From NCBI GenBank assembly GCA_021783515.1, contig JAJXTV010000005.1:1-64000 (forward strand): a DNA stretch of 64,000 bases, read 5' to 3'. This stretch comes from Nitrospirota bacterium. Its GTDB lineage: Bacteria; Nitrospirota; Thermodesulfovibrionia; Thermodesulfovibrionales; UBA6898. Both the position numbers and the translations under genes were made by a program. Under the pieces are notes generated by a model. The model was given only the letters and a program-made list of their open reading frames with translations. It did no database searches and had not been told where the DNA came from. This document shows, piece after piece, positions 1 to 64,000 of the stretch; position 1 is the stretch's first letter; each line of letters begins with the position of its first letter.

Positions 1-126
1 CGTGGGCGCAATCATCCGGCACGGGCCGCACCAGACAGCCCAGAAATCGATCATCACCATTCCCCCGTCGTTCAATACTTCCTTCTCCCACGTCGCAGTC
101 GTAACCTCAAGCACACCTTCAGCCAT
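1..126 (-). CDS. trxA: Thioredoxin, N-terminal part (cut by window edge)
   Basis: The first 42 codons of a thioredoxin read leftwards off the window. The active site W-C-G-P-C is visible about 33 residues from the start, preceded by the usual V-M-I-D-F-W-A strand. Thioredoxins are small cytoplasmic disulfide reductases that are re-reduced by thioredoxin reductase. The ATG at 126 follows a good GGAGG ribosome site (GAGGAGGTTC just upstream), which fixes the start. The C-terminal two thirds lie outside the window, so completeness cannot be judged. Confidence 0.9.
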
Positions 127-219
127 TATAGAACCTCCTCAGCAAAGTTCTTTCATTATATTGTGATTTTTCCCCCTTTGTCAACGATGCCCGGCCACGC
201 GCCCGGGGATCACCTTTCA

Positions 220-248
220 TTGACAGGCTGTTATTTTTCTGTTATTTT
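220..248 (+). promoter_or_regulatory. Sigma-70-like promoter before the outer-membrane gene
   Basis: TTGACA (220-225), a 17-nt spacer and TATTTT (243-248). The expected start of transcription is at about 255-256, almost on the ATG at 257, so the transcript would be leaderless or nearly so. No Shine-Dalgarno sequence precedes the gene. Confidence 0.5.
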
Positions 249-256
249 TCTTAGTG

Positions 257-1039
257 ATGAAAAGAGCCTGCTTTCTCCTGCTGATGTGTATTCTGCTCAC
301 GGGCACTTCCTACGGCTTTGATGTTTCCGGCCTGCAGCCTGTTGCTCCCTACGGTATTTTTTCGACCTTCAGCGCCGAAAGTCTCCCGCGTGGAAAGGTT
401 GCTCTTGAGGCGGGCTTTGAACGGTCCAATGAGCCTGATTTCTACCGTTTCAGCGCCCGGGCGGCTTACGGGATCTCCGATTCCTTTGAGTTCGAGATCA
501 CCGTACCCTACGTATACGACTATGGGGATTCGGTAGACGGCATGGAGGATGTTTCCGTCGGGTTCAAGCATAGATTTTACGAAGAAGGCAAGTACGGACC
601 GTCGCTGGCCTATTTAATCAACGCCTCGATCAACAACGGACGGGACGAATTCAGCACTCACGGCAGGTTCGGCGGCGGACTTATCGTGAGCAAACGGGTA
701 GGTCCGTTCAAAGGGCATTTCAACGTCTTATATGAAAGGCCGGGGACCGGCTCGCTGGAAGACGAAATCACTTTTCAGGGTGGCATAGAATTTTCTGCCG
801 CCCACAATTTCAAGATGCTGGGAGAACTGCTGGCGAGGAAGAGTTATCCCACGAATGTATACGACAAGATCGAGGCGCGCTTCGGCTATCGCATCAAAAC
901 TACCGATTCGATATACACCACATTCGGGGCCGGCGTGGACCTAAAGAGAAGGTCTCCGGAGTACCGCATTATGATTTCGATAAGTTATACTCCGCCGGAA
1001 AAGAAGAAGGAGATCAAGAAGATCTTTGAAGAAGAGTGA
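257..1039 (+). CDS. Probable outer-membrane beta-barrel protein
   Basis: A 260-residue protein with a typical Sec signal peptide (K-R followed by a hydrophobic stretch ending near G-F-D at about residue 20). The rest is made of alternating polar/aromatic strands separated by short Gly/Asp-rich turns, as in transporter-like barrels of the MetA-pathway/DUF3187 kind. The sequence ends with a strongly charged K/E tail after the last strand, which is unusual for a barrel because the terminal aromatic is not at the C-terminus. A GTG at 254 is also possible. ATG 257 is preferred because it sits next to the predicted transcription start. The substrate cannot be predicted, and the family assignment is from overall character only. 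Confidence 0.6.
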   Translation: MKRACFLLLMCILLTGTSYGFDVSGLQPVAPYGIFSTFSAESLPRGKVALEAGFERSNEPDFYRFSARAAYGISDSFEFEITVPYVYDYGDSVDGMEDVSVGFKHRFYEEGKYGPSLAYLINASINNGRDEFSTHGRFGGGLIVSKRVGPFKGHFNVLYERPGTGSLEDEITFQGGIEFSAAHNFKMLGELLARKSYPTNVYDKIEARFGYRIKTTDSIYTTFGAGVDLKRRSPEYRIMISISYTPPEKKKEIKKIFEEE

Positions 1040-1071
1040 TCTCTCACTGACAGATTTCACCGGATACGCCA

Positions 1072-1350
1072 ATGTTTGATATCGGATTCCAGGAATTACT
1101 GCTGGTTTTCGTGATTGCGCTGCTCGTCTTCGGTCCGGAGAAACTCCCTGAAGTAGGCAGGACGCTCGGGAAATGGATGATCGAAATCAGAAGAGGCATC
1201 CAGAACGCCAAGAGCCAGATGGAGGGCGAATTCGAGGAGCTGGAGAAGAAACAGGCCGAAAAAGAGAAGGGGCCCGAGGGAAGCGAAGAGAAGGCAGATG
1301 CCGCAAAAGAAGAGAAGAAGGAAACCGGCGAAAGGGAGGATCGTACCTGA
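1072..1350 (+). CDS. tatB: Twin-arginine translocase subunit TatB (TatA/TatB family)
   Basis: 92 residues with the family plan: one N-terminal membrane helix (about residues 4-20), the F-G-P-E-K-L-P hinge at about 21-27, an amphipathic helix, then a long charged Lys/Glu tail. The opening M-F-D-I-G-F is characteristic of TatB, although TatA-type function cannot be excluded. Tat exports folded proteins, typically cofactor-containing ones. The tatC gene follows immediately (this stop at 1348-1350, next start at 1351). The twin-arginine hydrogenase subunits at 45-47 kb are likely clients. Confidence 0.88.
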   Translation: MFDIGFQELLLVFVIALLVFGPEKLPEVGRTLGKWMIEIRRGIQNAKSQMEGEFEELEKKQAEKEKGPEGSEEKADAAKEEKKETGEREDRT

Positions 1351-2121
1351 TTGGAAAGCAACAAGATGCCGCTGACAGAACATCTCTCCGAACTGCGGAG
1401 AAGAATTCTTACATCGCTCGCAGTGGTCTTCGTCGTCTTCGTCGTTGTCTTCAACTATTCCGAAACCCTCTTCGAGCTGGTTACCTTTCCGCTCAGGGCG
1501 GAGTTGCGGTTCAGCGTCGGGTCGCCGTATGTCGAAGTGATAAAGAAAACGGCGGCGCCGCTTGTGTTCCTCGCGCCGGCAGAGGCCTTCTGGATGCACC
1601 TGAAGGTTTCGCTTGTGGCGGCGCTCATCCTGTCGCTGCCGATAATCTTTTACCAGCTGTGGCGTTTTATTTCTCCGGGGCTTCTCGCAAAGGAGCGGAG
1701 GTACGTGCTGCCGTTCGTCTTTTTCGCGACACTGCTGTTTATCGTCGGCGCCCTTTTTTGCTTTGTTATCGTACTGCCCTTCGCCATTACGTTTCTCCTG
1801 GGCTACAAGACCCAGAATATGGCCCCCATGTTGTCAGTGGGAAGCTACGTCGATTTTTGCCTGAAGTTCATACTTGCCTTTGGCATCATTTTTGAGCTCC
1901 CTCTTGCCATCATATTTCTTACCAGAATCGGCATAGTGACCCCGAAGACGCTCGCGAAAAACCGTAAATTTGCCGTCCTCTTCGCATTTATCGCCGGTGC
2001 CATTCTCACCCCCACGCCTGACATGTTTAACCAGACTCTTATGGCGGTGCCTATAATAATCCTGTATGAAATTGGTATACTAGTTTCCAGGGTCATGTAC
2101 AGGAAGAAGGCTGATGCCTAA
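1351..2121 (+). CDS. tatC: Sec-independent protein translocase TatC
   Basis: 256 residues with the expected six membrane helices. The N-terminal signature (P-L-T-E-H-L-S-E-L-R-R-R) forms part of the twin-arginine binding site. The start is TTG at 1351, directly after the tatB stop and downstream of a G-G-A-G-G-type ribosome site. An in-frame ATG at 1366 would give M-P-L-T-E-H and is an alternative. TatC is the receptor of the Tat translocon in the inner membrane. Its C-terminal end overlaps the next small gene by 8 bases, suggesting translational coupling. Confidence 0.95.
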   Translation: MESNKMPLTEHLSELRRRILTSLAVVFVVFVVVFNYSETLFELVTFPLRAELRFSVGSPYVEVIKKTAAPLVFLAPAEAFWMHLKVSLVAALILSLPIIFYQLWRFISPGLLAKERRYVLPFVFFATLLFIVGALFCFVIVLPFAITFLLGYKTQNMAPMLSVGSYVDFCLKFILAFGIIFELPLAIIFLTRIGIVTPKTLAKNRKFAVLFAFIAGAILTPTPDMFNQTLMAVPIIILYEIGILVSRVMYRKKADA

Positions 2122-2392
2122 CGTCAGGGGAAAGAGTCTCAAGGCGGTGATACGGGATGTGGCGGAGGGATTTGTCGTGGTGAACCCGCTGTTTCTCAAA
2201 TCCTTCGACCATGAGACGCTCCGTGAATTCTACCAGGAGATATCGAAGGTGCAGGTCGAAATAAGGTCGGGCCGCTTTCCGAGTCACGACATCCAGGCAA
2301 TTAGAAACAGGAACCTCAAGCTGCAGAGGCTGTTCGGGGCCACGATGATAATTCGGAATTACGCGCGTGAACGCAGGGTGCCTCTTATATGA
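2114..2392 (+). CDS. Small conserved-looking protein of unknown function
   Basis: 92 residues, basic, predicted helical, no signal peptide or membrane segment, no cysteine. It contains an F-Y-Q-E-I-S-K-V-Q-V-E-I stretch and an R-N-R-N-L-K-L-Q-R-L-F helix. I do not recognise the family. It is embedded in an operon: it overlaps the tatC end by 8 bases and overlaps the HEAT protein start by 4 bases (ATGA). That tight packing supports it being a true gene. Its position between Tat and the HEAT/HD-GYP pair gives no clear functional hint. Confidence 0.7.
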   Translation: MPNVRGKSLKAVIRDVAEGFVVVNPLFLKSFDHETLREFYQEISKVQVEIRSGRFPSHDIQAIRNRNLKLQRLFGATMIIRNYARERRVPLI

Positions 2393-4065
2393 AGAACGGA
2401 CCTCAGGATTCATCCCTGGCGGATATGAGTGAAGAGGTAAGAAGAGCAAGAGACATCATTCAGTCCTTTCTCAAGTCCAAAAAGATATTGAGAATGTATC
2501 CGTCGAATAACCCCATCTATATTAATACCCTCGAGGATGACTTCAACAAGTTCAAAGAGTTTTTCCATTACCGTGATGACCTGGCGCTGAAAATCAGACA
2601 GAACGAAATCTATTACGATGCCGAACAGATCTATTTCAGCGCAGAAAAAGAGGAAAGCCTGGCGCTCTTCTTCTTCAAGGACGGGTTGAGGGAGATCACC
2701 TTCCGGAAAGGGCTTGCATTCGAGGAGATGGAAGATTTCCTGAAGATTATCTCCCTTGATTTCAACCGTGATGCGGTCGACGATGATATCGTCACGCTTT
2801 TCTGGGAGAAGGATTTTCAGAATATACAGTATGTGGTCGACGACACTGTGCTTGCCGACGAAGACGATTACGAGGAAACCGCCGTCTCAAGAATCAAGGA
2901 GAGTGAGCCGGACGAAGATACACTGCGGAGGGCATACGAGGACGCATCCAGGGAGGAGGGGGTGGTCAAGGACGTCTCGATCGTTCCGCTTTCGGACAAA
3001 GACCTGCAACAGTTGCTTTCGGAGCTCGAGAAGGACTCCCAGGACAAGACCGATAAGCTGACCGACATCCTGTTCGAGATATTTGCCCTTCCCCAGCCGA
3101 AAGAAGATTATGAAGACCTCGTGGGATTCTTTGTGAATGCGATAGAATTTGCGATCAGGCACGGCGACATCCAGCTGGTGACAAACGTTCTGGCGGGGCT
3201 GAAGAAGGTCGTTGATGACGCAAAGGCCGAGGACGAAAGAAAGAAATGCGCAAAACGGGTGCTGCTCCTTACGGGAAGCGAGCCGATTATCGGCCTCCTG
3301 GGAGAATTACTTGACGGCGGGCAGGAGGTAGAGGAGAAGGTCTTTGAGGATTTCGTCAAGTATCTGGACAGAAACGCCATTGTACCCTTTATGAAGATCC
3401 TCGGCGAGTTGAAGAGCATTCATGCGAGAAAAGTGGTAATCGACGCCTTGATCCTGCTCGGGACGAAGGATATCGCCACACTTTCGAAAGGGTTGAACGA
3501 TTCACGATGGTATGTGGTGAGAAACATAATCTATATCCTGAGAAAGATAGGCGACCGGAGGGCGGTCGACTACCTTATGAAGACCGTGCGCCACGGCGAT
3601 ATCAGGGTAAAGAAAGAGGTGATTCGGGCCCTCGGAGAGCTGGGAGGGGCGGGCGTGCTGCAGACCCTCCGGGATTGCCTTGACGACCCGGACATTCAGG
3701 TGAGATCGTCAGCCTTGAAGGCCCTCGGCAATATAAAGTCCGAGGCCGCCAAAAGAATTGTAATGAACAAGATCGCGGACAAGTACTTCAAGGACAGGGA
3801 CTTTGAGGAAAAGAAGGAATATTTCGAGATGCTGTCACACTGGAAAGACAGCGAAGTGTATGATTCCGCAGTCGGCATACTGAAGAAGAAGACGTTTTTC
3901 GGCAGGGCTAAGAATTACGAAAACCGGGCGTGTGCGGCATATTGTCTCGGCCTGTTGGGGAACAAGGACGCTCTTCCGCTCCTGAACCGCTTCAAGAACG
4001 ACGGCAACAAGCTGCTCAGGGAGTTCGTCCATACGGCAATGAAGAGGATCGAATATGGCCAGTAG
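2389..4065 (+). CDS. HEAT-repeat protein with an N-terminal module shared with the adjacent HD-GYP protein
   Basis: 558 residues. Residues from about 330 to the end form HEAT/PBS-lyase-type helical repeats (R-R-A-V-D-Y-L, V-K-K-E-V-I-R-A-L-G-E-L-G and similar), a scaffold for protein-protein contacts. The N-terminal 130 or so residues contain a small alpha/beta module (A-L-K-I-R-Q-N-E-I-Y-Y-D followed by F-F-F-K-D-G-L-R-E-I-T-F). It resembles the N-terminus of the downstream HD-GYP protein (S-L-E-L-R-G-E-F-F-Y-I-N then F-K-K-R-E-L-G-S-V-I-F). A middle acidic linker separates the parts. It overlaps the next gene by 11 bases. Cytoplasmic and without enzymatic motifs; a partner or regulator of the HD-GYP protein is the likely role. 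Confidence 0.75.
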   Translation: MKNGPQDSSLADMSEEVRRARDIIQSFLKSKKILRMYPSNNPIYINTLEDDFNKFKEFFHYRDDLALKIRQNEIYYDAEQIYFSAEKEESLALFFFKDGLREITFRKGLAFEEMEDFLKIISLDFNRDAVDDDIVTLFWEKDFQNIQYVVDDTVLADEDDYEETAVSRIKESEPDEDTLRRAYEDASREEGVVKDVSIVPLSDKDLQQLLSELEKDSQDKTDKLTDILFEIFALPQPKEDYEDLVGFFVNAIEFAIRHGDIQLVTNVLAGLKKVVDDAKAEDERKKCAKRVLLLTGSEPIIGLLGELLDGGQEVEEKVFEDFVKYLDRNAIVPFMKILGELKSIHARKVVIDALILLGTKDIATLSKGLNDSRWYVVRNIIYILRKIGDRRAVDYLMKTVRHGDIRVKKEVIRALGELGGAGVLQTLRDCLDDPDIQVRSSALKALGNIKSEAAKRIVMNKIADKYFKDRDFEEKKEYFEMLSHWKDSEVYDSAVGILKKKTFFGRAKNYENRACAAYCLGLLGNKDALPLLNRFKNDGNKLLREFVHTAMKRIEYGQ

Positions 4066-5458
4066 GGAAGAGATAGAGCGGTTTAAGGTCGGCAAAGATC
4101 TGGTGAACCAGCTTTCCGTCGTTCTGCGCACGTCGCAAATCCACGACCCGGGCAATGTCGCCGTTACGTCCGTAATCGACAAGCTCGTCTCCATGATTAA
4201 CCTGCTCATCGAAGACGAGCGGGTCGTTTCCCTCGAACTTAGAGGGGAGTTCTTCTATATTAACGACTATCGCATCCGCTATTCCCTCGAATACCTGCTC
4301 AACTTCGATTTTCTGATACGCGAGTTCAAGAAGAGGGAGCTGGGCAGCGTCATCTTTAAGGACAGGATTGCCGTGGACCAGATCAAGGCTTTTGTGCGCG
4401 CGTTTATCGCCGCCCCGTTTTCCGAGACTCCATATGACGTGATGGTGGAGAAGATGGAGAGCGTGAAGAGCATATCCGTCGACATGCTGAAGAAGATCGT
4501 GGAAGAGGACTCGCTGGAGCCCCGGAAGATGGTCAAGAAGACCTATTTCAATGCCGTGTCGTATACCCGAGGCGTGATCAACAAGATCAAGAGCGGCGAA
4601 AAGGTGAATATCAAGAAGGCGAAGCGGGTGATTGAGACGATGGTCGATCATATCCTGGAAGAAGAACAGCTGCTCCTCGGGATGACGGCGATAAAGGACT
4701 ACGACGACTATACGTATCATCATTCGGTCAACGTCAGCATCCTTTCGATCGCGCTCGGACAACGACTTGGACTGAACCGCAAAACTCTTACGGAACTCGG
4801 CATGGTGGCGCTCTTCCACGACATCGGGAAGATGGACATACCGTACGAAGTGCTGAACAAACCGTCGAACTTCACGGACGAAGAATGGAAGATTATACGA
4901 ATGCACCCCGTCTGGGGGGTAAAGGCCCTCCTCAAACTGAAGAAACTGGACCCGCTCACAATCAGGTCTGCCGTCGTGTCCTTCGAGCATCATATGAATT
5001 TCGATCTTTCCGGATATCCGAGGGCGACCAAGAGCTTTGACCTCGATTTTTTCAGCAGAATCGTCTGTCTTGCGGACCAATATGACGCGATGACTTCCTC
5101 CCGGGTCTATTCGAGAATCCCTATGGCCCCGGACAAGGCGTTGAGCATTATGATGGAGCGGTCAGGGAGCCAGTTGGATCCTCTGCTCTTTAAATTCTTC
5201 ATTAACATGGTGGGCGTCTTCCCGATCGGCACGGTGGTGATGCTCAGCACCAAGGAACTGGGGCTGGTTTGCGAAAGCAACCAGTTGTTTCCGGCGCGGC
5301 CGCGCGTGATGATCATCATCGACGAAAAGGGGAGTAAGGTGAAGGGTCATATCGTGGATCTGACGGAGAAAAGCGAGCAGGACATATTTGTGCGCTCCAT
5401 CACCAGGACGATGGACCCCAACAAGTATAAGATCAACCTGGCAGAATATCTGTTATGA
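4055..5458 (+). CDS. HD-GYP domain protein (candidate c-di-GMP phosphodiesterase)
   Basis: 467 residues. The HD-GYP domain spans about residues 210-400: H-H-S-V-N-V near the start, H-D-I-G-K-M-D-I-P, the H-P-V-W-G helix, then H-H-M-N-F-D-L-S-G-Y-P and A-D-Q-Y-D-A-M-T-S. The usual H-H-E is H-H-M here and the usual D-G-S-G-Y-P is D-L-S-G-Y-P. The metal histidines and the G-Y-P are kept, so activity is possible but not certain. HD-GYP enzymes hydrolyse cyclic di-GMP to pGpG or GMP. The N-terminal 200 residues carry the module shared with the upstream HEAT protein. A C-terminal 60-residue segment after the HD-GYP domain looks beta-rich. Confidence 0.88.
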   Translation: MASREEIERFKVGKDLVNQLSVVLRTSQIHDPGNVAVTSVIDKLVSMINLLIEDERVVSLELRGEFFYINDYRIRYSLEYLLNFDFLIREFKKRELGSVIFKDRIAVDQIKAFVRAFIAAPFSETPYDVMVEKMESVKSISVDMLKKIVEEDSLEPRKMVKKTYFNAVSYTRGVINKIKSGEKVNIKKAKRVIETMVDHILEEEQLLLGMTAIKDYDDYTYHHSVNVSILSIALGQRLGLNRKTLTELGMVALFHDIGKMDIPYEVLNKPSNFTDEEWKIIRMHPVWGVKALLKLKKLDPLTIRSAVVSFEHHMNFDLSGYPRATKSFDLDFFSRIVCLADQYDAMTSSRVYSRIPMAPDKALSIMMERSGSQLDPLLFKFFINMVGVFPIGTVVMLSTKELGLVCESNQLFPARPRVMIIIDEKGSKVKGHIVDLTEKSEQDIFVRSITRTMDPNKYKINLAEYLL

Positions 5459-5487
5459 GACCCGCGGTGTCCTTTCGAGGGATGGCC

Positions 5488-6807
5488 TCAGAAGCCAAAC
5501 CAGCCTTTCTTCGCCCGTAACTGCTGAAAGAGGGCGAGCATATCACTGAGGATGCGGTTCGTTTCTTCCTGTTCCTTCCGCGTCTCCTTCAGATCCTTCA
5601 TCTCTTTGCTCAGGACGTAGACGGAGTTCTTGAGGTCCGTCAATAAACTGCTGATGTTCGACAGCTCCTCGAGCATCCGGCCCATATTCTCGCCGGAAAT
5701 CGGCGCAGATTCGGCAACAGGAAAAACACTCGGCTCCGGGGGAGAAGGAGGCGCTGTCTGCTCGACAACCAATGCGGTTCTTTCCTCACTTTCGGCAGGC
5801 TTCTGCGGCGCCTCTGCAGTGAGGAAGACCTCTTCTTTTTTCTCGGGCGGCAGGGTTATCGGTTCCTCAGGAGGGCGCAGCTCAAGAGGCATCCTGTTTT
5901 GTTCTTGTTGTTCTTGCTCCTCTTCCTCCGGCCAGAGTACCTGCGCCATCTCGGCCCGGCTTGCCGCCGCCGGAGTCTTCTCTGCGGGGATAGCTTCTTC
6001 AGCGGCACGTGCAGGGCCGGGTGTCGCCGGCTCACTTGCTGCTTCCTCTTTATCCTTTGGCTGCAGTTTCCCGATAGGCTCAGCAGCATACGCAGGCGGA
6101 GCGGGCGGAGCGACAGGAGCGGCCGCAGGCGGCGCGGAAGGCGTTACATGCTCCGTTTTTGCAGCCACAGGAGGTCCCGGCCGAACGGCCTCTTTTTCCT
6201 TCGGGGACTGGATCTCGATCTGATGTTTTTTGGAGATGTGCTTAAGAAGAAGCCGCGTCACCAGCCTGAAAGAATCTTCGACGCCGGTTCCGTTTATCGC
6301 CGATGCCTCCACAACAGGGTACTGGCTGCCGTTGAGGTCGCCGTTGAGATCTGCCAGGGAAGCGATATTCACCAGGTCCCTCTTGTTGTACTGAAGTACG
6401 ACCGGCACTTCATCCGGATTGATATTGTTTGCAAGAAGGTTTTCCCTCATGTTGTCGAAACTTTCGACGTTCTGCTCTCTCATATCGCGTTGTGAATCAG
6501 CGACGAAAACGACCGCATCGGCACCCTTGAGAACGACTTTTCTGGTTGCGTTATACCTTACCTGTCCCGGTACCGTATAAAGCTGGAAACGTATCGAAAA
6601 ATCCCTTATCTTGCCGAGTTCAACCGGAAGAAAATCGAAGAAAAGCGTTCTGTCCGCCTCTGTCGACAAAGACAGGAGTCTTCCCTTGGTCTCCGGGTTC
6701 AGGACAGAATGGAGGTGCTGCAGGTTCGTTGTCTTGCCGCTCAGGCCTGGTCCGTAATATACAATCTTGAGCGTGATCTCTTTTGTTGCATAATTAAAAA
6801 GGGCCAT
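5488..6807 (-). CDS. MglA-like small GTPase with long Pro/Ala-rich and coiled-coil C-terminal extension
   Basis: Residues 1-195 are a Ras-like GTPase of the MglA family: P-loop G-P-G-L-S-G-K-T-T at about 19-27, T-V-P-G-Q-V-R-Y in switch II, and N-K-R-D for guanine recognition. MglA controls cell polarity and pilus or gliding motility with MglB as GAP. Plain MglA is about 195 residues; here about 240 extra residues follow. They comprise a Pro/Ala/Glu-rich disordered linker and a predicted coiled coil over the last 65 residues ending W-F-G-F. No mglB is adjacent. It lies 7 bases downstream of the GGDEF gene. A TATAAA overlaps that gene's stop 6 nt before this ATG, so it may also have its own leaderless transcript. 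Confidence 0.85.
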   Translation of the reverse strand: MALFNYATKEITLKIVYYGPGLSGKTTNLQHLHSVLNPETKGRLLSLSTEADRTLFFDFLPVELGKIRDFSIRFQLYTVPGQVRYNATRKVVLKGADAVVFVADSQRDMREQNVESFDNMRENLLANNINPDEVPVVLQYNKRDLVNIASLADLNGDLNGSQYPVVEASAINGTGVEDSFRLVTRLLLKHISKKHQIEIQSPKEKEAVRPGPPVAAKTEHVTPSAPPAAAPVAPPAPPAYAAEPIGKLQPKDKEEAASEPATPGPARAAEEAIPAEKTPAAASRAEMAQVLWPEEEEQEQQEQNRMPLELRPPEEPITLPPEKKEEVFLTAEAPQKPAESEERTALVVEQTAPPSPPEPSVFPVAESAPISGENMGRMLEELSNISSLLTDLKNSVYVLSKEMKDLKETRKEQEETNRILSDMLALFQQLRAKKGWFGF

Positions 6808-6814
6808 AATTACT

Positions 6815-8215
6815 TTATACTATAGCATAAACGCCGTTTCGTGTCTGGTACTTCACCCGGTACATGGCTTCGTCCGCCAGCCTGAGAAGGTCCTCCTTCG
6901 ACTGTGCGCTCTCAGGATAGGAGGCGACTCCGAAACTCGCGGTCAAACGGAGAGAATAGCCGTCTCTCTTCAGGAAGACGTTCTGCTCTATCGCCTTTCT
7001 GATCCTCTCTGCGGTTATGACGGCGGACCCGGGAGAAGTCTGCGGCAACACGATGACAAATTCATCACCGCCGTACCGGGCAACAATATCGATAGTCCGC
7101 AGGCTCTTGATCAGCAGCTGCCCCATTTCGACGAGGAGTTTGCTTCCCACCAGGTGACCGTAATTGTCGTTAATTGTCTTGAAATGGTCGATATCCATAA
7201 AGATCAGCGACAGCGAAGACTTGTGGCGGTTTGACCTCGTGATTTCGATCTCCAGCGTCCGGTTCAGGTATCTGGTATTAAAGAGCTTTGTCAGGTCGTC
7301 CGTGACAGACAGTTCGGCCATTTTCTGGTAGAGCGTCGCGCGCTCGATGGCAAGCGCTGCTCTATCGACCAATCTCATGATCAGTTCAAGATCCTCCCGG
7401 GTGAAAGGGGAGTTCGCGGCCCTGTTTGTTATCTCGAGCACTCCCAGGATGCGCCCCTTGCTCTTGATCGGGACGCAGATGAGCGATTTCGTCTTCGCGC
7501 CCGCCTCCTTCCCGATCCTGGCACAAAACCTCTTGTCGATCGAGACATCCGGCACGACGACCGGGACTCCCTCCTGCGCCACCCAGCCGGCGATCCCTTC
7601 CCCGAGTTTCAGGCGGATCTTTTTCATCTTGCGGCTGTCTTCCTTCTTGCCGGTGATTCTTTCAAAGACAAGCTCGCCGGTCTCTTCGTCCAGGAGAAGA
7701 ATCGACCATGTGTCCGCGGCAATCAGCTTCTTCGACTTCCGCATAATAGTGGTAAGGATATCGCTCAATTCGAGAGTGGACGTGAGCGTTTTGCTCACCT
7801 CGTCAAAAAAATCGAGTTCCTTGGCAAGCGAGACGGCCCTGCTCTTGAGCGAGGCGTTCTCTTTCAACAATTCCCTCTCCCTCAAGGCCCTTTTGAAAAG
7901 GTATTCAAGCTCCTTTGCCGAAGGATCGGCAACAGGATATGTCAGCGGATATTTCATCCAGGGACCAAAACCGCTAAACGTGCGGGAGCCTGCAATCACT
8001 ATCTTGGGGATGCCGCTGAAAGAAAGCTGGAACTCGCGAAACGAGGCCTCCGCGCTCTGATTCCTGTCGGCTACGATGAGGTCGGGCTCGTTCCCGGGCC
8101 GGTAGCGGACGTCGCTGATGGACTTGAAGCGAAATATCGTGCTGCCCTTGGCGGCAAGGGCGATCTCTGTTTCTTTCTGTAAGGGGCTGCGTCCTATAGA
8201 GAAGACCCTACTCAT
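6815..8215 (-). CDS. Diguanylate cyclase with pseudo-receiver, GAF and GGDEF domains
   Basis: 466 residues. The N-terminal 115 residues look like a degenerate receiver domain (beta/alpha pattern, D-L-I-V-A-D-R, no clear phospho-acceptor pocket). A short coiled coil follows, then a GAF domain (about 140-300). The C-terminal GGDEF domain has R-Y-G-G-D-E-F intact, with an R-T-I-D allosteric inhibition site five residues before it. It should synthesise cyclic di-GMP with product feedback. The start overlaps the end of secA by 8 bases, so it is translated from the secA transcript. The GAF ligand is unknown. Confidence 0.9.
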
Positions 8216-10826
8216 TCGCTCCGCAGCACTTTTTATACTTTTTGCCGCTTCCGCATGGGCAGGGCTCGTTCCGGCCGGTCTTCTTGCCCTTCGTAACCGG
8301 CTGCGCCGATCCGCCTTCCCCCCTGTTGTAATTGAGATTGATCCTTCTTTGCTGGGACCTCACAACCGATTCCTGGTTCCGCTGGATCTGTATCTTGAAG
8401 AGTCTCGAGACGATTTCGGTAGCCATCCTGCCGGACAGTTCGGAGAACATGTCGAAGGCCTCTCTCTTATATTCCACAAGAGGGTCCCTCTGCCCATATC
8501 CCCTCAGCCCGATGCCTTCTTTCATGTGGTCCATGGCAAGCAGGTGATCTTTCCACTGCGTGTCCACCACCTGCAGAACGATCATCTTCTCGAGGTACTG
8601 CATCATCTCCTGACCGATCTCGGCCTCTTTGACCGCGTACGATTCCTTCACCTCTGCCGAGAGTTGTTCCCTCAATGCTTCAATCGTTTCAGGCGGGGTA
8701 TCGAGATAGAGAGAAAAGACGCCGTAGAGCGAGTCCTTCAGGCCCTTCAAGTCCCATTCGGACGATCTCGTGTCCTCGGGACAATAAATCGAGAGCAGTT
8801 CGTCGACGATATCGTCCATCATGCCGAGGACTCTGTTCCTGAAACCGTCCCCGCCGTGAAGCACTTCCTTTCTAAAGGCGTAAATCTCAGTCCTCTGCTT
8901 GTTCATGACGTCGTCGTATTCGAGGAGGTGCTTCCTGATGTCGAAGTTCTGAGACTCGACCCTTTTCTGGGCATTCTCAATCGCCTTTGAGACCATTCTG
9001 TTTTCGATCGGCACGTCCTCATCCATGCCGAGCCTGCCCATGAGTCCGGAAATCTTGTCAGACCCGAATATTCTCATGAGATCATCCTCGAGAGAGAGAT
9101 AAAAACGGGTTGAACCGGGATCCCCCTGCCGGCCGGAGCGGCCTCTCAGCTGGTTGTCGATCCTGCGGGACTCGTGCCGCTCGGTTCCCAGGATATGAAG
9201 TCCGCCGGCAGCAAGCACCTTTTCCTTGTCAGCCTCGCACTGTCTTTCGGCCCTTTCAAGCGTCTTCTCCCACTCTTCATCGGTATATTCGGGCTTGTCC
9301 TGAAGCATCTCGCGGGCTAGTCCCGCGGGGTTTCCGCCGAGAATAATGTCGGTCCCCCTGCCGGCCATATTGGTCGCGATGGTAACGGCGCCGATCCTGC
9401 CGGCCTGGACGATGATCTCCGCCTCTTTCTCGTGATATTTCGCGTTCAGGACCGAATGCCTGATCCCCTTCTTCTTGAGGAGACTGCTCAGCAGCTCCGA
9501 CTTCTCTATCGAGATCGTTCCGACGAGCACCGGCTGTCCCTTCTTGTTGAGCTCTTCTATCTCTTTGATGACGGAGTGAAACTTCCCATTCTCCGTCTTA
9601 TAGATCACGTCGGGATGATCAGCTCTTATCATCGGCCTGTTCGTAGGGATCACCACGACGTCGAGGTTGTAGATCTTCGCAAACTCTGCGGCCTCGGTTT
9701 CAGCCGTGCCGGTCATCCCCGCCAGCTTGTTGTACATACGGAAATAGTTCTGAAAGGTGATCGTGGCAAGGGTCTGGTTTTCGCTTGCGATCTTGACGTT
9801 TTCCTTGGCCTCGACCGCCTGGTGGAGCCCGTCGGACCAGCGCCGTCCCGGCATAAGCCTGCCCGTAAATTCATCGACAATGATCACCTCTCCGTCTTTG
9901 ACGACGTAATCGACGTCCCGTCTGAAGAGGGTATGCGCCTTGAGAGCCTGCAGCACATGATGGACGAGTTCGATGTTGGCAGGGTCGTAGAGGTTGCCCG
10001 CGCCGATGAGCCTTTCAGCCTTGATGTTGCCTTCTTCGGTGAGTATGGCGGTTCGTGCCTTTTCGTCGACCGTGTAGTCGGTCTCCTTTTCCAGTTTCGG
10101 GATTATCTTGTCGATCTTGTAGTACTTGTCGGTAGATTCCTCGGAAGGACCGGAAATAATGAGCGGGGTGCGGGCCTCGTCAATCAGGATGCTGTCAACC
10201 TCGTCGACAATGGCGAAATTCAACTCACGCTGGACGAACTGGGAGAGATCATACTTCATATTGTCCCTGAGGTAGTCGAATCCGAATTCGTTGTTCGTTC
10301 CATAGGTGATGTCGGAGTTGTACGCTTTCTGTCTTTCCTCATCGGTCAGGCCGTGAACGATGACCCCGACGGTCAATCCGAGGGACTGGTACAGCGGCCC
10401 CATCCATTGGGCGTCTCTTTTCGCCAGGTAATCGTTTACGGTCACGACATGCACACCGCGCCCGTCGATTGCATTGAGATAGACGGGTAGGGTGGCCACA
10501 AGGGTCTTTCCTTCACCGGTCTTCATTTCCCCGATCTTGCCCTCATGAAGAAACATTCCGCCTATCATCTGGACATCGAAATGCCGCATCTTCAGTACGC
10601 GCCTCGACGCCTCGCGGACAACTGCAAAGGCCTCGGGCAGCAGGTCGTCGAGGGTCTCTCCGTTTTCAAGTCTGCTCCTGAATTCGGATGTCTTGCCCCT
10701 GAGCTGCTCGTCGGAAAGACCCGATAGCGCGGGCTCATGCGAATTGATGCGCGAGACTATAGGGAGAACACGGTTTACTTCGCGTTCATTCTTCGTGCCG
10801 ATAATTTTTTTCAATATTCCGAACAT
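8208..10826 (-). CDS. secA: Preprotein translocase ATPase SecA
   Basis: 872 residues, normal length. The nucleotide-binding motor is clear: Walker A ([10 protein letters not shown], about residue 100), the [14 protein letters not shown] box, and the G-R-G-T-D-I helicase-type motif. The last 25 residues hold the zinc-binding SEC-C tail ([13 protein letters not shown]), which binds SecB or lipids. SecA drives unfolded proteins through SecYEG. It is the first gene of a minus-strand run with the GGDEF and MglA-like genes, an unusual partnership that may just reflect transcription read-through. Confidence 0.98.
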
Positions 10827-10942
10827 ATCAGTAATAATAAACCGAAAGAGGAGAAGAATGCAAGAAATGACGGTATATCAATGTGTTAGGTTAGATGTTT
10901 TTCGACCTCCCGCTCCCGGAAATTGAAGAAACCGAGATCGGC

Positions 10943-12262
10943 ATGTTACATTTTATGATGTCCAGGGCGGTATTTATCTATACATTTGGCTGCCAGATGA
11001 ATGTGCATGATTCGGAAAAGATGCTCGGCATCCTTTCGCAGGAGGGATATGAGCGGGCGGAAAGCGCGGAAGACGCAGACCTGATCATTTTCAACACCTG
11101 CGCCATCAGGGAGAAAGCCGAACAAAAATTTTACAGTCAGCTCGGCAGGGCCAAGGCTTTAAAGCGAAAACAACGCGATGTAAAGATAGCCGTTGCCGGC
11201 TGCGTCGCACAGGAGTCGAAGGCGAAGATTTTTGCCAGGGCACCGCACGTGGATTTCATCATAGGTCCGCAAAACGTGCATATGATAGGAGATCTGGTTG
11301 CGGGACGGAACCGGGCCTCACTGACCGACGATAACCGGGAACTGGCGTCTCTCGACGTGGCCAGCAGCCGGCAAAGCCGGATAAAGGCCTGGGTTTCCGT
11401 CATGTATGGATGCAATAATTTCTGTTCGTACTGTATCGTACCTTATACTCGCGGCCGGGAGGTTTCTCGGCCGAGCAGTTCTATCGTTGCCGAGATACGC
11501 GCACTAGCCGAAGAAGGATACCGGGAGGTCACGCTCCTCGGCCAAAACGTCAACTCCTACCGGAGCGATCTGGACTTCCCCCAACTACTGGGAAGGATCG
11601 ATTCCCTGGGGGTAGGCAGAATAAGGTTCGTTACCTCACATCCTCGCGATCTTTCCGATGAACTCATCTCCGCCGTTGCCGAACTGCCGGGTGTGTGCGA
11701 ACACATCCATCTGCCTATTCAGTCTGGATCGGACAGGATCCTTTCGCTGATGAACAGGGGATATTCATATGCACAATACCTGAGAAAGATAGAAAAAATA
11801 AGGCAAAAGATGCCGGAGGCGGGGATTACCGCCGATGTGATTGCAGGCTTTCCTGGCGAGACAGCACAGGACCATGAAGCGACGGTGAGGGCACTCCGAG
11901 AGGTGGAGTTCGACGGAATTTTCGCCTTCCAGTATTCCCCGAGGAGGGGAACGAAGGCGGCTGAAATGGAGGGCAGGGTGCCCGACCCGGAAAAATCGGC
12001 GAGACTTGCCGAGATACTTAAGGTTCAGGAGGAAATGACCCTTCGAAGGAACAGGGCGCTTGAGGGAACGATCCAGGAGATTCTCATTGAAGGGCCGTCT
12101 GAAACCGACAGCTCCCTTCTTATGGGAAGGACGCGATCAAACAAGATAGTCACGATAGAGGATGCAGGTGAAGCGGAAGGCTCTGTGGTCAGTGTGCGCA
12201 TAGAACGGGCGCGTCTTCACTCTTTGGCCGGTGCCAGGATTGACTGCGAGGGGCTGGTGTGA
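10943..12262 (+). CDS. miaB: tRNA-2-methylthio-N6-dimethylallyladenosine synthase MiaB
   Basis: Radical-SAM methylthiotransferase. The N-terminal UPF0004 domain starts with T-F-G-C-Q-M-N. The SAM-cluster motif C-N-N-F-C-S-Y-C lies about residue 157, and a TRAM RNA-binding domain occupies the end. It adds a methylthio group to i6A37 of tRNAs reading UNN codons. The start is uncertain: in-frame ATGs at 10895, 10943, 10955 and 10958 all precede the conserved strand, and none has a strong ribosome site. 10943 is a compromise; 10955/10958 would give the shortest lead. The stop overlaps the GTG start of mtaB (GTGA), so the two methylthiotransferases are co-translated. Confidence 0.93.
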   Translation: MLHFMMSRAVFIYTFGCQMNVHDSEKMLGILSQEGYERAESAEDADLIIFNTCAIREKAEQKFYSQLGRAKALKRKQRDVKIAVAGCVAQESKAKIFARAPHVDFIIGPQNVHMIGDLVAGRNRASLTDDNRELASLDVASSRQSRIKAWVSVMYGCNNFCSYCIVPYTRGREVSRPSSSIVAEIRALAEEGYREVTLLGQNVNSYRSDLDFPQLLGRIDSLGVGRIRFVTSHPRDLSDELISAVAELPGVCEHIHLPIQSGSDRILSLMNRGYSYAQYLRKIEKIRQKMPEAGITADVIAGFPGETAQDHEATVRALREVEFDGIFAFQYSPRRGTKAAEMEGRVPDPEKSARLAEILKVQEEMTLRRNRALEGTIQEILIEGPSETDSSLLMGRTRSNKIVTIEDAGEAEGSVVSVRIERARLHSLAGARIDCEGLV

Positions 12263-13494
12263 AGGTAGCCATACTGACATTGGGATGCCGGGTTAACCAG
12301 TCCGAGAGCGCAACTATTGAGGGCTCGCTCATTCAAAGCGGCGTTAATATCGTTAATTTAGATGAAAAACCTGACTATTGCGTAGTCAACACCTGCAGTG
12401 TCACAGCCAGGAGCGATTTTAATTCCCGCCAGCTTATCAGGAGGGCCGCCAACGCAGGGGCCAAGGTGATTGTCACCGGGTGCTACTCACAGCTCAGAAC
12501 TGAGGAGACATGGCGGCTGCCCGGCGTCTGGAAGATCATAGACAGTAAAAATAAACTTGAGGTAATAGGTGAGCTTACCGGTGATAAGTCAGCGCCTTAT
12601 TACGCTTATTACAGTCGTTCGAGGCCTCATTTGAAGGTCCAGGACGGGTGCAATTTCGCCTGCAGTTACTGCTCTGTTCCGCTGGCGAGGGGAAAATCCG
12701 TCAGCGTACGGGAAGAAGAGATTATTGAAAGGGCATGCATCATCGCTTCAGCCGGATACCAGGAATTGGTGCTCACCGGCATACATCTCGGCTCCTATGG
12801 AAAAGATTTGGGGGGAGACTTCTCCCTGAAAAAGCTGCTCGTAAGGCTATTGATGCGGTCGTCAATCAGGAGAATCCGCCTGAGTTCCCTGGAAATAGGT
12901 GAAATTGACGATGAAATGATAGATATCCTCGGCGAAGAGCGCATATGCCGTCATCTTCACCTGCCGCTTCAGAGCGGGAGTGAGCGCATTCTTCGGGCTA
13001 TGAGAAGGGGATATTCACTGAAGGCGTTTGCTTCAACGATAGAGAGAATAACCAGTAAAATAGATAACTTATCGTTAGGGACAGACGTAATCGTCGGCTT
13101 CCCCGGAGAAAGAGATGAGGATTTTGCCGACACCCTGAGCTATGTTAGTCAGCTTCCTTTGTCTTACATGCATATTTTTCCTTTTTCTCCGCGAGCGGGC
13201 ACGGAGGCTGAACAAATGAAGGAGCGTCCGGACAGCTTCATCTCAAAGAGGCGTGCAAAGATTCTTGCTGAAGTCAACCAGGCGAAAAAGAAGGATTACA
13301 TGATGCGACAGTTGGACAGGACACTTGATGTAATAGTTGAGGAGATCGACGGGAAACATTTCACGGGGACATCCGGCAATTACCTTAAGGTGTGCGCTTC
13401 TATGCCCGCTCCTGCCAAGAAAAGCATTGTCCTTGTAAGACCGACTGTCGTAAAAGGGGGACTTCTCCGGGGAGTTCCTATTCAAACATTGTAA
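12259..13494 (+). CDS. mtaB: tRNA t6A37 methylthiotransferase MtaB-like
   Basis: 411 residues, GTG start overlapping the miaB stop. The N-terminal UPF0004 part begins L-G-C-R-V-N-Q-S-E, with further cysteines at N-T-C-S-V and T-G-C-Y. The radical SAM motif C-N-F-A-C-S-Y-C is at residues 131-138. The C-terminal part is TRAM-like. The L-G-C-R-V-N-Q opening is typical of MtaB, which converts t6A37 to ms2t6A37 in ANN-decoding tRNAs, rather than of MiaB or RimO. The coding sequence is noticeably richer in A/T at third positions than miaB. Adjacent paralogous enzymes for i6A and t6A substrates make a coherent tRNA-modification unit. Confidence 0.9.
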   Translation: MKVAILTLGCRVNQSESATIEGSLIQSGVNIVNLDEKPDYCVVNTCSVTARSDFNSRQLIRRAANAGAKVIVTGCYSQLRTEETWRLPGVWKIIDSKNKLEVIGELTGDKSAPYYAYYSRSRPHLKVQDGCNFACSYCSVPLARGKSVSVREEEIIERACIIASAGYQELVLTGIHLGSYGKDLGGDFSLKKLLVRLLMRSSIRRIRLSSLEIGEIDDEMIDILGEERICRHLHLPLQSGSERILRAMRRGYSLKAFASTIERITSKIDNLSLGTDVIVGFPGERDEDFADTLSYVSQLPLSYMHIFPFSPRAGTEAEQMKERPDSFISKRRAKILAEVNQAKKKDYMMRQLDRTLDVIVEEIDGKHFTGTSGNYLKVCASMPAPAKKSIVLVRPTVVKGGLLRGVPIQTL

Positions 13495-13658
13495 GTTATT
13501 GAAGTTACGGAGTAATGTGCCTGCCTAATTGATAGACAGTACCCTTGATGAGCAGATTCCCAGAGGGTGCCCTATCTTTTCCACAACCTTGCTGACAAGA
13601 TGTCAACATGAGGTGTTTAAATGTTATGACTGATAAGATATATTATGTTAACTATGAG

Positions 13659-14828
13659 CTAAACATTAATGTTGCTCAGCAGTTGCACCGCCCCGCGCCT
13701 GTCCTTGATTTTGCCGGTAAATTCAGCCCTCCGAAGCGCTTTGATGACAATTCCCAGCTTCCGTCCTTCCCTTAGTCCCGTAAAGTCTACTATCTCTTTT
13801 GTTGATAAGAGACCTTTCCCTGTTATCTCTCGATAAATTCCGCATATCGGAAGTAGCTCATGAAGCCCCTTAACGATAAAAAAGTCTTCGGCTCCATCTC
13901 CGAGAAGCTCTATCAGGTCGAATAGGGCTTCTTTCGACAGTACTCCATCTCCTTGAAGATTCTCCATGAATGACTGCCCTCTTGCAATGCGCAGCAGATT
14001 CTTCATGACCTTGCGACTCAGGGCCAGTCGGACATCCGTACGGCCAAGGAGAAGATATTCGAGCCTCGCTAATCCCCTTCGGGTGAGGCCCCCGGAGGTG
14101 CAATGGCCTGACCTAAAGCTATAACTTAAAGGTAATACATCAAGTCTTTGCTCTAATGAAGAAGCGCCTTTAAGTTGTGCTTGTAAGTACCGGTTATTAC
14201 AAATTATTATCCTATCCAGAATATCGTCTTCGAGCATCATTCCTAGTATCTTCCACGGATTCTCCATGTTGAGAATTCTGAAAAACTCTAAAGTAATCCT
14301 TTCATATTTCTGAGCTTCCATCAGGCATGAGAGCTCCTTGATCGCCCTTCTGGTTTCGGGGGATATCGCAAAGCAAAGTTCGGCAGAAAGACGGTAAGCC
14401 CTTATGAGCCTGACCGGATCAGCCCGGAGATTATCTACAGAAATCATCCTGAGGAGTCCCGACCCAAGATCGCACATGCCATTGTTCGGGTCCACGATGC
14501 CTTCGTCAGGAGACCAGGCGATCGAGTTGACAGTAAAATCCCTACGCCGAAGATCGGTCTCGATATTCCCCTCAAGCGCAGAAAAATCAATCGTGGAGCC
14601 GTCGGCCAAAGAAATTCTGAAGAGGCGATCCCCCCCAAGGATTACCAATCTCCTTCCGAGGGCCGACGCGACGTTGCCGGCGACGTCTCGTACATCGCCG
14701 CCGACCACGAAGTCACGGTCAGTGCTCGCTCTCGCCAGCAGAATGTTCCTGATATACCCGCCGACAAGATAGATCCGCCGAGTTGCTCCTTCGCGAAAGA
14801 CAAGCCTAGTAAAATGGTCGGCCATCAT
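13659..14828 (-). CDS. cca: Class II tRNA nucleotidyltransferase / poly(A) polymerase family protein
   Basis: 389 residues. The head domain has the nucleotidyltransferase signature G-G-Y-I-R-N at about 23-28, with the metal-binding D-R-D at about 37-39 and a third acidic position in T-I-D-F-S-A. R-R-R-D-F-T-V-N-S and the R-A-D-P-V-R-L-I-R-A-Y helix are the classic class II neck features. Such enzymes add CCA, only CC or only A to tRNA 3' ends, or poly(A) to RNA; the exact activity cannot be told here. No HD phosphohydrolase domain is visible. ATGs at 14828 and 14825 are both possible, and no strong ribosome site is seen. The neighbouring tRNA-Gly encodes its own CCA. Confidence 0.85.
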   Translation of the reverse strand: MMADHFTRLVFREGATRRIYLVGGYIRNILLARASTDRDFVVGGDVRDVAGNVASALGRRLVILGGDRLFRISLADGSTIDFSALEGNIETDLRRRDFTVNSIAWSPDEGIVDPNNGMCDLGSGLLRMISVDNLRADPVRLIRAYRLSAELCFAISPETRRAIKELSCLMEAQKYERITLEFFRILNMENPWKILGMMLEDDILDRIIICNNRYLQAQLKGASSLEQRLDVLPLSYSFRSGHCTSGGLTRRGLARLEYLLLGRTDVRLALSRKVMKNLLRIARGQSFMENLQGDGVLSKEALFDLIELLGDGAEDFFIVKGLHELLPICGIYREITGKGLLSTKEIVDFTGLREGRKLGIVIKALRRAEFTGKIKDRRGAVQLLSNINV

Positions 14829-14943
14829 GCGGCTCTCAAGTGAGAAGAGGTCCGGCTTCAGCGTTATTCACCTCCATTACAAATTGCGCTCGCAGGCGCC
14901 TCCCCCTTCATACTATCACACCCGCGGCTTCAAGAGACCTTGC

Positions 14944-14972
14944 TTGACATTTCGCCATATTCTGGTTTATAA
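14944..14972 (+). promoter_or_regulatory. Sigma-70 promoter for tRNA-Gly
   Basis: A perfect -35 box TTGACA (14944-14949), a 17-nt spacer and TTATAA (14967-14972; TATAAA one base further is equivalent). It ends 9 bases before the tRNA 5' end, as expected for a strong stable-RNA promoter. Confidence 0.8.
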
Positions 14973-14981
14973 AACACTAGC

Positions 14982-15056
14982 GCGGGCGTAACTCAGTGGT
15001 AGAGTGTTAGCTTCCCAAGCTGAAGGTCGCGGGTTCGAATCCCGTCGCCCGCTCCA
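14982..15056 (+). tRNA. tRNA-Gly (anticodon CCC)
   Basis: A full cloverleaf is readable: acceptor GCGGGCG pairs with CGCCCGC, the D-loop contains AGTGGTAGAG, and the anticodon stem TTAGC/GCTGA encloses TTCCCAA, giving anticodon CCC (codon GGG). The T-arm has GGTTCGAATCC, and CCA is encoded after the discriminator T. A consensus promoter lies just upstream. The next gene (cobO) starts 41 bases after the 3' end, so part of its transcript may come from this promoter. Confidence 0.97.
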
Positions 15057-15096
15057 TTCTCAATACGAGCAACCGACCTCCGGACAGGGCTTCTTA

Positions 15097-15621
15097 ATGG
15101 CACAGGGAATGATTCATGTATATACCGGCGACGGCAAAGGGAAGACAACAGCCGCCGTCGGAATAGCTGTCCGGGCGAAAGGCAGAGGCCTCAGAACGAT
15201 GTTCGCCCAGTTTTTCAAGGAAAATGATCCCGGGGGCGAGATCGGCATGCTCCGGCAGATAGGCATAGAAACCCTCGTCTTCGATGCGGTCAAATCCCCC
15301 TTTTTCAACCCCGGCCTCGACAAAGGCGCCATCCGTCAGGAGGCGCTCAAGGCGCTGTCTCGTCTCAATGAGATCTTCTGCGGGCAGGAGTTTGATCTCA
15401 TCGTGGTCGATGAATTTGTCTGTCTCACCTCCGAGGGGATCCTGACAGAAGGCGAAGCGGCAACATTTCTGAAGAATAAGCCCGCTTCCCTGGAACTGGT
15501 TCTCACGGGCGCGGGAGCCGGCGAGGAGCTACTCTCCATGGCCGATTATGCAACGTATATGAAGAATCTCAAACACCCCTATGACAGGAACCTCGACGCC
15601 CGGCGCGGAATCGAATTCTGA
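15097..15621 (+). CDS. cobO: Corrinoid adenosyltransferase (CobO/BtuR type)
   Basis: 174 residues. The P-loop variant G-D-G-K-G-K-T-T is at 11-18, the V-V-D-E-F motif near 105 and the C-terminal R-R-G-I-E-F end is typical of the family. The enzyme transfers the adenosyl group of ATP to cob(I)alamin or cobinamide, completing adenosylcobalamin. An open frame continues upstream into tRNA-Gly, but the ATG at 15097 gives the family-length protein and is the only sensible start. Corrinoid supply fits the Wood-Ljungdahl-type C1 genes further on. I saw no cobalamin riboswitch. Confidence 0.93.
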   Translation: MAQGMIHVYTGDGKGKTTAAVGIAVRAKGRGLRTMFAQFFKENDPGGEIGMLRQIGIETLVFDAVKSPFFNPGLDKGAIRQEALKALSRLNEIFCGQEFDLIVVDEFVCLTSEGILTEGEAATFLKNKPASLELVLTGAGAGEELLSMADYATYMKNLKHPYDRNLDARRGIEF

Positions 15622-15660
15622 AGCCTTATCCGCCCGTTTCGAGTGGCGAACCAACAGACT

Positions 15661-16227
15661 TCATCCGCGGGCGGCCTTCCATACCCGGTAAATCCTTTGC
15701 GCGGCGGTGAACTGCGTAAACACCGCCAGAATCCAGAGTGCGGGAACGATCAGACCGCTGATGGCGCCGAGGGAGATGAGCACCACCCTTTCCGGCCTTT
15801 CAAGAAAGCCGCTTCCGCATTCGAAACCGAGTCCTTCCGCCCGGGCCCTCGTGTAACTCACGAGGAAGCTGCCCACAAGGCTGATGAAACTTAACACAAA
15901 CCCGGTCCTGTTTCCGGCGGCAAGCAGGTTGAGACCGACGGCAAGAATTATAAACGCATCGCAATAACGGTCCAGGACCGAATCGAGGAAAGCACCGAAA
16001 GCTGATTGCTTGAGGTTTGTCCGGGCAACCACGCCGTCCAGAACGTCGAAGAAAGAGGCCCCGAGCACGAGAAGGCCGCCGAGTGTCAGGTCAGAGACCA
16101 ACACCGCCGACGCGCACAGGGTAAGAAGAAATCCCGCGGCGGTGATTGTGTTGGGGTGAAACGGGATACGCCGCGCGATTCCTTCGAGCGGCTTGTCGAA
16201 GACGTGACCGAACTTTTCTCCGATCAA
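15661..16227 (-). CDS. CDP-alcohol phosphatidyltransferase, probable phosphatidylinositol-phosphate synthase
   Basis: 188 residues with about six membrane helices. The family signature D-G-x2-A-R-x8-G-x3-D-x3-D is complete (D-V-L-D-G-V-V-A-R, then G-A-F-L-D-S-V-L-D-R). The enzyme joins a CDP-activated lipid to a small alcohol in the inner membrane. It starts 4 bases after the stop of the inositol-phosphate synthase gene, so the likely acceptor is inositol 1-phosphate, giving phosphatidylinositol phosphate as in mycobacteria. PgsA-type glycerol-phosphate transfer is the alternative; sequence alone does not settle acceptor specificity. Confidence 0.85.
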   Translation of the reverse strand: MIGEKFGHVFDKPLEGIARRIPFHPNTITAAGFLLTLCASAVLVSDLTLGGLLVLGASFFDVLDGVVARTNLKQSAFGAFLDSVLDRYCDAFIILAVGLNLLAAGNRTGFVLSFISLVGSFLVSYTRARAEGLGFECGSGFLERPERVVLISLGAISGLIVPALWILAVFTQFTAAQRIYRVWKAARG

Positions 16228-16231
16228 CGGG

Positions 16232-17332
16232 CTATCTTTCTATCCGCCCCCGGATGAAGTCCTCAACCATTACTTTTGCCACTTCGTCGGGATACTGCGT
16301 TATTGGGTGCTTCATGAAATATGCGGACGGAGACACGAGGGCGCCCCCGATATTCCTGTCCCTGGCAATCTTGCAGCATCGTATCGCATCGATCACGACC
16401 CCGGCGCTGTTCGGGGAGTCTTCAACCGACAATCTCATTTCGAGGTGCATCGGCACATTACCGAACCCCCTCCCCTCCAGCCTCAGGAAACAGACCTTGT
16501 TGTCATTCAGCCACGGGATGTAATCGGAAGGGCCGATATGGATGTCCTCAGGCCCGAGCGGAACCTGCAGCTGGGACTGGACCGCCTCGGTCTTGGATAT
16601 CTTCTTCATTTTCAGGCGAGAGCGGTTCAGCATATTGAGAAAGTCCGTATTGCCGCCGACGTTGAGCTGATACGTGCTGTCGATCTTCACTCCCCTGTCC
16701 TCGAAGAGCTTCGCGAGGCAGCGGTGGATAATTGTCGCCCCTATCTGACTCTTGACGTCGTCGCCGATCGCAGGGATGCCCCGTTCTTCGAATCTGTTTG
16801 CCCAGAGCGCATCCGACACGATGAAGACGGGGATGCAATTGATGAAACCGACGCCGGCTTTCAGGCACTGCTCCGCATAGAAGGCGGTCGCCTTTTGCGA
16901 GCCTACGGGCAGATAGTTGAGGAGCATCTCGGCGCCTGTCTCTTTCAGCACTCTGGCAACATTTACCGGCTTCCCGCCTGCGACGATAAACCTGCGCGAT
17001 TCGGGATAGTCGCCGAGATGATCCGCGACCCCGTCCATCACGGTCCCCATCTGCACCCGCAGAGCCATGCGCGGAATCTTGTGGAAATTCTTTGTGCAAT
17101 TGGGTTTACTCACGGCGGCGGCATCAAGAGACTTGCCCACCTTTCGATCGTCGATATCGAAGGCGGCCACAACTTTAATATCGGCGGGAACATAACCCCC
17201 CAGACTATAGTGCATCAGTCCCTGCGAGCGGCCGGCGTGTTTTCTCCTTAACCTTTTATAGTACTCGATCCCCTGAATCAGCGAACTTGCGCAGTTGCCT
17301 ACACCTGCGATGGCAATACGTATCTCTCTCAT
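16232..17332 (-). CDS. ino1: Inositol-3-phosphate synthase
   Basis: 366 residues of the compact prokaryotic (mycobacterial-type) Ino1 family. The N-terminal Rossmann motif is G-V-G-N-C-A-S-S (about 10-17). Conserved L-N-V-G-G-N-T-D-F-L-N, D-D-V-K-S-Q-I-G-A-T and the K-x-P catalytic region are present. It converts glucose 6-phosphate to inositol 3-phosphate with tightly bound NAD. It heads a two-gene unit with the CDP-alcohol transferase, which defines a probable inositol-phospholipid pathway, uncommon outside actinobacteria and archaea. The ATG at 17332 gives the expected N-terminus M-R-E-I-R-I-A-I-A. Confidence 0.95.
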   Translation of the reverse strand: MREIRIAIAGVGNCASSLIQGIEYYKRLRRKHAGRSQGLMHYSLGGYVPADIKVVAAFDIDDRKVGKSLDAAAVSKPNCTKNFHKIPRMALRVQMGTVMDGVADHLGDYPESRRFIVAGGKPVNVARVLKETGAEMLLNYLPVGSQKATAFYAEQCLKAGVGFINCIPVFIVSDALWANRFEERGIPAIGDDVKSQIGATIIHRCLAKLFEDRGVKIDSTYQLNVGGNTDFLNMLNRSRLKMKKISKTEAVQSQLQVPLGPEDIHIGPSDYIPWLNDNKVCFLRLEGRGFGNVPMHLEMRLSVEDSPNSAGVVIDAIRCCKIARDRNIGGALVSPSAYFMKHPITQYPDEVAKVMVEDFIRGRIER

Positions 17333-17437
17333 GACGTTCTTCTTCCTTGTTCAGCCTCTGTTAGAGCGGGATTCAGCCAAAAATTTATAGCAAAGATTGG
17401 TTGTTATGTCAAGACAATTCGCGAAAATGACGGATGC

Positions 17438-17467
17438 TTGCCATTTCTCCGGCGCTTATTTTATAAT
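17438..17467 (+). promoter_or_regulatory. Promoter of malate dehydrogenase gene
   Basis: TTGCCA (17438-17443), an 18-nt spacer and a perfect TATAAT (17462-17467). The predicted transcript starts about 3-4 nt before the ATG at 17478, so the mRNA would be essentially leaderless. No Shine-Dalgarno sequence is present. Confidence 0.6.
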
Positions 17468-17477
17468 GTCGGCTCAT

Positions 17478-18407
17478 ATGAAATCGAAAGTATCCGTAAT
17501 AGGCGCCGGCCATGTCGGGGCAACCACCGCACAGCTTATTCTTCAGGCGGGAATTGCCGATGTGGTCCTCTACGACATCGCGGCAGGAGTCCCTCAGGGC
17601 AAGGCCCTGGATATGACCGAGGCGGCCCCGCTCTGGAACGTCTCTTCGCTCTGCACCGGGACAAATAACCTTGCGGATACGGCCGGGTCCGACGTCATCG
17701 TCATCACTGCGGGACTGCCGAGAAAACCCGGAATGAGCCGCGACGACCTGCTGCAGGCCAATGCGAAAGTCATCAGAGAAGTGACCTCGGGTACTGCGGG
17801 CCTGTCTCCGGGCGCCATCTATATCGTGGTCACCAATCCGATGGATGTGATGACGCAGATTGCATGGAAGGTATCGGGCCTTTCTCCCCGCAAGGTGATC
17901 GGCATGGGAGGAGTCCTCGACTCGGCCCGCTTCAGAACCTTCATTGCCTTCGCGTTGGGAGTTTCTTCTGAAGACGTAGAGGCGGTGGTTCTCGGCGGCC
18001 ACGGGGATCTCATGGTTCCGCTGCGCAGGTTTACTACGGTGAAGGGAGTGCCCATCGATGAGCTTCTCGCTCCGGAGCGCATTGACGCGCTGGTACAGAG
18101 GACGAGAAACGGCGGCGCGGAGATCGTGTCGCTGTTAAAGACCGGAAGCGCCTACTATGCGCCCGCAGCATCGGTTTTCCAGATGGTAAGGTCTATCCTC
18201 CTGGATGAGAAGCGCGTCCTTCCCTGCGCCGCACATCTCGAGGGCGAGTACGGGGTCACGGGCCTTTTTCTGGGCGTACCGGCTGTTTTGGGAAAGGCCG
18301 GGGTCGAGAAGGTCGTCGAACTCAGGCTTACCGAGGAAGAGAGCAAGGCGTTTAATCAATCAGCCTCGTCAGTAAGAAGATTGCTGGAAGGCATGGCGCA
18401 GCAATAG
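17478..18407 (+). CDS. mdh: Malate dehydrogenase (lactate/malate dehydrogenase family)
   Basis: 309 residues from the ATG at 17478. The NAD-binding loop is G-A-G-H-V-G-A-T-T-A near the N-terminus. The catalytic histidine lies in G-G-H-G-D-L-M-V-P, and V-T-N-P-M-D-V marks the substrate side. These features match the LDH-like malate dehydrogenases common in anaerobic bacteria. It interconverts malate and oxaloacetate with NAD(H). The open frame extends upstream to 17397, but the residues before 17478 do not match the family and overlap the promoter. An in-frame ATG at 17466 falls inside the -10 box and is unlikely. ndk follows after about 50 bases. Confidence 0.95.
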   Translation: MKSKVSVIGAGHVGATTAQLILQAGIADVVLYDIAAGVPQGKALDMTEAAPLWNVSSLCTGTNNLADTAGSDVIVITAGLPRKPGMSRDDLLQANAKVIREVTSGTAGLSPGAIYIVVTNPMDVMTQIAWKVSGLSPRKVIGMGGVLDSARFRTFIAFALGVSSEDVEAVVLGGHGDLMVPLRRFTTVKGVPIDELLAPERIDALVQRTRNGGAEIVSLLKTGSAYYAPAASVFQMVRSILLDEKRVLPCAAHLEGEYGVTGLFLGVPAVLGKAGVEKVVELRLTEEESKAFNQSASSVRRLLEGMAQQ

Positions 18408-18456
18408 GGGCACGAACCGCCCGCTTGCATCAGAGAAAGGATACAGCAAAAAAGAT

Positions 18457-19182
18457 ATGGAACAGACCCTCGTACTGATAAAGCCCGATGCATTGAAGAA
18501 CTCCCTTACCGGATACGTGCTTTCGCTGCTGTCCGAATTCCATACAGGCCTCCGTTTTGCGGGGGCGAAAATAGTCCACGTGAACCGGATGCTTGCAGAA
18601 GAGCACTATGCCGAACACAGGGGGAAGATCTTCTATCCTTCCCTGATTGAATATATCATGGGTCGCCTTCACTATCACGACGAACCCCGCAAGCGGAGGG
18701 TGATCGCATTCGTGTATCAGGGCACCGACGCGACAAAGAAGATGAGGGAGATCTGCGGTCCGACCAATCCCCACGTCGCCCGCGATACCAGGCCCGGGTG
18801 CGTCCGATCGCTCGGCACGATCGTTCCGATCAAAGACGCCGAAGGAAAGATCATAGGCGACCGGATGGACAACCTTATTCATGCCTCTGCCAACGACTCG
18901 GATGCCGAACGCGAGATAAAACTCTGGTTTAGGCCTACCGATATTCCTCCCTCCATGCGGGTCTATGCAACGGAGGAAAACGAGGACTACTATTATTTCA
19001 AAGACGGTCGTCTGATGTTGTCGCATGAACCCGGCGGCCGCTGCCTCCTTGCCCCCGGAGACATCGCCTGGCGGACCGACCTCGAAGCGCTCGGGAAATT
19101 GCGGCGGGGAGAAGAGGCCCCCGTTGCGCTCGAAGCGGTGGCTGCCAAATATCTGATCAACGTGCATCCGGAGGAAGAGTAG
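18457..19182 (+). CDS. ndk: Nucleoside-diphosphate kinase domain protein, extended
   Basis: 241 residues, against about 140-150 for ordinary NDK. The start L-V-L-I-K-P-D-A-L is the NDK nucleotide-binding strand. N-L-I-H-A-S carries the phosphohistidine (H142), shifted from about 118 by an insertion of roughly 20 residues before it. About 85 residues after the NDK fold form an extra C-terminal segment (Y-Y-Y-F-K-D-G-R-L onward) without a motif I know. NDK passes gamma-phosphate between nucleotides. The ribosome site is weak (AGAAAGGA some distance upstream). It is likely cotranscribed with mdh. Confidence 0.88.
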   Translation: MEQTLVLIKPDALKNSLTGYVLSLLSEFHTGLRFAGAKIVHVNRMLAEEHYAEHRGKIFYPSLIEYIMGRLHYHDEPRKRRVIAFVYQGTDATKKMREICGPTNPHVARDTRPGCVRSLGTIVPIKDAEGKIIGDRMDNLIHASANDSDAEREIKLWFRPTDIPPSMRVYATEENEDYYYFKDGRLMLSHEPGGRCLLAPGDIAWRTDLEALGKLRRGEEAPVALEAVAAKYLINVHPEEE

Positions 19183-19264
19183 AGCCCCCTTTCCGAATAC
19201 CATTCTTTCGCCCGCCTGACGCCGGGAGGACGTATCCGAAATATGTCTTAACCGGCCCTTTTTA

Positions 19265-19294
19265 TTGACTTTGACTCCTTAAAGAAAGTATTAT
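19265..19294 (+). promoter_or_regulatory. Promoter of clpC
   Basis: TTGACT (19265-19270), an 18-nt spacer and TATTAT (19289-19294). The resulting leader of about 30 nt contains AAGGAG placed 6 nt before ATG 19333. A second TTGACT (19271-19276) lies immediately after the first. I see no CtsR or CIRCE operator. Confidence 0.55.
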
Positions 19295-19332
19295 TTTATT
19301 AGGGACTACGGAGTTCCGAAAAGGAGTTGACA

Positions 19333-21774
19333 ATGTTTGAGAAATTTACGGAACGAGGCAGAAAAGTCATAATCTTCGCAAAAGAAGAGGCGGAAAAGCG
19401 CCAGAATGACTACCTGGGGACGGAACATTTGCTTCTTGCTATCCTGAGGGAGGACGATGGGTTGCCGCTCGCCATTTTGAAAAAAATGGGGCTGACCGTT
19501 GAAGAACTCAGGATGGAGATAGAGAGAAACCTCCCTGCGGGCATGAACCTCCTCACCTTCGGAGATATCCCGTTCACTCCCCGGGCGAAAAAGGTGCTGG
19601 AACTGGCCGTCGAGGAGGCCAGACTGCTCGGGCATAACTATATCGGCAGCGAGCACCTTCTTCTCGGTCTGGTCAGGGAGGACGAAGGGATTGCGGGGAA
19701 GATACTCCGTAACCTGGGCGCGAACCTGCTCGGAGCGCGCCAGCTTACAATCAACCTTTCGATGAAGTCATACAGCAACGTGCGGGAGAAGCGGAGCGCG
19801 ACACCCGCCCTTGATGAGTTCGGCCGGGATCTCACCGCGCTTGCCAAAGAAAACCGTCTTGATCCGGTGATAGGAAGGGAAGATGAGATAGAAAGGGTCC
19901 TCCAGGTGCTCGGCCGGAGGATCAAGAACAACCCTGCGATAATCGGGGAGCCCGGCGTCGGCAAAACGGCGATCGTAGAGGGCCTCTGCCAGAGGATCAT
20001 CGCCGGCGACGTGCCGGAAAGCCTTCTCGGCAAGAGGATCATCTCTCTTGATCTCGGTGCGCTCATTGCGGGCACCAAGTACCGCGGCCAGTTCGAAGAG
20101 CGGCTCAAGATCGTCATGAAGGAGATCGTACAGATCGACAATATCATCCTGTTCATCGACGAGTTGCATACGTTGATAGGGGCCGGGGCGGCGGAGGGAT
20201 CGATCGACGCTTCGAGCATGCTGAAGCCCGCCCTTTCACGCGGGGAGATACAGTGCATAGGAGCGACGACCCCGGACGAATACCGGAAGTACATAGAGAA
20301 AGACAGGGCCCTCGAGAGAAGGTTCCAGCCCATTAACATCCAGCCTCCGGACGTAAACGACACGATCGAGATCCTGACCGGCCTGAAAACGAGGTATGAA
20401 GCCCATCATCGGGTAAAGATCAGCCCCGAGGCGATCAGCGCCTCCGCCCGATTTTCTGATCGATACGTGCCGGACCGCTTTCTGCCGGATAAAGCGATCG
20501 ACGTCCTCGACGAAACGGGTTCCCGGATTAAACTGAAGAGGTTTACCCCTCCGCTTGAGCTGAAGGACCTCGAATACCGGATGAACAGGCTTTCGAAGGA
20601 AAAGAACCTCTACGTGAAGCTGCATGACCTCGACAAGGCTTCTGCTATTCGGGCCGAGGAGGAGAAGGTCAAGAAGCTTCTCGATCAGATGCAGAAGAAC
20701 TGGCGGGATGACCTGAATAAGGAGGTCCCCGTAATAAGCGAAGAAGACGTCGCGTATACGGTATCGAAGATGACCGGAATCCCGATCATCAAGATCGAGG
20801 AGAAGGAGTCCGAGAAACTCCTCAGGATGGAAGACGAGCTCCACAGGAGGATCATCTCGCAGGAGGAGGCGGTCAGGGCCGTCTCGAAGGCCTTGCGGCG
20901 GTCCAGGGCCGGCCTGAAGAGCAGCAAAAAGCCGATCGGCTCTTTCTTCTTCCTGGGTCCGACCGGCGTCGGCAAGACGGAGCTCGCCAAGGCCCTTGCG
21001 AGCTTCCTCTTCAGCGACGAGACGTCGCTGATCAAGATCGACATGTCGGAATACATGGAGAGGTTCAACGTTTCGAAGCTGACGGGAGCTCCTCCCGGCT
21101 ATGTCGGATACGAAGAAGGCGGACAGCTCACCGAAAAAGTGAGGAAGAAACCCTATTCGGTAATCCTTTTCGACGAGATAGAGAAGGCCCATCCGGACGT
21201 GTTTAACATCCTCCTGCAGGTGCTTGATGAGGGCGTGCTGACCGACAGTTTCGGCAGAAAGGTGGATTTCAGAAACACGGTTATCATCATGACGTCAAAC
21301 GTCGGGGCCAGAATCATCGAAAAGTCCACCCCGCTGGGGTTCCAGCGCAATGAGTCCCTCGAGGTGTATGAAAATATCAAAGATAACGTGCTGAGCGAGC
21401 TGAGGAAGACATTCAACCCCGAATTCCTCAACCGGATCGACGAGGTGGTGGTATTTCATCCCCTCGACAAGGGACATCTCATCTCGATCATCGACCTGCT
21501 TATCGAAGAGACCAATGTCCAGCTGATCGAACAGGAGCTGATCGTCGAGGTGTCACCGGAAGTCAAGGAATGGATACTCGACCAGTATTATAAACCGGCG
21601 TACGGCGCCAGGCCGATGCGCAGGGCGGTCCAGAAAGTGATCGAGGACCCGCTCGCCGAAGAGATCCTCAAGGGAAGGTTCAAGGGGGCGAATAAGATCA
21701 AGGTGCTGCTCGAAGGAGGCGTGCCTGTCTTCGTTTCGGCGGAAGAGGCACCCGTCCTCACCGGGGTAAATTAG
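19333..21774 (+). CDS. clpC: ATP-dependent Clp protease ATPase subunit ClpC
   Basis: 813 residues from ATG 19333, which follows AAGGAG by 6 nt; the upstream in-frame TTG at 19327 lies inside that spacing and is not needed. Domains: two Clp-N repeats (about 1-145), AAA+ module 1 with G-E-P-G-V-G-K-T at about 205, a short middle domain with a UVR-like [11 protein letters not shown] helix, and AAA+ module 2 with G-P-T-G-V-G-K-T at about 541. The short middle domain separates it from ClpB. ClpC unfolds substrates for the ClpP protease; clpP is not in the window. It has its own promoter. Confidence 0.96.
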
Positions 21775-21780
21775 TTCCCG

Positions 21781-22293
21781 GTGAAATACAAGACCTTCAT
21801 CCTGGCCGTCCTTCTCCTTTGCGGGGCGGCCGTATTTTTCTTCCTCGGAGGACGGAACACGGTGGTGAAGAAGGACGGCCGGGCCCCGTCGTTCGAACTG
21901 AAGGATGCGGTGACAGGCCAGACCCTTTCCTCCGCCGGCTTGCGCAATAAGGTGATCTTCCTGAATTTCTGGGCCTCATGGTGCGAGCCGTGCAAAGAGG
22001 AAATGCCCTCCATCGACGCCCTCAACGGCGAAATGGCTGCCGACGGGAATTTCGTCATGGTGACGGTCCTCTATAAGGACAGCCCCGAGAACGCCTTCTC
22101 GTATATGAAATCGAAGGGGTACCATTTCCCTGTTTTTGTTGATTCCGATGGTGGCGTCGCGCGCGCCTTCGGCGTGACCGGCGTTCCGGAAACGTATATC
22201 ATCGACAAGAGCGGAGTGCTGGTCAGGCGGGTAATCGGCGGGCTGGACTGGAGCGCTCCCGAAGAAAAAAGCATGATCAAATCCATGTTGTAA
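21781..22293 (+). CDS. TlpA/ResA-like membrane-anchored thiol-disulfide oxidoreductase
   Basis: 170 residues. A hydrophobic N-terminal segment (about 5-25) serves as a signal anchor, and a possible lipobox-like L-L-L-C-G lies within it. A redoxin domain follows with W-A-S-W-C-E-P-C-K (C68, C71) and the cis-proline region G-V-P-E-T-Y-I-I-D. Such proteins reduce disulfides outside the cytoplasmic membrane, often cytochrome c apoproteins before haem attachment, which would suit the many c-type cytochromes here. The start is GTG at 21781, six bases after the clpC stop. Confidence 0.9.
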   Translation: MKYKTFILAVLLLCGAAVFFFLGGRNTVVKKDGRAPSFELKDAVTGQTLSSAGLRNKVIFLNFWASWCEPCKEEMPSIDALNGEMAADGNFVMVTVLYKDSPENAFSYMKSKGYHFPVFVDSDGGVARAFGVTGVPETYIIDKSGVLVRRVIGGLDWSAPEEKSMIKSML

Positions 22294-22302
22294 GGGCTCC
22301 GG

Positions 22303-22830
22303 ATGCGCCGGAAGCGGAGCGAGGAAGCTGTGCTTTTCGTGGGCTGCCTCTTTTCCTCCCACGAAGTTTTTGACGAAGCGCTTCCCTCTCTCCGGAGGAG
22401 GTTCGGGGATACGTTCTGCGAGAGTCCCTGCGTCCCATGGGACTACAGCGCCTACTATGCCCGCGAGCTTGGGACCCCCCTCTTCCGGAAATTCCTTTTT
22501 TTTGACCCTCTTGTAGATGCCACCGCCCTGGTCGAAACCAAACTGGCGACGGGTGAGATGGAAGACACGCTCTCGATCGGAGGCAGAAGACAGATCAATC
22601 TTGACCCGGGATATCTCACTCTTGCGAAAGTGGTCCTGGCCTCATCGAAAAACTATTCTCACCGGATCTTTCTCGGCGAAGGCGTCTTTTGCGAGCTGGA
22701 GTTATTCTACGAAAAGGGACGGTTCCACCCCCTCCCCTATACATACTTCGATTACCGGGACAAGGCCTATCTGTCTGTATTTTCGAAGGCGAGGAAACTT
22801 CTCAAGCAAAAGCTGGATAGCCGCCGGTAA
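22303..22830 (+). CDS. DUF4416 family protein
   Basis: 175 residues, soluble, no signal. It has the family hallmarks D-P-G-Y-L-T-L-A-K-V-V-L-A-S-S-K-N-Y-S-H-R-I and a terminal T-Y-F-D-Y-R-D region. The function of DUF4416 is unknown; it is scattered through anaerobic bacteria and Nitrospirota-like genomes. It starts 9 bases after the redoxin gene on the same strand, so the two are probably cotranscribed, and it faces purN tail to tail. Confidence 0.8.
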   Translation: MRRKRSEEAVLFVGCLFSSHEVFDEALPSLRRRFGDTFCESPCVPWDYSAYYARELGTPLFRKFLFFDPLVDATALVETKLATGEMEDTLSIGGRRQINLDPGYLTLAKVVLASSKNYSHRIFLGEGVFCELELFYEKGRFHPLPYTYFDYRDKAYLSVFSKARKLLKQKLDSRR

Positions 22831-22849
22831 GGTCGCCGCCTTTCTCCGG

Positions 22850-23506
22850 TTACCCGGCCACGGGCGGTTGCGTCAGGCTTCCTTCCCCGGCCACGGCATC
22901 CCGTATCACGACCTTTCGTCCCGACACCTCCACTTTTCCTTCCGAAAAGAGCTTGATCGCCTCCGGATATATCTTATGTTCCAGGGCCAGTATCCGGGCC
23001 GACAGCGCTTCCTCATCATCCCCGTCCAGGACAGGGACTGCGGACTGAATGATGACCGGCCCCGTATCCATTCCCTCATCGACGAAATGCACCGTGCATC
23101 CCGAAATCTTCACCCCGTAATCCAAGGCCTGTCTCTGGCCGTGAAGCCCGGGGAATGAAGGCAGCAGCGCCGGATGAATGTTCATGACCCTCCAGGGAAA
23201 GGCCTCGATCAGCGGTCTGCCCACAATCCTCATGAACCCCGCGAGCACCACGAGACCGACCTGCCGATCCTTCAGCATCCCGGCGACGCTCCTGAAATAC
23301 TCATCCCTCGAGGCATACTGCCCCGGCTGCATCACAAGATGCTCGATGCCGTGCTTTCTCGCGCGCTCGATCACAAACGCCCCGGGATTGTCGGTAATGA
23401 GCACCGACAGAGTCACCTTCAGATGTCCCGAGTCTACTGCGTCGATGATGGACTGGAAATTGGAGCCGCGACCGGAGGCGAGCACGCCGATTTTGAGACG
23501 ATTCAT
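22850..23506 (-). CDS. purN: Phosphoribosylglycinamide formyltransferase PurN
   Basis: 218 residues. The N-terminal V-L-A-S-G-R-G-S-N-F-Q-S binds the phosphoribosyl group. N-I-H-P-A-L-L-P-S-F-P-G supplies the catalytic Asn and His, and D-E-G-M-D-T-G-P supplies the Asp. It transfers the formyl group of 10-formyl-THF to GAR in purine synthesis, which links it to the Fhs product made from the C1 module in this window. The length is normal and the ATG at 23506 gives the standard N-terminus. Confidence 0.96.
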   Translation of the reverse strand: MNRLKIGVLASGRGSNFQSIIDAVDSGHLKVTLSVLITDNPGAFVIERARKHGIEHLVMQPGQYASRDEYFRSVAGMLKDRQVGLVVLAGFMRIVGRPLIEAFPWRVMNIHPALLPSFPGLHGQRQALDYGVKISGCTVHFVDEGMDTGPVIIQSAVPVLDGDDEEALSARILALEHKIYPEAIKLFSEGKVEVSGRKVVIRDAVAGEGSLTQPPVAG

Positions 23507-23579
23507 GCACCCTCCCCTGTTTCTTTCGATTTCAACGGCTGCAGATCCTGCCTACGCGTCTATTCCGCTATGCGGCCCT

Positions 23580-24536
23580 TTAGAGACTGATCTCGATATA
23601 CGCTTTTTCCCTGAGCGCCTTTATCCACGCGTCGTACCTTTCAGCGAAGATCTTGCCGGCCACCGCATTTCTCGCATCCTCATGTATCTCTTTCCGGTCC
23701 TTCGGGGCGACGACCTCTCCCAGTTTGATAATATGAAGTCCGCCGTCCGTCCAGAACGGGGCGCTGACATCTCCGGGCTTCATCGTCGCCACGGCGGAGA
23801 CGAACTCCTTCATCATCTGGCTTTTCCTGACAAGACCGAGGCTTCCTCCCGACGCGGCGCTCGGGTCCTCAGAGTACTGCTTGGCGAGTTCCGCAAAGGA
23901 ATGCCCTTCCTTCAGCTTCTGCAGCACCTCGGCGGCTTTTTCCTCCACCGCCTTCCTCCCGCCTTCGTCTTTCGGCTTCCTGAAAAAAATCTGGCTTATC
24001 TGATATGCCTCGCCGCCCTCGGCCATCTCCTTGTTCCCCGCTAGATACTTCCCGATGTCATCCTCGGAAACAACGATTTTGCTGCGTACTTCCTGGTTCA
24101 CCACCTTGCTGATCACAATCTGTTCACGAAGCCTCCTCTTGTACTCGTCGAGGGTGAAGCCTTCCTGCTTCAGCGAATCGAGAAATGCGGAATCGCTCAT
24201 CGCGTACTTCTTCCTGATGCTATCGACACCCTCTTTCACCTCCTCATCGGAGGCCCCTATGCCCAGGTTTCTCGCCTCCTGCAGCTGCAGCTTCAGGTTG
24301 ATCAGCGATTCAAGATATGTCGCTTCGTTTTCCTTGAATACCTTTCTCTTCTCATCCTCTTTCATCTGGCGCACCTGGGGGGAGGCATCGGACTCCATGG
24401 ATTTGTACAGTTCGCTCCACGTAATCACCTCCTGGTTGACGACCGCGACGACTCTGTCGAGCAGAATACTCGCCCGGGAAGAAGCGGGCAGAAGGGAAAG
24501 AAAAATGACAATGACTGAAACTATTATTGCGCGCAT
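23580..24536 (-). CDS. Periplasmic SurA/PpiC-type peptidyl-prolyl isomerase
   Basis: 318 residues. A signal peptide (about 1-23, ending S-R-A-S) is followed by a SurA-like N-terminal chaperone region with V-V-A-V-V-N-Q-E-V-I-T. A parvulin domain occupies about 175-280 (Q-I-S-Q-I-F-F, A-K-Q-Y-S-E-D-P-S-A-A-S-G-G-S-L-G). A final helix completes the SurA-like chaperone fold. Such proteins escort outer-membrane proteins across the periplasm. It diverges from the formate dehydrogenase operon across a 190-base gap. Confidence 0.9.
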   Translation of the reverse strand: MRAIIVSVIVIFLSLLPASSRASILLDRVVAVVNQEVITWSELYKSMESDASPQVRQMKEDEKRKVFKENEATYLESLINLKLQLQEARNLGIGASDEEVKEGVDSIRKKYAMSDSAFLDSLKQEGFTLDEYKRRLREQIVISKVVNQEVRSKIVVSEDDIGKYLAGNKEMAEGGEAYQISQIFFRKPKDEGGRKAVEEKAAEVLQKLKEGHSFAELAKQYSEDPSAASGGSLGLVRKSQMMKEFVSAVATMKPGDVSAPFWTDGGLHIIKLGEVVAPKDRKEIHEDARNAVAGKIFAERYDAWIKALREKAYIEISL

Positions 24537-24727
24537 TTCGTTTCCTCCGGTAAATTACTCCTCGAATCTAATATGTGTCACTATAGTAACAGAGATTGCT
24601 GATGCGAAGCACCCCAATATTTCTATTAAAATTATTAATGTGTTCGCAGCCCCGTTTTCCTTGACAGTGTTTCTCGCCATATGATAGTTTTCAAATCCAT
24701 ATTTGATTATACAGCAAACGGAAAACG

Positions 24728-25198
24728 ATGGAAAAAATCTTAGAAAAGATCTATAAGCACCACACGGAAAACGAGGGCAATATCATATCCCTCCTGCAGG
24801 AGATACAGGGAGAGCTCGGATACGTCCCGGAAGAGGCAGTGGACTGGTTTTCACGGAAACTGGATATCCCGGCAAGCCGCTTTTACGGGGTCACCACCTT
24901 CTACGCACAGTTCCACCTCCAGCCCCGCGGCAAGAATGTCGTTACTGCCTGCTGCGGGACGGCCTGTCACGTGAAGGGGTCCGATAAATTATTAAACGGA
25001 CTCATCAAGGAGCTGGAGCTCGCCGAAGGCGAAAGCACTACTGCGGACAAGAAGTTTACGCTCGAGAAAGTAAACTGCGTCGGCGCGTGCAGCATCGCGC
25101 CGGTCGTCATCATCAACAACAAGGTCTTCGGGAAGGTTTCCTCCGACCGGCTGTTGAAGGAGATCCGCGGACTGAAGGAAAAAGAGCGTGAAGACTAA
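24728..25198 (+). CDS. NuoE-like [2Fe-2S] subunit of the NAD-linked formate dehydrogenase complex
   Basis: 156 residues of the 24-kDa NuoE/HoxE family. The cluster ligands are all visible: A-C-C-G-T-A-C-H and, about 40 residues later, N-C-V-G-A-C. N-terminal helices (Q-G-E-L-G-Y-V-P-E-E-A) match the family. In NuoEF-type diaphorase modules it passes electrons between the flavin subunit and the rest. Its stop overlaps the next gene start by 11 bases. With the NuoF-like and FdhA genes it defines a soluble formate:NAD(P) or ferredoxin-linked complex; no complex I membrane genes are near. Confidence 0.92.
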   Translation: MEKILEKIYKHHTENEGNIISLLQEIQGELGYVPEEAVDWFSRKLDIPASRFYGVTTFYAQFHLQPRGKNVVTACCGTACHVKGSDKLLNGLIKELELAEGESTTADKKFTLEKVNCVGACSIAPVVIINNKVFGKVSSDRLLKEIRGLKEKERED

Positions 25199-26966
25199 TC
25201 TTACCATCAGGGTATGCATGGGAACGGGAGGCATCGCGGCAGGCGGAGCCGACGTGATGGACGTCTTCAAAAAACGCTTGAAGGAAAAAGGAATTCAGTC
25301 GGAGGTGAAGAAGCACTGCTCGATGCATAAGGTCGGATGCCGGGGGCTCTGCGCCAGAGACGTGCTTGTCGACGTCATCCGCTACGATGTGAAGACGACG
25401 TATCAGTTTATCAAGTCCGATATGGTCGAGCGGATAGTCGAGGAACACATCGTGCGAGGGACGCCCGTTGCCGAGTGGCTCGTGCCTGAGGACTATCATC
25501 ACTTTCACGACAAGCAGGTCAAGGTGGTCCTGGCGGACTGCGGCATGGTGGACCCCGAGGATATCGAATCGTATTTCGGCGCCGGCGGATACGAGGCTCT
25601 CAGGAAGGTCCTTTCGGGCCTGACACCCGAGGAGACCATAGACGTCATAAAGAGGTCCGGACTGAGGGGACGGGGAGGTGCGGGATTCCCCACCGGGCTG
25701 AAGTGGGAACTGACGCGGAAGGCGGCGGGAAATCCCAAATACGTCATCTGCAACGCAGACGAAGGAGACCCCGGGGCGTTTATGGACAGGTCGGTGATCG
25801 AGGGCAATCCTCATGCGGTAATCGAAGGGATGATCATCGCCGCCCACGCAATCGGCTCCGACCATGGGTATGTCTATATCAGGGCGGAGTATCCTTTGGC
25901 GGTGGAGCGGCTGAGGAAGGCGCTTCAGCAGGCCCGACATCATAACCTCCTGGGGGAGAACATAATCGGGACGGCGATGGATTTCGATATAAAGGTAAAG
26001 CTCGGGGCCGGCGCCTTCGTCTGCGGGGAATCGACCGCGCTCATGTATTCGATAGAAGGGAAACGGGGGATGCCGAGGGTTACACCGCCCCGTTCGACAG
26101 AAGCCGGCCTCTGGAAGCTTCCGACATGCCTGAACAACGTCGAAACCCTGGCAAACGTGCCCTCCATTATCAGAAACGGCGCCGAATGGTATGCGTCGTT
26201 CGGCACCGAAAAAAGCAAGGGGACAAAGGTCTTTGCCCTTACCGGAAAGATCAAGAATTCCGGTCTTATCGAGGTGCCTATGGGAATCCCTCTCCGGCAG
26301 ATCGTCTATGACATCGGCGGCGGGATAGAGAACGACAAGGCATTCAAGGCGGTGCAGATGGGAGGACCGAGCGGGGGCTGCATACCCGTGGAACACCTGG
26401 ACGTTCCGGTCGACTTCGAGTCGCTTACCGCGCTGGGCGCGATGGTAGGCTCCGGAGGCCTCGTCGTCATGGACGAGGACAGTTGCATGGTCGACGTGGC
26501 GAAATACTTTCTCCATTTCACGCAGTCGGAATCCTGCGGGAAATGCACACCCTGCCGTATCGGAACAAAGAGGCTGCTGGAGATATTGGAGCGCATCACC
26601 GCCGGGGACGGCAGGGAAGGAGATATCGATCTGCTGCTCGATCTCTCCGCGGACATCAAGGTGTCGAGTCTCTGCGGACTCGGCCAGTCGGCGCCCAACC
26701 CGATCATTACCACCATACGCTATTTCCGCGAGGAATTCGAGGCCCACGTAACGGGCAAGAAGTGTCCGGCCAAAGTCTGCAGAAAGCTCCTTGCCTACAG
26801 CATCTACGAAGAGCGGTGCAAGGGGTGCGGCGCATGCGTGAGGGTCTGTCCGGCGGGGGCGATCACCGGCGAGAAAAAGAAGCCTCATGTCATTAATCCG
26901 GAGATCTGCATAAAATGCGGGAGCTGCGTGGAAGCCTGTAAATTCAAGGCCATCGGCAGGGAGTAA
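25188..26966 (+). CDS. NuoF-like flavoprotein subunit with ferredoxin domains (formate dehydrogenase diaphorase)
   Basis: 592 residues. Domain order: thioredoxin-like [2Fe-2S] N-terminus (1-100), NuoF core with G-L-R-G-R-G-G-A-G-F-P-T-G (FMN) and G-A-G-A-F-V-C-G-E-S-T-A-L (NAD side), the [4Fe-4S] motif C-G-K-C-T-P-C-R-I-G, then two C-terminal 4Fe-4S ferredoxin motifs (C-K-G-C-G-A-C and C-I-K-C-G-S-C). This is the HylB/HydB/HndC plan of bifurcating formate dehydrogenases and hydrogenases. Oddly, the first N-terminal motif reads C-M-G-T-G-G where a second cysteine is usual, while extra cysteines occur at K-H-C and G-C-R-G-L-C. It probably oxidises or reduces NAD(P)H. Confidence 0.92.
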   Translation: MKTNLTIRVCMGTGGIAAGGADVMDVFKKRLKEKGIQSEVKKHCSMHKVGCRGLCARDVLVDVIRYDVKTTYQFIKSDMVERIVEEHIVRGTPVAEWLVPEDYHHFHDKQVKVVLADCGMVDPEDIESYFGAGGYEALRKVLSGLTPEETIDVIKRSGLRGRGGAGFPTGLKWELTRKAAGNPKYVICNADEGDPGAFMDRSVIEGNPHAVIEGMIIAAHAIGSDHGYVYIRAEYPLAVERLRKALQQARHHNLLGENIIGTAMDFDIKVKLGAGAFVCGESTALMYSIEGKRGMPRVTPPRSTEAGLWKLPTCLNNVETLANVPSIIRNGAEWYASFGTEKSKGTKVFALTGKIKNSGLIEVPMGIPLRQIVYDIGGGIENDKAFKAVQMGGPSGGCIPVEHLDVPVDFESLTALGAMVGSGGLVVMDEDSCMVDVAKYFLHFTQSESCGKCTPCRIGTKRLLEILERITAGDGREGDIDLLLDLSADIKVSSLCGLGQSAPNPIITTIRYFREEFEAHVTGKKCPAKVCRKLLAYSIYEERCKGCGACVRVCPAGAITGEKKKPHVINPEICIKCGSCVEACKFKAIGRE

Positions 26967-26972
26967 CGAATT

Positions 26973-29651
26973 ATGATAAAAGTGATCATAGACGGGAAAG
27001 AGACGAGAGTCCCCAAGGGAACGACGATCCTCGAAGCGGCGAGAGCTCTTCATATCCCTATTCCGACCTTGTGCAACCATCCCAAGCTGAGCCCCTACGG
27101 CGGCTGCAGGCTCTGTCTCGTTGAAGTGAAAGGCAATCGTCATCCTGTCACGTCTTGCTCGGTCCCGGCTTCTGACGGCATGGAGGTCGTCACCTCTACC
27201 CCCCTTCTTGAACGGATACGGAAGACGAATATCGAGCTGCTTCTTTCGGATCACCCGAATGACTGCATGGTATGCGAAAAGGCCGGGGACTGCACGCTCC
27301 AGGAACTCGCCTATTTTTACGGAATCCGGGAGAACCGTTTTGCGGGTGAGCGCCGGATATACGAGAAGAAAGACGCAAACCCCTTTATCGAAAGGGACAT
27401 GGAAAAATGCATCCTGTGCGGCCTCTGCGTCAGGGTCTGCGAAGAGGTCGAAGGGGTAAGCGCCATCGATTTCGCCTATCGGGGATTCAACGCCAAGATA
27501 GTCCCTTCATTCGAAAAAGCCCTCGATTGCGAATTCTGCGGCCAGTGCGTCGCAGTCTGCCCGACAGGAGCCCTGACCGGCAAGATGTGGAGCTACAAGG
27601 GGAGACAGAAAGACGTCAGGGACGTCGATACGGTATGTTCCTATTGCGGCTGCGGATGCAATCTGACCCTTCATATAAGAAGAAACGAGGTCGTCCGCGT
27701 GTCTTCGCGGGATGATACGATAAACGAGGGGTGGCTCTGCGCCAAGGGCCGTTTCGGCTATTCCTTCGTCAACAGTCCGGAGAGGCTGAAAACGCCTCTC
27801 ATAAAAGAAAAGGGTACATTCCGGGAGGCGTCATGGGACGAAGCGCTCGACCTGGTTGCGAACAAGCTGAAGAAGATCAGGGCGAAACATGGCGCTGATG
27901 CAATCGCCGGGCTTTCTTCCGCACGATGTACGAACGAGGAGAATTATCTCTTCCAGAAGTTCATGAGGGCCGCGGTGGGAACGAACAACATCGACCACTG
28001 CGCCCGTCTCTGACACAGCGCGACTGTGGCCGGTCTGGCCACCGTATTCGGATCCGGGGCGATGACCAATTCGATTCCGGAGATCGAAAACAACGACGTC
28101 CTCTTCGTCATCGGGTCGAACACCACCGAAACTCACCCGATCATCGGACTGAGAATGAAACAGGCGGTCCGGAAGGGCGGCAAGATCATAGTGGCGGACC
28201 CGAGAAAGATCGACCTCGTGAGATTTTCGACCCTCTGGCTGCAGCACAAAGCAGGGACGGACGTGGCCCTCCTCAACGGTATTATGCATGTGCTGCTGAA
28301 GGAACACCTTATCGACAAGGACTTTATCGCAGGCTGGACGGAGGGGTTCGATACCTTCCGGGAGAGCCTGTCGGAGTACTCGCCGGAACGCGCCGAAAAG
28401 ATCACGGGAGTTCCCCGGAAAGATATCGTGAAGGCCGCCCTGATGTACGGGAAGGCGGAGAGGCCGGCGATTTATTACACCATGGGAATTACCCAGCACT
28501 CGCACGGCACGCAGAACGTCTTTGCCATTGCAAATCTGGCTCTCATGACCGGGAACCTCGGGAAGGAAAGCACGGGGGTGAACCCTTTAAGAGGACAGAA
28601 CAACGTCCAGGGAGCGACGGACATGGGGTGTGTGCCGAACCAGTATCCCGGCTACCAGAGGGTGGACCTTCCGAGCATCAAGTCGAAATTCGAGGCAGCA
28701 TGGGACGCAAAGCTTTCCGACAGACCGGGCATTACCGCAACCGAAATGACCGATGCGGCCATCGACGGCAAACTGAAGGCGTTATACATCATGGGCGAAA
28801 ATCCCCTCATCAGCGACCCCGACTCCCATCATACGGAAAAGGCGCTGAAGAGCCTGGATTTCCTCGTCGTGCAGGATATCTTTATGACCGAGACTGCGGA
28901 ACTTGCCGATGTGGTGCTCCCGGCCGCCTGCTTTGCCGAAAAAGACGGCACCTTTACGAACACCGAACGCAGGGTGCAGCGGGTCAGAAAGGCCCTGAAC
29001 CCTCCCGGACAGGCCAGGGAGGACTCCAGCATCATCATGGAACTGTCGGGACGCATGGGATACGCCATGAATTATAATCTGGTCGAAGAGATGATGAGAG
29101 AGATAGGCGGACTTTGGCCCGCAGTAGCGGGCATTACTTACGGCAGGATCGAAAAGGGTGGACTCCAGTGGCCCTGTCCTACCCTTGATCACCCGGGGAC
29201 CCCGTATCTTTTCAAGGGAGGGTTTCCGAGGGGGAAGGCCTCTTTCACTGTGGTGGGGTATGAGCCTTCGAAGGAGCTTCCGGACAAGGACTACCCCTTC
29301 GTCCTGACTACCGGCAGACAGCTTTTCCAGTATCATACCGGGTCCATGACCCGAAAGGTCAAGGAGCTCAATGCGGTAGCGCCCGAGGCGTATGTCGAGA
29401 TTAACCCGGCCGATGCCGACAGCATGAAGATAGAGGACGGCGATGTCGTTTCGGTATCTTCACGCCGCGGGTCTGTTTCGATCAAGGCCCGCGTCTCCGA
29501 AAGACCTCCTCGGGGCATGGTGTTCATTCCCTTCCATTACAAAGAAGCCGCCGCCAATGTGCTGACCAATCCCCAGCTCGACCCGGTCTGCAAGATACCC
29601 GAACTCAAGGTATGCGCCGTCAGGATAGAACCGGCTTCCGCGCGGCCGTAG
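26973..29651 (+). CDS. fdhA: Formate dehydrogenase catalytic subunit, selenocysteine-containing
   Basis: 892 residues when the in-frame TGA at 28011-28013 is read as selenocysteine (residue 347). N-terminal NuoG-like part: plant-type [2Fe-2S] (C-N-H-P, C-R-L-C, C) and several 4Fe-4S clusters (C-I-L-C-G-L-C, C-E-F-C-G-Q-C). Then comes a molybdopterin enzyme: C-S-Y-C-G-C-G-C 4Fe-4S, active site H-C-A-R-L-U-H, and a C-terminal dinucleotide-binding domain. It interconverts CO2 and formate at a Mo/W-bis-pterin. A hairpin with GGTCT loop follows the UGA at the fdhF spacing. The frame, homology and spacing are unbroken on both sides, so this is one gene and not a pseudogene. It starts 6 bases after the NuoF-like gene. 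Confidence 0.96.
28011..28013 (+). other. Selenocysteine codon (UGA) of fdhA
   Basis: TGA between R-L and H-S-A-T-V-A-G-L-A, exactly at the active-site Sec/Cys of formate dehydrogenases. The following residue is the catalytic histidine. Confidence 0.95.
28026..28042 (+). promoter_or_regulatory. Bacterial SECIS hairpin of fdhA
   Basis: Perfect 6-bp stem GTGGCC / GGCCAC with a 5-nt loop GGTCT. The loop begins 19 nt downstream of the UGA (18 nt intervene), the same distance and the same loop sequence as in the E. coli fdhF SECIS. It is the expected SelB binding element. Confidence 0.88.
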
Positions 29652-29677
29652 CATTGCGGCGGCGCGGCGGCTTTTTT
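29639..29677 (+). terminator. Possible intrinsic terminator after fdhA
   Basis: A GC-rich imperfect stem (inner GCCG/CGGC, one mismatch, four further outer pairs) overlaps the end of fdhA. It is followed within a few bases by CTTTTTTTC and further T-runs. The stem is not perfect, so read-through into the cNMP gene is possible. Confidence 0.4.
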
Positions 29678-29758
29678 TCATTTCTTTTTCTTCGAAAACG
29701 GGTAGAATAATTGTTTAAGAAAGCCGTTCAATACGCTCTGGAATAAGGGAGAACAGCC

Positions 29759-30208
29759 ATGAACAAAATATTGAAACAGCAGGTCCTTCTCGAAGATCTC
29801 AACACTCAGGAGCTGACGAGGATGGCGAAGATAGTCCGGAAATTCCACGTCAAGAAGGGTGACGCTATTTTCAGTGAAAAGGAGGATACGAAAGGGCTTT
29901 ACCTTATTCATGCCGGAAAGGTCGAGATCTCCAAGGTGACATCCGACGGCTGGAAGCAGACGCTCGCCGCCTTTACCAAGGGACATTTTTTCGGCGAGCT
30001 TTCGATCCTGGAAAAAAGGAAGCATGAGGCCTCGGCGTTTGCCGTGGAAGATACCGAGATTCTCCTCCTTGGCAAGGAAGATTTTGAGAAGATGGAGAAA
30101 GAGGATCCTGAACTTGCCTTCAAGATAATGAAGAAGATTGCGCTCGTCATGTGCAAGAACCTGAGGCGCATGAACGACAAGTTCCTGAACGCCCTGATCA
30201 GTTATTAA
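29759..30208 (+). CDS. Stand-alone cyclic-nucleotide-binding (cNMP) domain protein
   Basis: 149 residues, entirely one CRP-like cNMP-binding beta-roll (I-F-S-E-K-E-D-T-K-G-L-Y-L-I-H-A-G-K-V-E-I, G-H-F-F-G-E-L-S-I-L, A-E-D-like phosphate cassette) followed by helices. There is no helix-turn-helix, membrane segment or enzyme domain, so it is not a CRP/FNR transcription factor. The phosphate-binding arginine expected after G-E-L-S-I-L is replaced by K-R-K-H, so the ligand may differ. It sits between fdhA and fhs and may regulate or respond to that metabolism, but no direct evidence shows this. Confidence 0.85.
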   Translation: MNKILKQQVLLEDLNTQELTRMAKIVRKFHVKKGDAIFSEKEDTKGLYLIHAGKVEISKVTSDGWKQTLAAFTKGHFFGELSILEKRKHEASAFAVEDTEILLLGKEDFEKMEKEDPELAFKIMKKIALVMCKNLRRMNDKFLNALISY

Positions 30209-30369
30209 TGCGGCTGCCGGGTCTGAGGTGCCATGAGTCGGCGCGCAGACGCGGAGAGATGCGGGCGGTTGCCCGATTCCTGACGGTTTACTTCTTTGAA
30301 ACGTGGGGCGGAATCCTTCTCGCCTGATACGGTTAGTGACAATTCAAATATGCAAAAGGAGGAGTTACC

Positions 30370-32133
30370 ATGTCTTACGATGCAACAAAACTGGCTGACT
30401 GGCAGATCTCCGAGGAGGCGGAAAAGAAGATGCCCTCCCCGGAAGAATGGTGTGGAAAGCTCGGGCTGCAAAAGGACGAGATGCTCCCGATGGGCCGCCT
30501 CGCCAAGATCGACTTTTTAAAGGTGATCAACCGTCTCAAGGACAGGCCCGACGGAAAATACATCGAAGTGACCGCCATTACCCCCACTCCTTTGGGCGAG
30601 GGCAAAAGCACCACCTCCTGCGGCCTGATGGAAGGACTCGGGAAGCGGGGTGTCAACGTCGGCGGCGCACTGCGTCAGCCCTCGGGGGGCCCCACGATGA
30701 ACGTCAAAGGCACTGCCGCGGGAGGCGGCAATTCCCTGCTCATCCCTATGACTGAGTTTTCCCTGGGGCTCACCGGGGACATCAACGACATCATGAACGC
30801 TCATAACCTCGCGATGGTAGCCCTCACCGCCCGTATGCAGCACGAGCGCAATTACAATGACGAACAGCTGGCGCGACTGACCAAAATGAGGCGGCTCGAT
30901 GTAGACCCCACCCGGGTCGAGATGGGATGGATCATGGACTTCTGCGCACAAAGTCTCCGGAATATCATCATCGGCATGGGGGGACGGCAGGATGGATTCA
31001 TGATGCAGTCGAAATTCGGGATCGCTGTCGGATCGGAATGCATGGCGATCCTCTCGATCGCCAATGATCTGGCCGACCTGAAGCAGCGGCTGAACAATAT
31101 CACCGTCGCGTTTGACAAGGGCGGCAACCCGGTCACCACCGGGGACCTCGAGGTAGGAAACGCGATGGCCGCCTTCATGCGCAACACTATCAACCCCACC
31201 CTGATGTGCACGGCCGAATACAACCCGTGTTTCGTCCATGCGGGGCCTTTTGCCAACATTGCAGTGGGACAGTCTTCGATCATCGCCGACAGGATCGGTC
31301 TGAAGCTCTTCGATTATCATGTGACCGAATCCGGTTTCGCGGCGGACATCGGCTTCGAAAAGTTCTGGAACGTAAAGTGCCGGTTCAGCGGACTGAAGCC
31401 GCACGTATCCGTGCTCACCACTACGGTGCGGGCACTGAAGATGCACGGCGGAGGTCCGAAGGTCGTGGCCGGCAAAGCGCTTCCCGAAGAATACACCAAG
31501 GAAAACATCGCCCTTGTCGAAAAGGGCTGCGCCAACATGGTCCATATGATCAATGTCATCCGCAAGTCGGGCATCAATCCGGTGGTCTGCGTCAACCGCT
31601 TTTACACCGACACGGACGCGGAAGTAGCGGTCATCAAGAAGGCCGCCGAAGCGGCCGGCGCCCGGTGCGCGGAATCGCAGCACTGGCTCAAGGGCGGCGA
31701 CGGAGCCCTCGAACTGGCAGACGCGGTCATCGATGCCTGCAACGACAAGAACGAATTTAAGTTCCTCTATCCCCTCGAGATGAAACTGCGCGATCGCGTG
31801 GCGCTTATTGCAAGGGAAGTCTATGGCGCCGACGGCGTCTCCTGGACCCCCGAGGCGGAATCCAAGGCAAAGATGCTGGAAGAAGATCCGAAATATGCGG
31901 ATTATGCGACCATGATGGTGAAGACCCATCTCAGCCTCTCCCATGATCCGGCCATGAAGGGAGTGCCCAAGGGATGGACCCTGCCTATCAGAGACATCCT
32001 GATCTACTCCGGCGCAAAGTTCCTCTGTCCGATGGCGGGTACGATCAGCCTTATGCCGGGAACGAGTTCGAACCCGGCATTCAGAAGGATCGACGTCGAT
32101 GTCAAGAGCGGCAAAGTGAGCGGACTCTTCTAG
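30370..32133 (+). CDS. fhs: Formate--tetrahydrofolate ligase
   Basis: 587 residues. The ATP-binding P-loop is [10 protein letters not shown] near residue 76. [19 protein letters not shown] and the F-L-C-P-M-A-G end are family signatures. It makes 10-formyl-THF from formate, ATP and THF, the first step after formate dehydrogenase in the methyl branch of the Wood-Ljungdahl pathway or in the reductive glycine pathway. A strong ribosome site (AGGAGGAG) precedes ATG 30370. An intrinsic terminator follows. The roughly 160-base leader shows no riboswitch I recognise. Confidence 0.97.
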
Positions 32134-32145
32134 AAATCGTTGTGC

Positions 32146-32188
32146 GGGAAGGGCGGGTTTATTCCCGCCCTTCCCCTGCATTTTTTTT
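32146..32188 (+). terminator. Intrinsic terminator after fhs
   Basis: A perfect 12-bp stem GGGAAGGGCGGG / CCCGCCCTTCCC with a 6-nt loop TTTATT, followed by CTGCA and eight T residues (32181-32188). It separates fhs from the NfnAB genes. Confidence 0.92.
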
Positions 32189-32208
32189 GCTTAATTCTTC
32201 GATAGTCG

Positions 32209-32237
32209 TTACCTGCGGTGCCCGGATATGCTATAAT
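32209..32237 (+). promoter_or_regulatory. Promoter of the nfnAB pair
   Basis: TTACCT (32209-32214), a 17-nt spacer and a perfect TATAAT (32232-32237), placed just after the fhs terminator. It would give an own transcript with a leader of about 33 nt lacking a clear Shine-Dalgarno sequence. Confidence 0.55.
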
Positions 32238-32276
32238 CTTTCCGCCAAAGAAGTCGCAAATGAGTTAAAATAGAAA

Positions 32277-33122
32277 ATGGCAAGAATCCTTGAGAAAAAA
32301 ATGGTCCGGTTCCCGGATATTTACTATTACAGGGTCGAGGCCCCGCTGATAGCCAGAAAGGCAAAGCCGGGTCAGTTCGTCATCATCCGTATTGACAGGG
32401 AAGGCGAAAGGATCCCGCTCTCGCTCGCCGATATCGATGCTGCACAGGGCACAATCAGTCTTATGGTGATGTCGGTCGGAAAAACCACTTCGCAGATGTC
32501 TACCTTCGGTCAGGGTGATGACATCCTCGATGTCTGCGGCCCCCTCGGCCAGCCTACGCATATCGAAAAAGTCGGAAGGGTGGCTCTCGTGGGAGGGGGA
32601 TTCGGCGTCGCGCCGCTTTACCCCATCGCAAAGGCGTTCAAGGCCGAAGGGAACGAGGTGACCGCCATTCTGGGGGCGCGGAGCAAAGACCTCCTGATCT
32701 ACGAGGAGGAGATGCGCGCGGTATGCGACGCTGTCCTCGTCACGACGGACGACGGCAGCGCGGGCCTAAAAGGAGTTGTCACCGATGCGCTTACGCTGAA
32801 GCTTCAACAGAAGGCAGTGGACCTTGTCGTGGCGATCGGCCCGCCGATAATGATGAAGTTTGTGAGCCTGACGAGCCTGCCTTTCGGCGTGAAGACCATA
32901 GTCAGCCTGAACCCCATCATGGTCGACGGTACCGGCATGTGCGGAGGCTGCAGGGTCCTGGTCGGAGGCCAAACGCGTTTTGCCTGCACCGATGGTCCGG
33001 ATTTCGACGGGCACGCGGTCGACTGGGATGTCCTGATGAGCCGCCAGAAGATCTATGTGAACGATGAGAAGAAGTCCTTTGAAGAATGGAAGAAACGACA
33101 TTCGGGCGCGGCCTGTGAATGA
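32277..33122 (+). CDS. nfnA: NfnA-like FAD/[2Fe-2S] subunit (ferredoxin-NADP reductase / PyrK family)
   Basis: 281 residues. An N-terminal FAD-binding barrel (P-L-S-L-A-D-I) is followed by an NAD-binding domain with G-G-G-F-G-V-A-P-L-Y-P. A cysteine cluster near the C-terminus (M-C-G-G-C-R-V then F-A-C-T-D-G-P) binds [2Fe-2S]. With the GltA-like protein next door this is the NfnAB/SudBA arrangement. That complex is an NADH-dependent ferredoxin:NADP oxidoreductase which bifurcates electrons from NADPH to ferredoxin and NAD. A PyrK role in pyrimidine synthesis is less likely because no pyrD is adjacent. Confidence 0.88.
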   Translation: MARILEKKMVRFPDIYYYRVEAPLIARKAKPGQFVIIRIDREGERIPLSLADIDAAQGTISLMVMSVGKTTSQMSTFGQGDDILDVCGPLGQPTHIEKVGRVALVGGGFGVAPLYPIAKAFKAEGNEVTAILGARSKDLLIYEEEMRAVCDAVLVTTDDGSAGLKGVVTDALTLKLQQKAVDLVVAIGPPIMMKFVSLTSLPFGVKTIVSLNPIMVDGTGMCGGCRVLVGGQTRFACTDGPDFDGHAVDWDVLMSRQKIYVNDEKKSFEEWKKRHSGAACE

Positions 33123-33143
33123 CGAAATCCCTCCGGTGCGGAC

Positions 33144-34580
33144 ATGACAGGGACAGTGAATAACGCAAAGAAAAAACCGAGAATAGTCCCCCATAAAGTC
33201 CCTGCCCCCGAGCAGGAGCCCCTCATACGGCGTTCGAACTTCGATGAGGTCGCGCTCGGATATACCGCCGAGATGGCGATGAAGGAGGCGGAGCGCTGCC
33301 TGCAGTGCAAAGAGCCTTCCTGCGTGAAGGGTTGCCCCGTCGGCGTGCCTATTCCCCAGTTTATCCGGGAAGTGAGGGACGGAAACTTCCAGAAGGCGAT
33401 CGAGATCATTAAGGAAAAGAACCTGCTCCCCGCCGTGTGCGGACGTGTCTGTCCCCAGGAACAGCAGTGCGAAAAGCTCTGCCTGCTCGGCAGGAAGAAC
33501 GAACCGGTGAGCATCGGCCGTCTCGAGCGCTTTGCAGCCGATTTCGAGCATAGTACCTGCCGGGTATGCCTGCCTGCGGTGGCTCCTCCCACAGGCAAGA
33601 AGGTGGCGATTATCGGAAGTGGTCCCTCGGGGCTGACCTGCGCCTACGACCTCGCCAAGCGGGGCCATACGGTGACGATTTTCGAGGCGCTGCACGAGGC
33701 GGGCGGGGTGCTGCTCTACGGCATCCCGGAGTTCCGCCTCCCCAAGAAGATCGTGGCGGCCGAAATCGAGCTTCTGAAGAAGATGGGGATAGAGTTCGTG
33801 ATGAACGCGGTGATAGGAAAACTCATTACCGTCGACGAACTTATCGAGAAGTACGACGCCTGTTTCATCGGCACGGGAGCGGGCCTCCCCAATTTTATGA
33901 ATATAGAAGGAGAAAACCTCAGCGGCGTATATTCGGCGAACGAATTCCTGACCCGCGCCAATCTCATGAAGGCCTACCGTTTCCCCGATGCAGATACCCC
34001 GATCATACGGGGGCGCCGCGTTGCCGTTGTCGGGGGCGGAAACGTGGCGATGGATGCAGTGAGGACCGCCCTCAGACTCGGAGCCGACGAGGCGTCTATC
34101 GTCTACCGGCGCTCGGAGGCGGAAATGCCCGCACGGAAGGAAGAGGTGCACCACGCCAAGGAAGAAGGCGTGCGCTTCGAGATGCTGACTAACCCGGTCA
34201 GGATCATCGGCCAGGACGGCTGGGTGAAGGCCCTCGAATGTGTCCGCATGGAACTCGGCAGTGCCGACGAATCGGGAAGGATGCGCCCTGTGCCGGTAGA
34301 AGGGTCGGAATTCCAGATCCCCGTCGACGTGGTGATCATCGCCGTCGGCACAACGGCAAATCCTCTTATCCGGCAGAGCACGAAAGATCTGGCGCTGACG
34401 AAGAAGGGGTATATCTCAGCTGATGAGGAAACGGGACGCACCAACAAAGCAGGCGTGTTTGCAGGCGGCGATATCGTGACGGGGTCGGCGACCGTAATAT
34501 CGGCGATGGGCGCCGGCAGAAAAGCAGCCAAGGCCATCCATCATTTCCTTTCGGGAGAAGAAACCGCCAAACCGGCCTGA
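33144..34580 (+). CDS. nfnB: NfnB-like flavoprotein (GltA/glutamate synthase small-subunit family)
   Basis: 478 residues. The N-terminal [4Fe-4S] region (E-R-C-L-Q-C-K-E-P-S-C-V-K-G-C-P, G-R-V-C-P-Q-E-Q-Q-C-E-K-L-C) precedes two dinucleotide-binding folds: G-S-G-P-S-G-L-T-C-A for FAD and G-G-G-N-V-A-M-D-A for NADP. In databases such proteins are often called NADPH-dependent glutamate synthase. The position 21 bases after nfnA, and the absence of a glutamate synthase large subunit, point to the transhydrogenase NfnAB, which would balance NADH, NADPH and reduced ferredoxin for CO2 fixation. Confidence 0.9.
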   Translation: MTGTVNNAKKKPRIVPHKVPAPEQEPLIRRSNFDEVALGYTAEMAMKEAERCLQCKEPSCVKGCPVGVPIPQFIREVRDGNFQKAIEIIKEKNLLPAVCGRVCPQEQQCEKLCLLGRKNEPVSIGRLERFAADFEHSTCRVCLPAVAPPTGKKVAIIGSGPSGLTCAYDLAKRGHTVTIFEALHEAGGVLLYGIPEFRLPKKIVAAEIELLKKMGIEFVMNAVIGKLITVDELIEKYDACFIGTGAGLPNFMNIEGENLSGVYSANEFLTRANLMKAYRFPDADTPIIRGRRVAVVGGGNVAMDAVRTALRLGADEASIVYRRSEAEMPARKEEVHHAKEEGVRFEMLTNPVRIIGQDGWVKALECVRMELGSADESGRMRPVPVEGSEFQIPVDVVIIAVGTTANPLIRQSTKDLALTKKGYISADEETGRTNKAGVFAGGDIVTGSATVISAMGAGRKAAKAIHHFLSGEETAKPA

Positions 34581-34697
34581 GCCGTTTCTTCGGGACCCCT
34601 CGAGTCCGTAGTCTTTTTTCCGCTATCGCGCCGTATCAGATGATCTCCTGATGGCGGATGAATGTAATTTTTCGGGCGGTCCATGCTAGAATTGTGC

Positions 34698-35615
34698 ATG
34701 AAGAAGGTCGGTTATTTTTACGACGACATCTTTCTGCGCCACGATACCCCTTACGGACATCCGGAGTGCGGCGACAGACTGATTGCAATCAATAGTGCGC
34801 TCAGGAAGAACGGCCTGTGGGATAAACTCGTTCACAGGAAGCCGCAAAAAGCGGAAAAAGACGATATCCTCGCCGTCCATACACCGGCATACTACGAAAA
34901 GATCCTCGGATTTATCGGCTACTTCGACCCCGACACCTACCTCTCCTCCGCTACCTTAGAGGCTGCTCTTTACGCTGCAGGCGCGGCCGTCGCTGCCGTG
35001 GATATGTGCCGGAAGGGCGATATCGACAGGGCGTTCTGTGCAGTGCGCCCGCCCGGCCACCATGCGGAGGCCGATCGGGCAATGGGATTTTGCATCTTCA
35101 ACAACGTCGCGGTCGGCGCCCGGTATGCGCAGAAAGTCGGCTACAGGAAGGTTTTTATCGTCGACTTCGACGTCCATCACGGCAACGGCACACAGCATAT
35201 ATTCGAGAAAGATGAGACGGTATTTTATTTCAGCACTCACCAGTATCCTCATTACCCGGGAACGGGCGGCGATGCCGAAAGGGGAAAGGGAACGGGCAGG
35301 GGCTTTACCTACAACATCCCGATGCACTACGGGGCGGGAGATAAGGATTATTTCCCGGCCTACCATGATTTTCTGCCCGGGCTGATAGAGGGCTTTCGTC
35401 CCGATATTCTGCTTGTTTCGGCCGGCTACGATCTTCACGGCGGCGATCCCCTGTCGGGGATCCGTGTCACAAACGAAGGGATCAGGAGCATCGTCAGGTC
35501 GATTCTCGAGGGCGGTCGGGATATCCCCTCTGTTTTTTGCCTCGAGGGCGGATACAACCTCATTTCTCTCGCCGACTCGGTGACGATTACCCTGGAAGAA
35601 CTCCTTCGGGACTAG
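34698..35615 (+). CDS. Histone deacetylase/AcuC-family deacetylase
   Basis: 305 residues from ATG 34698 (an ATG at 34683 is alternative). The zinc hydrolase motifs are intact: R-P-P-G-H-H-A-E, D-F-D-V-H-H-G-N-G-T-Q with the metal-binding Asp and His, S-A-G-Y-D-L-H-G-G-D-P, and E-G-G-Y-N near the end. Bacterial members remove acyl groups from lysine side chains or small molecules such as acetylpolyamines. TAGAAT (34687-34692) ends 5 nt before ATG 34698, suggesting a leaderless transcript. Its convergent neighbour is a lysine-rich histone-H1-like gene set, a possible but unproven functional link. Confidence 0.92.
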   Translation: MKKVGYFYDDIFLRHDTPYGHPECGDRLIAINSALRKNGLWDKLVHRKPQKAEKDDILAVHTPAYYEKILGFIGYFDPDTYLSSATLEAALYAAGAAVAAVDMCRKGDIDRAFCAVRPPGHHAEADRAMGFCIFNNVAVGARYAQKVGYRKVFIVDFDVHHGNGTQHIFEKDETVFYFSTHQYPHYPGTGGDAERGKGTGRGFTYNIPMHYGAGDKDYFPAYHDFLPGLIEGFRPDILLVSAGYDLHGGDPLSGIRVTNEGIRSIVRSILEGGRDIPSVFCLEGGYNLISLADSVTITLEELLRD

Positions 35616-35635
35616 CGTCCCGGCAGTCGGCAATA

Positions 35636-35983
35636 TCAGAGCCTGCCCGTATAGCGATATACTTCTTTCTTCACCTTCGGATAGACATAGGGAAAAAGAA
35701 TGAAGACGAACTGGGTCGAGAGAAATTCCATCGTCCCGATCCTTTGTCCGACATTGTCCTTGATCTGTACCAGCGAATGGCGACAGACCGAGGTGCATCC
35801 GATCCAGAGGAAGCCCGCCAGAAGGCTCATGCCGAGAAGCGCAATGCTCAATTCAGCGCGGCGCATCACCTGAAGAAGAAAAAAAACGCAGGCGGCAAAA
35901 GAGGCCATTGCCGCAACTCCGGAGAGGCGGTAAAGGGAAAGCGACTTAAGAATGTCAGGAGTGTGCCGGGGCCTGCGCTTCAT
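35636..35983 (-). CDS. Small membrane protein, unknown
   Basis: 115 residues from the ATG at 35983, with two membrane helices (about 18-40 and 45-70) and a basic, aromatic C-terminal tail (Y-P-K-V-K-K-E-V-Y-R-Y). The frame is open upstream to 36064, but that part overlaps the zinc-ribbon gene deeply. Starting at 35983 reduces the overlap to 29 bases. I do not recognise the family. It is the last gene of a three-gene minus-strand group. Confidence 0.6.
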   Translation of the reverse strand: MKRRPRHTPDILKSLSLYRLSGVAAMASFAACVFFLLQVMRRAELSIALLGMSLLAGFLWIGCTSVCRHSLVQIKDNVGQRIGTMEFLSTQFVFILFPYVYPKVKKEVYRYTGRL

Positions 35984-36140
35984 GCGTGTGAGCGAGAAAG
36001 ACCTCGCCGCAGATGCATTGAAACCGTCCGTTTCCGATCGGACGAAACGGGGAGTCAGACTCACCCAGCTTGTAGCCCTCGTCGTCCCTCTTGCAGCGGG
36101 GGCAGACGATGATGTCGTCCGGAAAGCAGCCCGTGCACAT
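35955..36140 (-). CDS. Small zinc-ribbon protein
   Basis: 61 residues with three CxxC pairs: C-T-G-C at the very start, C-P-R-C near 13-16 and C-I-C near 42-44 (Q-C-I-C-G-E-V-F). This gives a zinc-ribbon-like layout, with a His-rich end (A-H-T-H-E). It starts 8 bases after the stop of the desulforedoxin/H1-like gene and overlaps the following membrane-protein gene. No specific function can be assigned. The short length makes the call tentative, but cysteine spacing and operon packing favour a real gene. Confidence 0.6.
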   Translation of the reverse strand: MCTGCFPDDIIVCPRCKRDDEGYKLGESDSPFRPIGNGRFQCICGEVFLAHTHEAQAPAHS

Positions 36141-36148
36141 CCTGCGGC

Positions 36149-36445
36149 CTATTTCTTTACGGACTTCCTGACAGCGGCTTTCTTTTTCTTCTGCACGGTC
36201 CTTCCCGCGGCCTTTTTTGGCGTTGCTTTTCTTGCCGCAGTCTTCTTCGGCGCGGCTTTCCCGGCAGTCTTCTTTCCCGTGCTCCTTGCCGTCTTTTTCG
36301 AAGAAGCCCTGGCCTTCTTTGGAAACGCCGTCTCGGAGACCTCCATGCCGCAGCAGTAGATCGGCATGAGTTCGGTCTCGGCGGCTTCATTCACCGTAAT
36401 TTCACATCCGCACTGCGTGCACTCATAGGTAATCACCTTTGCCAT
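36149..36445 (-). CDS. Desulforedoxin-like domain fused to a histone-H1-like Lys/Ala-rich tail
   Basis: 98 residues. Residues 1-36 have C-T-Q-C at 9-12 and a C-C-G-M-E at 31-35, the spacing of desulforedoxin (one Fe or Zn bound by four cysteines). From about 40 onward the chain is almost only Lys, Ala, Arg, Thr and Pro in K-K-T-A / K-K-A-A type repeats, like bacterial histone-H1 tails that bind DNA without sequence preference. ATG 36445 follows a good GGAGGA ribosome site; upstream frame extension to 36514 is not coding. Redox- or metal-linked nucleoid binding is an inference. It lies convergent to the HDAC-like gene. Confidence 0.75.
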   Translation of the reverse strand: MAKVITYECTQCGCEITVNEAAETELMPIYCCGMEVSETAFPKKARASSKKTARSTGKKTAGKAAPKKTAARKATPKKAAGRTVQKKKKAAVRKSVKK

Positions 36446-36592
36446 GCCACCGTTCCTCCTTCCGTGTTCGTGTTGCTTTTCCTTCATTATAAACCGTTTC
36501 CCCTGCCCGCGCAATATTCTGATGACCTTCCGTCTACCCCGTCCCCCACGGCGCCTCTTTTCTCCCGGCCTCAGGCTCGGTTACAATATATC

Positions 36593-37606
36593 ATGATCAA
36601 AATCGGTTGCCTCGACTTTCCGCGCCTTTCTCTTGCCCCCCTCGCCGGCATCAGCGACCTTCCCTTCAGGATGCTGAATCGTTCTTACGGCTGCCGCTTC
36701 GCATTTACCGAGATGGTGAGCGCCCGTTCCTTGACCTACCAGAGCCGCCAGACGATCAGGATGGTTTCAACGGCCTGCGCCGACAGGCCGCTGGGGATAC
36801 AGCTTCTTGCAGAGGACGGCGACGTCCTGCAGCGCGCACTCGCGATGCTCTCTGAAAACGTGTATGAGATGGTGAACCTGAATGCGGCATGTCCGGTCGA
36901 AAAGGTGACCAAAAAAGGCGAAGGCGCCGCCCTGATGAAAAATCCGTCGAAACTGGCATCGCTCCTGCGCGTAATGGCGCGGAATTCGAGCCTGCCCGTA
37001 ACGGTGAAGATACGCTCGGGATGGGAAGAAAAATCGGTTAACGCGCGGGATGTAGCCCTGTATGCCCAGGATGCCGGCGTACATGGCGTCTTCATTCACG
37101 GCCGCACCAGAGAACAGAGATATGCCGGAGCGGTGGACTATGGAGTGATCAGACGGATCAAAGAGGCCCTCGACATCCCGGTCATTGCCAGCGGGGACGC
37201 CCTCTCCCCCCCCCTGATTAAGAGAATGTTCGATGAAACGGGATGCGACGGAGTGACCATAGCGAGGGGGGCCCTCGGCAATCCCTGGATCTTCAGGGAG
37301 ACCGAGACGTTCCTTGAAACGGGGGAAATCCCCTCCCGCCCTGCCCTTCAGGAACTCATGCAGGTGATGACCTCACATCTTGATATGTGCTGCGACTTTT
37401 ACGGAGGGACGGCGGGCACGACCCTTTTCCGCAAATTTTATTCCTGGTATACAAAGGGGCTCCCCGGGGTGAAACCTCTTCGCGAGACGGCCTTTCATGC
37501 CTCAACAAGGGAACAAATGGTCCGTTTGATCCGACAGGTGGAGGAAGCCGCGGCTTCGGCCGGTCCCGGAGGAAGCCTCAGTCCGACGGCGCCGGGAACG
37601 AGGTGA
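36593..37606 (+). CDS. dus: tRNA-dihydrouridine synthase
   Basis: 337 residues from ATG 36593. TIM-barrel flavoenzyme features: L-A-P-L-A-G-I-S-D-L-P-F-R at the start, catalytic cysteine in L-N-A-A-C-P-V, V-K-I-R-S-G-W, H-G-R-T-R-E-Q-R-Y and S-G-D-A. It reduces uridines in the tRNA D-loop with NADPH. The frame is open to 36464 but those residues are not family-like. TACAAT (36582-36587) ends 5 nt before the ATG and no Shine-Dalgarno sequence exists, consistent with a leaderless message. The 3' end overlaps the convergent histidine kinase gene by 29 bases. Confidence 0.94.
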   Translation: MIKIGCLDFPRLSLAPLAGISDLPFRMLNRSYGCRFAFTEMVSARSLTYQSRQTIRMVSTACADRPLGIQLLAEDGDVLQRALAMLSENVYEMVNLNAACPVEKVTKKGEGAALMKNPSKLASLLRVMARNSSLPVTVKIRSGWEEKSVNARDVALYAQDAGVHGVFIHGRTREQRYAGAVDYGVIRRIKEALDIPVIASGDALSPPLIKRMFDETGCDGVTIARGALGNPWIFRETETFLETGEIPSRPALQELMQVMTSHLDMCCDFYGGTAGTTLFRKFYSWYTKGLPGVKPLRETAFHASTREQMVRLIRQVEEAAASAGPGGSLSPTAPGTR

Positions 37607-38948
37607 CAAACTCGCTTCCCTTGCCCATCGTGCTTTTCACCTCGATCTTTCCGCCATGAGCCTCTACGACCCACTGCGCGATCGACAGTCCGAGCCCCGT
37701 CCCTCCCAACTTTCGCGACCGCTCTTTACTTACCCGGTAAAAGCGCTCGAAGATATGAGGAATTTCTCCCTCCGGAATGCCGACTCCGCTGTCGGTAACA
37801 TCGACCATAATCCTCCCGCTGTCGGTCTTCACCGTCACCTCCACCTGACCGCCGGACGGCGTATACTTGATCGCATTATCGACGATATTCGAAAAAGCCT
37901 GTTCCAATAAATCGACGTCGCCGTTCATCTCGATGCCGTCGGCATATGTTTTGGTGATGGCGACACCGGCGGAGGATGCCTTGTAGCGCATTCGCTCGAC
38001 GATCGTATCCATAAGATGCGGAACATTGAACCACTGTTTCTTCAGTTCCATGATATTGTTGTCTGCCTTGGAAAAGAAGAGAAGGTTGTCGGTAATCTTC
38101 GAAAGCCGTATGATGTCCGACAGATTTGTTTTCAGCAGGTCTTCGTATTCTTCCGGGGTCCTGGTCTTGCGCAGCGCCACCTCAATGCTTCCCCTGAGTG
38201 AAGTAAGGGGCGACCTCACTTCGTGAGCGACAGCCGCCGTAAACCGCTTTTGCGCCTCTACGGACGCCTGGATGCCGTCAAGCATATCGTTAAACATATG
38301 CACAAGGTCTTCGATCTCACTGCCTTTTGCGTCCATTTCTATGCGCTTTCCGAGCCTGCCGTCCCTCACCTGCGCGGCAAGATCCTTTATCTTGACCACC
38401 GGCGCAAGCGCCTTCCCGGAAAGAAACCAGCTCGCAGCGGAGGAAAACATGATGATAAACGGCAGAAAGAGAAAGAAAAGTCCTCTCAGGCTCTTCATGC
38501 TCTCATCGATCTCCCTCAGGGAGAGGGCAATCCTCAGTATCTTCTCGCCGCTTATGGGGAAGTAGAGCACCCGGTAATGTATCCCGCGAAACTGTATGCT
38601 GCTGAACTGGGGCACCCCCTTGAAGGTTCTGGCCATGAGTTCCTTGTCCAGCGGCCAGCGCTGATTTTGGGCATTCAGGGAAGTGATGACGACCTGGCCG
38701 TGATTGTCGAGGACCTCGAAGTATTCGTCCCCGAACCTCTTGATCACCTCGGTATTCTTTCCCGGCAGCTTCGGGTCGACCTCAAAGAGGATCTCTTCGT
38801 TCGCCTCCCGGAGCAGATATTCGTCGATTGTCTTGGCAAGACTGTAGCGGTACTGGAGGTATATGGCGATCGCAAAGGCAGAGACAATCCCCGCGACCAC
38901 CAGCGTATAAAACACGGTGAGACGCAGTCTGAACGTCTTATTGATCAT
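37578..38948 (-). CDS. Two-component sensor histidine kinase (HAMP-HisKA-HATPase)
   Basis: 456 residues. Two membrane helices (about 8-30 and 155-178) enclose a periplasmic sensor of about 125 residues. Then follow a HAMP domain, HisKA with A-H-E-V-R-S-P-L-T (H242) and an HATPase domain with D-N-A-I-K-Y-T, D-S-G-V-G-I-P and G-G-T-G-L-G-L-S. The layout is that of CusS/heavy-metal-type kinases, though the sensor sequence does not tell the ligand. The start overlaps the end of its response regulator by 11 bases. Confidence 0.95.
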   Translation of the reverse strand: MINKTFRLRLTVFYTLVVAGIVSAFAIAIYLQYRYSLAKTIDEYLLREANEEILFEVDPKLPGKNTEVIKRFGDEYFEVLDNHGQVVITSLNAQNQRWPLDKELMARTFKGVPQFSSIQFRGIHYRVLYFPISGEKILRIALSLREIDESMKSLRGLFFLFLPFIIMFSSAASWFLSGKALAPVVKIKDLAAQVRDGRLGKRIEMDAKGSEIEDLVHMFNDMLDGIQASVEAQKRFTAAVAHEVRSPLTSLRGSIEVALRKTRTPEEYEDLLKTNLSDIIRLSKITDNLLFFSKADNNIMELKKQWFNVPHLMDTIVERMRYKASSAGVAITKTYADGIEMNGDVDLLEQAFSNIVDNAIKYTPSGGQVEVTVKTDSGRIMVDVTDSGVGIPEGEIPHIFERFYRVSKERSRKLGGTGLGLSIAQWVVEAHGGKIEVKSTMGKGSEFVTSFPAPSD

Positions 38949-39615
38949 CCTCGGCTTTCAGTACGTACCCCGCTCCCCGAACGGTATGAATCAACTTCCT
39001 CTGGAAACCCTTGTCTATTTTCTCCCTCAGAAATTTTATATGGACATCGACGACGTTCGTGTTCGGGTCGAAATTGTAGCCCCAGATATTTTCGATGATC
39101 TGCGTCCTCGATAAGACCCTGCCCTTATTCCTCAGAAGATATTCGAGTATGGCAAACCCCTTCTGGGTAAGAACGATTTCCTGATCCCCCCTGAAAACCC
39201 TTCTCGACAAAAGGTCCATTCTCAACTCCTGCATCGTCAGCTCGCTGAGGGAGTCGGGGACCCTTCGCAGGAGGGCACGTATCCTGGCAAGCAGCTCAGA
39301 AAACGCAAACGGCTTGGTGAGGTAGTCGTCCGCCCCGCTTTCGAGGCCCTCCACCCTGCTGCCGACCGAATCGAGCGCGGTGAGCATGAGGATCGGCGTC
39401 TTCAGCCCGGCAGCTCTCAGTTTCTTGCAGATTTCTATGCCGCTCATCTCCGGCAGCATTACGTCAAGGATGATGCAGTCGTATTCCTGGGACGTCGCGA
39501 TTGAATACCCCTGTGCCCCGTCTTCGGCCACGTCAACGGTATAATACTCCTCCTCCAGCCCCTTTTTGAGAAAACCTGCCACGTTCTGCTCGTCTTCCAC
39601 CAGTAATATCCGCAT
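38938..39615 (-). CDS. OmpR/PhoB-family response regulator
   Basis: 225 residues. The receiver domain has E-D-E near the N-terminus, phospho-acceptor D51 (I-I-L-D-V-M-L-P), T in L-M-L-T-A and K in T-K-P-F. A winged-helix DNA-binding domain follows (V-V-D-V-H-I-K-F-L-R-E-K-I, V-R-G-A-G-Y-V-L). It pairs with the overlapping histidine kinase downstream. The closest well-known type is CusR/CopR. No target operator is identifiable; the divergent gene set gives no obvious regulon. Confidence 0.95.
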   Translation of the reverse strand: MRILLVEDEQNVAGFLKKGLEEEYYTVDVAEDGAQGYSIATSQEYDCIILDVMLPEMSGIEICKKLRAAGLKTPILMLTALDSVGSRVEGLESGADDYLTKPFAFSELLARIRALLRRVPDSLSELTMQELRMDLLSRRVFRGDQEIVLTQKGFAILEYLLRNKGRVLSRTQIIENIWGYNFDPNTNVVDVHIKFLREKIDKGFQRKLIHTVRGAGYVLKAEDDQ

Positions 39616-39658
39616 GCTTAATTATATCGTGACTACGGGTCAAAAGTCTTCTCTTTCC

Positions 39659-40891
39659 TTAAGCCCGGCCGGAGACATTCGGACCGCCCCCGGCGACACG
39701 CCGTATCAGCAGCAGCCCCGCTATGAAAAACACCGATATCGCGAGTATAGCCGGCCTCTGGCTGCCGAAACGGGACGAGATGTACCCGAAGAGGAGCGGT
39801 CCCGCGACCGCCGAAGACTTTCCGACGAGAGAATAGACGCCAAAGTACTCGCTTTCTTTACCGGGCGGGATAAACTGCGCAAAAAAGGCCCTGCTCGCCG
39901 CCTGAACCGTGCCGAGACCCAGACCTGCACAGCTGGCGAGCGCCCAGAAATAGGCCTTGCGGTAAATGAGACAGCCGGCTATCGCAACGACCGACCATAG
40001 CAGCAATGACAGCATGACAACTTTTTTCGGCCCCCAGTAATCGACGGGCCTGGCCATAACAAAGGCGCCTGCGAGGGCGGTAACCTGCACCACCATATAG
40101 AGCCCTATCAGTTCCTTCGCTGCAAATCCGAGCGTAGTTGCTGCAAATATGCTCGAAAAGACGATCACCGTGTTGATGCCGTCGTCGTATAGAAGAAAGG
40201 CCAGAAGAAACGTCCTCACCTCGGGCCGTCCCCATATGTGCCGGAGCGTTTCCCACGAATATCTCGCTCCTCTTGCCGCCGATTTAAAGAGGGGGAGTCC
40301 CTTCCGATTACTCTGTCCAAGGAAGAGGAAAGCCGGCAGCGAAAAAAGGAGGAAGAAAGCCGAAACCATAAACCATGTCGTCTGGTAACGCCCTGCCTTC
40401 ACCAGCGGGAGGGCAAGCAGCAGCGAGGCGATCGAGCCGCCGTATCCGACGGCATATCCCCATGCCGAGACCCTCCCCTGGAATTCTTGATCCGCAATCT
40501 CGGGCAAGAAAGAGTTATAGAAGACCAACCCTCCTTCCATGCCGATATTGGCCGCCATGACAAGAAGGAAACCCTCTATTACCATGCCGTGCCTGAGAAC
40601 GGACAGCGCGGAGACACAGGAAACGGCAAGAAGGGTATAGAAGAACAGCAGTTGCTTTCTCCTGCCGCTGTAATCCGCTATGCCGCCGAGAAAGGGCGAC
40701 GTAAGCGCCACGAAGGCCATGCTGAATGAGATCGCCCTTCCCCACCAGAGGTCGCCGGTTCCGGTTTTGTCGCCGACTATCACCGAGACGTAGTATACGG
40801 GGAATATGACTGCAGCGATGACCGCCGAATAGCTCGAGTTTGCAAAGTCGAACAGACACCAGCTTACCACCCTTCGGTCGGCAACTTTCAT
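39659..40891 (-). CDS. UMF1-family MFS transporter
   Basis: About 410 residues with 12 membrane helices. The N-terminal W-C-L-F-D-F-A-N-S-S-Y is the signature of the UMF1/Atg22-like branch of the major facilitator superfamily. Substrates of bacterial members are unknown. An in-frame TTG at 40927 could start 12 residues earlier. However, that TTG is the beginning of a TTGACA-N17-TAGAGT promoter, so ATG 40891, with the predicted transcript start on it, is preferred. Confidence 0.88.
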   Translation of the reverse strand: MKVADRRVVSWCLFDFANSSYSAVIAAVIFPVYYVSVIVGDKTGTGDLWWGRAISFSMAFVALTSPFLGGIADYSGRRKQLLFFYTLLAVSCVSALSVLRHGMVIEGFLLVMAANIGMEGGLVFYNSFLPEIADQEFQGRVSAWGYAVGYGGSIASLLLALPLVKAGRYQTTWFMVSAFFLLFSLPAFLFLGQSNRKGLPLFKSAARGARYSWETLRHIWGRPEVRTFLLAFLLYDDGINTVIVFSSIFAATTLGFAAKELIGLYMVVQVTALAGAFVMARPVDYWGPKKVVMLSLLLWSVVAIAGCLIYRKAYFWALASCAGLGLGTVQAASRAFFAQFIPPGKESEYFGVYSLVGKSSAVAGPLLFGYISSRFGSQRPAILAISVFFIAGLLLIRRVAGGGPNVSGRA

Positions 40892-40898
40892 GGTAGTT

Positions 40899-40927
40899 AC
40901 TCTAAGGGCGGCAGGCGAATTTGTCAA
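40899..40927 (-). promoter_or_regulatory. Promoter of the UMF1 transporter gene
   Basis: On the minus strand TTGACA (40927-40922), a 17-nt spacer and TAGAGT (40904-40899). Seven bases separate it from ATG 40891, placing the transcript start on the initiation codon (leaderless arrangement). Confidence 0.45.
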
Positions 40928-40952
40928 TCGCCGTTATGCAGGCATTGCCTTC

Positions 40953-41243
40953 TCAGCACGCATCGCGGCCGCGGGGCGATCGCGCAACAGGTTGCGTCTC
41001 CGCAGCATTCCGGTCTTCCCTGCTCACCTCTTCAATGATCGAAGAAATGACCTTTAGCGCGTCCCGGGCAGCATCCCGCTCTACCTTCTGGATCGCGAAC
41101 CCCGCATGGACGAGAACATAGTCGCCCACGCCGACCTCCTCCGGCATAAGCATCAGGTTGATCTCCCTGCGCGCCCCGTAAACATCGACCACCGCGCGTA
41201 GGTCCTCTCTCTCAACGATTCGCGAAGGAATAGCAAGACACAT
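40953..41243 (-). CDS. hypC: Hydrogenase maturation factor HypC
   Basis: 96 residues beginning M-C-L-A-I-P, the invariant N-terminus whose Cys2 holds the iron-cyanide intermediate during [NiFe] site assembly. The G-D-Y-V-L-V-H-A-G-F-A motif is also present. HypC works with HypD and delivers Fe(CN)2CO to the large subunit. The last 25 residues (charged, poorly conserved) extend beyond the usual 75-80. It is the final gene of the hydrogenase operon, 9 bases after the protease; hypABDEF are not in the window. Confidence 0.93.
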   Translation of the reverse strand: MCLAIPSRIVEREDLRAVVDVYGARREINLMLMPEEVGVGDYVLVHAGFAIQKVERDAARDALKVISSIIEEVSREDRNAAETQPVARSPRGRDAC

Positions 41244-41252
41244 GGGGATTCC

Positions 41253-41768
41253 CTACCTTTCCCACCTGCTCTTTACGGCCATAGTGCCCTGCGACACGTC
41301 CTCGACAACAAAACCGGAAGTCCGTATCTCCTCGATTACCGCCTGCAGGAGCTTCTCCATCCCAGACCGCACTTCATCGGAAATGCCGATTCCGACTTCT
41401 ATTATCTTCGGCTCGATCCCGAAAAGCACCATCCTGCCGGGCAGTTCGTCGGTGAGGCTGGCCGCCGCCAGAAGGTCCGAGATGCCGAGCTGGTGGGGGG
41501 AGAGTCTCATGCGGAACCTTGCAGGTACATCTTCGCCCTCCACCCTCAACACGGTTCCGGCGGGATGTCCGGCCTTTATCGCGTCTATTACGATGAGATA
41601 GTCCCGGTCCCGGATATGGGAGAGGAGCTCGATTCCCGAAGTTCCGCCGTCCAGCAGTTCCACATTGTCCGGGAAGCGAAATCTCCTCTCCATCTCCTCT
41701 ATCGCCAGCACCCCCAGTCCTTCATCCCTCATCAGGATGCTGCCTACCCCCAGTATCAGGATCCTCAC
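41253..41768 (-). CDS. hybD: [NiFe] hydrogenase maturation endopeptidase (HyaD/HybD family)
   Basis: 171 residues. The opening L-G-V-G-S-I-L-M-R-D-E-G-L-G contains the nickel-sensing Glu. V-I-D-A-I-K and S-P-H-Q-L-G supply the Asp and His ligands. It cleaves the C-terminal peptide of the large subunit after nickel insertion; the substrate site D-P-C-L-A-C-A-I-H followed by 15 residues is intact in the adjacent large subunit. It lies 25 bases after that gene. Confidence 0.93.
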   Translation of the reverse strand: MRILILGVGSILMRDEGLGVLAIEEMERRFRFPDNVELLDGGTSGIELLSHIRDRDYLIVIDAIKAGHPAGTVLRVEGEDVPARFRMRLSPHQLGISDLLAAASLTDELPGRMVLFGIEPKIIEVGIGISDEVRSGMEKLLQAVIEEIRTSGFVVEDVSQGTMAVKSRWER

Positions 41769-41793
41769 CTGATCTCCCTCAGCAGATCGGACA

Positions 41794-43494
41794 TCAGACC
41801 GCCTTCACCCTGACGATTTCATCATGCTCCTTGTCGAACAGATGGATCGCGCAGGCCAGGCAGGGATCGAAGGAGTGGACCGTTCGCAGCACCTCCAGCG
41901 GCTTCTCCGGAACCGCAACGGGATTGCCGATAAGAGACGCCTCGTAGGGGCCCATCGCATCCTGACTGTTTCTGGGGCCGGCATTCCAGGTCGAGGGCAC
42001 GACCGCCTGATAATTCTTCGTAACGCCGTCCTTGATGACGATCCAGTGCGAAAGCGCCCCGCGCGGGGCCTCATGGAACCCAAAGCCGCGCTGCTCTCCC
42101 TTCGGGAAGGTGGGACGATTGAAGGTCCTCATGTCGCCTTTCTCGATATTGTCCATCAGGGCCTTCCATTGGTTCTTGAGCGTGTCGAAAAGCACGGCGC
42201 ACCGCACCGAACGCGCGGCGATACGCCCTATCGTGGAATGCAGCGCTCCGACGCCGACCTTTGCGCCGGCCAGGGCGCTCACGGTTGCGAGCGTCTTGTC
42301 GACATACTTCTTCGTCGGCCCGTGCCCTGCCGCATACATGCACAGGACGTTGGCGAGAGGACCCACCTGGGCAGGCTTTCCCCTGAAGGTCGGCGACTTC
42401 ACCCATGAATACTTCCCCTTGTCCTGAAAGTCGGTGTATTTCGGCACCGTGTCTTCTTCGAAGGGATGTTTGTCCCAGTCGCCGTCATACCACGAATGCT
42501 TGATGCTCTCCTTCACGTTGTCCCTGAAAAAGGGGTCCTGATAACTCTTGATAGCGGTGAACTTCGATATATCTCCGTCGGGAATATAACCGCCGGGAAG
42601 TTCGAATACGGTGCCCTTCGTGTCCATCGGCATGTCCGGGACAGAAAGATAATTCATCACTCCGGCCCCGTACTTCGTCCAGTCGGCATAAAACGCTCCG
42701 ACCGCAGCCGTATCGACGAGCAGCACGTTTTCGACGAAATCGTCCACCTTGTCGATTATCGACTTGATGTAGAAGAGGCGCTCCGTATTGAGGACGTCGG
42801 GGCTGTCGGGGTTAATCGCATTGGCCACGCCGCCGACCGCCACGTTCTGGATATGCGGGGTCTTCGAACCTAGAACGGCCACCACCCTGTTGATCTCCCT
42901 CTGGTATTCGAGGGCCTGCAGGTAGTGATGGGCGGCCAGCATATTCACATCGGGAGAAAGCTTCATCGCCGGGTGTCCCCAGTACCCGCTCGCATACACT
43001 CCCAGCTGACCCGATCCGACGAACGTCTTCAGTTTGTCCTGGTTCGCCTTGATCTCCTGATAGGTATTATGAGGCCAGGGAGAAAGCTTTTCCCCCAGCC
43101 TCGCGACCGCCCTCGGGTCCGCCTTCAGCGCCGACACGATATCGACCCAGTCGAGCGCTGCAAGGTGGTAGAAATGAACAATATGGTCATGAGTGGCATG
43201 CGCTCCCATGATCATATTCCTTATGTACTGCGCGTTCAGGGGTATTTCCATCCCCAGGGCATTTTCGACCGTACGCACCGAAACCAGTGCGTGGACCGAC
43301 GTTCAGACGCCGCAGAATCTTTGAGTGAAGAGCCACACCTCCCGCGGGTCCCTGTCTTTGACGATCAGCTCGATGCCGCGCCACATCTGGCCCGACGACC
43401 AGGCATTGACGACTTTTCCGCCGTCGACCTCGCAGTCGATCCTCAGATGGCCTTCGATCCTTGTTATGGGATCAATAACGATTCTTTTTGACAT
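41794..43494 (-). CDS. hybC: [NiFe] hydrogenase large subunit with a selenocysteine codon in the L1 motif
   Basis: 566 residues when the in-frame TGA at 43303-43305 is read as selenocysteine (residue 64). The N-terminal metal motif reads R-F-C-G-V-U-T-S-V-H, where all relatives have R-x-C-G-V-C-x-x-x-H. The C-terminal motif is D-P-C-L-A-C-A-I-H with both cysteines kept, followed by a 15-residue tail for protease removal. Homology continues in frame directly across the UGA. A 7-bp hairpin with loop GGTTTC follows at the distance of a bacterial SECIS. The subunit holds the Ni-Fe(CN)2CO centre that oxidises H2. The operon matches group 1 Hyb-type periplasmic uptake enzymes. Alternatives are a nonsense mutation or assembly error. 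Confidence 0.92.
43273..43292 (-). promoter_or_regulatory. Candidate SECIS hairpin of the hydrogenase large subunit
   Basis: On the minus strand ACGCACT (43292-43286) pairs with GGTGCGT (43279-43273), seven pairs including one G-U, around a 6-nt loop GGTTTC. The loop begins 18 nt after the UGA (17 nt intervene). The two leading G residues in the loop and the distance match the bacterial SECIS rules and the fdhA hairpin in this window. Confidence 0.78.
43303..43305 (-). other. Probable selenocysteine codon in the hydrogenase L1 motif
   Basis: In-frame TGA (read on the minus strand) between G-V and T-S-V-H-A. It replaces the second Cys of the N-terminal C-x-x-C, which in characterised enzymes is a bridging ligand between Ni and Fe. 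Confidence 0.82.
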
Positions 43495-43512
43495 AGGTGT
43501 CTCCTCCTCAAT

Positions 43513-44649
43513 TTATGCGTGCTCTGCGCCGGGCAGCACGGGGAATTTCTTTACGAAGTAGAGATATCCCGCTATCTCCAGGGATATCAGGCCGACGGTA
43601 ATCAACGTTTCCGAAAACGACGGGAAGTAGTGCCATCCCTCGCCGGGGTTGAATCCTACCAGGAACAGATCGAAGCGGTAGACGGCGCCTGCCAGAAGCA
43701 TCGAAAAGGCCGCAATAAAGAGTTTCTGCGGGCTTTTTCTGTTATCTTTCGAAACAAGGATAACCAGAGGGACGACGTAGAGCAGGTTTTCGATAAGAAA
43801 CATGATTCCCTTCAGCCCGCCGGAAAAGGCCTCACCGAGCGAGCCCCGGACGACAAGGTCGCCGAAGCGGACCACGAGATACGCTCCGATAAGCGGCGGG
43901 ATAAAGGCCGAGAGCTTCGACAGAATCGGCGTCTCGATTTCCCTCCTGAACGAAACGGCCGACATGATCGATTCGAATATGACGATAGCATAACCCATCG
44001 TGATCGCCGAGATCAGCGCCAGCAGAGGGATCAGGGGGGTCTGCCAAAGCGGAGAGAGCTTTTTCCCCGTTATCACCATCAGTGTTCCCAGCGAAGACTG
44101 ATGCATCGTCGGGAGCAGCACGCCGATGGCGATAAAAACGAACATGATCCTGTCCATGGTCTTCTTCATCCCCGTCGCCTTGAGCCGTTCCATGACACTT
44201 GGCGAGAACTCTATCCAAAGGACGAAGATATACAACGTTATGCAGAAGGCGACTTCGAACATGACCGAGTTGAGCTGCGAATACCAGGGAAGAAACAGGT
44301 TATAGGCCTGCCAGTACCGCCCCACATCGAAGAATATCGAGACGCCCGCCAGGGTGTACCCGAAGGCGCTTGCCAGGAGCGCAGGCCTCACAAGCGGATG
44401 GAACTCGCCCTTGTTGAAGATGTAGACAAGCAGTGCCATCGCATATCCGCCGCATGCGATGGCAGTCCCGACGACTACGTCATAGGCTATCCAGATGCCC
44501 CACGGATAACCGTCGCTGAGATTAGTCACAGCCCCCAGGCCGAGAAAGAAACGCTTGATGATCAGAATGACCGCGAGGACCGCAAGGGCGGAAAAAAACA
44601 GAAAGGGTACCGTTACGATTTTTCCTCCAAGGGGTCTAGGTTCACTCAT
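43513..44649 (-). CDS. hybB: Hydrogenase membrane subunit HybB (NrfD family)
   Basis: 378 residues with about ten membrane helices and no haem or iron-sulfur ligands, as in HybB/NrfD/PsrC quinone-reactive subunits. Conserved features such as G-Y-P-W-G-I-W-I-A in the second helix region and F-F-D-V-G-R-Y-W fit. It passes electrons between the iron-sulfur subunit HybA and the quinone pool and may move protons. It lies between hybA and the large subunit in the same operon. A frame with ATG 44649 gives a full-length protein. Confidence 0.92.
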   Translation of the reverse strand: MSEPRPLGGKIVTVPFLFFSALAVLAVILIIKRFFLGLGAVTNLSDGYPWGIWIAYDVVVGTAIACGGYAMALLVYIFNKGEFHPLVRPALLASAFGYTLAGVSIFFDVGRYWQAYNLFLPWYSQLNSVMFEVAFCITLYIFVLWIEFSPSVMERLKATGMKKTMDRIMFVFIAIGVLLPTMHQSSLGTLMVITGKKLSPLWQTPLIPLLALISAITMGYAIVIFESIMSAVSFRREIETPILSKLSAFIPPLIGAYLVVRFGDLVVRGSLGEAFSGGLKGIMFLIENLLYVVPLVILVSKDNRKSPQKLFIAAFSMLLAGAVYRFDLFLVGFNPGEGWHYFPSFSETLITVGLISLEIAGYLYFVKKFPVLPGAEHA

Positions 44650-44675
44650 AATATGTCTCCCTTACAGTATGGATG

Positions 44676-45650
44676 TCATTTATCATTTTTCGTGCTCCGG
44701 TATGCCGCATACATCAGGCCTGCCAGGACCGCCGCGGGGGCGATCATCCCCTTGTAAAGCGTATGCTGGATTCCTTCGGACAATGCCGCATCCGGCCTGT
44801 CCCCGAGATCCGGCAGGCCGAGTCTGCCAAAGGGAACCCCCGCCAGCATGATAAACTGCGTCCCGCCGACCTCCTTCTCGCCGTAGACACGGGTTACATA
44901 CGAAGCAACCTTCTGTTTCACCCTGTTCCCCGAATCGATCCTCTGGACGGGATAGTCATAGTACGAATCGGCCTTGAGGGTCAGCCGCTTCTTCGCCTCT
45001 GCCAAAAGATCTCTTGCCGGTCCGAAAATAGTCGCGCCAGTAGGGCAGGACTGGGCACAGGCAGGGTATCCCCCTTCCGCAAACTTATGGTCGCAGAACT
45101 GGCATTTTCTGATCTGAGGAAAGGCTTTGTCCCACTCGAATTTGGGGATGCCGAAGGGGCATGCCATCTGGCAGTAGCGGCACCCGATGCAGGCGTTCTT
45201 GCTATAGGTCACCACTCCGGTCTTCGGATTCTTCTGCAGGGCCGACACCGGGCAGGCGGAGACACAGGCGGGATCCACGCAATGCATGCAGTGCCTCTGG
45301 ATAAAGGCAAACCCGTTATCCTCCCGGTTCTTCACCTCGGCATTGCCGTTTTTGTAGGCCTTGATTATATTCAGGGTGTACTCGGAAAGATCCGCGGGAT
45401 TGTCCCATAGGGCATCAATCATCTCGGGTGGCCGCTGTGTATGCTCGGGCGGCATGTTGTTGGAAACCTTGCAGGCTTTCTGGCAGACCTTGCATCCGAC
45501 ACAGATGGTCGAATCGTACATCAGCCCCACCGCCTCGTCGGGCATCGTCCTGGGAGGCCGCGCTATGGCGCCGGCCGGACTCTCGCCGGCCGCAAGCAGC
45601 AGTCCGCTGCCGGCCACGACTTTCAGAAAGTCTCGTCTTTTGATATCCAT
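44676..45650 (-). CDS. hybA: Hydrogenase iron-sulfur subunit HybA with Tat signal
   Basis: 324 residues. The Tat signal K-R-R-D-F-L-K and a hydrophobic region ending near residue 29 direct it to the periplasmic face. Four 4Fe-4S motifs follow (C-V-G-C-K-V-C, C-M-H-C-V-D-P-A-C, C-I-G-C-R-Y-C, C-Q-F-C-D-H-K with C-A-Q-S-C-P). A C-terminal membrane helix near 300-317 anchors it. It bridges the small subunit to HybB. The ATG at 45650 lies 2 bases after the small-subunit stop. Confidence 0.94.
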   Translation of the reverse strand: MDIKRRDFLKVVAGSGLLLAAGESPAGAIARPPRTMPDEAVGLMYDSTICVGCKVCQKACKVSNNMPPEHTQRPPEMIDALWDNPADLSEYTLNIIKAYKNGNAEVKNREDNGFAFIQRHCMHCVDPACVSACPVSALQKNPKTGVVTYSKNACIGCRYCQMACPFGIPKFEWDKAFPQIRKCQFCDHKFAEGGYPACAQSCPTGATIFGPARDLLAEAKKRLTLKADSYYDYPVQRIDSGNRVKQKVASYVTRVYGEKEVGGTQFIMLAGVPFGRLGLPDLGDRPDAALSEGIQHTLYKGMIAPAAVLAGLMYAAYRSTKNDK

Positions 45651-45652
45651 GG

Positions 45653-46828
45653 TTAACTCTCCTTGGATTCCGGATCCGACTTGCCTTTATCCTTATCCTT
45701 TTTGCCGAGATTCTTTGAAGTGGCTGCCGCAACTCCGATGGCTGCTCCGGCCACGCCTGCCGCGATTGCGGCGCCGGCTACGGTTACGCCCTTCCCCTTG
45801 TCTTCGACTATGCCGGGGAAGTTCACCGGCGGAGTAACGTCTTTAAGAACGGCCGGAGTATGCAAGGGGATATTGAACCCGACCTTGTTTTCCGAACAGC
45901 CGAAGCAGGGGTGCCCCGTACCGACCGGCCAGGCCTGGGAACCCGCATCATTGTATAGCAGCGTGGGGCAATTGTTATACGTTTCCGGCCCCTTGCATCC
46001 GAGCTTGTAAAGACAATATCCCTTCCTGTGACCGTCATCGCCGAATTCGAGCGCGAAACGGCCCGCGTCAAAATGCGGCCTTCTCTCGCAGTTGTCATGA
46101 ATGAGCCTGCCATAGGCAAATTTCGGCCGGCCTTCCTCGTCTAACTGCGGCAGTTTCTTGAAGGTAAGGAGGTAAAGGACCGTGGAGAGGAAATTGTACC
46201 CGTTAGGAGGACAGCCGGGAATATTCACCACAGGGGTCTTGATTCCTTTCTCCTTGAAGATCGCATGTACGGGAGTGGCGCCCGTAGGATTCGGATAGGC
46301 GGAGGGCATTCCGCCCCATGAAGAACATGATCCTATCGCGATGACGGCAGCTGCCTGGGACCCCTGCTCTTCGAGCAGCGACAGGACGGTTTTTCCCCCG
46401 ATCTTGCAATAAATGCCGCCGTCTTTGACGGGAATGGATCCGTCGACGACAAGGATGTACTTCCCCTTGTTTTCCTGCATCGACTTCTTGAGGGCTTCCT
46501 CGCACTGCTTGCCCGCGCCGGCGTTAAGGGTTTCGTGATAGTCGAGAGAGATGAGCTCCAGGATAAGTTTTTCGAGGGTCGGATGGTTTGTTCTGAGAAG
46601 CGACTCGGTGCAGCCGGTACATTCCTGTGCCGACAGCCAGATGACCGGCGGACGCTTCGGATTGGTAACCGCCTCGGCAATTTGAGCGCCCATCCCCAAA
46701 GGCAATCCCATCGCCGCGGCTATTCCGGTGCAAACCTTCAGGAAGTCTCTTCGCGAAACCCCTCGCGCCAGCAGCCTTTCCCCGGGACCTCCGGATAAAT
46801 CCGGGAGACCTTCAAAACCGTCTTTCAT
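45653..46828 (-). CDS. hybO: [NiFe] hydrogenase small subunit (Tat-exported)
   Basis: 391 residues from ATG 46828, which is preceded by GGAGGTG at good spacing; the frame opens upstream to 46858 but lacks such a site. Tat signal S-R-R-D-F-L-K near residue 26. The proximal cluster motif E-C-T-G-C-T-E-S and later cysteines for medial and distal clusters (G-S-C-S-S-W-G-G, C-P-P-N, C-F-G-C-S-E) are intact. A C-terminal Ala/Gly/Val-rich membrane helix and a charged tail serve as the anchor. It relays electrons from the NiFe centre. First gene of the six-gene operon. Confidence 0.95.
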   Translation of the reverse strand: MKDGFEGLPDLSGGPGERLLARGVSRRDFLKVCTGIAAAMGLPLGMGAQIAEAVTNPKRPPVIWLSAQECTGCTESLLRTNHPTLEKLILELISLDYHETLNAGAGKQCEEALKKSMQENKGKYILVVDGSIPVKDGGIYCKIGGKTVLSLLEEQGSQAAAVIAIGSCSSWGGMPSAYPNPTGATPVHAIFKEKGIKTPVVNIPGCPPNGYNFLSTVLYLLTFKKLPQLDEEGRPKFAYGRLIHDNCERRPHFDAGRFALEFGDDGHRKGYCLYKLGCKGPETYNNCPTLLYNDAGSQAWPVGTGHPCFGCSENKVGFNIPLHTPAVLKDVTPPVNFPGIVEDKGKGVTVAGAAIAAGVAGAAIGVAAATSKNLGKKDKDKGKSDPESKES

Positions 46829-46911
46829 GCAACACCTCCGCAGTTCTCTTTTTTTCACATCCCTACATGCCGATCTCTGCTCCTCGCGAATTGAATATAT
46901 TTATCAGCTAA

Positions 46912-47085
46912 TTAGAAATTATTGTGCATAAAAAGTGCCAGCATCTCGCAAGCATTCATGGCACAAACGAACCCCGCCAAGTCTTCAGGCTGACACAAAT
47001 TGACCAGCTGCGTTACTTCAGGTAACATATCGCCGCAGGCGACTCCTGAGTCCTGGTCGCGCATTACATCGATCACAGAGATCAA
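46912..47085 (-). CDS. Possible small cysteine-containing protein downstream of the cytochrome
   Basis: An open frame of 57 codons starts with a TTG that overlaps the cytochrome c stop codon (TTGA); an ATG at 47064 would give 50 residues. The chain has four cysteines in A-C-G-D, L-C-Q-P, F-V-C-A-M and N-A-C-E-M contexts, and a hydrophobic amphipathic end (M-L-A-L-F-M-H). I do not recognise it. The balanced composition and stop-start overlap suggest it may be real; without conservation data it stays tentative. Confidence 0.35.
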   Translation of the reverse strand: MISVIDVMRDQDSGVACGDMLPEVTQLVNLCQPEDLAGFVCAMNACEMLALFMHNNF

Positions 47086-47426
47086 GACTGCCCTCCGGAG
47101 TGGAGATATCGGATGATCGCACTAATCTGTCTTCCGGATAAAAAAGAAAAACTCGGCATCCTTGAATCGGGATTATGCCGTTTTGAATTCTCGATCTGCT
47201 CCCTGATCCAGCCATCGCTTCTCCTCCCTGTAACGCCGGTTAGGTCCGGGGCCATTTCGCCGCCCTCCCCTCTAAAGCTGTGGCAATTCATACAGCCCAC
47301 CGTCCTGAAGAGGTGCTCGCCGTCGGGAGAAGGACGGACCGCCAGGAAGATGACGATCGAAACAACAATGGCTCCCGCGATCAGGACCCACCCACTCCCC
47401 GCCATCCTCTCGCTCGGAAATTTCAT
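47082..47426 (-). CDS. Membrane-anchored monohaem cytochrome c
   Basis: 114 residues from ATG 47426. An N-terminal hydrophobic anchor (about 9-30) is followed by a class I cytochrome c domain: haem site C-M-N-C-H, M-A-P-D-L-T-G-V and the C-terminal M-P-S-F that supplies the axial methionine. Small anchored cytochromes of this sort carry electrons on the periplasmic side. The open frame extends to 47576 but lacks a signal-like start there. It is divergent from the GGDEF gene and lies just upstream (in the same direction) of the hydrogenase operon. Confidence 0.85.
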   Translation of the reverse strand: MKFPSERMAGSGWVLIAGAIVVSIVIFLAVRPSPDGEHLFRTVGCMNCHSFRGEGGEMAPDLTGVTGRRSDGWIREQIENSKRHNPDSRMPSFSFLSGRQISAIIRYLHSGGQS

Positions 47427-47486
47427 GCCGGCAATACCTCTTCTTACCATTATATCGAGACGCTGGCGGAAAGCAATGGCACAGAC

Positions 47487-48953
47487 TTGATAATTGAAGA
47501 ACGGGAATCTAAAATTAATACAAGACAAGGCATCAGGCCTGCTTCGGCGGCGAGGGAGGAAACTATTACTGAACATACGTGGGGCCGGGATTTGGGCTAT
47601 TTTTCATTGAATCTTGTCCCGGACCCGCTCGCGGTGTTGCTGCCAAACGGCGACATTATCGACCTCAATGAGCCTTGCGCCCGACTGGCAGGAGAAAAGA
47701 GGGAAGACCTCGCCGGAAGACATTTCTCTCACGTCCCCCCGCTCTCCTCACTTGCCGAAAAGATCTCCGCCGCGCTCACCTCCGGCAGGGAAGATTTCGA
47801 GCTGCTCACCGCCGACAACAAGCATTTCGAGGTCTTTATCCTGCCCTTCGAGGCTCCGGATAAAACCCGTTTCGTCCGCATTTTGATGAAGGACATTACA
47901 AACTTTGTGAATCTGGAGAGGGAATTACTGAAGAGAAACAGGGAACTCATGATGATCAATACGCTCTCCAGCGCCTTCATGTCTTCCGGCAGTATGGACC
48001 GCGTCATGGAAAATCTGCTGAAAAAGGTGCTCCTCATCACCGATTTCGGAGTGGGAATGCTGCTCGTCAAGGAAGAAGAATCGCTGCGCTTGAGGGCCTG
48101 CACCGGGGTCTCGACCGAACTGCAGCGGGCAATCGAAGAGGGCCTGCTCGATCATCTCTGCGCGGAGGCGCTCGGACGGGGCGAGCCCCTCGACATTGTG
48201 GATTCTTCGCGCCTTATGCAGATCCGTCCCCTCATTAAGGAAGGGATAGTCTTTATGGTGGCCGTCCCCCTCGTCTTCGAAAAGGACGTGATCGGCTTCC
48301 TTCTTCTTGCCGCCCGGAGTGAGCGAGAAAGACATTTCGATTTCGATTTCGCCTCCCTTCTTTCGCTCCTCGGCAATCATATTTCCCTCATTGTCGACAA
48401 GATCAGGCTGTTCGAGGAGACGAAGCGTCTTTCCATCACCGATGGTCTCACCGGCCTCTTCAATAGGAGATACCTCTACAGCCATCTCGACAACGAAATT
48501 GCCAGGATAAACAGATATGGCGGCTCCTGCTCCGTACTTCTTTTTGATATCGACAATTTCAAGGCATTGAACGACACCTACGGCCATCAGTCCGGCGACG
48601 ACGTTCTCCGCGAAATTGCGCTCATTCTCAGGGAGGTTTCGCGCGAGACCGACATCGTGGTAAGATACGGTGGCGAGGAATTCATCATAATCCTGCCAAA
48701 TACATACGAAGAAGACGCGCGATATCTCGCGGACAGGATAAGGAGAGAAGTGGAACAGAACATTTTCCTGCAGAACAGGGAGGGCGGCGCCTCCATTACC
48801 ATCAGCGGGGGTATCGCGTCTTATCCGCTCAACGCCCCCGATGCAAGGTTGCTTCTGAACGCCGCGGACAAGGCGTTGTATGCCGCCAAGGCTTCGGGCA
48901 AGAACATTGTCCTTTGCTATAAGGGGGTCCTGCATGGAAAAGACCTTCGCTAG
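47487..48953 (+). CDS. PAS-GAF-GGDEF diguanylate cyclase
   Basis: About 488 residues if started at TTG 47487. The true start is uncertain because no ATG precedes the PAS domain apart from 47280, which overlaps the opposite cytochrome gene deeply. Domains: PAS-like (about 35-145), GAF (about 165-320), GGDEF with R-Y-G-G-E-E-F, the active GGEEF variant, and an R-E-T-D inhibitory site five residues before. It should make cyclic di-GMP. No membrane helix is visible. The last 20 bases overlap the start of the oxidoreductase beta-subunit gene, so translation is coupled. Confidence 0.85.
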   Translation: MIIEERESKINTRQGIRPASAAREETITEHTWGRDLGYFSLNLVPDPLAVLLPNGDIIDLNEPCARLAGEKREDLAGRHFSHVPPLSSLAEKISAALTSGREDFELLTADNKHFEVFILPFEAPDKTRFVRILMKDITNFVNLERELLKRNRELMMINTLSSAFMSSGSMDRVMENLLKKVLLITDFGVGMLLVKEEESLRLRACTGVSTELQRAIEEGLLDHLCAEALGRGEPLDIVDSSRLMQIRPLIKEGIVFMVAVPLVFEKDVIGFLLLAARSERERHFDFDFASLLSLLGNHISLIVDKIRLFEETKRLSITDGLTGLFNRRYLYSHLDNEIARINRYGGSCSVLLFDIDNFKALNDTYGHQSGDDVLREIALILREVSRETDIVVRYGGEEFIIILPNTYEEDARYLADRIRREVEQNIFLQNREGGASITISGGIASYPLNAPDARLLLNAADKALYAAKASGKNIVLCYKGVLHGKDLR

Positions 48954-49680
48954 GCCCCGCAGTCTGAAGACGGTCCCGTTTCGCTACTGCCCGGGCTGCG
49001 GACACAGCCTGATACACCGGCTGATCGCCGAATGCATCGACGAACTCGGCATCAGGGAAAAAGTGGTCGGGATTGCTCCTGTGGGATGCGCTGTCTTCTC
49101 ATACGACTACTTCAACTTCGACATACTCGAGTCGGCGCACGGCAGGCCTCCCGCGGTTGCGACGGCGTTGAAGAGGGTTATGCCGCAGAAGATAATTTTT
49201 TCGTACCAGGGCGACGGCGACCTTGCTGCGATCGGCACCTCCGAGATCATCCATGCGGCGGCCCGGGGCGAAAACATCTCCGTCTTCTTCGTCAACAATG
49301 CCAACTACGGCATGACGGGAGGACAGATGGCGCCGACGACTATCCTCGGACAGCGCACGACGACGACGCCGGGAGGGCGAAGCGCGGCGACAGAGGGGTA
49401 TCCGCTCCGCGTCTCTGAACTGCTGGCGACTATCGAAGGCGCCTCGTTTATCCAGCGGGTATCGCTCGATACGTATGGGGAAGTCACCGCGGCAAAATCG
49501 GCGATCTCGAGGGCCTTTCGCGGCCAGATGGAAGGCAGGGGCTTTAGTCTGGTGGAAATTCTTTCGCCCTGCCCCACCGACTGGGGTTTTTCGCCCAAGG
49601 CCTCCCTGGAGTGGATACGGACCGCGATGAAGAAGGTTTATCCTACGGGCGTTATGAAGGACAGGGACAAAGGGATCTGA
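48934..49680 (+). CDS. 2-oxoacid:ferredoxin oxidoreductase beta subunit (TPP-binding)
   Basis: 248 residues from ATG 48934, preceded by a GGGGGT ribosome site. It has Y-C-P-G-C-G-H at the N-terminus, G-D-G-D-L-A-A-I-G for Mg-TPP binding, and N-N-A-N-Y-G-M-T-G-G-Q, the KorB/IorB/VorB class. Such subunits bind thiamine pyrophosphate and a 4Fe-4S cluster and reductively carboxylate or decarboxylate 2-oxoacids with ferredoxin. The start overlaps the GGDEF gene; the stop (TGA) overlaps the gamma-subunit ATG. The alpha subunit usually found upstream is absent here. Confidence 0.93.
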   Translation: MEKTFARPRSLKTVPFRYCPGCGHSLIHRLIAECIDELGIREKVVGIAPVGCAVFSYDYFNFDILESAHGRPPAVATALKRVMPQKIIFSYQGDGDLAAIGTSEIIHAAARGENISVFFVNNANYGMTGGQMAPTTILGQRTTTTPGGRSAATEGYPLRVSELLATIEGASFIQRVSLDTYGEVTAAKSAISRAFRGQMEGRGFSLVEILSPCPTDWGFSPKASLEWIRTAMKKVYPTGVMKDRDKGI

Positions 49681-50237
49681 TGGAGACGCGCATTATCATA
49701 GCAGGCTCGGGGGGACAGGGCATCCTCTTTCTTGGAAAGGTCCTCTCTTTCGCCGGCATGCTCGAAGGAAAGGAAGTGACTTGGTTTCCTTCCTACGGCG
49801 CCGAGATGCGGGGCGGCACGGCAAACTGCACGGTAATCCTTTCGGGGAGCATGATCGGTTCGCCGGTGGTGCTGAGTCCGGACATATTGGTAATTATGAA
49901 CAAGGCATCTTTCGACAAATTTCAGCCCCGGCTGAAGAAGCACGGGCTTCTCTTCTATGACCGGTCTTTGGTCCCTGCCCCGAGGGTCCGTCCCGATGTA
50001 AGGCCCGTGCCCGTGCCTGCGACGGAAATAGCGAGTTCGGCGGGGAACACGCGGTCGGCCAACATGGTAATGATGGGGGCGGTGCTGGCCGAGACAGGAC
50101 TCGTGAAGAGATCATCTGCGCTGAAGGTGATCGAGGGGCCGTCGAAATCGACGGGGGGCAACGGGATCAGACTGAATACCAATTCGATGCTGAAAGGAAT
50201 GCAGTATATTGAAGATACGAAGGGCAGCCATCGCTGA
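49680..50237 (+). CDS. 2-oxoacid:ferredoxin oxidoreductase gamma subunit
   Basis: 185 residues starting at ATG 49680, overlapping the beta stop by one base (TGATG). Features G-S-G-G-Q-G-I-L-F-L-G near the start and P-S-Y-G-A-E-M-R-G-G-T-A-N-C are characteristic of the POR/KOR gamma domain. The beta-gamma order without alpha or a ferredoxin gene is incomplete: a working enzyme needs the pyruvate/oxoacid-binding alpha chain from elsewhere. The C-terminus overlaps the TTG start of the next gene. Confidence 0.92.
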   Translation: METRIIIAGSGGQGILFLGKVLSFAGMLEGKEVTWFPSYGAEMRGGTANCTVILSGSMIGSPVVLSPDILVIMNKASFDKFQPRLKKHGLLFYDRSLVPAPRVRPDVRPVPVPATEIASSAGNTRSANMVMMGAVLAETGLVKRSSALKVIEGPSKSTGGNGIRLNTNSMLKGMQYIEDTKGSHR

Positions 50238-50661
50238 CGTCAAAGACATCCAGAAGCTCGTAAACGAATTCGCCCGAAAAGAAGAGATGATTCCCCGCTC
50301 GATCAACGAGCTGTATGAAAATGTTCGGGATTTTGTCGTCTGTGTGGAAAACGGCGCGATACACGGCGTCTGCGCGCTGCACATTCTCTGGGAGGATCTT
50401 GCCGAAATACGTTCGCTCGCGGTCAAGAAAGAGTCTCAGCGAATGGGTATCGGCAGGAAGATGGTCAGACGGTGCATCGCAGAAGCAAAGTCCCTGGGCA
50501 TTTCACGGGTCTTCGCTCTCACATATCAACCTCTCTTCTTTCAGAAGATGGGCTTTGTGGAGATCGACAAATCATCTCTTCCGCAGAAGATCTGGGGCGA
50601 CTGCATCCGGTGTCCGAAATTCCCCGAATGCGACGAGCACGCATTGATCTTACGCTTTTAG
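50209..50661 (+). CDS. GNAT-family N-acetyltransferase (ArgA-like)
   Basis: 150 residues, TTG start within the end of the gamma-subunit gene (29-base overlap). The acetyl-CoA binding loop K-K-E-S-Q-R-M-G-I-G-R-K-M and the L-T-Y-Q-P-L-F-F-Q-K-M-G-F helix match the short, single-domain N-acetylglutamate-synthase-like acetyltransferases. The C-terminal C-I-R-C-P-K-F-P-E-C-D-E-H is typical of that branch. It may acetylate glutamate in arginine synthesis; substrate assignment needs biochemical support. Confidence 0.85.
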   Translation: MKIRRAAIADVKDIQKLVNEFARKEEMIPRSINELYENVRDFVVCVENGAIHGVCALHILWEDLAEIRSLAVKKESQRMGIGRKMVRRCIAEAKSLGISRVFALTYQPLFFQKMGFVEIDKSSLPQKIWGDCIRCPKFPECDEHALILRF

Positions 50662-50676
50662 GGACGGCACTTAAGT

Positions 50677-51126
50677 ATGCGAAAACCATATCTGAGGTTC
50701 TTTATCCTTGCCTTTTTCGTTTTTCTTCTTGACCAGGCGACGAAAATCCTGATTGTGAAGCATTTGTCGCTCTACCAGGTGATCAGGATATTCCCTTCCT
50801 TCAACATCGTATATTACCGGAATATCGGGTCGGCCTTCGGCCTTTTCAAGACCCTCGGCAACCCATTCTTTATCGTGATTTCTCTCATCGCGATCGCAGG
50901 CGTTGCGTTTCTCATCATAAAAGACCGCGGGGGCAGACTCGGTTTTTCCCTGATCCTGGCCGGGGCAGCCGGAAACCTCGCCGACAGGCTCGCGCACGGA
51001 TACGTCGTAGACTTCATCGAGGTGTATGCCGGCAATTTTTACTGGCCGGCATTCAACGTGGCCGATTCGGCCCTTACGATCGGGATTGCCCTTCTGATCG
51101 TAAAGACCGTAATCGGCAGGGAATGA
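50677..51126 (+). CDS. lspA: Lipoprotein signal peptidase (signal peptidase II)
   Basis: 149 residues with four membrane helices. The catalytic aspartates are in G-N-L-A-D-R-L and F-N-V-A-D-S-A, and V-D-F-I-E-V is conserved. It cuts the signal peptide of prolipoproteins before the lipid-modified cysteine. Normal length. It starts 15 bases after the GNAT gene on the same strand. Confidence 0.97.
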   Translation: MRKPYLRFFILAFFVFLLDQATKILIVKHLSLYQVIRIFPSFNIVYYRNIGSAFGLFKTLGNPFFIVISLIAIAGVAFLIIKDRGGRLGFSLILAGAAGNLADRLAHGYVVDFIEVYAGNFYWPAFNVADSALTIGIALLIVKTVIGRE

Positions 51127-51167
51127 CGGTGAGGGCATGACGCATTGGAATGGGTCGGTGATCGGCA

Positions 51168-51950
51168 ATGGCTGAGGGGCGCCGCTTCGGAATTATCCAC
51201 CCTCTCTACCTGTCGTTTTTTTCGAAGGAGCTCTATCGTGACGTGGCGCAAAACTGGAAAGGGTACGGCATCCTTTACCTTTTTTCGGCGGTTGCGCTCT
51301 GCATGATACCTTTCGTTCTTCTCATCCAGTCGGTGTCCTCGGATTACCTCAGCCGGGAGGCTCCCCCGATAATCACTCAGCTGCCCGCGGTAACAATTCA
51401 GAAAGGGGTGCTTTCGATCGACCGGCCCGAACCGTACTTCGTGAGAGACAAGAAGACCGGGACGCCCATCATTCTTTTCGACACGTTGGACAAGACGGAC
51501 CCGCCACAGAAAGCAAAGGTGCCCGTCCTTGTGCTCAAAACGGAAATTGTCGTCAGGGGTGAACACGGCGAGGTAAGACATTTCGATCTCGCGGGCATCG
51601 ACGGCTTCCATGCGGACAGCCGTCTCTTCTTTGAGTGGCTTGATGACTTTGAGGACTCTTTCGCCGCTGTATTCTATCCCTTTGCGGTGCTGTTGTCATT
51701 CATTTTTCGCGTCCTCGAGGTCGCTGTGCTTGCCGCGGTCGGCGGCATCTTTACCAGGTCCAGGAGCGTGCCCCTCTCCTACGGGGCACTGGCAAGACTT
51801 TCTTCCATAGCCATGACCCCTGCGATGGTGGTCGGCGCGGTCTTCACTCTCGCGGGCGCGGCCATCCCTTTCTGGTGGATAGCCGGGGTCCCGATCTCGT
51901 TTTCCTATCTCTACTATGGGATCAAGGCCAACTCGGGAGCTTCTTCATGA
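51168..51950 (+). CDS. DUF1189 family membrane protein
   Basis: 260 residues. One helix near 35-55, an extracytoplasmic domain of about 110 residues, then three to four helices toward the end. F-F-S-K-E-L-Y-R-D-V and the terminal F-W-W-I-A-G-V-P-I-S-F-S-Y-L-Y-Y-G-I match DUF1189, whose role is unknown (often near cell-envelope genes). It follows lspA at 41 bases. No catalytic motif is visible. Confidence 0.8.
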   Translation: MAEGRRFGIIHPLYLSFFSKELYRDVAQNWKGYGILYLFSAVALCMIPFVLLIQSVSSDYLSREAPPIITQLPAVTIQKGVLSIDRPEPYFVRDKKTGTPIILFDTLDKTDPPQKAKVPVLVLKTEIVVRGEHGEVRHFDLAGIDGFHADSRLFFEWLDDFEDSFAAVFYPFAVLLSFIFRVLEVAVLAAVGGIFTRSRSVPLSYGALARLSSIAMTPAMVVGAVFTLAGAAIPFWWIAGVPISFSYLYYGIKANSGASS

Positions 51951-52009
51951 CAGCCCCGGCCCGGTCCGCACCTTGACAAATATTTCGCTTTGCAGTAAAA
52001 CATAGGCCG

Positions 52010-52690
52010 ATGAAGAAAGTGCTTGTCGTCGACCATCTGAAGTCCCATATCGATAAGGAAAAGAGTATCCTCGACAGGTCCGACATCAGGATATTCATGG
52101 CGACAACGGGCGAGGAAGCGCTGGCGGTTCATAGAACCGAAAACGTAGATGTCATCGTCATCGATCTCGATATGCCCGATATCGGAGGTGACAGATTCTG
52201 CGGCATCGTCCGCCGTGACGACGCGCTCAAGCACGTCGCCGTCATTATCGCGTGTTCGGGCAGCGCAGGGGATATCGAAAGAGTAAATCGGTGCGGGGCG
52301 AACGCATACGTGACCAAGCCGCTCCGTCCCCTCCAGTTCCTGGAGAGTGTCAGCCGGTTTCTCGATGTTCCGGAAAGGAAGAGCTACCGGGTCCTTCTGA
52401 AGGCGACAGTCACCGGCAAGTTCGGCGGCGAACCCTTCTACTGCTCTTCCCAAAATATCAGCGTTTCAGGCCTCCTGATAGACACCGAAAAGGTGCTCGA
52501 TAAGGGCGATGTGCTTTCCTGTTCTTTCTTCCTGCCCGGCTCCGAATGCATCGTTACCGAAGCCGAGGTGATGAGGGCGATGAAGGGGGGCGAGCAGTCG
52601 AACTCCTTCGGAGTAAGGTTCCTGAATCTCCGGCCCGCCTCCAAAAAGGCAATAGAAGCCTTTATCGAGAAGAGATCTTCCCATACATAG
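52010..52690 (+). CDS. Response regulator with PilZ domain (c-di-GMP receptor)
   Basis: 226 residues. An N-terminal receiver domain (V-L-V-V-D, phospho-acceptor Asp in V-I-D-L-D-M-P, Lys in V-T-K-P-L) has only one of the usual two acidic residues after the first strand. The C-terminal PilZ domain has the R-x-x-x-R ligand motif (R-K-S-Y-R) and N-I-S-V-S-G. It should bind cyclic di-GMP and output it to a partner, possibly linking phosphorylation and c-di-GMP. No kinase is adjacent. A short gap of about 60 bases separates it from the DUF1189 gene. Confidence 0.92.
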   Translation: MKKVLVVDHLKSHIDKEKSILDRSDIRIFMATTGEEALAVHRTENVDVIVIDLDMPDIGGDRFCGIVRRDDALKHVAVIIACSGSAGDIERVNRCGANAYVTKPLRPLQFLESVSRFLDVPERKSYRVLLKATVTGKFGGEPFYCSSQNISVSGLLIDTEKVLDKGDVLSCSFFLPGSECIVTEAEVMRAMKGGEQSNSFGVRFLNLRPASKKAIEAFIEKRSSHT

Positions 52691-52708
52691 AAAGGCGCAT
52701 CCGTCCGA

Positions 52709-54595
52709 CTATTCCCTGAACGACATCGTCAGTTCGTACATCCCGCCTTCCGCCCTTTTTTCGATACCGAACCCCATGTGTTCGAAAAGCTGGAGCATCG
52801 GCCTGTTGTCTGTCAGCACCTGGGCGCTGAACCCGTGCAGACCAGCTTTTCTGGCAAGATAGGCAAGATACGACAGTAATTCTCCGCCGATGCCCCTTCC
52901 CTGCCAGCTGTCGCGAACCACAAAAGCGACTTCGGCCGTATGGGAGGCCTCGTCGATGAAATACTGCCCCATCCCGACAATGAGTTCGTTCCCTCCTTCT
53001 TCGACCACCGCGAGAATCACCATCTCCTTTGTATAGTCGATGACCGCGAACCGCTGAAGGCGGTCGTGGTGCATGTCCTTCCGGCTGGAGACGAAGCGGT
53101 GATACATCGAGTCCTCCGAGAGCGAGTAGAAGAAGTCCTTCAGCGCGTGCTCGTCGGTTATCTTTATAGGCCTCAGGAACAGCCCCAACCCGTATTTCGT
53201 CGTGCGGTACGCCTCGAGCGTCTCGGGATACTCCCCTCTTTCGCCGGGGATGAACGCCTGGTCCCCGTAGATAAGGGAGAGCTTCTTTGCCTCTTCGATA
53301 AGCCAGGTCCTGAACTGAGGATGTGCGATCGCGATAAGGTCCATCGCCCGTTCCCTTATATTTTTACCGTGAAGGTAGGCAATCCCGAACTCGGTCACCA
53401 CATAATGTACGTCCCCCCTTGTCAGGGTGACGCCGGCCCCTTCCTTGAGGAAAGGCACAATCCGGGAGACCTTGCCGTGCTCGGCAGTAGACTGTATCGC
53501 CAGAATCGATTTCCCGCCCTGCGACAGGATCGCTCCCCTCATGAAATCCGCCTGTCCTCCTATCCCGCTGAAGAAATACTTTCCCAGCGACTCCGAGCTC
53601 GCCTGACCCGTCAGGTCTATCTCAAGAGCGCTGTTGATCGCCGTCACGTTCCTGTTGCGCGAGATCGTCAGGGGATTGTTCGTATAACTGACAGGCCGGA
53701 ACTCGATGCCGGGATTATCATGGATAAACTCATAGGTCTCCCTCGTCCCCATGCAAAAGGCGGCGACTGTCTTGTCCCGGTTCAGGACCTTCATCGTATT
53801 GTCGACGACGCCCCTCTGCATGAGGTCCATGATGCCGTCCGTAAAGAGCTCGGTGTGCACGCCGAGGTGCTGCTTGTCCCTCAGGTGCCGGAGAATGGCA
53901 TTCGGTATACTTCCGTAGCCTACCTGGATCGTATCCCCGTCCTGGACGATTCTCCCGACGTACCTGCCGATCTTCTCGGCAATCTCGTCGGAGACGACGG
54001 TCTTGAACTCCAGGAGCGGCTCGTCGCACGCGACGACGAAATCTATGTCTCTGATATGAATAAAGGTATCTCCGTGCACGCGAGGCATCCGGGAATTTGC
54101 CTGCGCGACAAGGAGGGACGCGCCTTCGCTGGCCGCCTTTACGATATCGACGCTGATACCAAGACTCACATAGCCGTGGGCGTCGGGAAGGGATGTCTGA
54201 ATAAGAGCGACATCGATCGGGATACGCTTCTGCAGGAAGAGCTCGGGAACCGCGGAAAGGAATATCGGGGTGTAGTCCGCAAGGCCCCGGTTCACCGCCT
54301 CCCGCGTATTTTCCCCGATGAAAAAGGCGTTATACCGGAAGTTTTCCCGGAATTTGTCATCGGAATAGGCAGAAACGCCAAGATTCCAGACCTGCAGGAC
54401 CTCAGCGTCGAAAAAGGCCTTCGGATGGGACCGGACGTACTCTGTAAGTCCGCGCACGAGACGCTGGGGTTCTCCACAGCCGGTGCCTACAAATATCCTG
54501 TCCCCGGGGTGAATATGGGAGAATATCCTCTCAGCCGGCACGAACTTTTCCGGATAGGCCCTTCGCATCGAATCCAGCATTTCGGACTCTCTCAT
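52709..54595 (-). CDS. Acetyl-CoA hydrolase/CoA-transferase fused to a GNAT acetyltransferase
   Basis: 628 residues. Residues 1-440 are an acetyl-CoA hydrolase/4-hydroxybutyrate CoA-transferase-type enzyme (Q-V-G-Y-G-S-I-P-N-A-I, G-I-G-G-Q-A-D-F-M-R-G-A). Residues about 475-628 form a GNAT domain with R-G-I-G-G-E-L-L. This combination is known from annotated fusion proteins in anaerobes. The first half moves CoA between acyl groups; the second may acetylate lysines, perhaps on acetyl-CoA enzymes, or act as a sensor of acetyl-CoA. No neighbour in the same direction is functionally related. Confidence 0.9.
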   Translation of the reverse strand: MRESEMLDSMRRAYPEKFVPAERIFSHIHPGDRIFVGTGCGEPQRLVRGLTEYVRSHPKAFFDAEVLQVWNLGVSAYSDDKFRENFRYNAFFIGENTREAVNRGLADYTPIFLSAVPELFLQKRIPIDVALIQTSLPDAHGYVSLGISVDIVKAASEGASLLVAQANSRMPRVHGDTFIHIRDIDFVVACDEPLLEFKTVVSDEIAEKIGRYVGRIVQDGDTIQVGYGSIPNAILRHLRDKQHLGVHTELFTDGIMDLMQRGVVDNTMKVLNRDKTVAAFCMGTRETYEFIHDNPGIEFRPVSYTNNPLTISRNRNVTAINSALEIDLTGQASSESLGKYFFSGIGGQADFMRGAILSQGGKSILAIQSTAEHGKVSRIVPFLKEGAGVTLTRGDVHYVVTEFGIAYLHGKNIRERAMDLIAIAHPQFRTWLIEEAKKLSLIYGDQAFIPGERGEYPETLEAYRTTKYGLGLFLRPIKITDEHALKDFFYSLSEDSMYHRFVSSRKDMHHDRLQRFAVIDYTKEMVILAVVEEGGNELIVGMGQYFIDEASHTAEVAFVVRDSWQGRGIGGELLSYLAYLARKAGLHGFSAQVLTDNRPMLQLFEHMGFGIEKRAEGGMYELTMSFRE

Positions 54596-54637
54596 AAGAA
54601 AAGTATATCAGAAAGAGGCCCCCCACGCCGCGCACGC

Positions 54638-56452
54638 TCAGCGAATCTTTCCCAGCTTTCTCGCCAGCGCCTCTGTTTCGCCGAGCAGATGCTCGATCTC
54701 GGCGAGCCCCCGCTCCCAGAAAACAGGATCGCCGATATCGATCCCCAGCTCCAGAAAGATGTTCCGCGGCGAATCGGAAAGACCGGCAGAGAGAAATTCC
54801 TTCACCCTCCCGATAAAACCCCGATCTGCCTTCACCGAATTCTGCAGCGACTTCGAGATCAAGAGTCCGCTCGCATACGAATAGACATAGAAGAAATAGC
54901 GGATGTGGCTCCAGTAGACCCACCAGTTTTCGGACCCTTTCGACTGCTCGATCGCCTCTCCCATATAAGCGGCCATGCGTCCGGCGAAAAGCGTGCCGAT
55001 CTCTTCTTTCGAAAGGTACCCCTTCTTCCGGAATTCGGCATGCAGGTCGGACTCGAACTGATAGCAGGCGATCTGCCGGAAAATAGTAGAGACGTCGTCG
55101 TCGAGCTTCTTCATCATGATCGCGAGTCGCGACTCGTCGTCCGCCTTCCTGACTATCTCCTGAAGAACGAAGTCTTCCATAAACGTGCTGGCGACCTCGG
55201 CGGTAGAAGTCGGCGTTCCGAAGTTCAGCGCATTCTGCTTCTTCCGTATCAGCTCGTTATTGATGCCGTGGCCGACTTCATGCGCCAGAGTCAGAACGTC
55301 GCTCAGCTCGCCGGTATGATTAAGGAGGATATAGCTCGGATGAGACGCAAGATGATGCGCACAGAACGCACCGCCGGCCTTCCCCTTTCTCGGATAGACG
55401 TCTATCTGGCCGTTTCCGGTAAACGACCCGAAGATGGCGGCGAACTCTCCGTCCAGTTCGCGAAGCACCTTCCGTAACATCCCGCAGGAGGCGGCATACG
55501 AGAACCTTCTCCCTATCACGCCGTAGGGGATATTCCTCTCGTGATACTTCAGCCTCTTCACTCCGAGCATGGCCGCCTTCAGCCGGTAAAAGCGTACAGG
55601 TATGTCGAATCTCCCGGAAACCGACAGGACAAGCGTGTCCACGACGCCGCTCTCGATATCATCGTCCAGATGACGGGAAAGGTCCGGTCTTGAAGCCCTG
55701 CGAAGTTCGTCCTCGGTCTGCTTGTGTGCGAGCACCGAATTGAGCTCCGCCTCCGCAACATCGACGTGCCGTTCGAGGATTGCATTGAACGCTCCGGCCG
55801 CCGAATCTCTCACTTTCCTCTCCCGGCTGTTCATGAGACTGAGTATTTCAGGCAGCGTTTTTACGCCGGTACCGCCTCCTTCCAGCAGGACCGGCCTCTC
55901 TTCCCGTGCAAGAAACCCCGATGTCATCCGTATCCAGTTCGAATAGGATGTGGAGGACTTGAGGTTAAGGATCTTTTCTTCGGCCTCGCTCAGCAGGTAT
56001 TTCGATTCGGCAAAGATCCTCTCGAGAAAATGGCGGTAACGCCCCAGTCCCCTGCCGGACAGAAGCCTCTTCTGGTGAACCGGCGCAATCTTCGCAAGCC
56101 GCAGATGAAAAAACTGCATCTCGTTTTCGATCCTGCGGCTGAATTCCTCGATCTTGTTGAATCTCGCCCTGAGTTCCGGGCTGTTTCTGTCCTGCTCCGT
56201 TCTCAGCCAGAAATAATACCCCGCGTCGCCGTCCGGTCCGCAGTCTCTTCTCCACCGCTCGTATTCGTCAAGGGCCTGCTTCAACGTGCCGGCATCAGAA
56301 AGGTAGTCCCTCCGTCCCTTCCATTTCCTGATAAAGCGGTCGGCGGCGCTCCTGATCCTTTTCAGATCTGTTTCGATCCGGGGATCGTCATCACCGCTGA
56401 AAAGCGGTCCCAGATTCCATGTATTCTTTCCTGCCCCAGTATTTTTTGCCAT
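54638..56452 (-). CDS. pepF: Oligoendopeptidase F (M3B metallopeptidase)
   Basis: 604 residues. The zinc site is H-E-V-G-H (His390, Glu391, His394) with a downstream E in T-A-E-V-A-S-T-F-M-E. Helical M3 fold throughout, no signal peptide. It hydrolyses short peptides in the cytoplasm. Length is typical for the family. It starts 9 bases after the stop of the THUMP methyltransferase gene and likely shares its transcript. Confidence 0.95.
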   Translation of the reverse strand: MAKNTGAGKNTWNLGPLFSGDDDPRIETDLKRIRSAADRFIRKWKGRRDYLSDAGTLKQALDEYERWRRDCGPDGDAGYYFWLRTEQDRNSPELRARFNKIEEFSRRIENEMQFFHLRLAKIAPVHQKRLLSGRGLGRYRHFLERIFAESKYLLSEAEEKILNLKSSTSYSNWIRMTSGFLAREERPVLLEGGGTGVKTLPEILSLMNSRERKVRDSAAGAFNAILERHVDVAEAELNSVLAHKQTEDELRRASRPDLSRHLDDDIESGVVDTLVLSVSGRFDIPVRFYRLKAAMLGVKRLKYHERNIPYGVIGRRFSYAASCGMLRKVLRELDGEFAAIFGSFTGNGQIDVYPRKGKAGGAFCAHHLASHPSYILLNHTGELSDVLTLAHEVGHGINNELIRKKQNALNFGTPTSTAEVASTFMEDFVLQEIVRKADDESRLAIMMKKLDDDVSTIFRQIACYQFESDLHAEFRKKGYLSKEEIGTLFAGRMAAYMGEAIEQSKGSENWWVYWSHIRYFFYVYSYASGLLISKSLQNSVKADRGFIGRVKEFLSAGLSDSPRNIFLELGIDIGDPVFWERGLAEIEHLLGETEALARKLGKIR

Positions 56453-56461
56453 CTTCCCCTC

Positions 56462-57619
56462 TCAGACCTTTTTTCGCGAGCCTTCATAGAGCTCGTACTC
56501 GAGCAGCCTGCATTCGATCGGCCCGTTAAACAGCGCCGTTCTGCTCTTTGACCGGAGACCGACCGCCTTGGCAAGCTGACTGTCACCTGTCAGGATCCAG
56601 CCCGTATAACCCCTGCACCGTTGCTTGAAAAAATCCCCCAGTCCTCTGTATACCCCCGTGAGATCCTTGGCTGCACCCAGCCTCTCCCCATATTCCGGAT
56701 TGACGACCACCACCCCTCCCCCGCCGGGGACCTCCGTCCCGGAGAAATCGCAGGTGGAAAACTCGATTCGGCCCTCCACGCCGGCAGACGCGGCATTCTT
56801 CCGTGCGGCGGCCACCGCATCCGGGTCCGCATCCGTCGCGATGATCCGGACGGCCGCGCTATCGCGCCGCTCCTCCCGCGCCATTTTCCGCATCCTTTCC
56901 CAGGCAGTCTCATGAAAACCCCGCAGATGGCGGAACGCAAACTCCGTTCTCAGCAGACCGGGGGCGCAATGCGTCGCAACAAGGGCAGCCTCGATGGCAA
57001 GAGTGCCGCTGCCGCACATCGGATTGATGAAAGTACTCCGTCCGTCCCATCCGCTCGCCATGATTACCGCAGCAGCGAGCGTTTCCTGCATCGGCGCCTT
57101 CCAGGGGATCTTTCTATACCCCCGCTTCGAAAGCGGCTCTCCCGACGTATCGAGATAGACCGAGCAGTGGATGTCCTTCCAGTAAAAAAAAACGACTGCC
57201 CCCCCCCTGTCCGGTCCGGAATCGGGGCGAACACCCAGCTTCCTTCTCATGCGGTCGACGATTGCGTCCTTGCACTTCAGATTGGGATAGCGCGAGTCCC
57301 GCACCGTTGCGTTGTCCACGCTCGAATGCACGGTAATAGTGCGATCTGCCGCCAGATGCCTTTCCCACGCAATCCCGCTCATCCCGTCGTACAGATCGTC
57401 GGCATTTCGGGCGTTAAACTCGTCCAGGGAAAAAAGCACCCGGTGCCCCGTCCTGACGTGCAGATTGACCGCCATCGCATCCTCAAGGGACCCCTCGGTG
57501 GTCACCCCTGAAACCGTTTCCGCAATAACATCAAGCCCGAGCGAGCGTATCTCGCGTGCAAGAAAGGGTGAAAGCCCCTTCGGGCAGGTGACTACAATCT
57601 TGTTCTTTTCTGTCTGCAT
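56462..57619 (-). CDS. THUMP-domain RNA methyltransferase (RlmL/Trm-type)
   Basis: 385 residues from ATG 57619. The N-terminal ferredoxin-like and THUMP region (1-160) binds RNA. The C-terminal Rossmann methyltransferase has N-P-M-C-G-S-G-T for SAM binding and N-P-E-Y-G-E-R-L where N-P-P-Y-G is more usual. It probably makes m2G in rRNA or tRNA, as RlmL and Trm14 do. The frame opens to 57736 but a promoter occupies that stretch, and the mRNA would begin only a few nt before ATG 57619. Confidence 0.9.
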   Translation of the reverse strand: MQTEKNKIVVTCPKGLSPFLAREIRSLGLDVIAETVSGVTTEGSLEDAMAVNLHVRTGHRVLFSLDEFNARNADDLYDGMSGIAWERHLAADRTITVHSSVDNATVRDSRYPNLKCKDAIVDRMRRKLGVRPDSGPDRGGAVVFFYWKDIHCSVYLDTSGEPLSKRGYRKIPWKAPMQETLAAAVIMASGWDGRSTFINPMCGSGTLAIEAALVATHCAPGLLRTEFAFRHLRGFHETAWERMRKMAREERRDSAAVRIIATDADPDAVAAARKNAASAGVEGRIEFSTCDFSGTEVPGGGGVVVVNPEYGERLGAAKDLTGVYRGLGDFFKQRCRGYTGWILTGDSQLAKAVGLRSKSRTALFNGPIECRLLEYELYEGSRKKV

Positions 57620-57629
57620 GTCAGAAGAT

Positions 57630-57657
57630 ATTATAAACAAAAGGAAGCCGTTCTCAA
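57630..57657 (-). promoter_or_regulatory. Promoter of the THUMP methyltransferase gene
   Basis: On the minus strand TTGAGA (57657-57652), a 16-nt spacer and a perfect TATAAT (57635-57630). Ten bases separate it from ATG 57619, leaving about 3 nt of leader and no Shine-Dalgarno site. Confidence 0.6.
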
Positions 57658-57757
57658 AAATGAGAGAAAATGCACCTCCTCTTGCCTTATAATAGTACAC
57701 AGCGCCGACGGCGTCTGACGCCGGACAAGATTTCACTACAACACATAAGGAGCTTAC

Positions 57758-58453
57758 ATGAAAAAGTTATACGCAATGACCTGTTCCGTCGCATTCCTTG
57801 CATTTCTGCTGGCAGCCGTAATCCCTGCTGCATTTGCGGCGGGGGAGCTTTCCGGTAAGGTGCTCGAGACCATGGACAGCGCAGGATATACCTATGTTCT
57901 GCTCGACTCGGGCAGCGCCAAGACATGGGTGGCGGTCCCCGCGGCGAAAGTCGTAAAGGGGCAGAAAATCACCGTCAGGCCCGGAATGGAAATGCAGAAC
58001 TTCCAAAGCAAGACGCTGAAACGCACCTTCGACAGGATTGTGTTTTCCGACGGCATTGTCGAAGAAGGCGCTGCGGGCAAGAACAACGGCGCCGGGAGCA
58101 AGGGTGCTGTCGTCGTCCCTGCCGAGAAGGTGAAGGTAGAAAAGGCGTCCGGGCCTGACGCCTATACCGTGGCCGAGATATTCAGGCTTGCGAAGAAGCT
58201 CGACAAGAAAGTCGTGCACGTTAAGGGAAAAGTAGTAAAGGTATCCTCAGGCATCATGGGCATGAACTGGCTCCATATCCAGGACGGCACGGGTGTGCAG
58301 AAGAAGGAAACGCACGACCTCGTCGTCACGTCGAAGGAAACGGCGAGGATCGGGGAGGTTATTACCGCCTCCGGCAAAATCGCGCGGAACAAGGACTTCG
58401 GGAGCAATTACAAGTATAAGGTGATCATGGAAGACGCGTCCCTGAAAAAATAA
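57758..58453 (+). CDS. Exported protein with OB-fold-like (nucleic-acid-binding type) domain
   Basis: 231 residues. A signal peptide (about 1-27, ending A-F-A-A) is followed by a small beta domain (G-K-V-L-E-T-M-D-S-A-G-Y-T-Y), a linker, then an OB-fold segment (V-H-V-K-G-K-V-V-K-V-S-S-G-I-M-G-M-N-W-L-H-I-Q-D-G-T-G). The latter is the pattern found in exported tRNA_anti-like domains often seen with cytochromes. Function unknown. It ends just before a strong intrinsic terminator shared with the convergent FKBP gene. Confidence 0.75.
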   Translation: MKKLYAMTCSVAFLAFLLAAVIPAAFAAGELSGKVLETMDSAGYTYVLLDSGSAKTWVAVPAAKVVKGQKITVRPGMEMQNFQSKTLKRTFDRIVFSDGIVEEGAAGKNNGAGSKGAVVVPAEKVKVEKASGPDAYTVAEIFRLAKKLDKKVVHVKGKVVKVSSGIMGMNWLHIQDGTGVQKKETHDLVVTSKETARIGEVITASGKIARNKDFGSNYKYKVIMEDASLKK

Positions 58454-58465
58454 GACGCGAAGAAG

Positions 58466-58490
58466 AAAGGCCGGCCGGAGGCCGGCCTTT
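58466..58490 (+). terminator. Bidirectional intrinsic terminator
   Basis: A perfect 11-bp stem AAAGGCCGGCC / GGCCGGCCTTT around a GGA loop. The A/T ends give a short T-run on each strand, so it can end both the OB-fold gene and the convergent FKBP gene. Confidence 0.8.
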
Positions 58491-58499
58491 CGCGCCACG

Positions 58500-59216
58500 C
58501 TACTTCTTGCCGTCTTCTCCCGCTTTCTCCTTTATGGAGAGCAGTTCCACTTCGAAAATAAGGGTCTGCTCAGGCCCGATGACTCCGCCCGCCCCTCTTT
58601 CGCCATAGGCGAGGGCGGGGGGAATAAAGAGTTCCCATTTCGAGCCCACCTTCATCATCTGCAGGGCCTCGGTCCATCCCGGGATGACGCCCTTCACCGC
58701 AAAGGTGGCCGGCTTGCCGCGCTTGTAGGAACTGTCAAACTCCTTCCCGTCGATAAAGGTCCCCTTGTAATTGACCGTAACCGTGTCAGAGGCCTTGGGG
58801 GACTCACCCTTGCCCTCGGTGATGATTTTATACTGGAGTCCGTTGGGGAGCGTCTTCACCCCCTCCTTCTTCGTGTTTTCGGCAAGGAATGTCTCGCCCG
58901 CCTTCTTGTTTTCCTCTCCGATCTTCTTCGTTTCCTCAGCCTTCTTCGCAGCCAGTTCCTTCGAAAATTCGGTCATCGTGTCGCGGACTTCTTCGTCGGT
59001 GAGGAGCTTCTTCCCTCCGGACACGGCGTCTTTTACCCCCCGCATCATAACATCCATATTGACATCTACGCCCTGCCTCTTCAATGCGTTCCCCACATCC
59101 AGCCCAATGGAATAACTCAGCTTGTCCTTCTTGTCCTTCAGCGGGGACTGCTCCACGCCGTATGCCTGTGCCCCAAGCAGGATGGTGCACAACGCCACTG
59201 CCCAAAATACTCTCAT
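58500..59216 (-). CDS. Periplasmic FKBP-type peptidyl-prolyl isomerase (Mip/FkpA type)
   Basis: 238 residues from ATG 59216, preceded by AAAGGAG at good spacing (an ATG 15 bases upstream at 59231 lacks this). A signal peptide (1-18), an N-terminal helical dimerisation region (L-S-Y-S-I-G-L-D-V-G-N-A-L and long Lys/Glu helix), then the FKBP domain with V-N-Y-K-G-T-F, F-D-S-S, G-W-T-E-A-L-Q-M-M and A-Y-G-E-R. It speeds proline isomerisation during folding in the periplasm. The layout matches Mip/FkpA. Confidence 0.94.
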   Translation of the reverse strand: MRVFWAVALCTILLGAQAYGVEQSPLKDKKDKLSYSIGLDVGNALKRQGVDVNMDVMMRGVKDAVSGGKKLLTDEEVRDTMTEFSKELAAKKAEETKKIGEENKKAGETFLAENTKKEGVKTLPNGLQYKIITEGKGESPKASDTVTVNYKGTFIDGKEFDSSYKRGKPATFAVKGVIPGWTEALQMMKVGSKWELFIPPALAYGERGAGGVIGPEQTLIFEVELLSIKEKAGEDGKK

Positions 59217-59353
59217 ACCTACTCCTTTCAAAACACTTTATTGTGGACGACTTATGTCAGCCTTTTTATTTTAGCCCTTTGCCGCCGTCAATGCAACAAG
59301 ACCGGCTGCTGCCGAAGTGCTGATCAGGAGGGTGGTCGCCACACAAAAGAAAG

Positions 59354-60007
59354 CTATGTTTCGAGCCTGATGATGCCTTTTTGTATCGCAAACTTGATCA
59401 GCTCTGCCTTCGAGCGGATCGACAGCTTGTCGCAGATATTCGTGTGGTGCGCAATAGCGGTCTTGACGCTGATGCCGAGTATCGTTGCCATTTCCTTGTG
59501 CGTGTTGCCCTCGGCGATCAGCTTCAGCACCTGTTTTTCGCGGTCCGTCAACGATTCGTAGGGGTCGGCGACTTCGACCGCCTTTCCGATATAACCGTCG
59601 ATCACCTTGGCCGCAATCGAGGAGTGCAGATAACACTCTCCCTTGGCCACGGCCCTGATGGCGGTAATCAGCTCGCCGCCCACCGCCCTCTTCAGGATGT
59701 AGCCGGATACGTTCGCCTTGAGGAACCTGCTCACATATTCCCTGTCGTCATACTGGCTCAGCACGAGGATCCTGATGTCGGGGTTGCGCTTCTTGATCTC
59801 GATCGTGGCCTCGAGACCGCCAAGACCAGGCATCGCAATATCCATGAGCATCACGTCGGGATTAAGGCGCGAGGCAATCTCGATAGCTTCCCTGCCGTCG
59901 GCGGCCTCGCCGATCACCTCGACGTCATCGTGAAACTTCAGCAGGGCGCCGATGCCCTCCCTGACCAGGGAATGGTCATCGACAATCACGACTCTGATTT
60001 TAGACAT
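59354..60007 (-). CDS. NarL/FixJ-family response regulator
   Basis: 217 residues. Receiver domain with D-D-H near 10-12, phospho-acceptor D56 (M-L-M-D-I-A-M-P) and K in I-L-K-R. The LuxR-type helix-turn-helix is L-T-D-R-E-K-Q-V-L-K-L-I-A-E-G-N-T. The upstream histidine kinase overlaps its start by 8 bases, so the two form a NarX/NarL-like system. Likely targets are the cytochrome genes next to it, which is inference from position only. Confidence 0.95.
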   Translation of the reverse strand: MSKIRVVIVDDHSLVREGIGALLKFHDDVEVIGEAADGREAIEIASRLNPDVMLMDIAMPGLGGLEATIEIKKRNPDIRILVLSQYDDREYVSRFLKANVSGYILKRAVGGELITAIRAVAKGECYLHSSIAAKVIDGYIGKAVEVADPYESLTDREKQVLKLIAEGNTHKEMATILGISVKTAIAHHTNICDKLSIRSKAELIKFAIQKGIIRLET

Positions 60008-61862
60008 CCTGCACCTCCAGCGAGCTACGCGGTAGTATAATGCTTATCTCTGTCCCCTTACCAGGACTGGAAGCGATGTCTACCGTGCCGTCCAGAAGCG
60101 CCACCCGCTCTTTAAGCCCGATCAAGCCGTACCCCGCATTCGTTCCCATGTCGGCCTCCCGAAAGACAGTCTGCACGTCGAAGCCCACCCCATCATCGGT
60201 GATCGTGACTCTCATCGCCGATCCCTCGTACAGAAGGGATACCGTAACGTTTTTAGCATTCGCGTGTTTCGATATATTGATAATCGCCTCCTGGATGATT
60301 CTGAAAAGCCTGAATATGGTTTTGTCGTCGAGCGCCGTCTCTTCGCTGTTGATAAGGTCCTCGAATTCCTTCGACGTAACGAGCCGGTAAGCCACCCCCT
60401 TCGCGGCAAAATGTCGCTCAAGCAGCCATCGCACGCCTGATTCCAGACCGAGGTCGTCGAGCACCGGCGGCCTCAGGTCCTGTATGAGCCGGCTAATCCC
60501 TTCGAGAAGCTGCGACACCTTCCCTCTCAGCTCATAAATCTTTTCTGGCGTCAACGCATTTTCCTTCAGAGCAATCCCCGCGATTTCAATAGACATCCCG
60601 AGCGCCGCGATCGACTGGCTCGTCTCGTCGTGGAGCTCGCGGGCGATCCGTTTTCTCTCGTCCTCCTGGGCGCTGATCAATTCGTGCAGCAGCTTCGAAA
60701 GCCTCCTTCTGGACTGCTGAAGCTCCTTCGTCCGTTCGAGCACCCTCTCCTCGAGCTGGACGTTGTATCTCTGGATCTTGTCGAGAGAGTCCGACAGCCG
60801 CTGGCGCATCGTCTCGAAACTCATACCGAGCGCACCGATTTCGTCCCTGGACATGACCCTCACCGGGTCCCTGAGGTTACCGTCTGCAATTTTTTTTGAG
60901 GCCATCGTTAGGGACTTGATCGGGTTCACGATGCTCTTGCTTACGCCGATCGCAAAGATGAGCGCGCTCCCTATTGATATGAGCCCCAGTATCAGGAACT
61001 TTCTCTTGAGCTGGGACGACGGCGCGAAAACCCTCGCCTCCCCTTCCCTTACCGTGATCCCCCAAGGGGCTTCCGTAAGCGGCGCAAACGCCAGCATGTC
61101 GATCGTCTTTTCGCGCTCCCCCCCGACCGGGCTCTGTTCGCCCTCATGGCATCGATGGCACTTCATCACCGATTTTTGCTTGGTTGCGATAAGATTACCC
61201 AGTATCTTGTTGCGGTCGCTGCATGCAAAAATCCTCACCGGATTGTTCGAGGCGATCACGACGCCATAGCTGTCGACGAGTTCGATAATCGTATCCCCTC
61301 GGGTCGGGATCGCGCGGATAAGATTGGTAAGGATATAATTGGTGGGATTGATCTCGCCGCCGACCGCCCCGATCGCCCTGCCCCGCTTATCTTTCAGGGG
61401 CACGAGAACGAAGATCACCTTTCTGTTCGTGTTTTCCTCGGTATAAATATTCGAAATAACGGCCTTGTCTTCCTTGATGCACGCCTTAACATAGGGAACC
61501 CCCATAAGGTTTCTCTTCGTCAGCCCCGGCGGATAGGAATGAATGATATTGCCCTGGAGATCGAGCAGGAATATCCCGTCGGTGAAGATCGAATACTGGT
61601 AGGCGGTCCTGAGAGAGCTGTCTTCCCCCTCCCAGTCGTTGTCGTTCAGGTCGACCGCGCCGGACAGAGAAATGTCATAGAGTCGCGTCAGGTTGTTTTC
61701 GAGGCGGTAATCGGTATAGCTGGCCAGAATCCCGGCGAGTTCGGTTCTTTCGGTGAGGGAGTGCCGGATGCTCTCATTAATGCTTAAGGTACTGATAATT
61801 CCGAGGCTCAGGAGTATGATGACCACACTCAGCAACGTCGAGATGATAATCTTCTTCTGCAT
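60000..61862 (-). CDS. NarX-like sensor histidine kinase with a c-type haem motif in its sensor domain
   Basis: 620 residues. Membrane helices at about 5-27 and 289-310 enclose a large periplasmic Cache-like domain. Within it, residues 235-239 read C-H-R-C-H, a haem c attachment motif. After HAMP and a coiled coil, the HisKA_3 box R-E-L-H-D-E-T-S-Q-S carries H411, and the HATPase part has D-D-G-V-G-F and G-Y-G-L-I-G-L. The covalent haem would make it a redox, NO, CO or O2 sensor. The gene overlaps its regulator and follows cytochrome genes. Confidence 0.92.
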   Translation of the reverse strand: MQKKIIISTLLSVVIILLSLGIISTLSINESIRHSLTERTELAGILASYTDYRLENNLTRLYDISLSGAVDLNDNDWEGEDSSLRTAYQYSIFTDGIFLLDLQGNIIHSYPPGLTKRNLMGVPYVKACIKEDKAVISNIYTEENTNRKVIFVLVPLKDKRGRAIGAVGGEINPTNYILTNLIRAIPTRGDTIIELVDSYGVVIASNNPVRIFACSDRNKILGNLIATKQKSVMKCHRCHEGEQSPVGGEREKTIDMLAFAPLTEAPWGITVREGEARVFAPSSQLKRKFLILGLISIGSALIFAIGVSKSIVNPIKSLTMASKKIADGNLRDPVRVMSRDEIGALGMSFETMRQRLSDSLDKIQRYNVQLEERVLERTKELQQSRRRLSKLLHELISAQEDERKRIARELHDETSQSIAALGMSIEIAGIALKENALTPEKIYELRGKVSQLLEGISRLIQDLRPPVLDDLGLESGVRWLLERHFAAKGVAYRLVTSKEFEDLINSEETALDDKTIFRLFRIIQEAIINISKHANAKNVTVSLLYEGSAMRVTITDDGVGFDVQTVFREADMGTNAGYGLIGLKERVALLDGTVDIASSPGKGTEISIILPRSSLEVQDV

Positions 61863-61933
61863 CGCCTCTGTCGTATTATATCAGTACCGTCCCGGATTCA
61901 CAATGTCAATCCGGGAAATAACAGGCGCGCGGG

Positions 61934-62701
61934 TCACGGCGCGCTCCCTGCCTCATCCCCTTCCGGGCCCTTCCCCTCCTCACTCCCGGCATCATCCCGG
62001 AGTTTCTCGCCTGTCAGCCGCTCATACTCCAGCGGGTGTTCGTGGATCATCCGCTCCTTTGAAATCCGTCCCGTAAAAATTGCGGTATCGAGAGGGAATA
62101 CCTCCGGGCTGAAGACCGAGTTGTAGATGTGCCATATCACGATCACCAGCAGAGCCAGCATCGCCTCGTTCGTATGGGCGGCCTTTGCGGCAGGAATGAT
62201 CTGGCCGGGAAGAAACGGAATGAGGTGGAAGACCTTCGTAGGAAACCAGAGGGTAAGCCCCGTCATGATCATAAGGACGCCGCCGACCACCACTCCCCAG
62301 TATTCGAACTTCTGTTTATAGTCGTACCGGTCGCACCGCGCAGGCATGTCAGTGATCCCGAAGTAGTATTTCAGGTTGTCGATGGCATCGGTAAAATCCT
62401 TCAGGTTGATGACCATCGACGGCATCCATTTCTTTACGATCAGTCCATACGAGCCGGTCAGTATATGCTGGAGGGTCAGCGCCGTAAAGACCAGTCCGGT
62501 AGTCCGATGAATGATGCGGGCATTGTCGATTCCTCCCAGGTTCATGATGATCCATTCGGCCCATGCGGAATCATGGAACTTCTGGGAGACGCCGGTCACC
62601 ACCAGCACGATGAAGGTGATGGCATTCGCCTGGTGTTCGATAATGCGCAGGGGGTTGAATCTCCTGAAGAATTCTCCGTTCTTCTTTATCACGTCGGCCA
62701 T
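61934..62701 (-). CDS. Di-haem cytochrome b membrane subunit (formate dehydrogenase gamma / thiosulfate reductase type)
   Basis: 255 residues from ATG 62701, which follows AAAGGAGGCGTGAT (strong site). Four membrane helices carry histidines suitable for two haem b groups (E-H-Q-A-N-A-I, I-H-R-T-T-G-L, Q-H-I-L-T-G and A-H-T-N-E, W-H-I-Y-N-S). This family links quinones to periplasmic oxidoreductases or cytochromes c. Its start lies 13 bases after the stop of the multihaem cytochrome gene, so the two form one module. The C-terminal 50 residues are acidic and disordered. Confidence 0.9.
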   Translation of the reverse strand: MADVIKKNGEFFRRFNPLRIIEHQANAITFIVLVVTGVSQKFHDSAWAEWIIMNLGGIDNARIIHRTTGLVFTALTLQHILTGSYGLIVKKWMPSMVINLKDFTDAIDNLKYYFGITDMPARCDRYDYKQKFEYWGVVVGGVLMIMTGLTLWFPTKVFHLIPFLPGQIIPAAKAAHTNEAMLALLVIVIWHIYNSVFSPEVFPLDTAIFTGRISKERMIHEHPLEYERLTGEKLRDDAGSEEGKGPEGDEAGSAP

Positions 62702-62714
62702 ATCACGCCTCCTT

Positions 62715-64000
62715 TCATCTGTTGACGGCATATCGCCATATATGCAGGACGATCTGCAGGACGAGTCCCACTATCATGAACGGGATGAAAACTGAATAGA
62801 TGAGATTGATCGTGTACACCAGCGGAGCCCTTTTGAAGTTCGGCTCGTAGTGGGATATCCACGCGTCCGGGAAATTGTCGGACGCGCCCGGATGGCACTT
62901 CCTGCAGCGTCTGACGAGATTCGCCTTCACGATCGACGCGTCCGGCCCCTTGGTCCTCGTAATATCGTGTATGCCGTGGCAATCCGTGCAGACGGCGATA
63001 TGCCTGATCGCATTCTTCTGTTTCTTGTAATAGGAGACGGTAACACCGTGAAAGTCCTCGAGATAGGACTGAAGGACGAGCGTCGACAGCCCGTACTTCT
63101 TCATCAATTCCTCGTTGGCGTGGCAGTTGCTGCACATCTGAGGGATATTGTTTCGGAAATCCGCCATCCTCGGGTCGGAAATATCATGCGCCCGGTGGCA
63201 GTCCGAACATACCGGAACGTCCTGGTTGTGAGTAGACAGCAGGGACTTCCCGTGCACGCTCATGGAATAGATCTGGTAGATGCCCTCATGGCAGCCCTTG
63301 CATCTTCGCGCGCTCTCGATCTTTTCCGTCCGTCCCGCCTTGATCGCATGCGCCCCGTGGCAGTCGACACAGACCGGGGCCTTCAGGTTCCCTTTCAGGA
63401 GAACGTTAAAGTGCATGCTTTCAAGGGTCTTCGTATACTTGTCGAAGTGGCACCTCCGGCAGGTCTCGGACGTGATAATCGTGAAGTTTCTCTTGTCCTT
63501 GAAGTCACGCTCAGGATGCTCCTTCGAGGAAAAACCGAAATGGCAGTCGGCGCACCGCAGCTTGTTGTGCACGGAAGCCTTCAGCGCGTCTTCCTCGACT
63601 TCCAGAGAATGGCTGCTGCCGTCCTTGAACGGGATCGACAGGGCGTATTTGTGGCATCCATAACAGGTATCACCAGATTCCTTCACCGGCTTGATTGCGT
63701 GCGACCCGTGGCAGTCCACGCAGGCCGCCTCCTTCAGCGCGCCCAGCATCCTCAGGTGGACGCCCTTCTTGAACGAGTGGCACTGTCTGCACGATTCCGA
63801 TGCCCAGAGGCTCAGACTCCTCCTGTTTTTGAACTGCCGCTTCGGATGGTCGCCGAGGGCGAAACCCTTGTGGCAGTCGGAGCAGCGGATATTCTTATGG
63901 GCCGACGCCATGAGCGAGCGGTCATCCACGAAAAGCGACAACTTCTCCCCGTTGCCGAAGGTCAACGACATCCCTTTGTTGTCGTGACAGCCCAGGCAGA
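62715..64000 (-). CDS. Multihaem cytochrome c, C-terminal part (cut by window edge)
   Basis: At least 428 codons. Thirteen C-x-x-C-H motifs lie within the window: C-L-G-C-H at the right edge, then among others C-S-D-C-H, C-R-Q-C-H, C-V-D-C-H, C-Y-G-C-H, C-A-D-C-H and C-R-K-C-H. The apparent ATG at 63971 is internal, because the reading frame and a haem motif continue to the edge. The C-terminus has one membrane helix (about 30 residues from the end). Paired with cytochrome b downstream, it forms a quinone-linked periplasmic electron conduit. The repeat unit C-x-x-C-H-G-x-H-x-I-K suggests internal duplication. Confidence 0.95.
   Translation of the reverse strand, partial: CLGCHDNKGMSLTFGNGEKLSLFVDDRSLMASAHKNIRCSDCHKGFALGDHPKRQFKNRRSLSLWASESCRQCHSFKKGVHLRMLGALKEAACVDCHGSHAIKPVKESGDTCYGCHKYALSIPFKDGSSHSLEVEEDALKASVHNKLRCADCHFGFSSKEHPERDFKDKRNFTIITSETCRRCHFDKYTKTLESMHFNVLLKGNLKAPVCVDCHGAHAIKAGRTEKIESARRCKGCHEGIYQIYSMSVHGKSLLSTHNQDVPVCSDCHRAHDISDPRMADFRNNIPQMCSNCHANEELMKKYGLSTLVLQSYLEDFHGVTVSYYKKQKNAIRHIAVCTDCHGIHDITRTKGPDASIVKANLVRRCRKCHPGASDNFPDAWISHYEPNFKRAPLVYTINLIYSVFIPFMIVGLVLQIVLHIWRYAVNR

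Follow-up and report, generated by a model that had tools for sequence, protein, structure and literature searches.

Small Nitrospirota proteins that pair a desulforedoxin-like cysteine knuckle with a histone-H1-like tail, in either domain order

Small proteins that join a four-cysteine, desulforedoxin-like head to a Lys/Ala-rich, histone-H1-like tail recur across Nitrospirota. The same two modules are found in either order, head first or tail first, so that, as far as sequence comparison can tell, their combination looks meaningful. The first of these proteins was found in a stretch of Nitrospirota DNA of 64,000 nucleotides, hereafter the window. An earlier note on this DNA had described a four-cysteine metal domain followed by a Lys/Ala-rich tail within 98 residues, and both the open reading frame (ORF) and its translation bear this out. 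The family as a whole fits its wording, a desulforedoxin-like head fused to an H1-like tail, and a second family with the reverse order adds weight to it. The gene and its surroundings are arranged as follows:

36149-36445, minus strand: ORF of the 98-residue protein, with C9-T-Q-C12 ... C31-C32-G33 and a Lys/Ala-rich tail
36332..36445, minus strand: head, residues 1-38, a desulforedoxin-like CX2C-X18-CC-G knuckle, assigned from invariant residues, hhalign and PF06397 matches
36149..36331, minus strand: histone-H1-like Lys/Ala-rich tail, residues 39-98 and stop codon, assigned from composition and low model confidence
35955..36140, minus strand: Zr61, a 61-residue Cys-rich, zinc-ribbon-like protein, encoded directly after the 98-residue protein on this strand and present in 14 of the 176 genomes of the order
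35636..35983 (end approximate), minus strand: small putative membrane protein with an uncertain start codon, overlapping Zr61, assigned from its ORF and conservation
34683..35615, plus strand: HDAC-type deacetylase, a positional neighbour only (PF00850, Hist_deacetyl, E 1.6e-89)
36593..37606, plus strand: dusB, tRNA dihydrouridine synthase, divergent from the gene of the 98-residue protein (TIGR00737, 312.5 bits against a cut-off of 293.3), its start inferred from homologues

The 98-residue ORF is a real protein-coding gene. It is preceded by a strong Shine-Dalgarno sequence, GGAGG, and comparison of the head codons with two genus relatives gave 15 and 18 third-position differences, whereas the first and second positions gave 4 each. 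This predominance of third-position changes indicates purifying selection on the protein. Matches were found in 15 of the 27 genomes of the family, counting the window genome, and a search with the full protein found a single copy in its own genome. No Pfam or NCBIfam family scored above its cut-off for the window protein. A chance low-complexity ORF is ruled out by the Shine-Dalgarno sequence, the codon-position bias and the homologues.

A head-only profile, built from 15 relatives and run on the 176 genomes of the order, matched 38 of them at E<=3e-12, with one further partial copy at a contig end. In an alignment of 32 heads (the 38 then known minus six near-duplicates), the only invariant residues were C9, C12, G13, P28, C31 and C32. 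The second cysteine is separated from the vicinal pair by 18 residues in 53 of the 54 head-first loci and by 19 in the other, whereas the gap is of 15 residues in all 30 of the best PF06397 loci read, which represent the true desulforedoxins. The window protein therefore has the cysteine pattern of PF06397, CX2C plus a vicinal CC, with a gap of 18 residues in place of the 15 of that family. The heads aligned with the true desulforedoxins over all four cysteines in hhalign, with a probability of 96.7 (E 3.4e-10, E-values being for single pairs), while the negative controls, two sets of Cys-rich proteins of these genomes (Zr61 and the C-terminal zinc finger of NrdJ), gave 0.3 and 1.8. PF06397 was matched by 18 of the 32 heads at E<=0.1, above every other Pfam family, and four relatives (G020, G021, G127 and G007) exceed its curated cut-off. 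The window protein falls below that cut-off and has no PF06397 match at E<=1, and it is therefore best described as a divergent relative, outside PF06397 as now defined. Weak matches to the head profile (E 1e-6 to 1e-3) coincide with proteins above the PF06397 cut-off, except at five places in family f8 and in one match of 20 residues (G125:C11). These weak matches were excluded from the head-first family, and the five f8 places were moved to the tail-first group. On this sequence evidence, the head-first heads are distant desulforedoxin relatives that form a distinct CX2C-X18-CC subfamily.

Structure-based comparisons gave a more mixed picture, so that the likeness of fold lends support at most. 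A profile search of the PDB matched desulforedoxin 1cfw over positions 6-39 (E 0.0069). The top scores went to multi-finger C2H2 proteins (E down to 5.9e-8), matched in short pieces around the CX2C, and partial matches to bL33 and Rpo12 were also retrieved; the matches covering all four cysteines were to desulforedoxin and desulfoferrodoxin. The predicted structure of the head is of moderate confidence (mean pLDDT 72.7), and Foldseek returned no match at E<=0.001 for either the full or the head-only model. In a VIA structural alignment of this moderate model, desulforedoxin 1dxg ranked second (Z 4.0, 1.6 A over 34 residues). First came the zinc ribbon of a release factor (Z 4.6), and the knuckles of RbpA and MCM tied with desulforedoxin.

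Residues 37-98 of the window protein carry a net charge of +23, with 39% Lys and Arg. A basic tail, of at least +6 in each case, is present in 53 of the 54 head-first loci. Fourteen of these loci came to light through searches with the complete protein, including its tail, and 40 through head-only profiles; in the latter set, the tail is present in 39, the exception being L176. The tails of the 54 loci range from 16 to 122 residues, with a median net charge of +18 and 45% Lys and Arg; the tail is thus kept in presence and free to vary in length and sequence. In family f25, which belongs to another class and carries the gene in 12 of 14 genomes, the tails are long AKKK-type repeats. The 15 short true desulforedoxins read lack such basic tails. 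Beyond residue 40, the model of the window protein is of low confidence (pLDDT 39-50 as block means), and in composition, variable length and low model confidence the tail is of the kind found in Hc2 and AlgP. Hc2 of Chlamydia binds DNA and varies in size through lysine-rich repeats (PMC2848022), and AlgP of Pseudomonas, an H1-like protein with a KPAA-repeat tail, provides a precedent for DNA binding by such tails (PMC9239181).

The head-first arrangement was read at 54 loci, in eight families and at least two classes of Nitrospirota, and the tail-first arrangement at 28 loci, in seven families: f1, f3, f5, f8, f10, f13 and f15 (L190-L209, L166-L173). Eight f8 genomes encode 57 to 74 K/A-rich residues followed by a C-terminal CX2C-X18/19-CC head. 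A profile of the f8 tail-first heads, run on 395 genomes of the phylum, matched 34 of them at E<=1e-6, and 20 further loci (f1, f3, f5, f10, f13, f15) all have the Lys-rich part first and the head last, some with short N-terminal stretches, of about 20 residues in L190 and L194. Tail-first heads aligned with the true desulforedoxins and with the head-first heads in hhalign, with probabilities of 96.6 and 96.1, respectively, and those outside f8 share residues of their own, among them V-D and a CGC-like loop motif. Two separate fusions are the simplest reading of these sequences, although heads of 38 residues may be too short for proof. Both types were found together in eight of the genomes read (G012, G017, G018, G022, G125, G130, G134 and G174), and the window genome has no tail-first match at E<=1e-6. 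The loci read do not include G016 (partial, at a contig end), G230, a second copy in G173 (at a contig edge) and 8 of the 36 places matched by the tail-first profile, and the figures for tail composition omit the tail-first loci L191, L192, L200 and L207, which were filtered out.

A plasmid search with one head of each type gave no match, and none was confirmed for the f8 tail-first heads among viral contigs. Phyla beyond Nitrospirota were covered by two wider contig scans only, one of which, with a single protein, gave no match, while the other retrieved three Nitrospirae loci. No constant neighbour of the tail-first genes was seen by eye at 20 loci, within the stretches available. At L193 and L195, in two f15 genomes, the tail-first gene adjoins genes that, from their sequence, we take to be ferritin-like and rubrerythrin-like; at L195, it also lies near a true desulforedoxin.

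The genes around the head-first loci differ among families. Zr61 adjoins the head-first gene in 11 of the 14 genomes of the order that carry it (10 loci near it by the strict score, 11 counting L072). Its codon differences are also mainly at third positions, and neither Pfam nor NCBIfam assigns it to a family above cut-off. In four f12 genomes, the head-first/Zr61 pair is followed by a gene that we take to be DoxX-like and that matches the NCBIfam HvfX below its cut-off. Zr61 and the membrane gene are conserved at the same place in G014, G015, G017 and G018, and the membrane gene also occurs in G011 and G012 without the gene of the 98-residue protein. In the window, dusB diverges from the head-first gene across positions 36446-36592, and it likewise diverges from a tail-first gene in G047 (L202:1361-1793). 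Within 9 kb of head-first loci, dusB was found at five, the same five as the deacetylase. In E. coli, dusB is in one operon with fis, which encodes a nucleoid protein.

The most frequent linkage involves nrdJ, which encodes class II ribonucleotide reductase. At 26 of the 54 head-first loci it lies within 9 kb and never on the opposite strand; these loci belong to f1, f10, f12, f13 and f25 and thus to two classes. The stretches read vary in length, so that neighbour counts are lower bounds. Distances were measured between matched stretches: nrdJ is downstream in six f1 genomes (6-180 nt) and upstream in f10, f12 and f13. In each of the 11 f25 loci read (L178-L188), it is again upstream, by 461-711 nt, and nrdJ, the H1-tailed knuckle protein and ttcA follow one another on one strand. 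In G007 (L026), two tandem head-first paralogues stand directly upstream of nrdJ. Three NrdJ proteins, one each from f1, f12 and f25, all pass TIGR02504, the two long ones also passing NF006417. Assuming that 3 Mb of genome hold one or two nrdJ genes, we estimate that a chance hit within 9 kb would occur at about 1% of loci, which indicates that the linkage is not due to chance; it may, however, reflect shared descent of gene order rather than function. No nrdJ was seen at the other 28 head-first loci, some of them cut by contig ends, nor, over the 2 to 10 kb available, at any of the 28 tail-first loci. In the window genome (G000), class II ribonucleotide reductase is encoded twice, once in a short and once in a long form. 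The two nrdJ matches lie on contigs C46 and C28, and the gene of the 98-residue protein on C48, so that they are unlinked. In a limited open literature collection, a search for NrdJ with histone H1 retrieved only one paper, unrelated to this subject.

We consider it about evenly balanced whether the 98-residue protein is a small nucleic-acid-binding, probably nucleoid-associated protein whose knuckle serves as a dimerising or docking module. Its long disordered Lys/Ala-rich tail would bind DNA (or RNA) by charge, as H1-like proteins of the Hc2/AlgP type do. The compact N-terminal CX2C-X18-CC knuckle would hold one Zn or Fe ion and would either dimerise, letting two tails bridge DNA, or dock, placing the tail near a partner. 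Metal binding, dimerisation, nucleic-acid binding and nucleoid location are what we infer for this protein, and an Fe site might in addition let redox state control it. RNA or polyphosphate would be an equally good ligand for a polybasic tail. This explanation has no need of the deacetylase.

The earlier note had proposed an acetylation-controlled, redox-sensitive DNA-binding protein whose tail would be deacetylated by the neighbouring HDAC-type enzyme. Its description of a convergent zinc deacetylase with intact catalytic residues stands in part. The enzyme matches Hist_deacetyl and can be aligned with either catalytic domain of HDAC6, keeping the His-His pair, DxDVHH, AGYDxxxGDP and the Tyr of GGY, motifs that presumably have active-site roles; but it is not the next gene, as two small genes intervene. 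The lysine-rich tail would be a plausible substrate, and the gene order is shared locally by the window genome, three other genomes of the genus and G014, so that synteny, which had been suggested as a check, is not strictly absent. Linkage and co-occurrence are not conserved beyond close relatives, however. The deacetylase is a core gene, present in 157 of the 176 genomes of the order at E<=1e-60 and in 26 of the 27 family genomes at E<=1e-20, and only 5 of the 54 head-first loci have it within 9 kb. In G011 and G012, the deacetylase, the membrane gene and dusB stand together with no gene of the 98-residue type between them, and in G013 and G134, a protein of this type is present with no deacetylase match at E<=1e-60. 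Moreover, the deacetylase adjoins a formate-THF ligase gene in 6 of the 13 other loci read (L124, L125, L126, L127, L129 and L132, in G009, G011, G012, G020, G021 and G131), and it is also beside this gene in G014 and G015; the adjacency hints at a metabolic substrate. With a core enzyme that is mostly unlinked and an arrangement that exists without the 98-residue protein, the pairing is best taken as local gene order. The deacetylase is probably just a neighbour, a functional pairing is not supported and deacetylation of the tail is, in our judgement, highly improbable. An HDAC-type neighbour in one genus is no evidence for bacterial 'histone' deacetylation.

Other roles for the 98-residue protein do not involve the deacetylase. 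The basic tail might bind RNA or the ribosome, the knuckle being a zinc ribbon as in small ribosome-associated proteins, which would agree with weak Foldseek matches that include archaeal ribosomal small zinc proteins (9znf_BV, 9e71_BY), with the partial profile matches to bL33 and Rpo12 and with the adjacent tRNA-modification genes (dusB in the window, ttcA in 11 f25 loci). We find this rather unlikely: neighbouring genes prove little, the structural and profile matches are all weak or partial, and those that span all four cysteines are to desulforedoxin and desulfoferrodoxin. A service to NrdJ, as a regulator, docking factor or electron or metal shuttle, would account for the same-strand linkage at 26 loci in two classes, for the close spacing in f1 and f25 and for the three confirmed NrdJ proteins. 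Nevertheless, the side and the distance of nrdJ vary between families, it was not seen at 28 of 54 head-first and 28 of 28 tail-first loci in the stretches available, and in the window genome it is on other contigs. Conserved gene order may outlive function, and such a role needs no basic tail; we regard it as decidedly unlikely. The protein could also organise granules of polyphosphate or another polyanion, as suggested by AlgP, which associates with polyphosphate granules and is required for their even spacing (PMC9239181). No polyphosphate gene was recognised near the loci, whose neighbours were annotated in part, and the head is unlike the putative helical domain of AlgP, which leaves us with very little confidence in a granule organiser.

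A nucleic-acid-binding, probably nucleoid-associated protein is the most likely of these readings. If its knuckle controls DNA binding, the protein would be a bacterial counterpart of linker histones that itself senses metal or redox state, and this in a phylum known mainly through lineages that have not been cultured. A more ambitious version, which we offer as a long shot, is a phylum-wide linker-histone-like system, built at least twice from a desulforedoxin-type Fe/Zn knuckle and polybasic tails in opposite orders, in which the metal site would switch chromosome compaction in response to redox state or metal supply and the proximity of the head-first gene to nrdJ would couple packaging with dNTP supply. 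The opposite domain orders provide natural replicates for testing the role of each part.

Searches of the limited open literature collection for desulforedoxin with histone H1-like, nucleoid-associated or Nitrospir*, and for desulfoferrodoxin with lysine-rich, found no description of the combination. Desulforedoxin is a Fe(SCys)4 homodimer. The present heads share with it, and with the N-terminal domain of desulfoferrodoxin (PF06397), the CX2C-G ... CC-G knuckle, a Tyr before the first Cys and hydrophobic beta positions; they differ in the X18 loop, which is three residues longer, in the invariant Pro before the CC and in the basic tail. RbpA and other rubredoxin-like zinc ribbons have a knuckle of comparable shape (VIA Z 3.2-3.9 for RbpA chains), but the Pfam matches listed for the 32 heads (25 of 29 families) do not include RbpA, which, to our knowledge, has no CC pair. 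Likewise, we know of no metal knuckle in Hc2 or AlgP. Those two proteins share the Lys/Ala-rich low-complexity region, of variable length in Hc2 (PMC2848022, PMC9239181), and the N-terminal domain of AlgP, unlike the metal knuckle here, is putatively helical (PMC9239181). Each module is familiar from a known system; their combination appears to be undescribed, as far as that literature collection reaches, and its recurrence in both orders across a phylum is the main finding.
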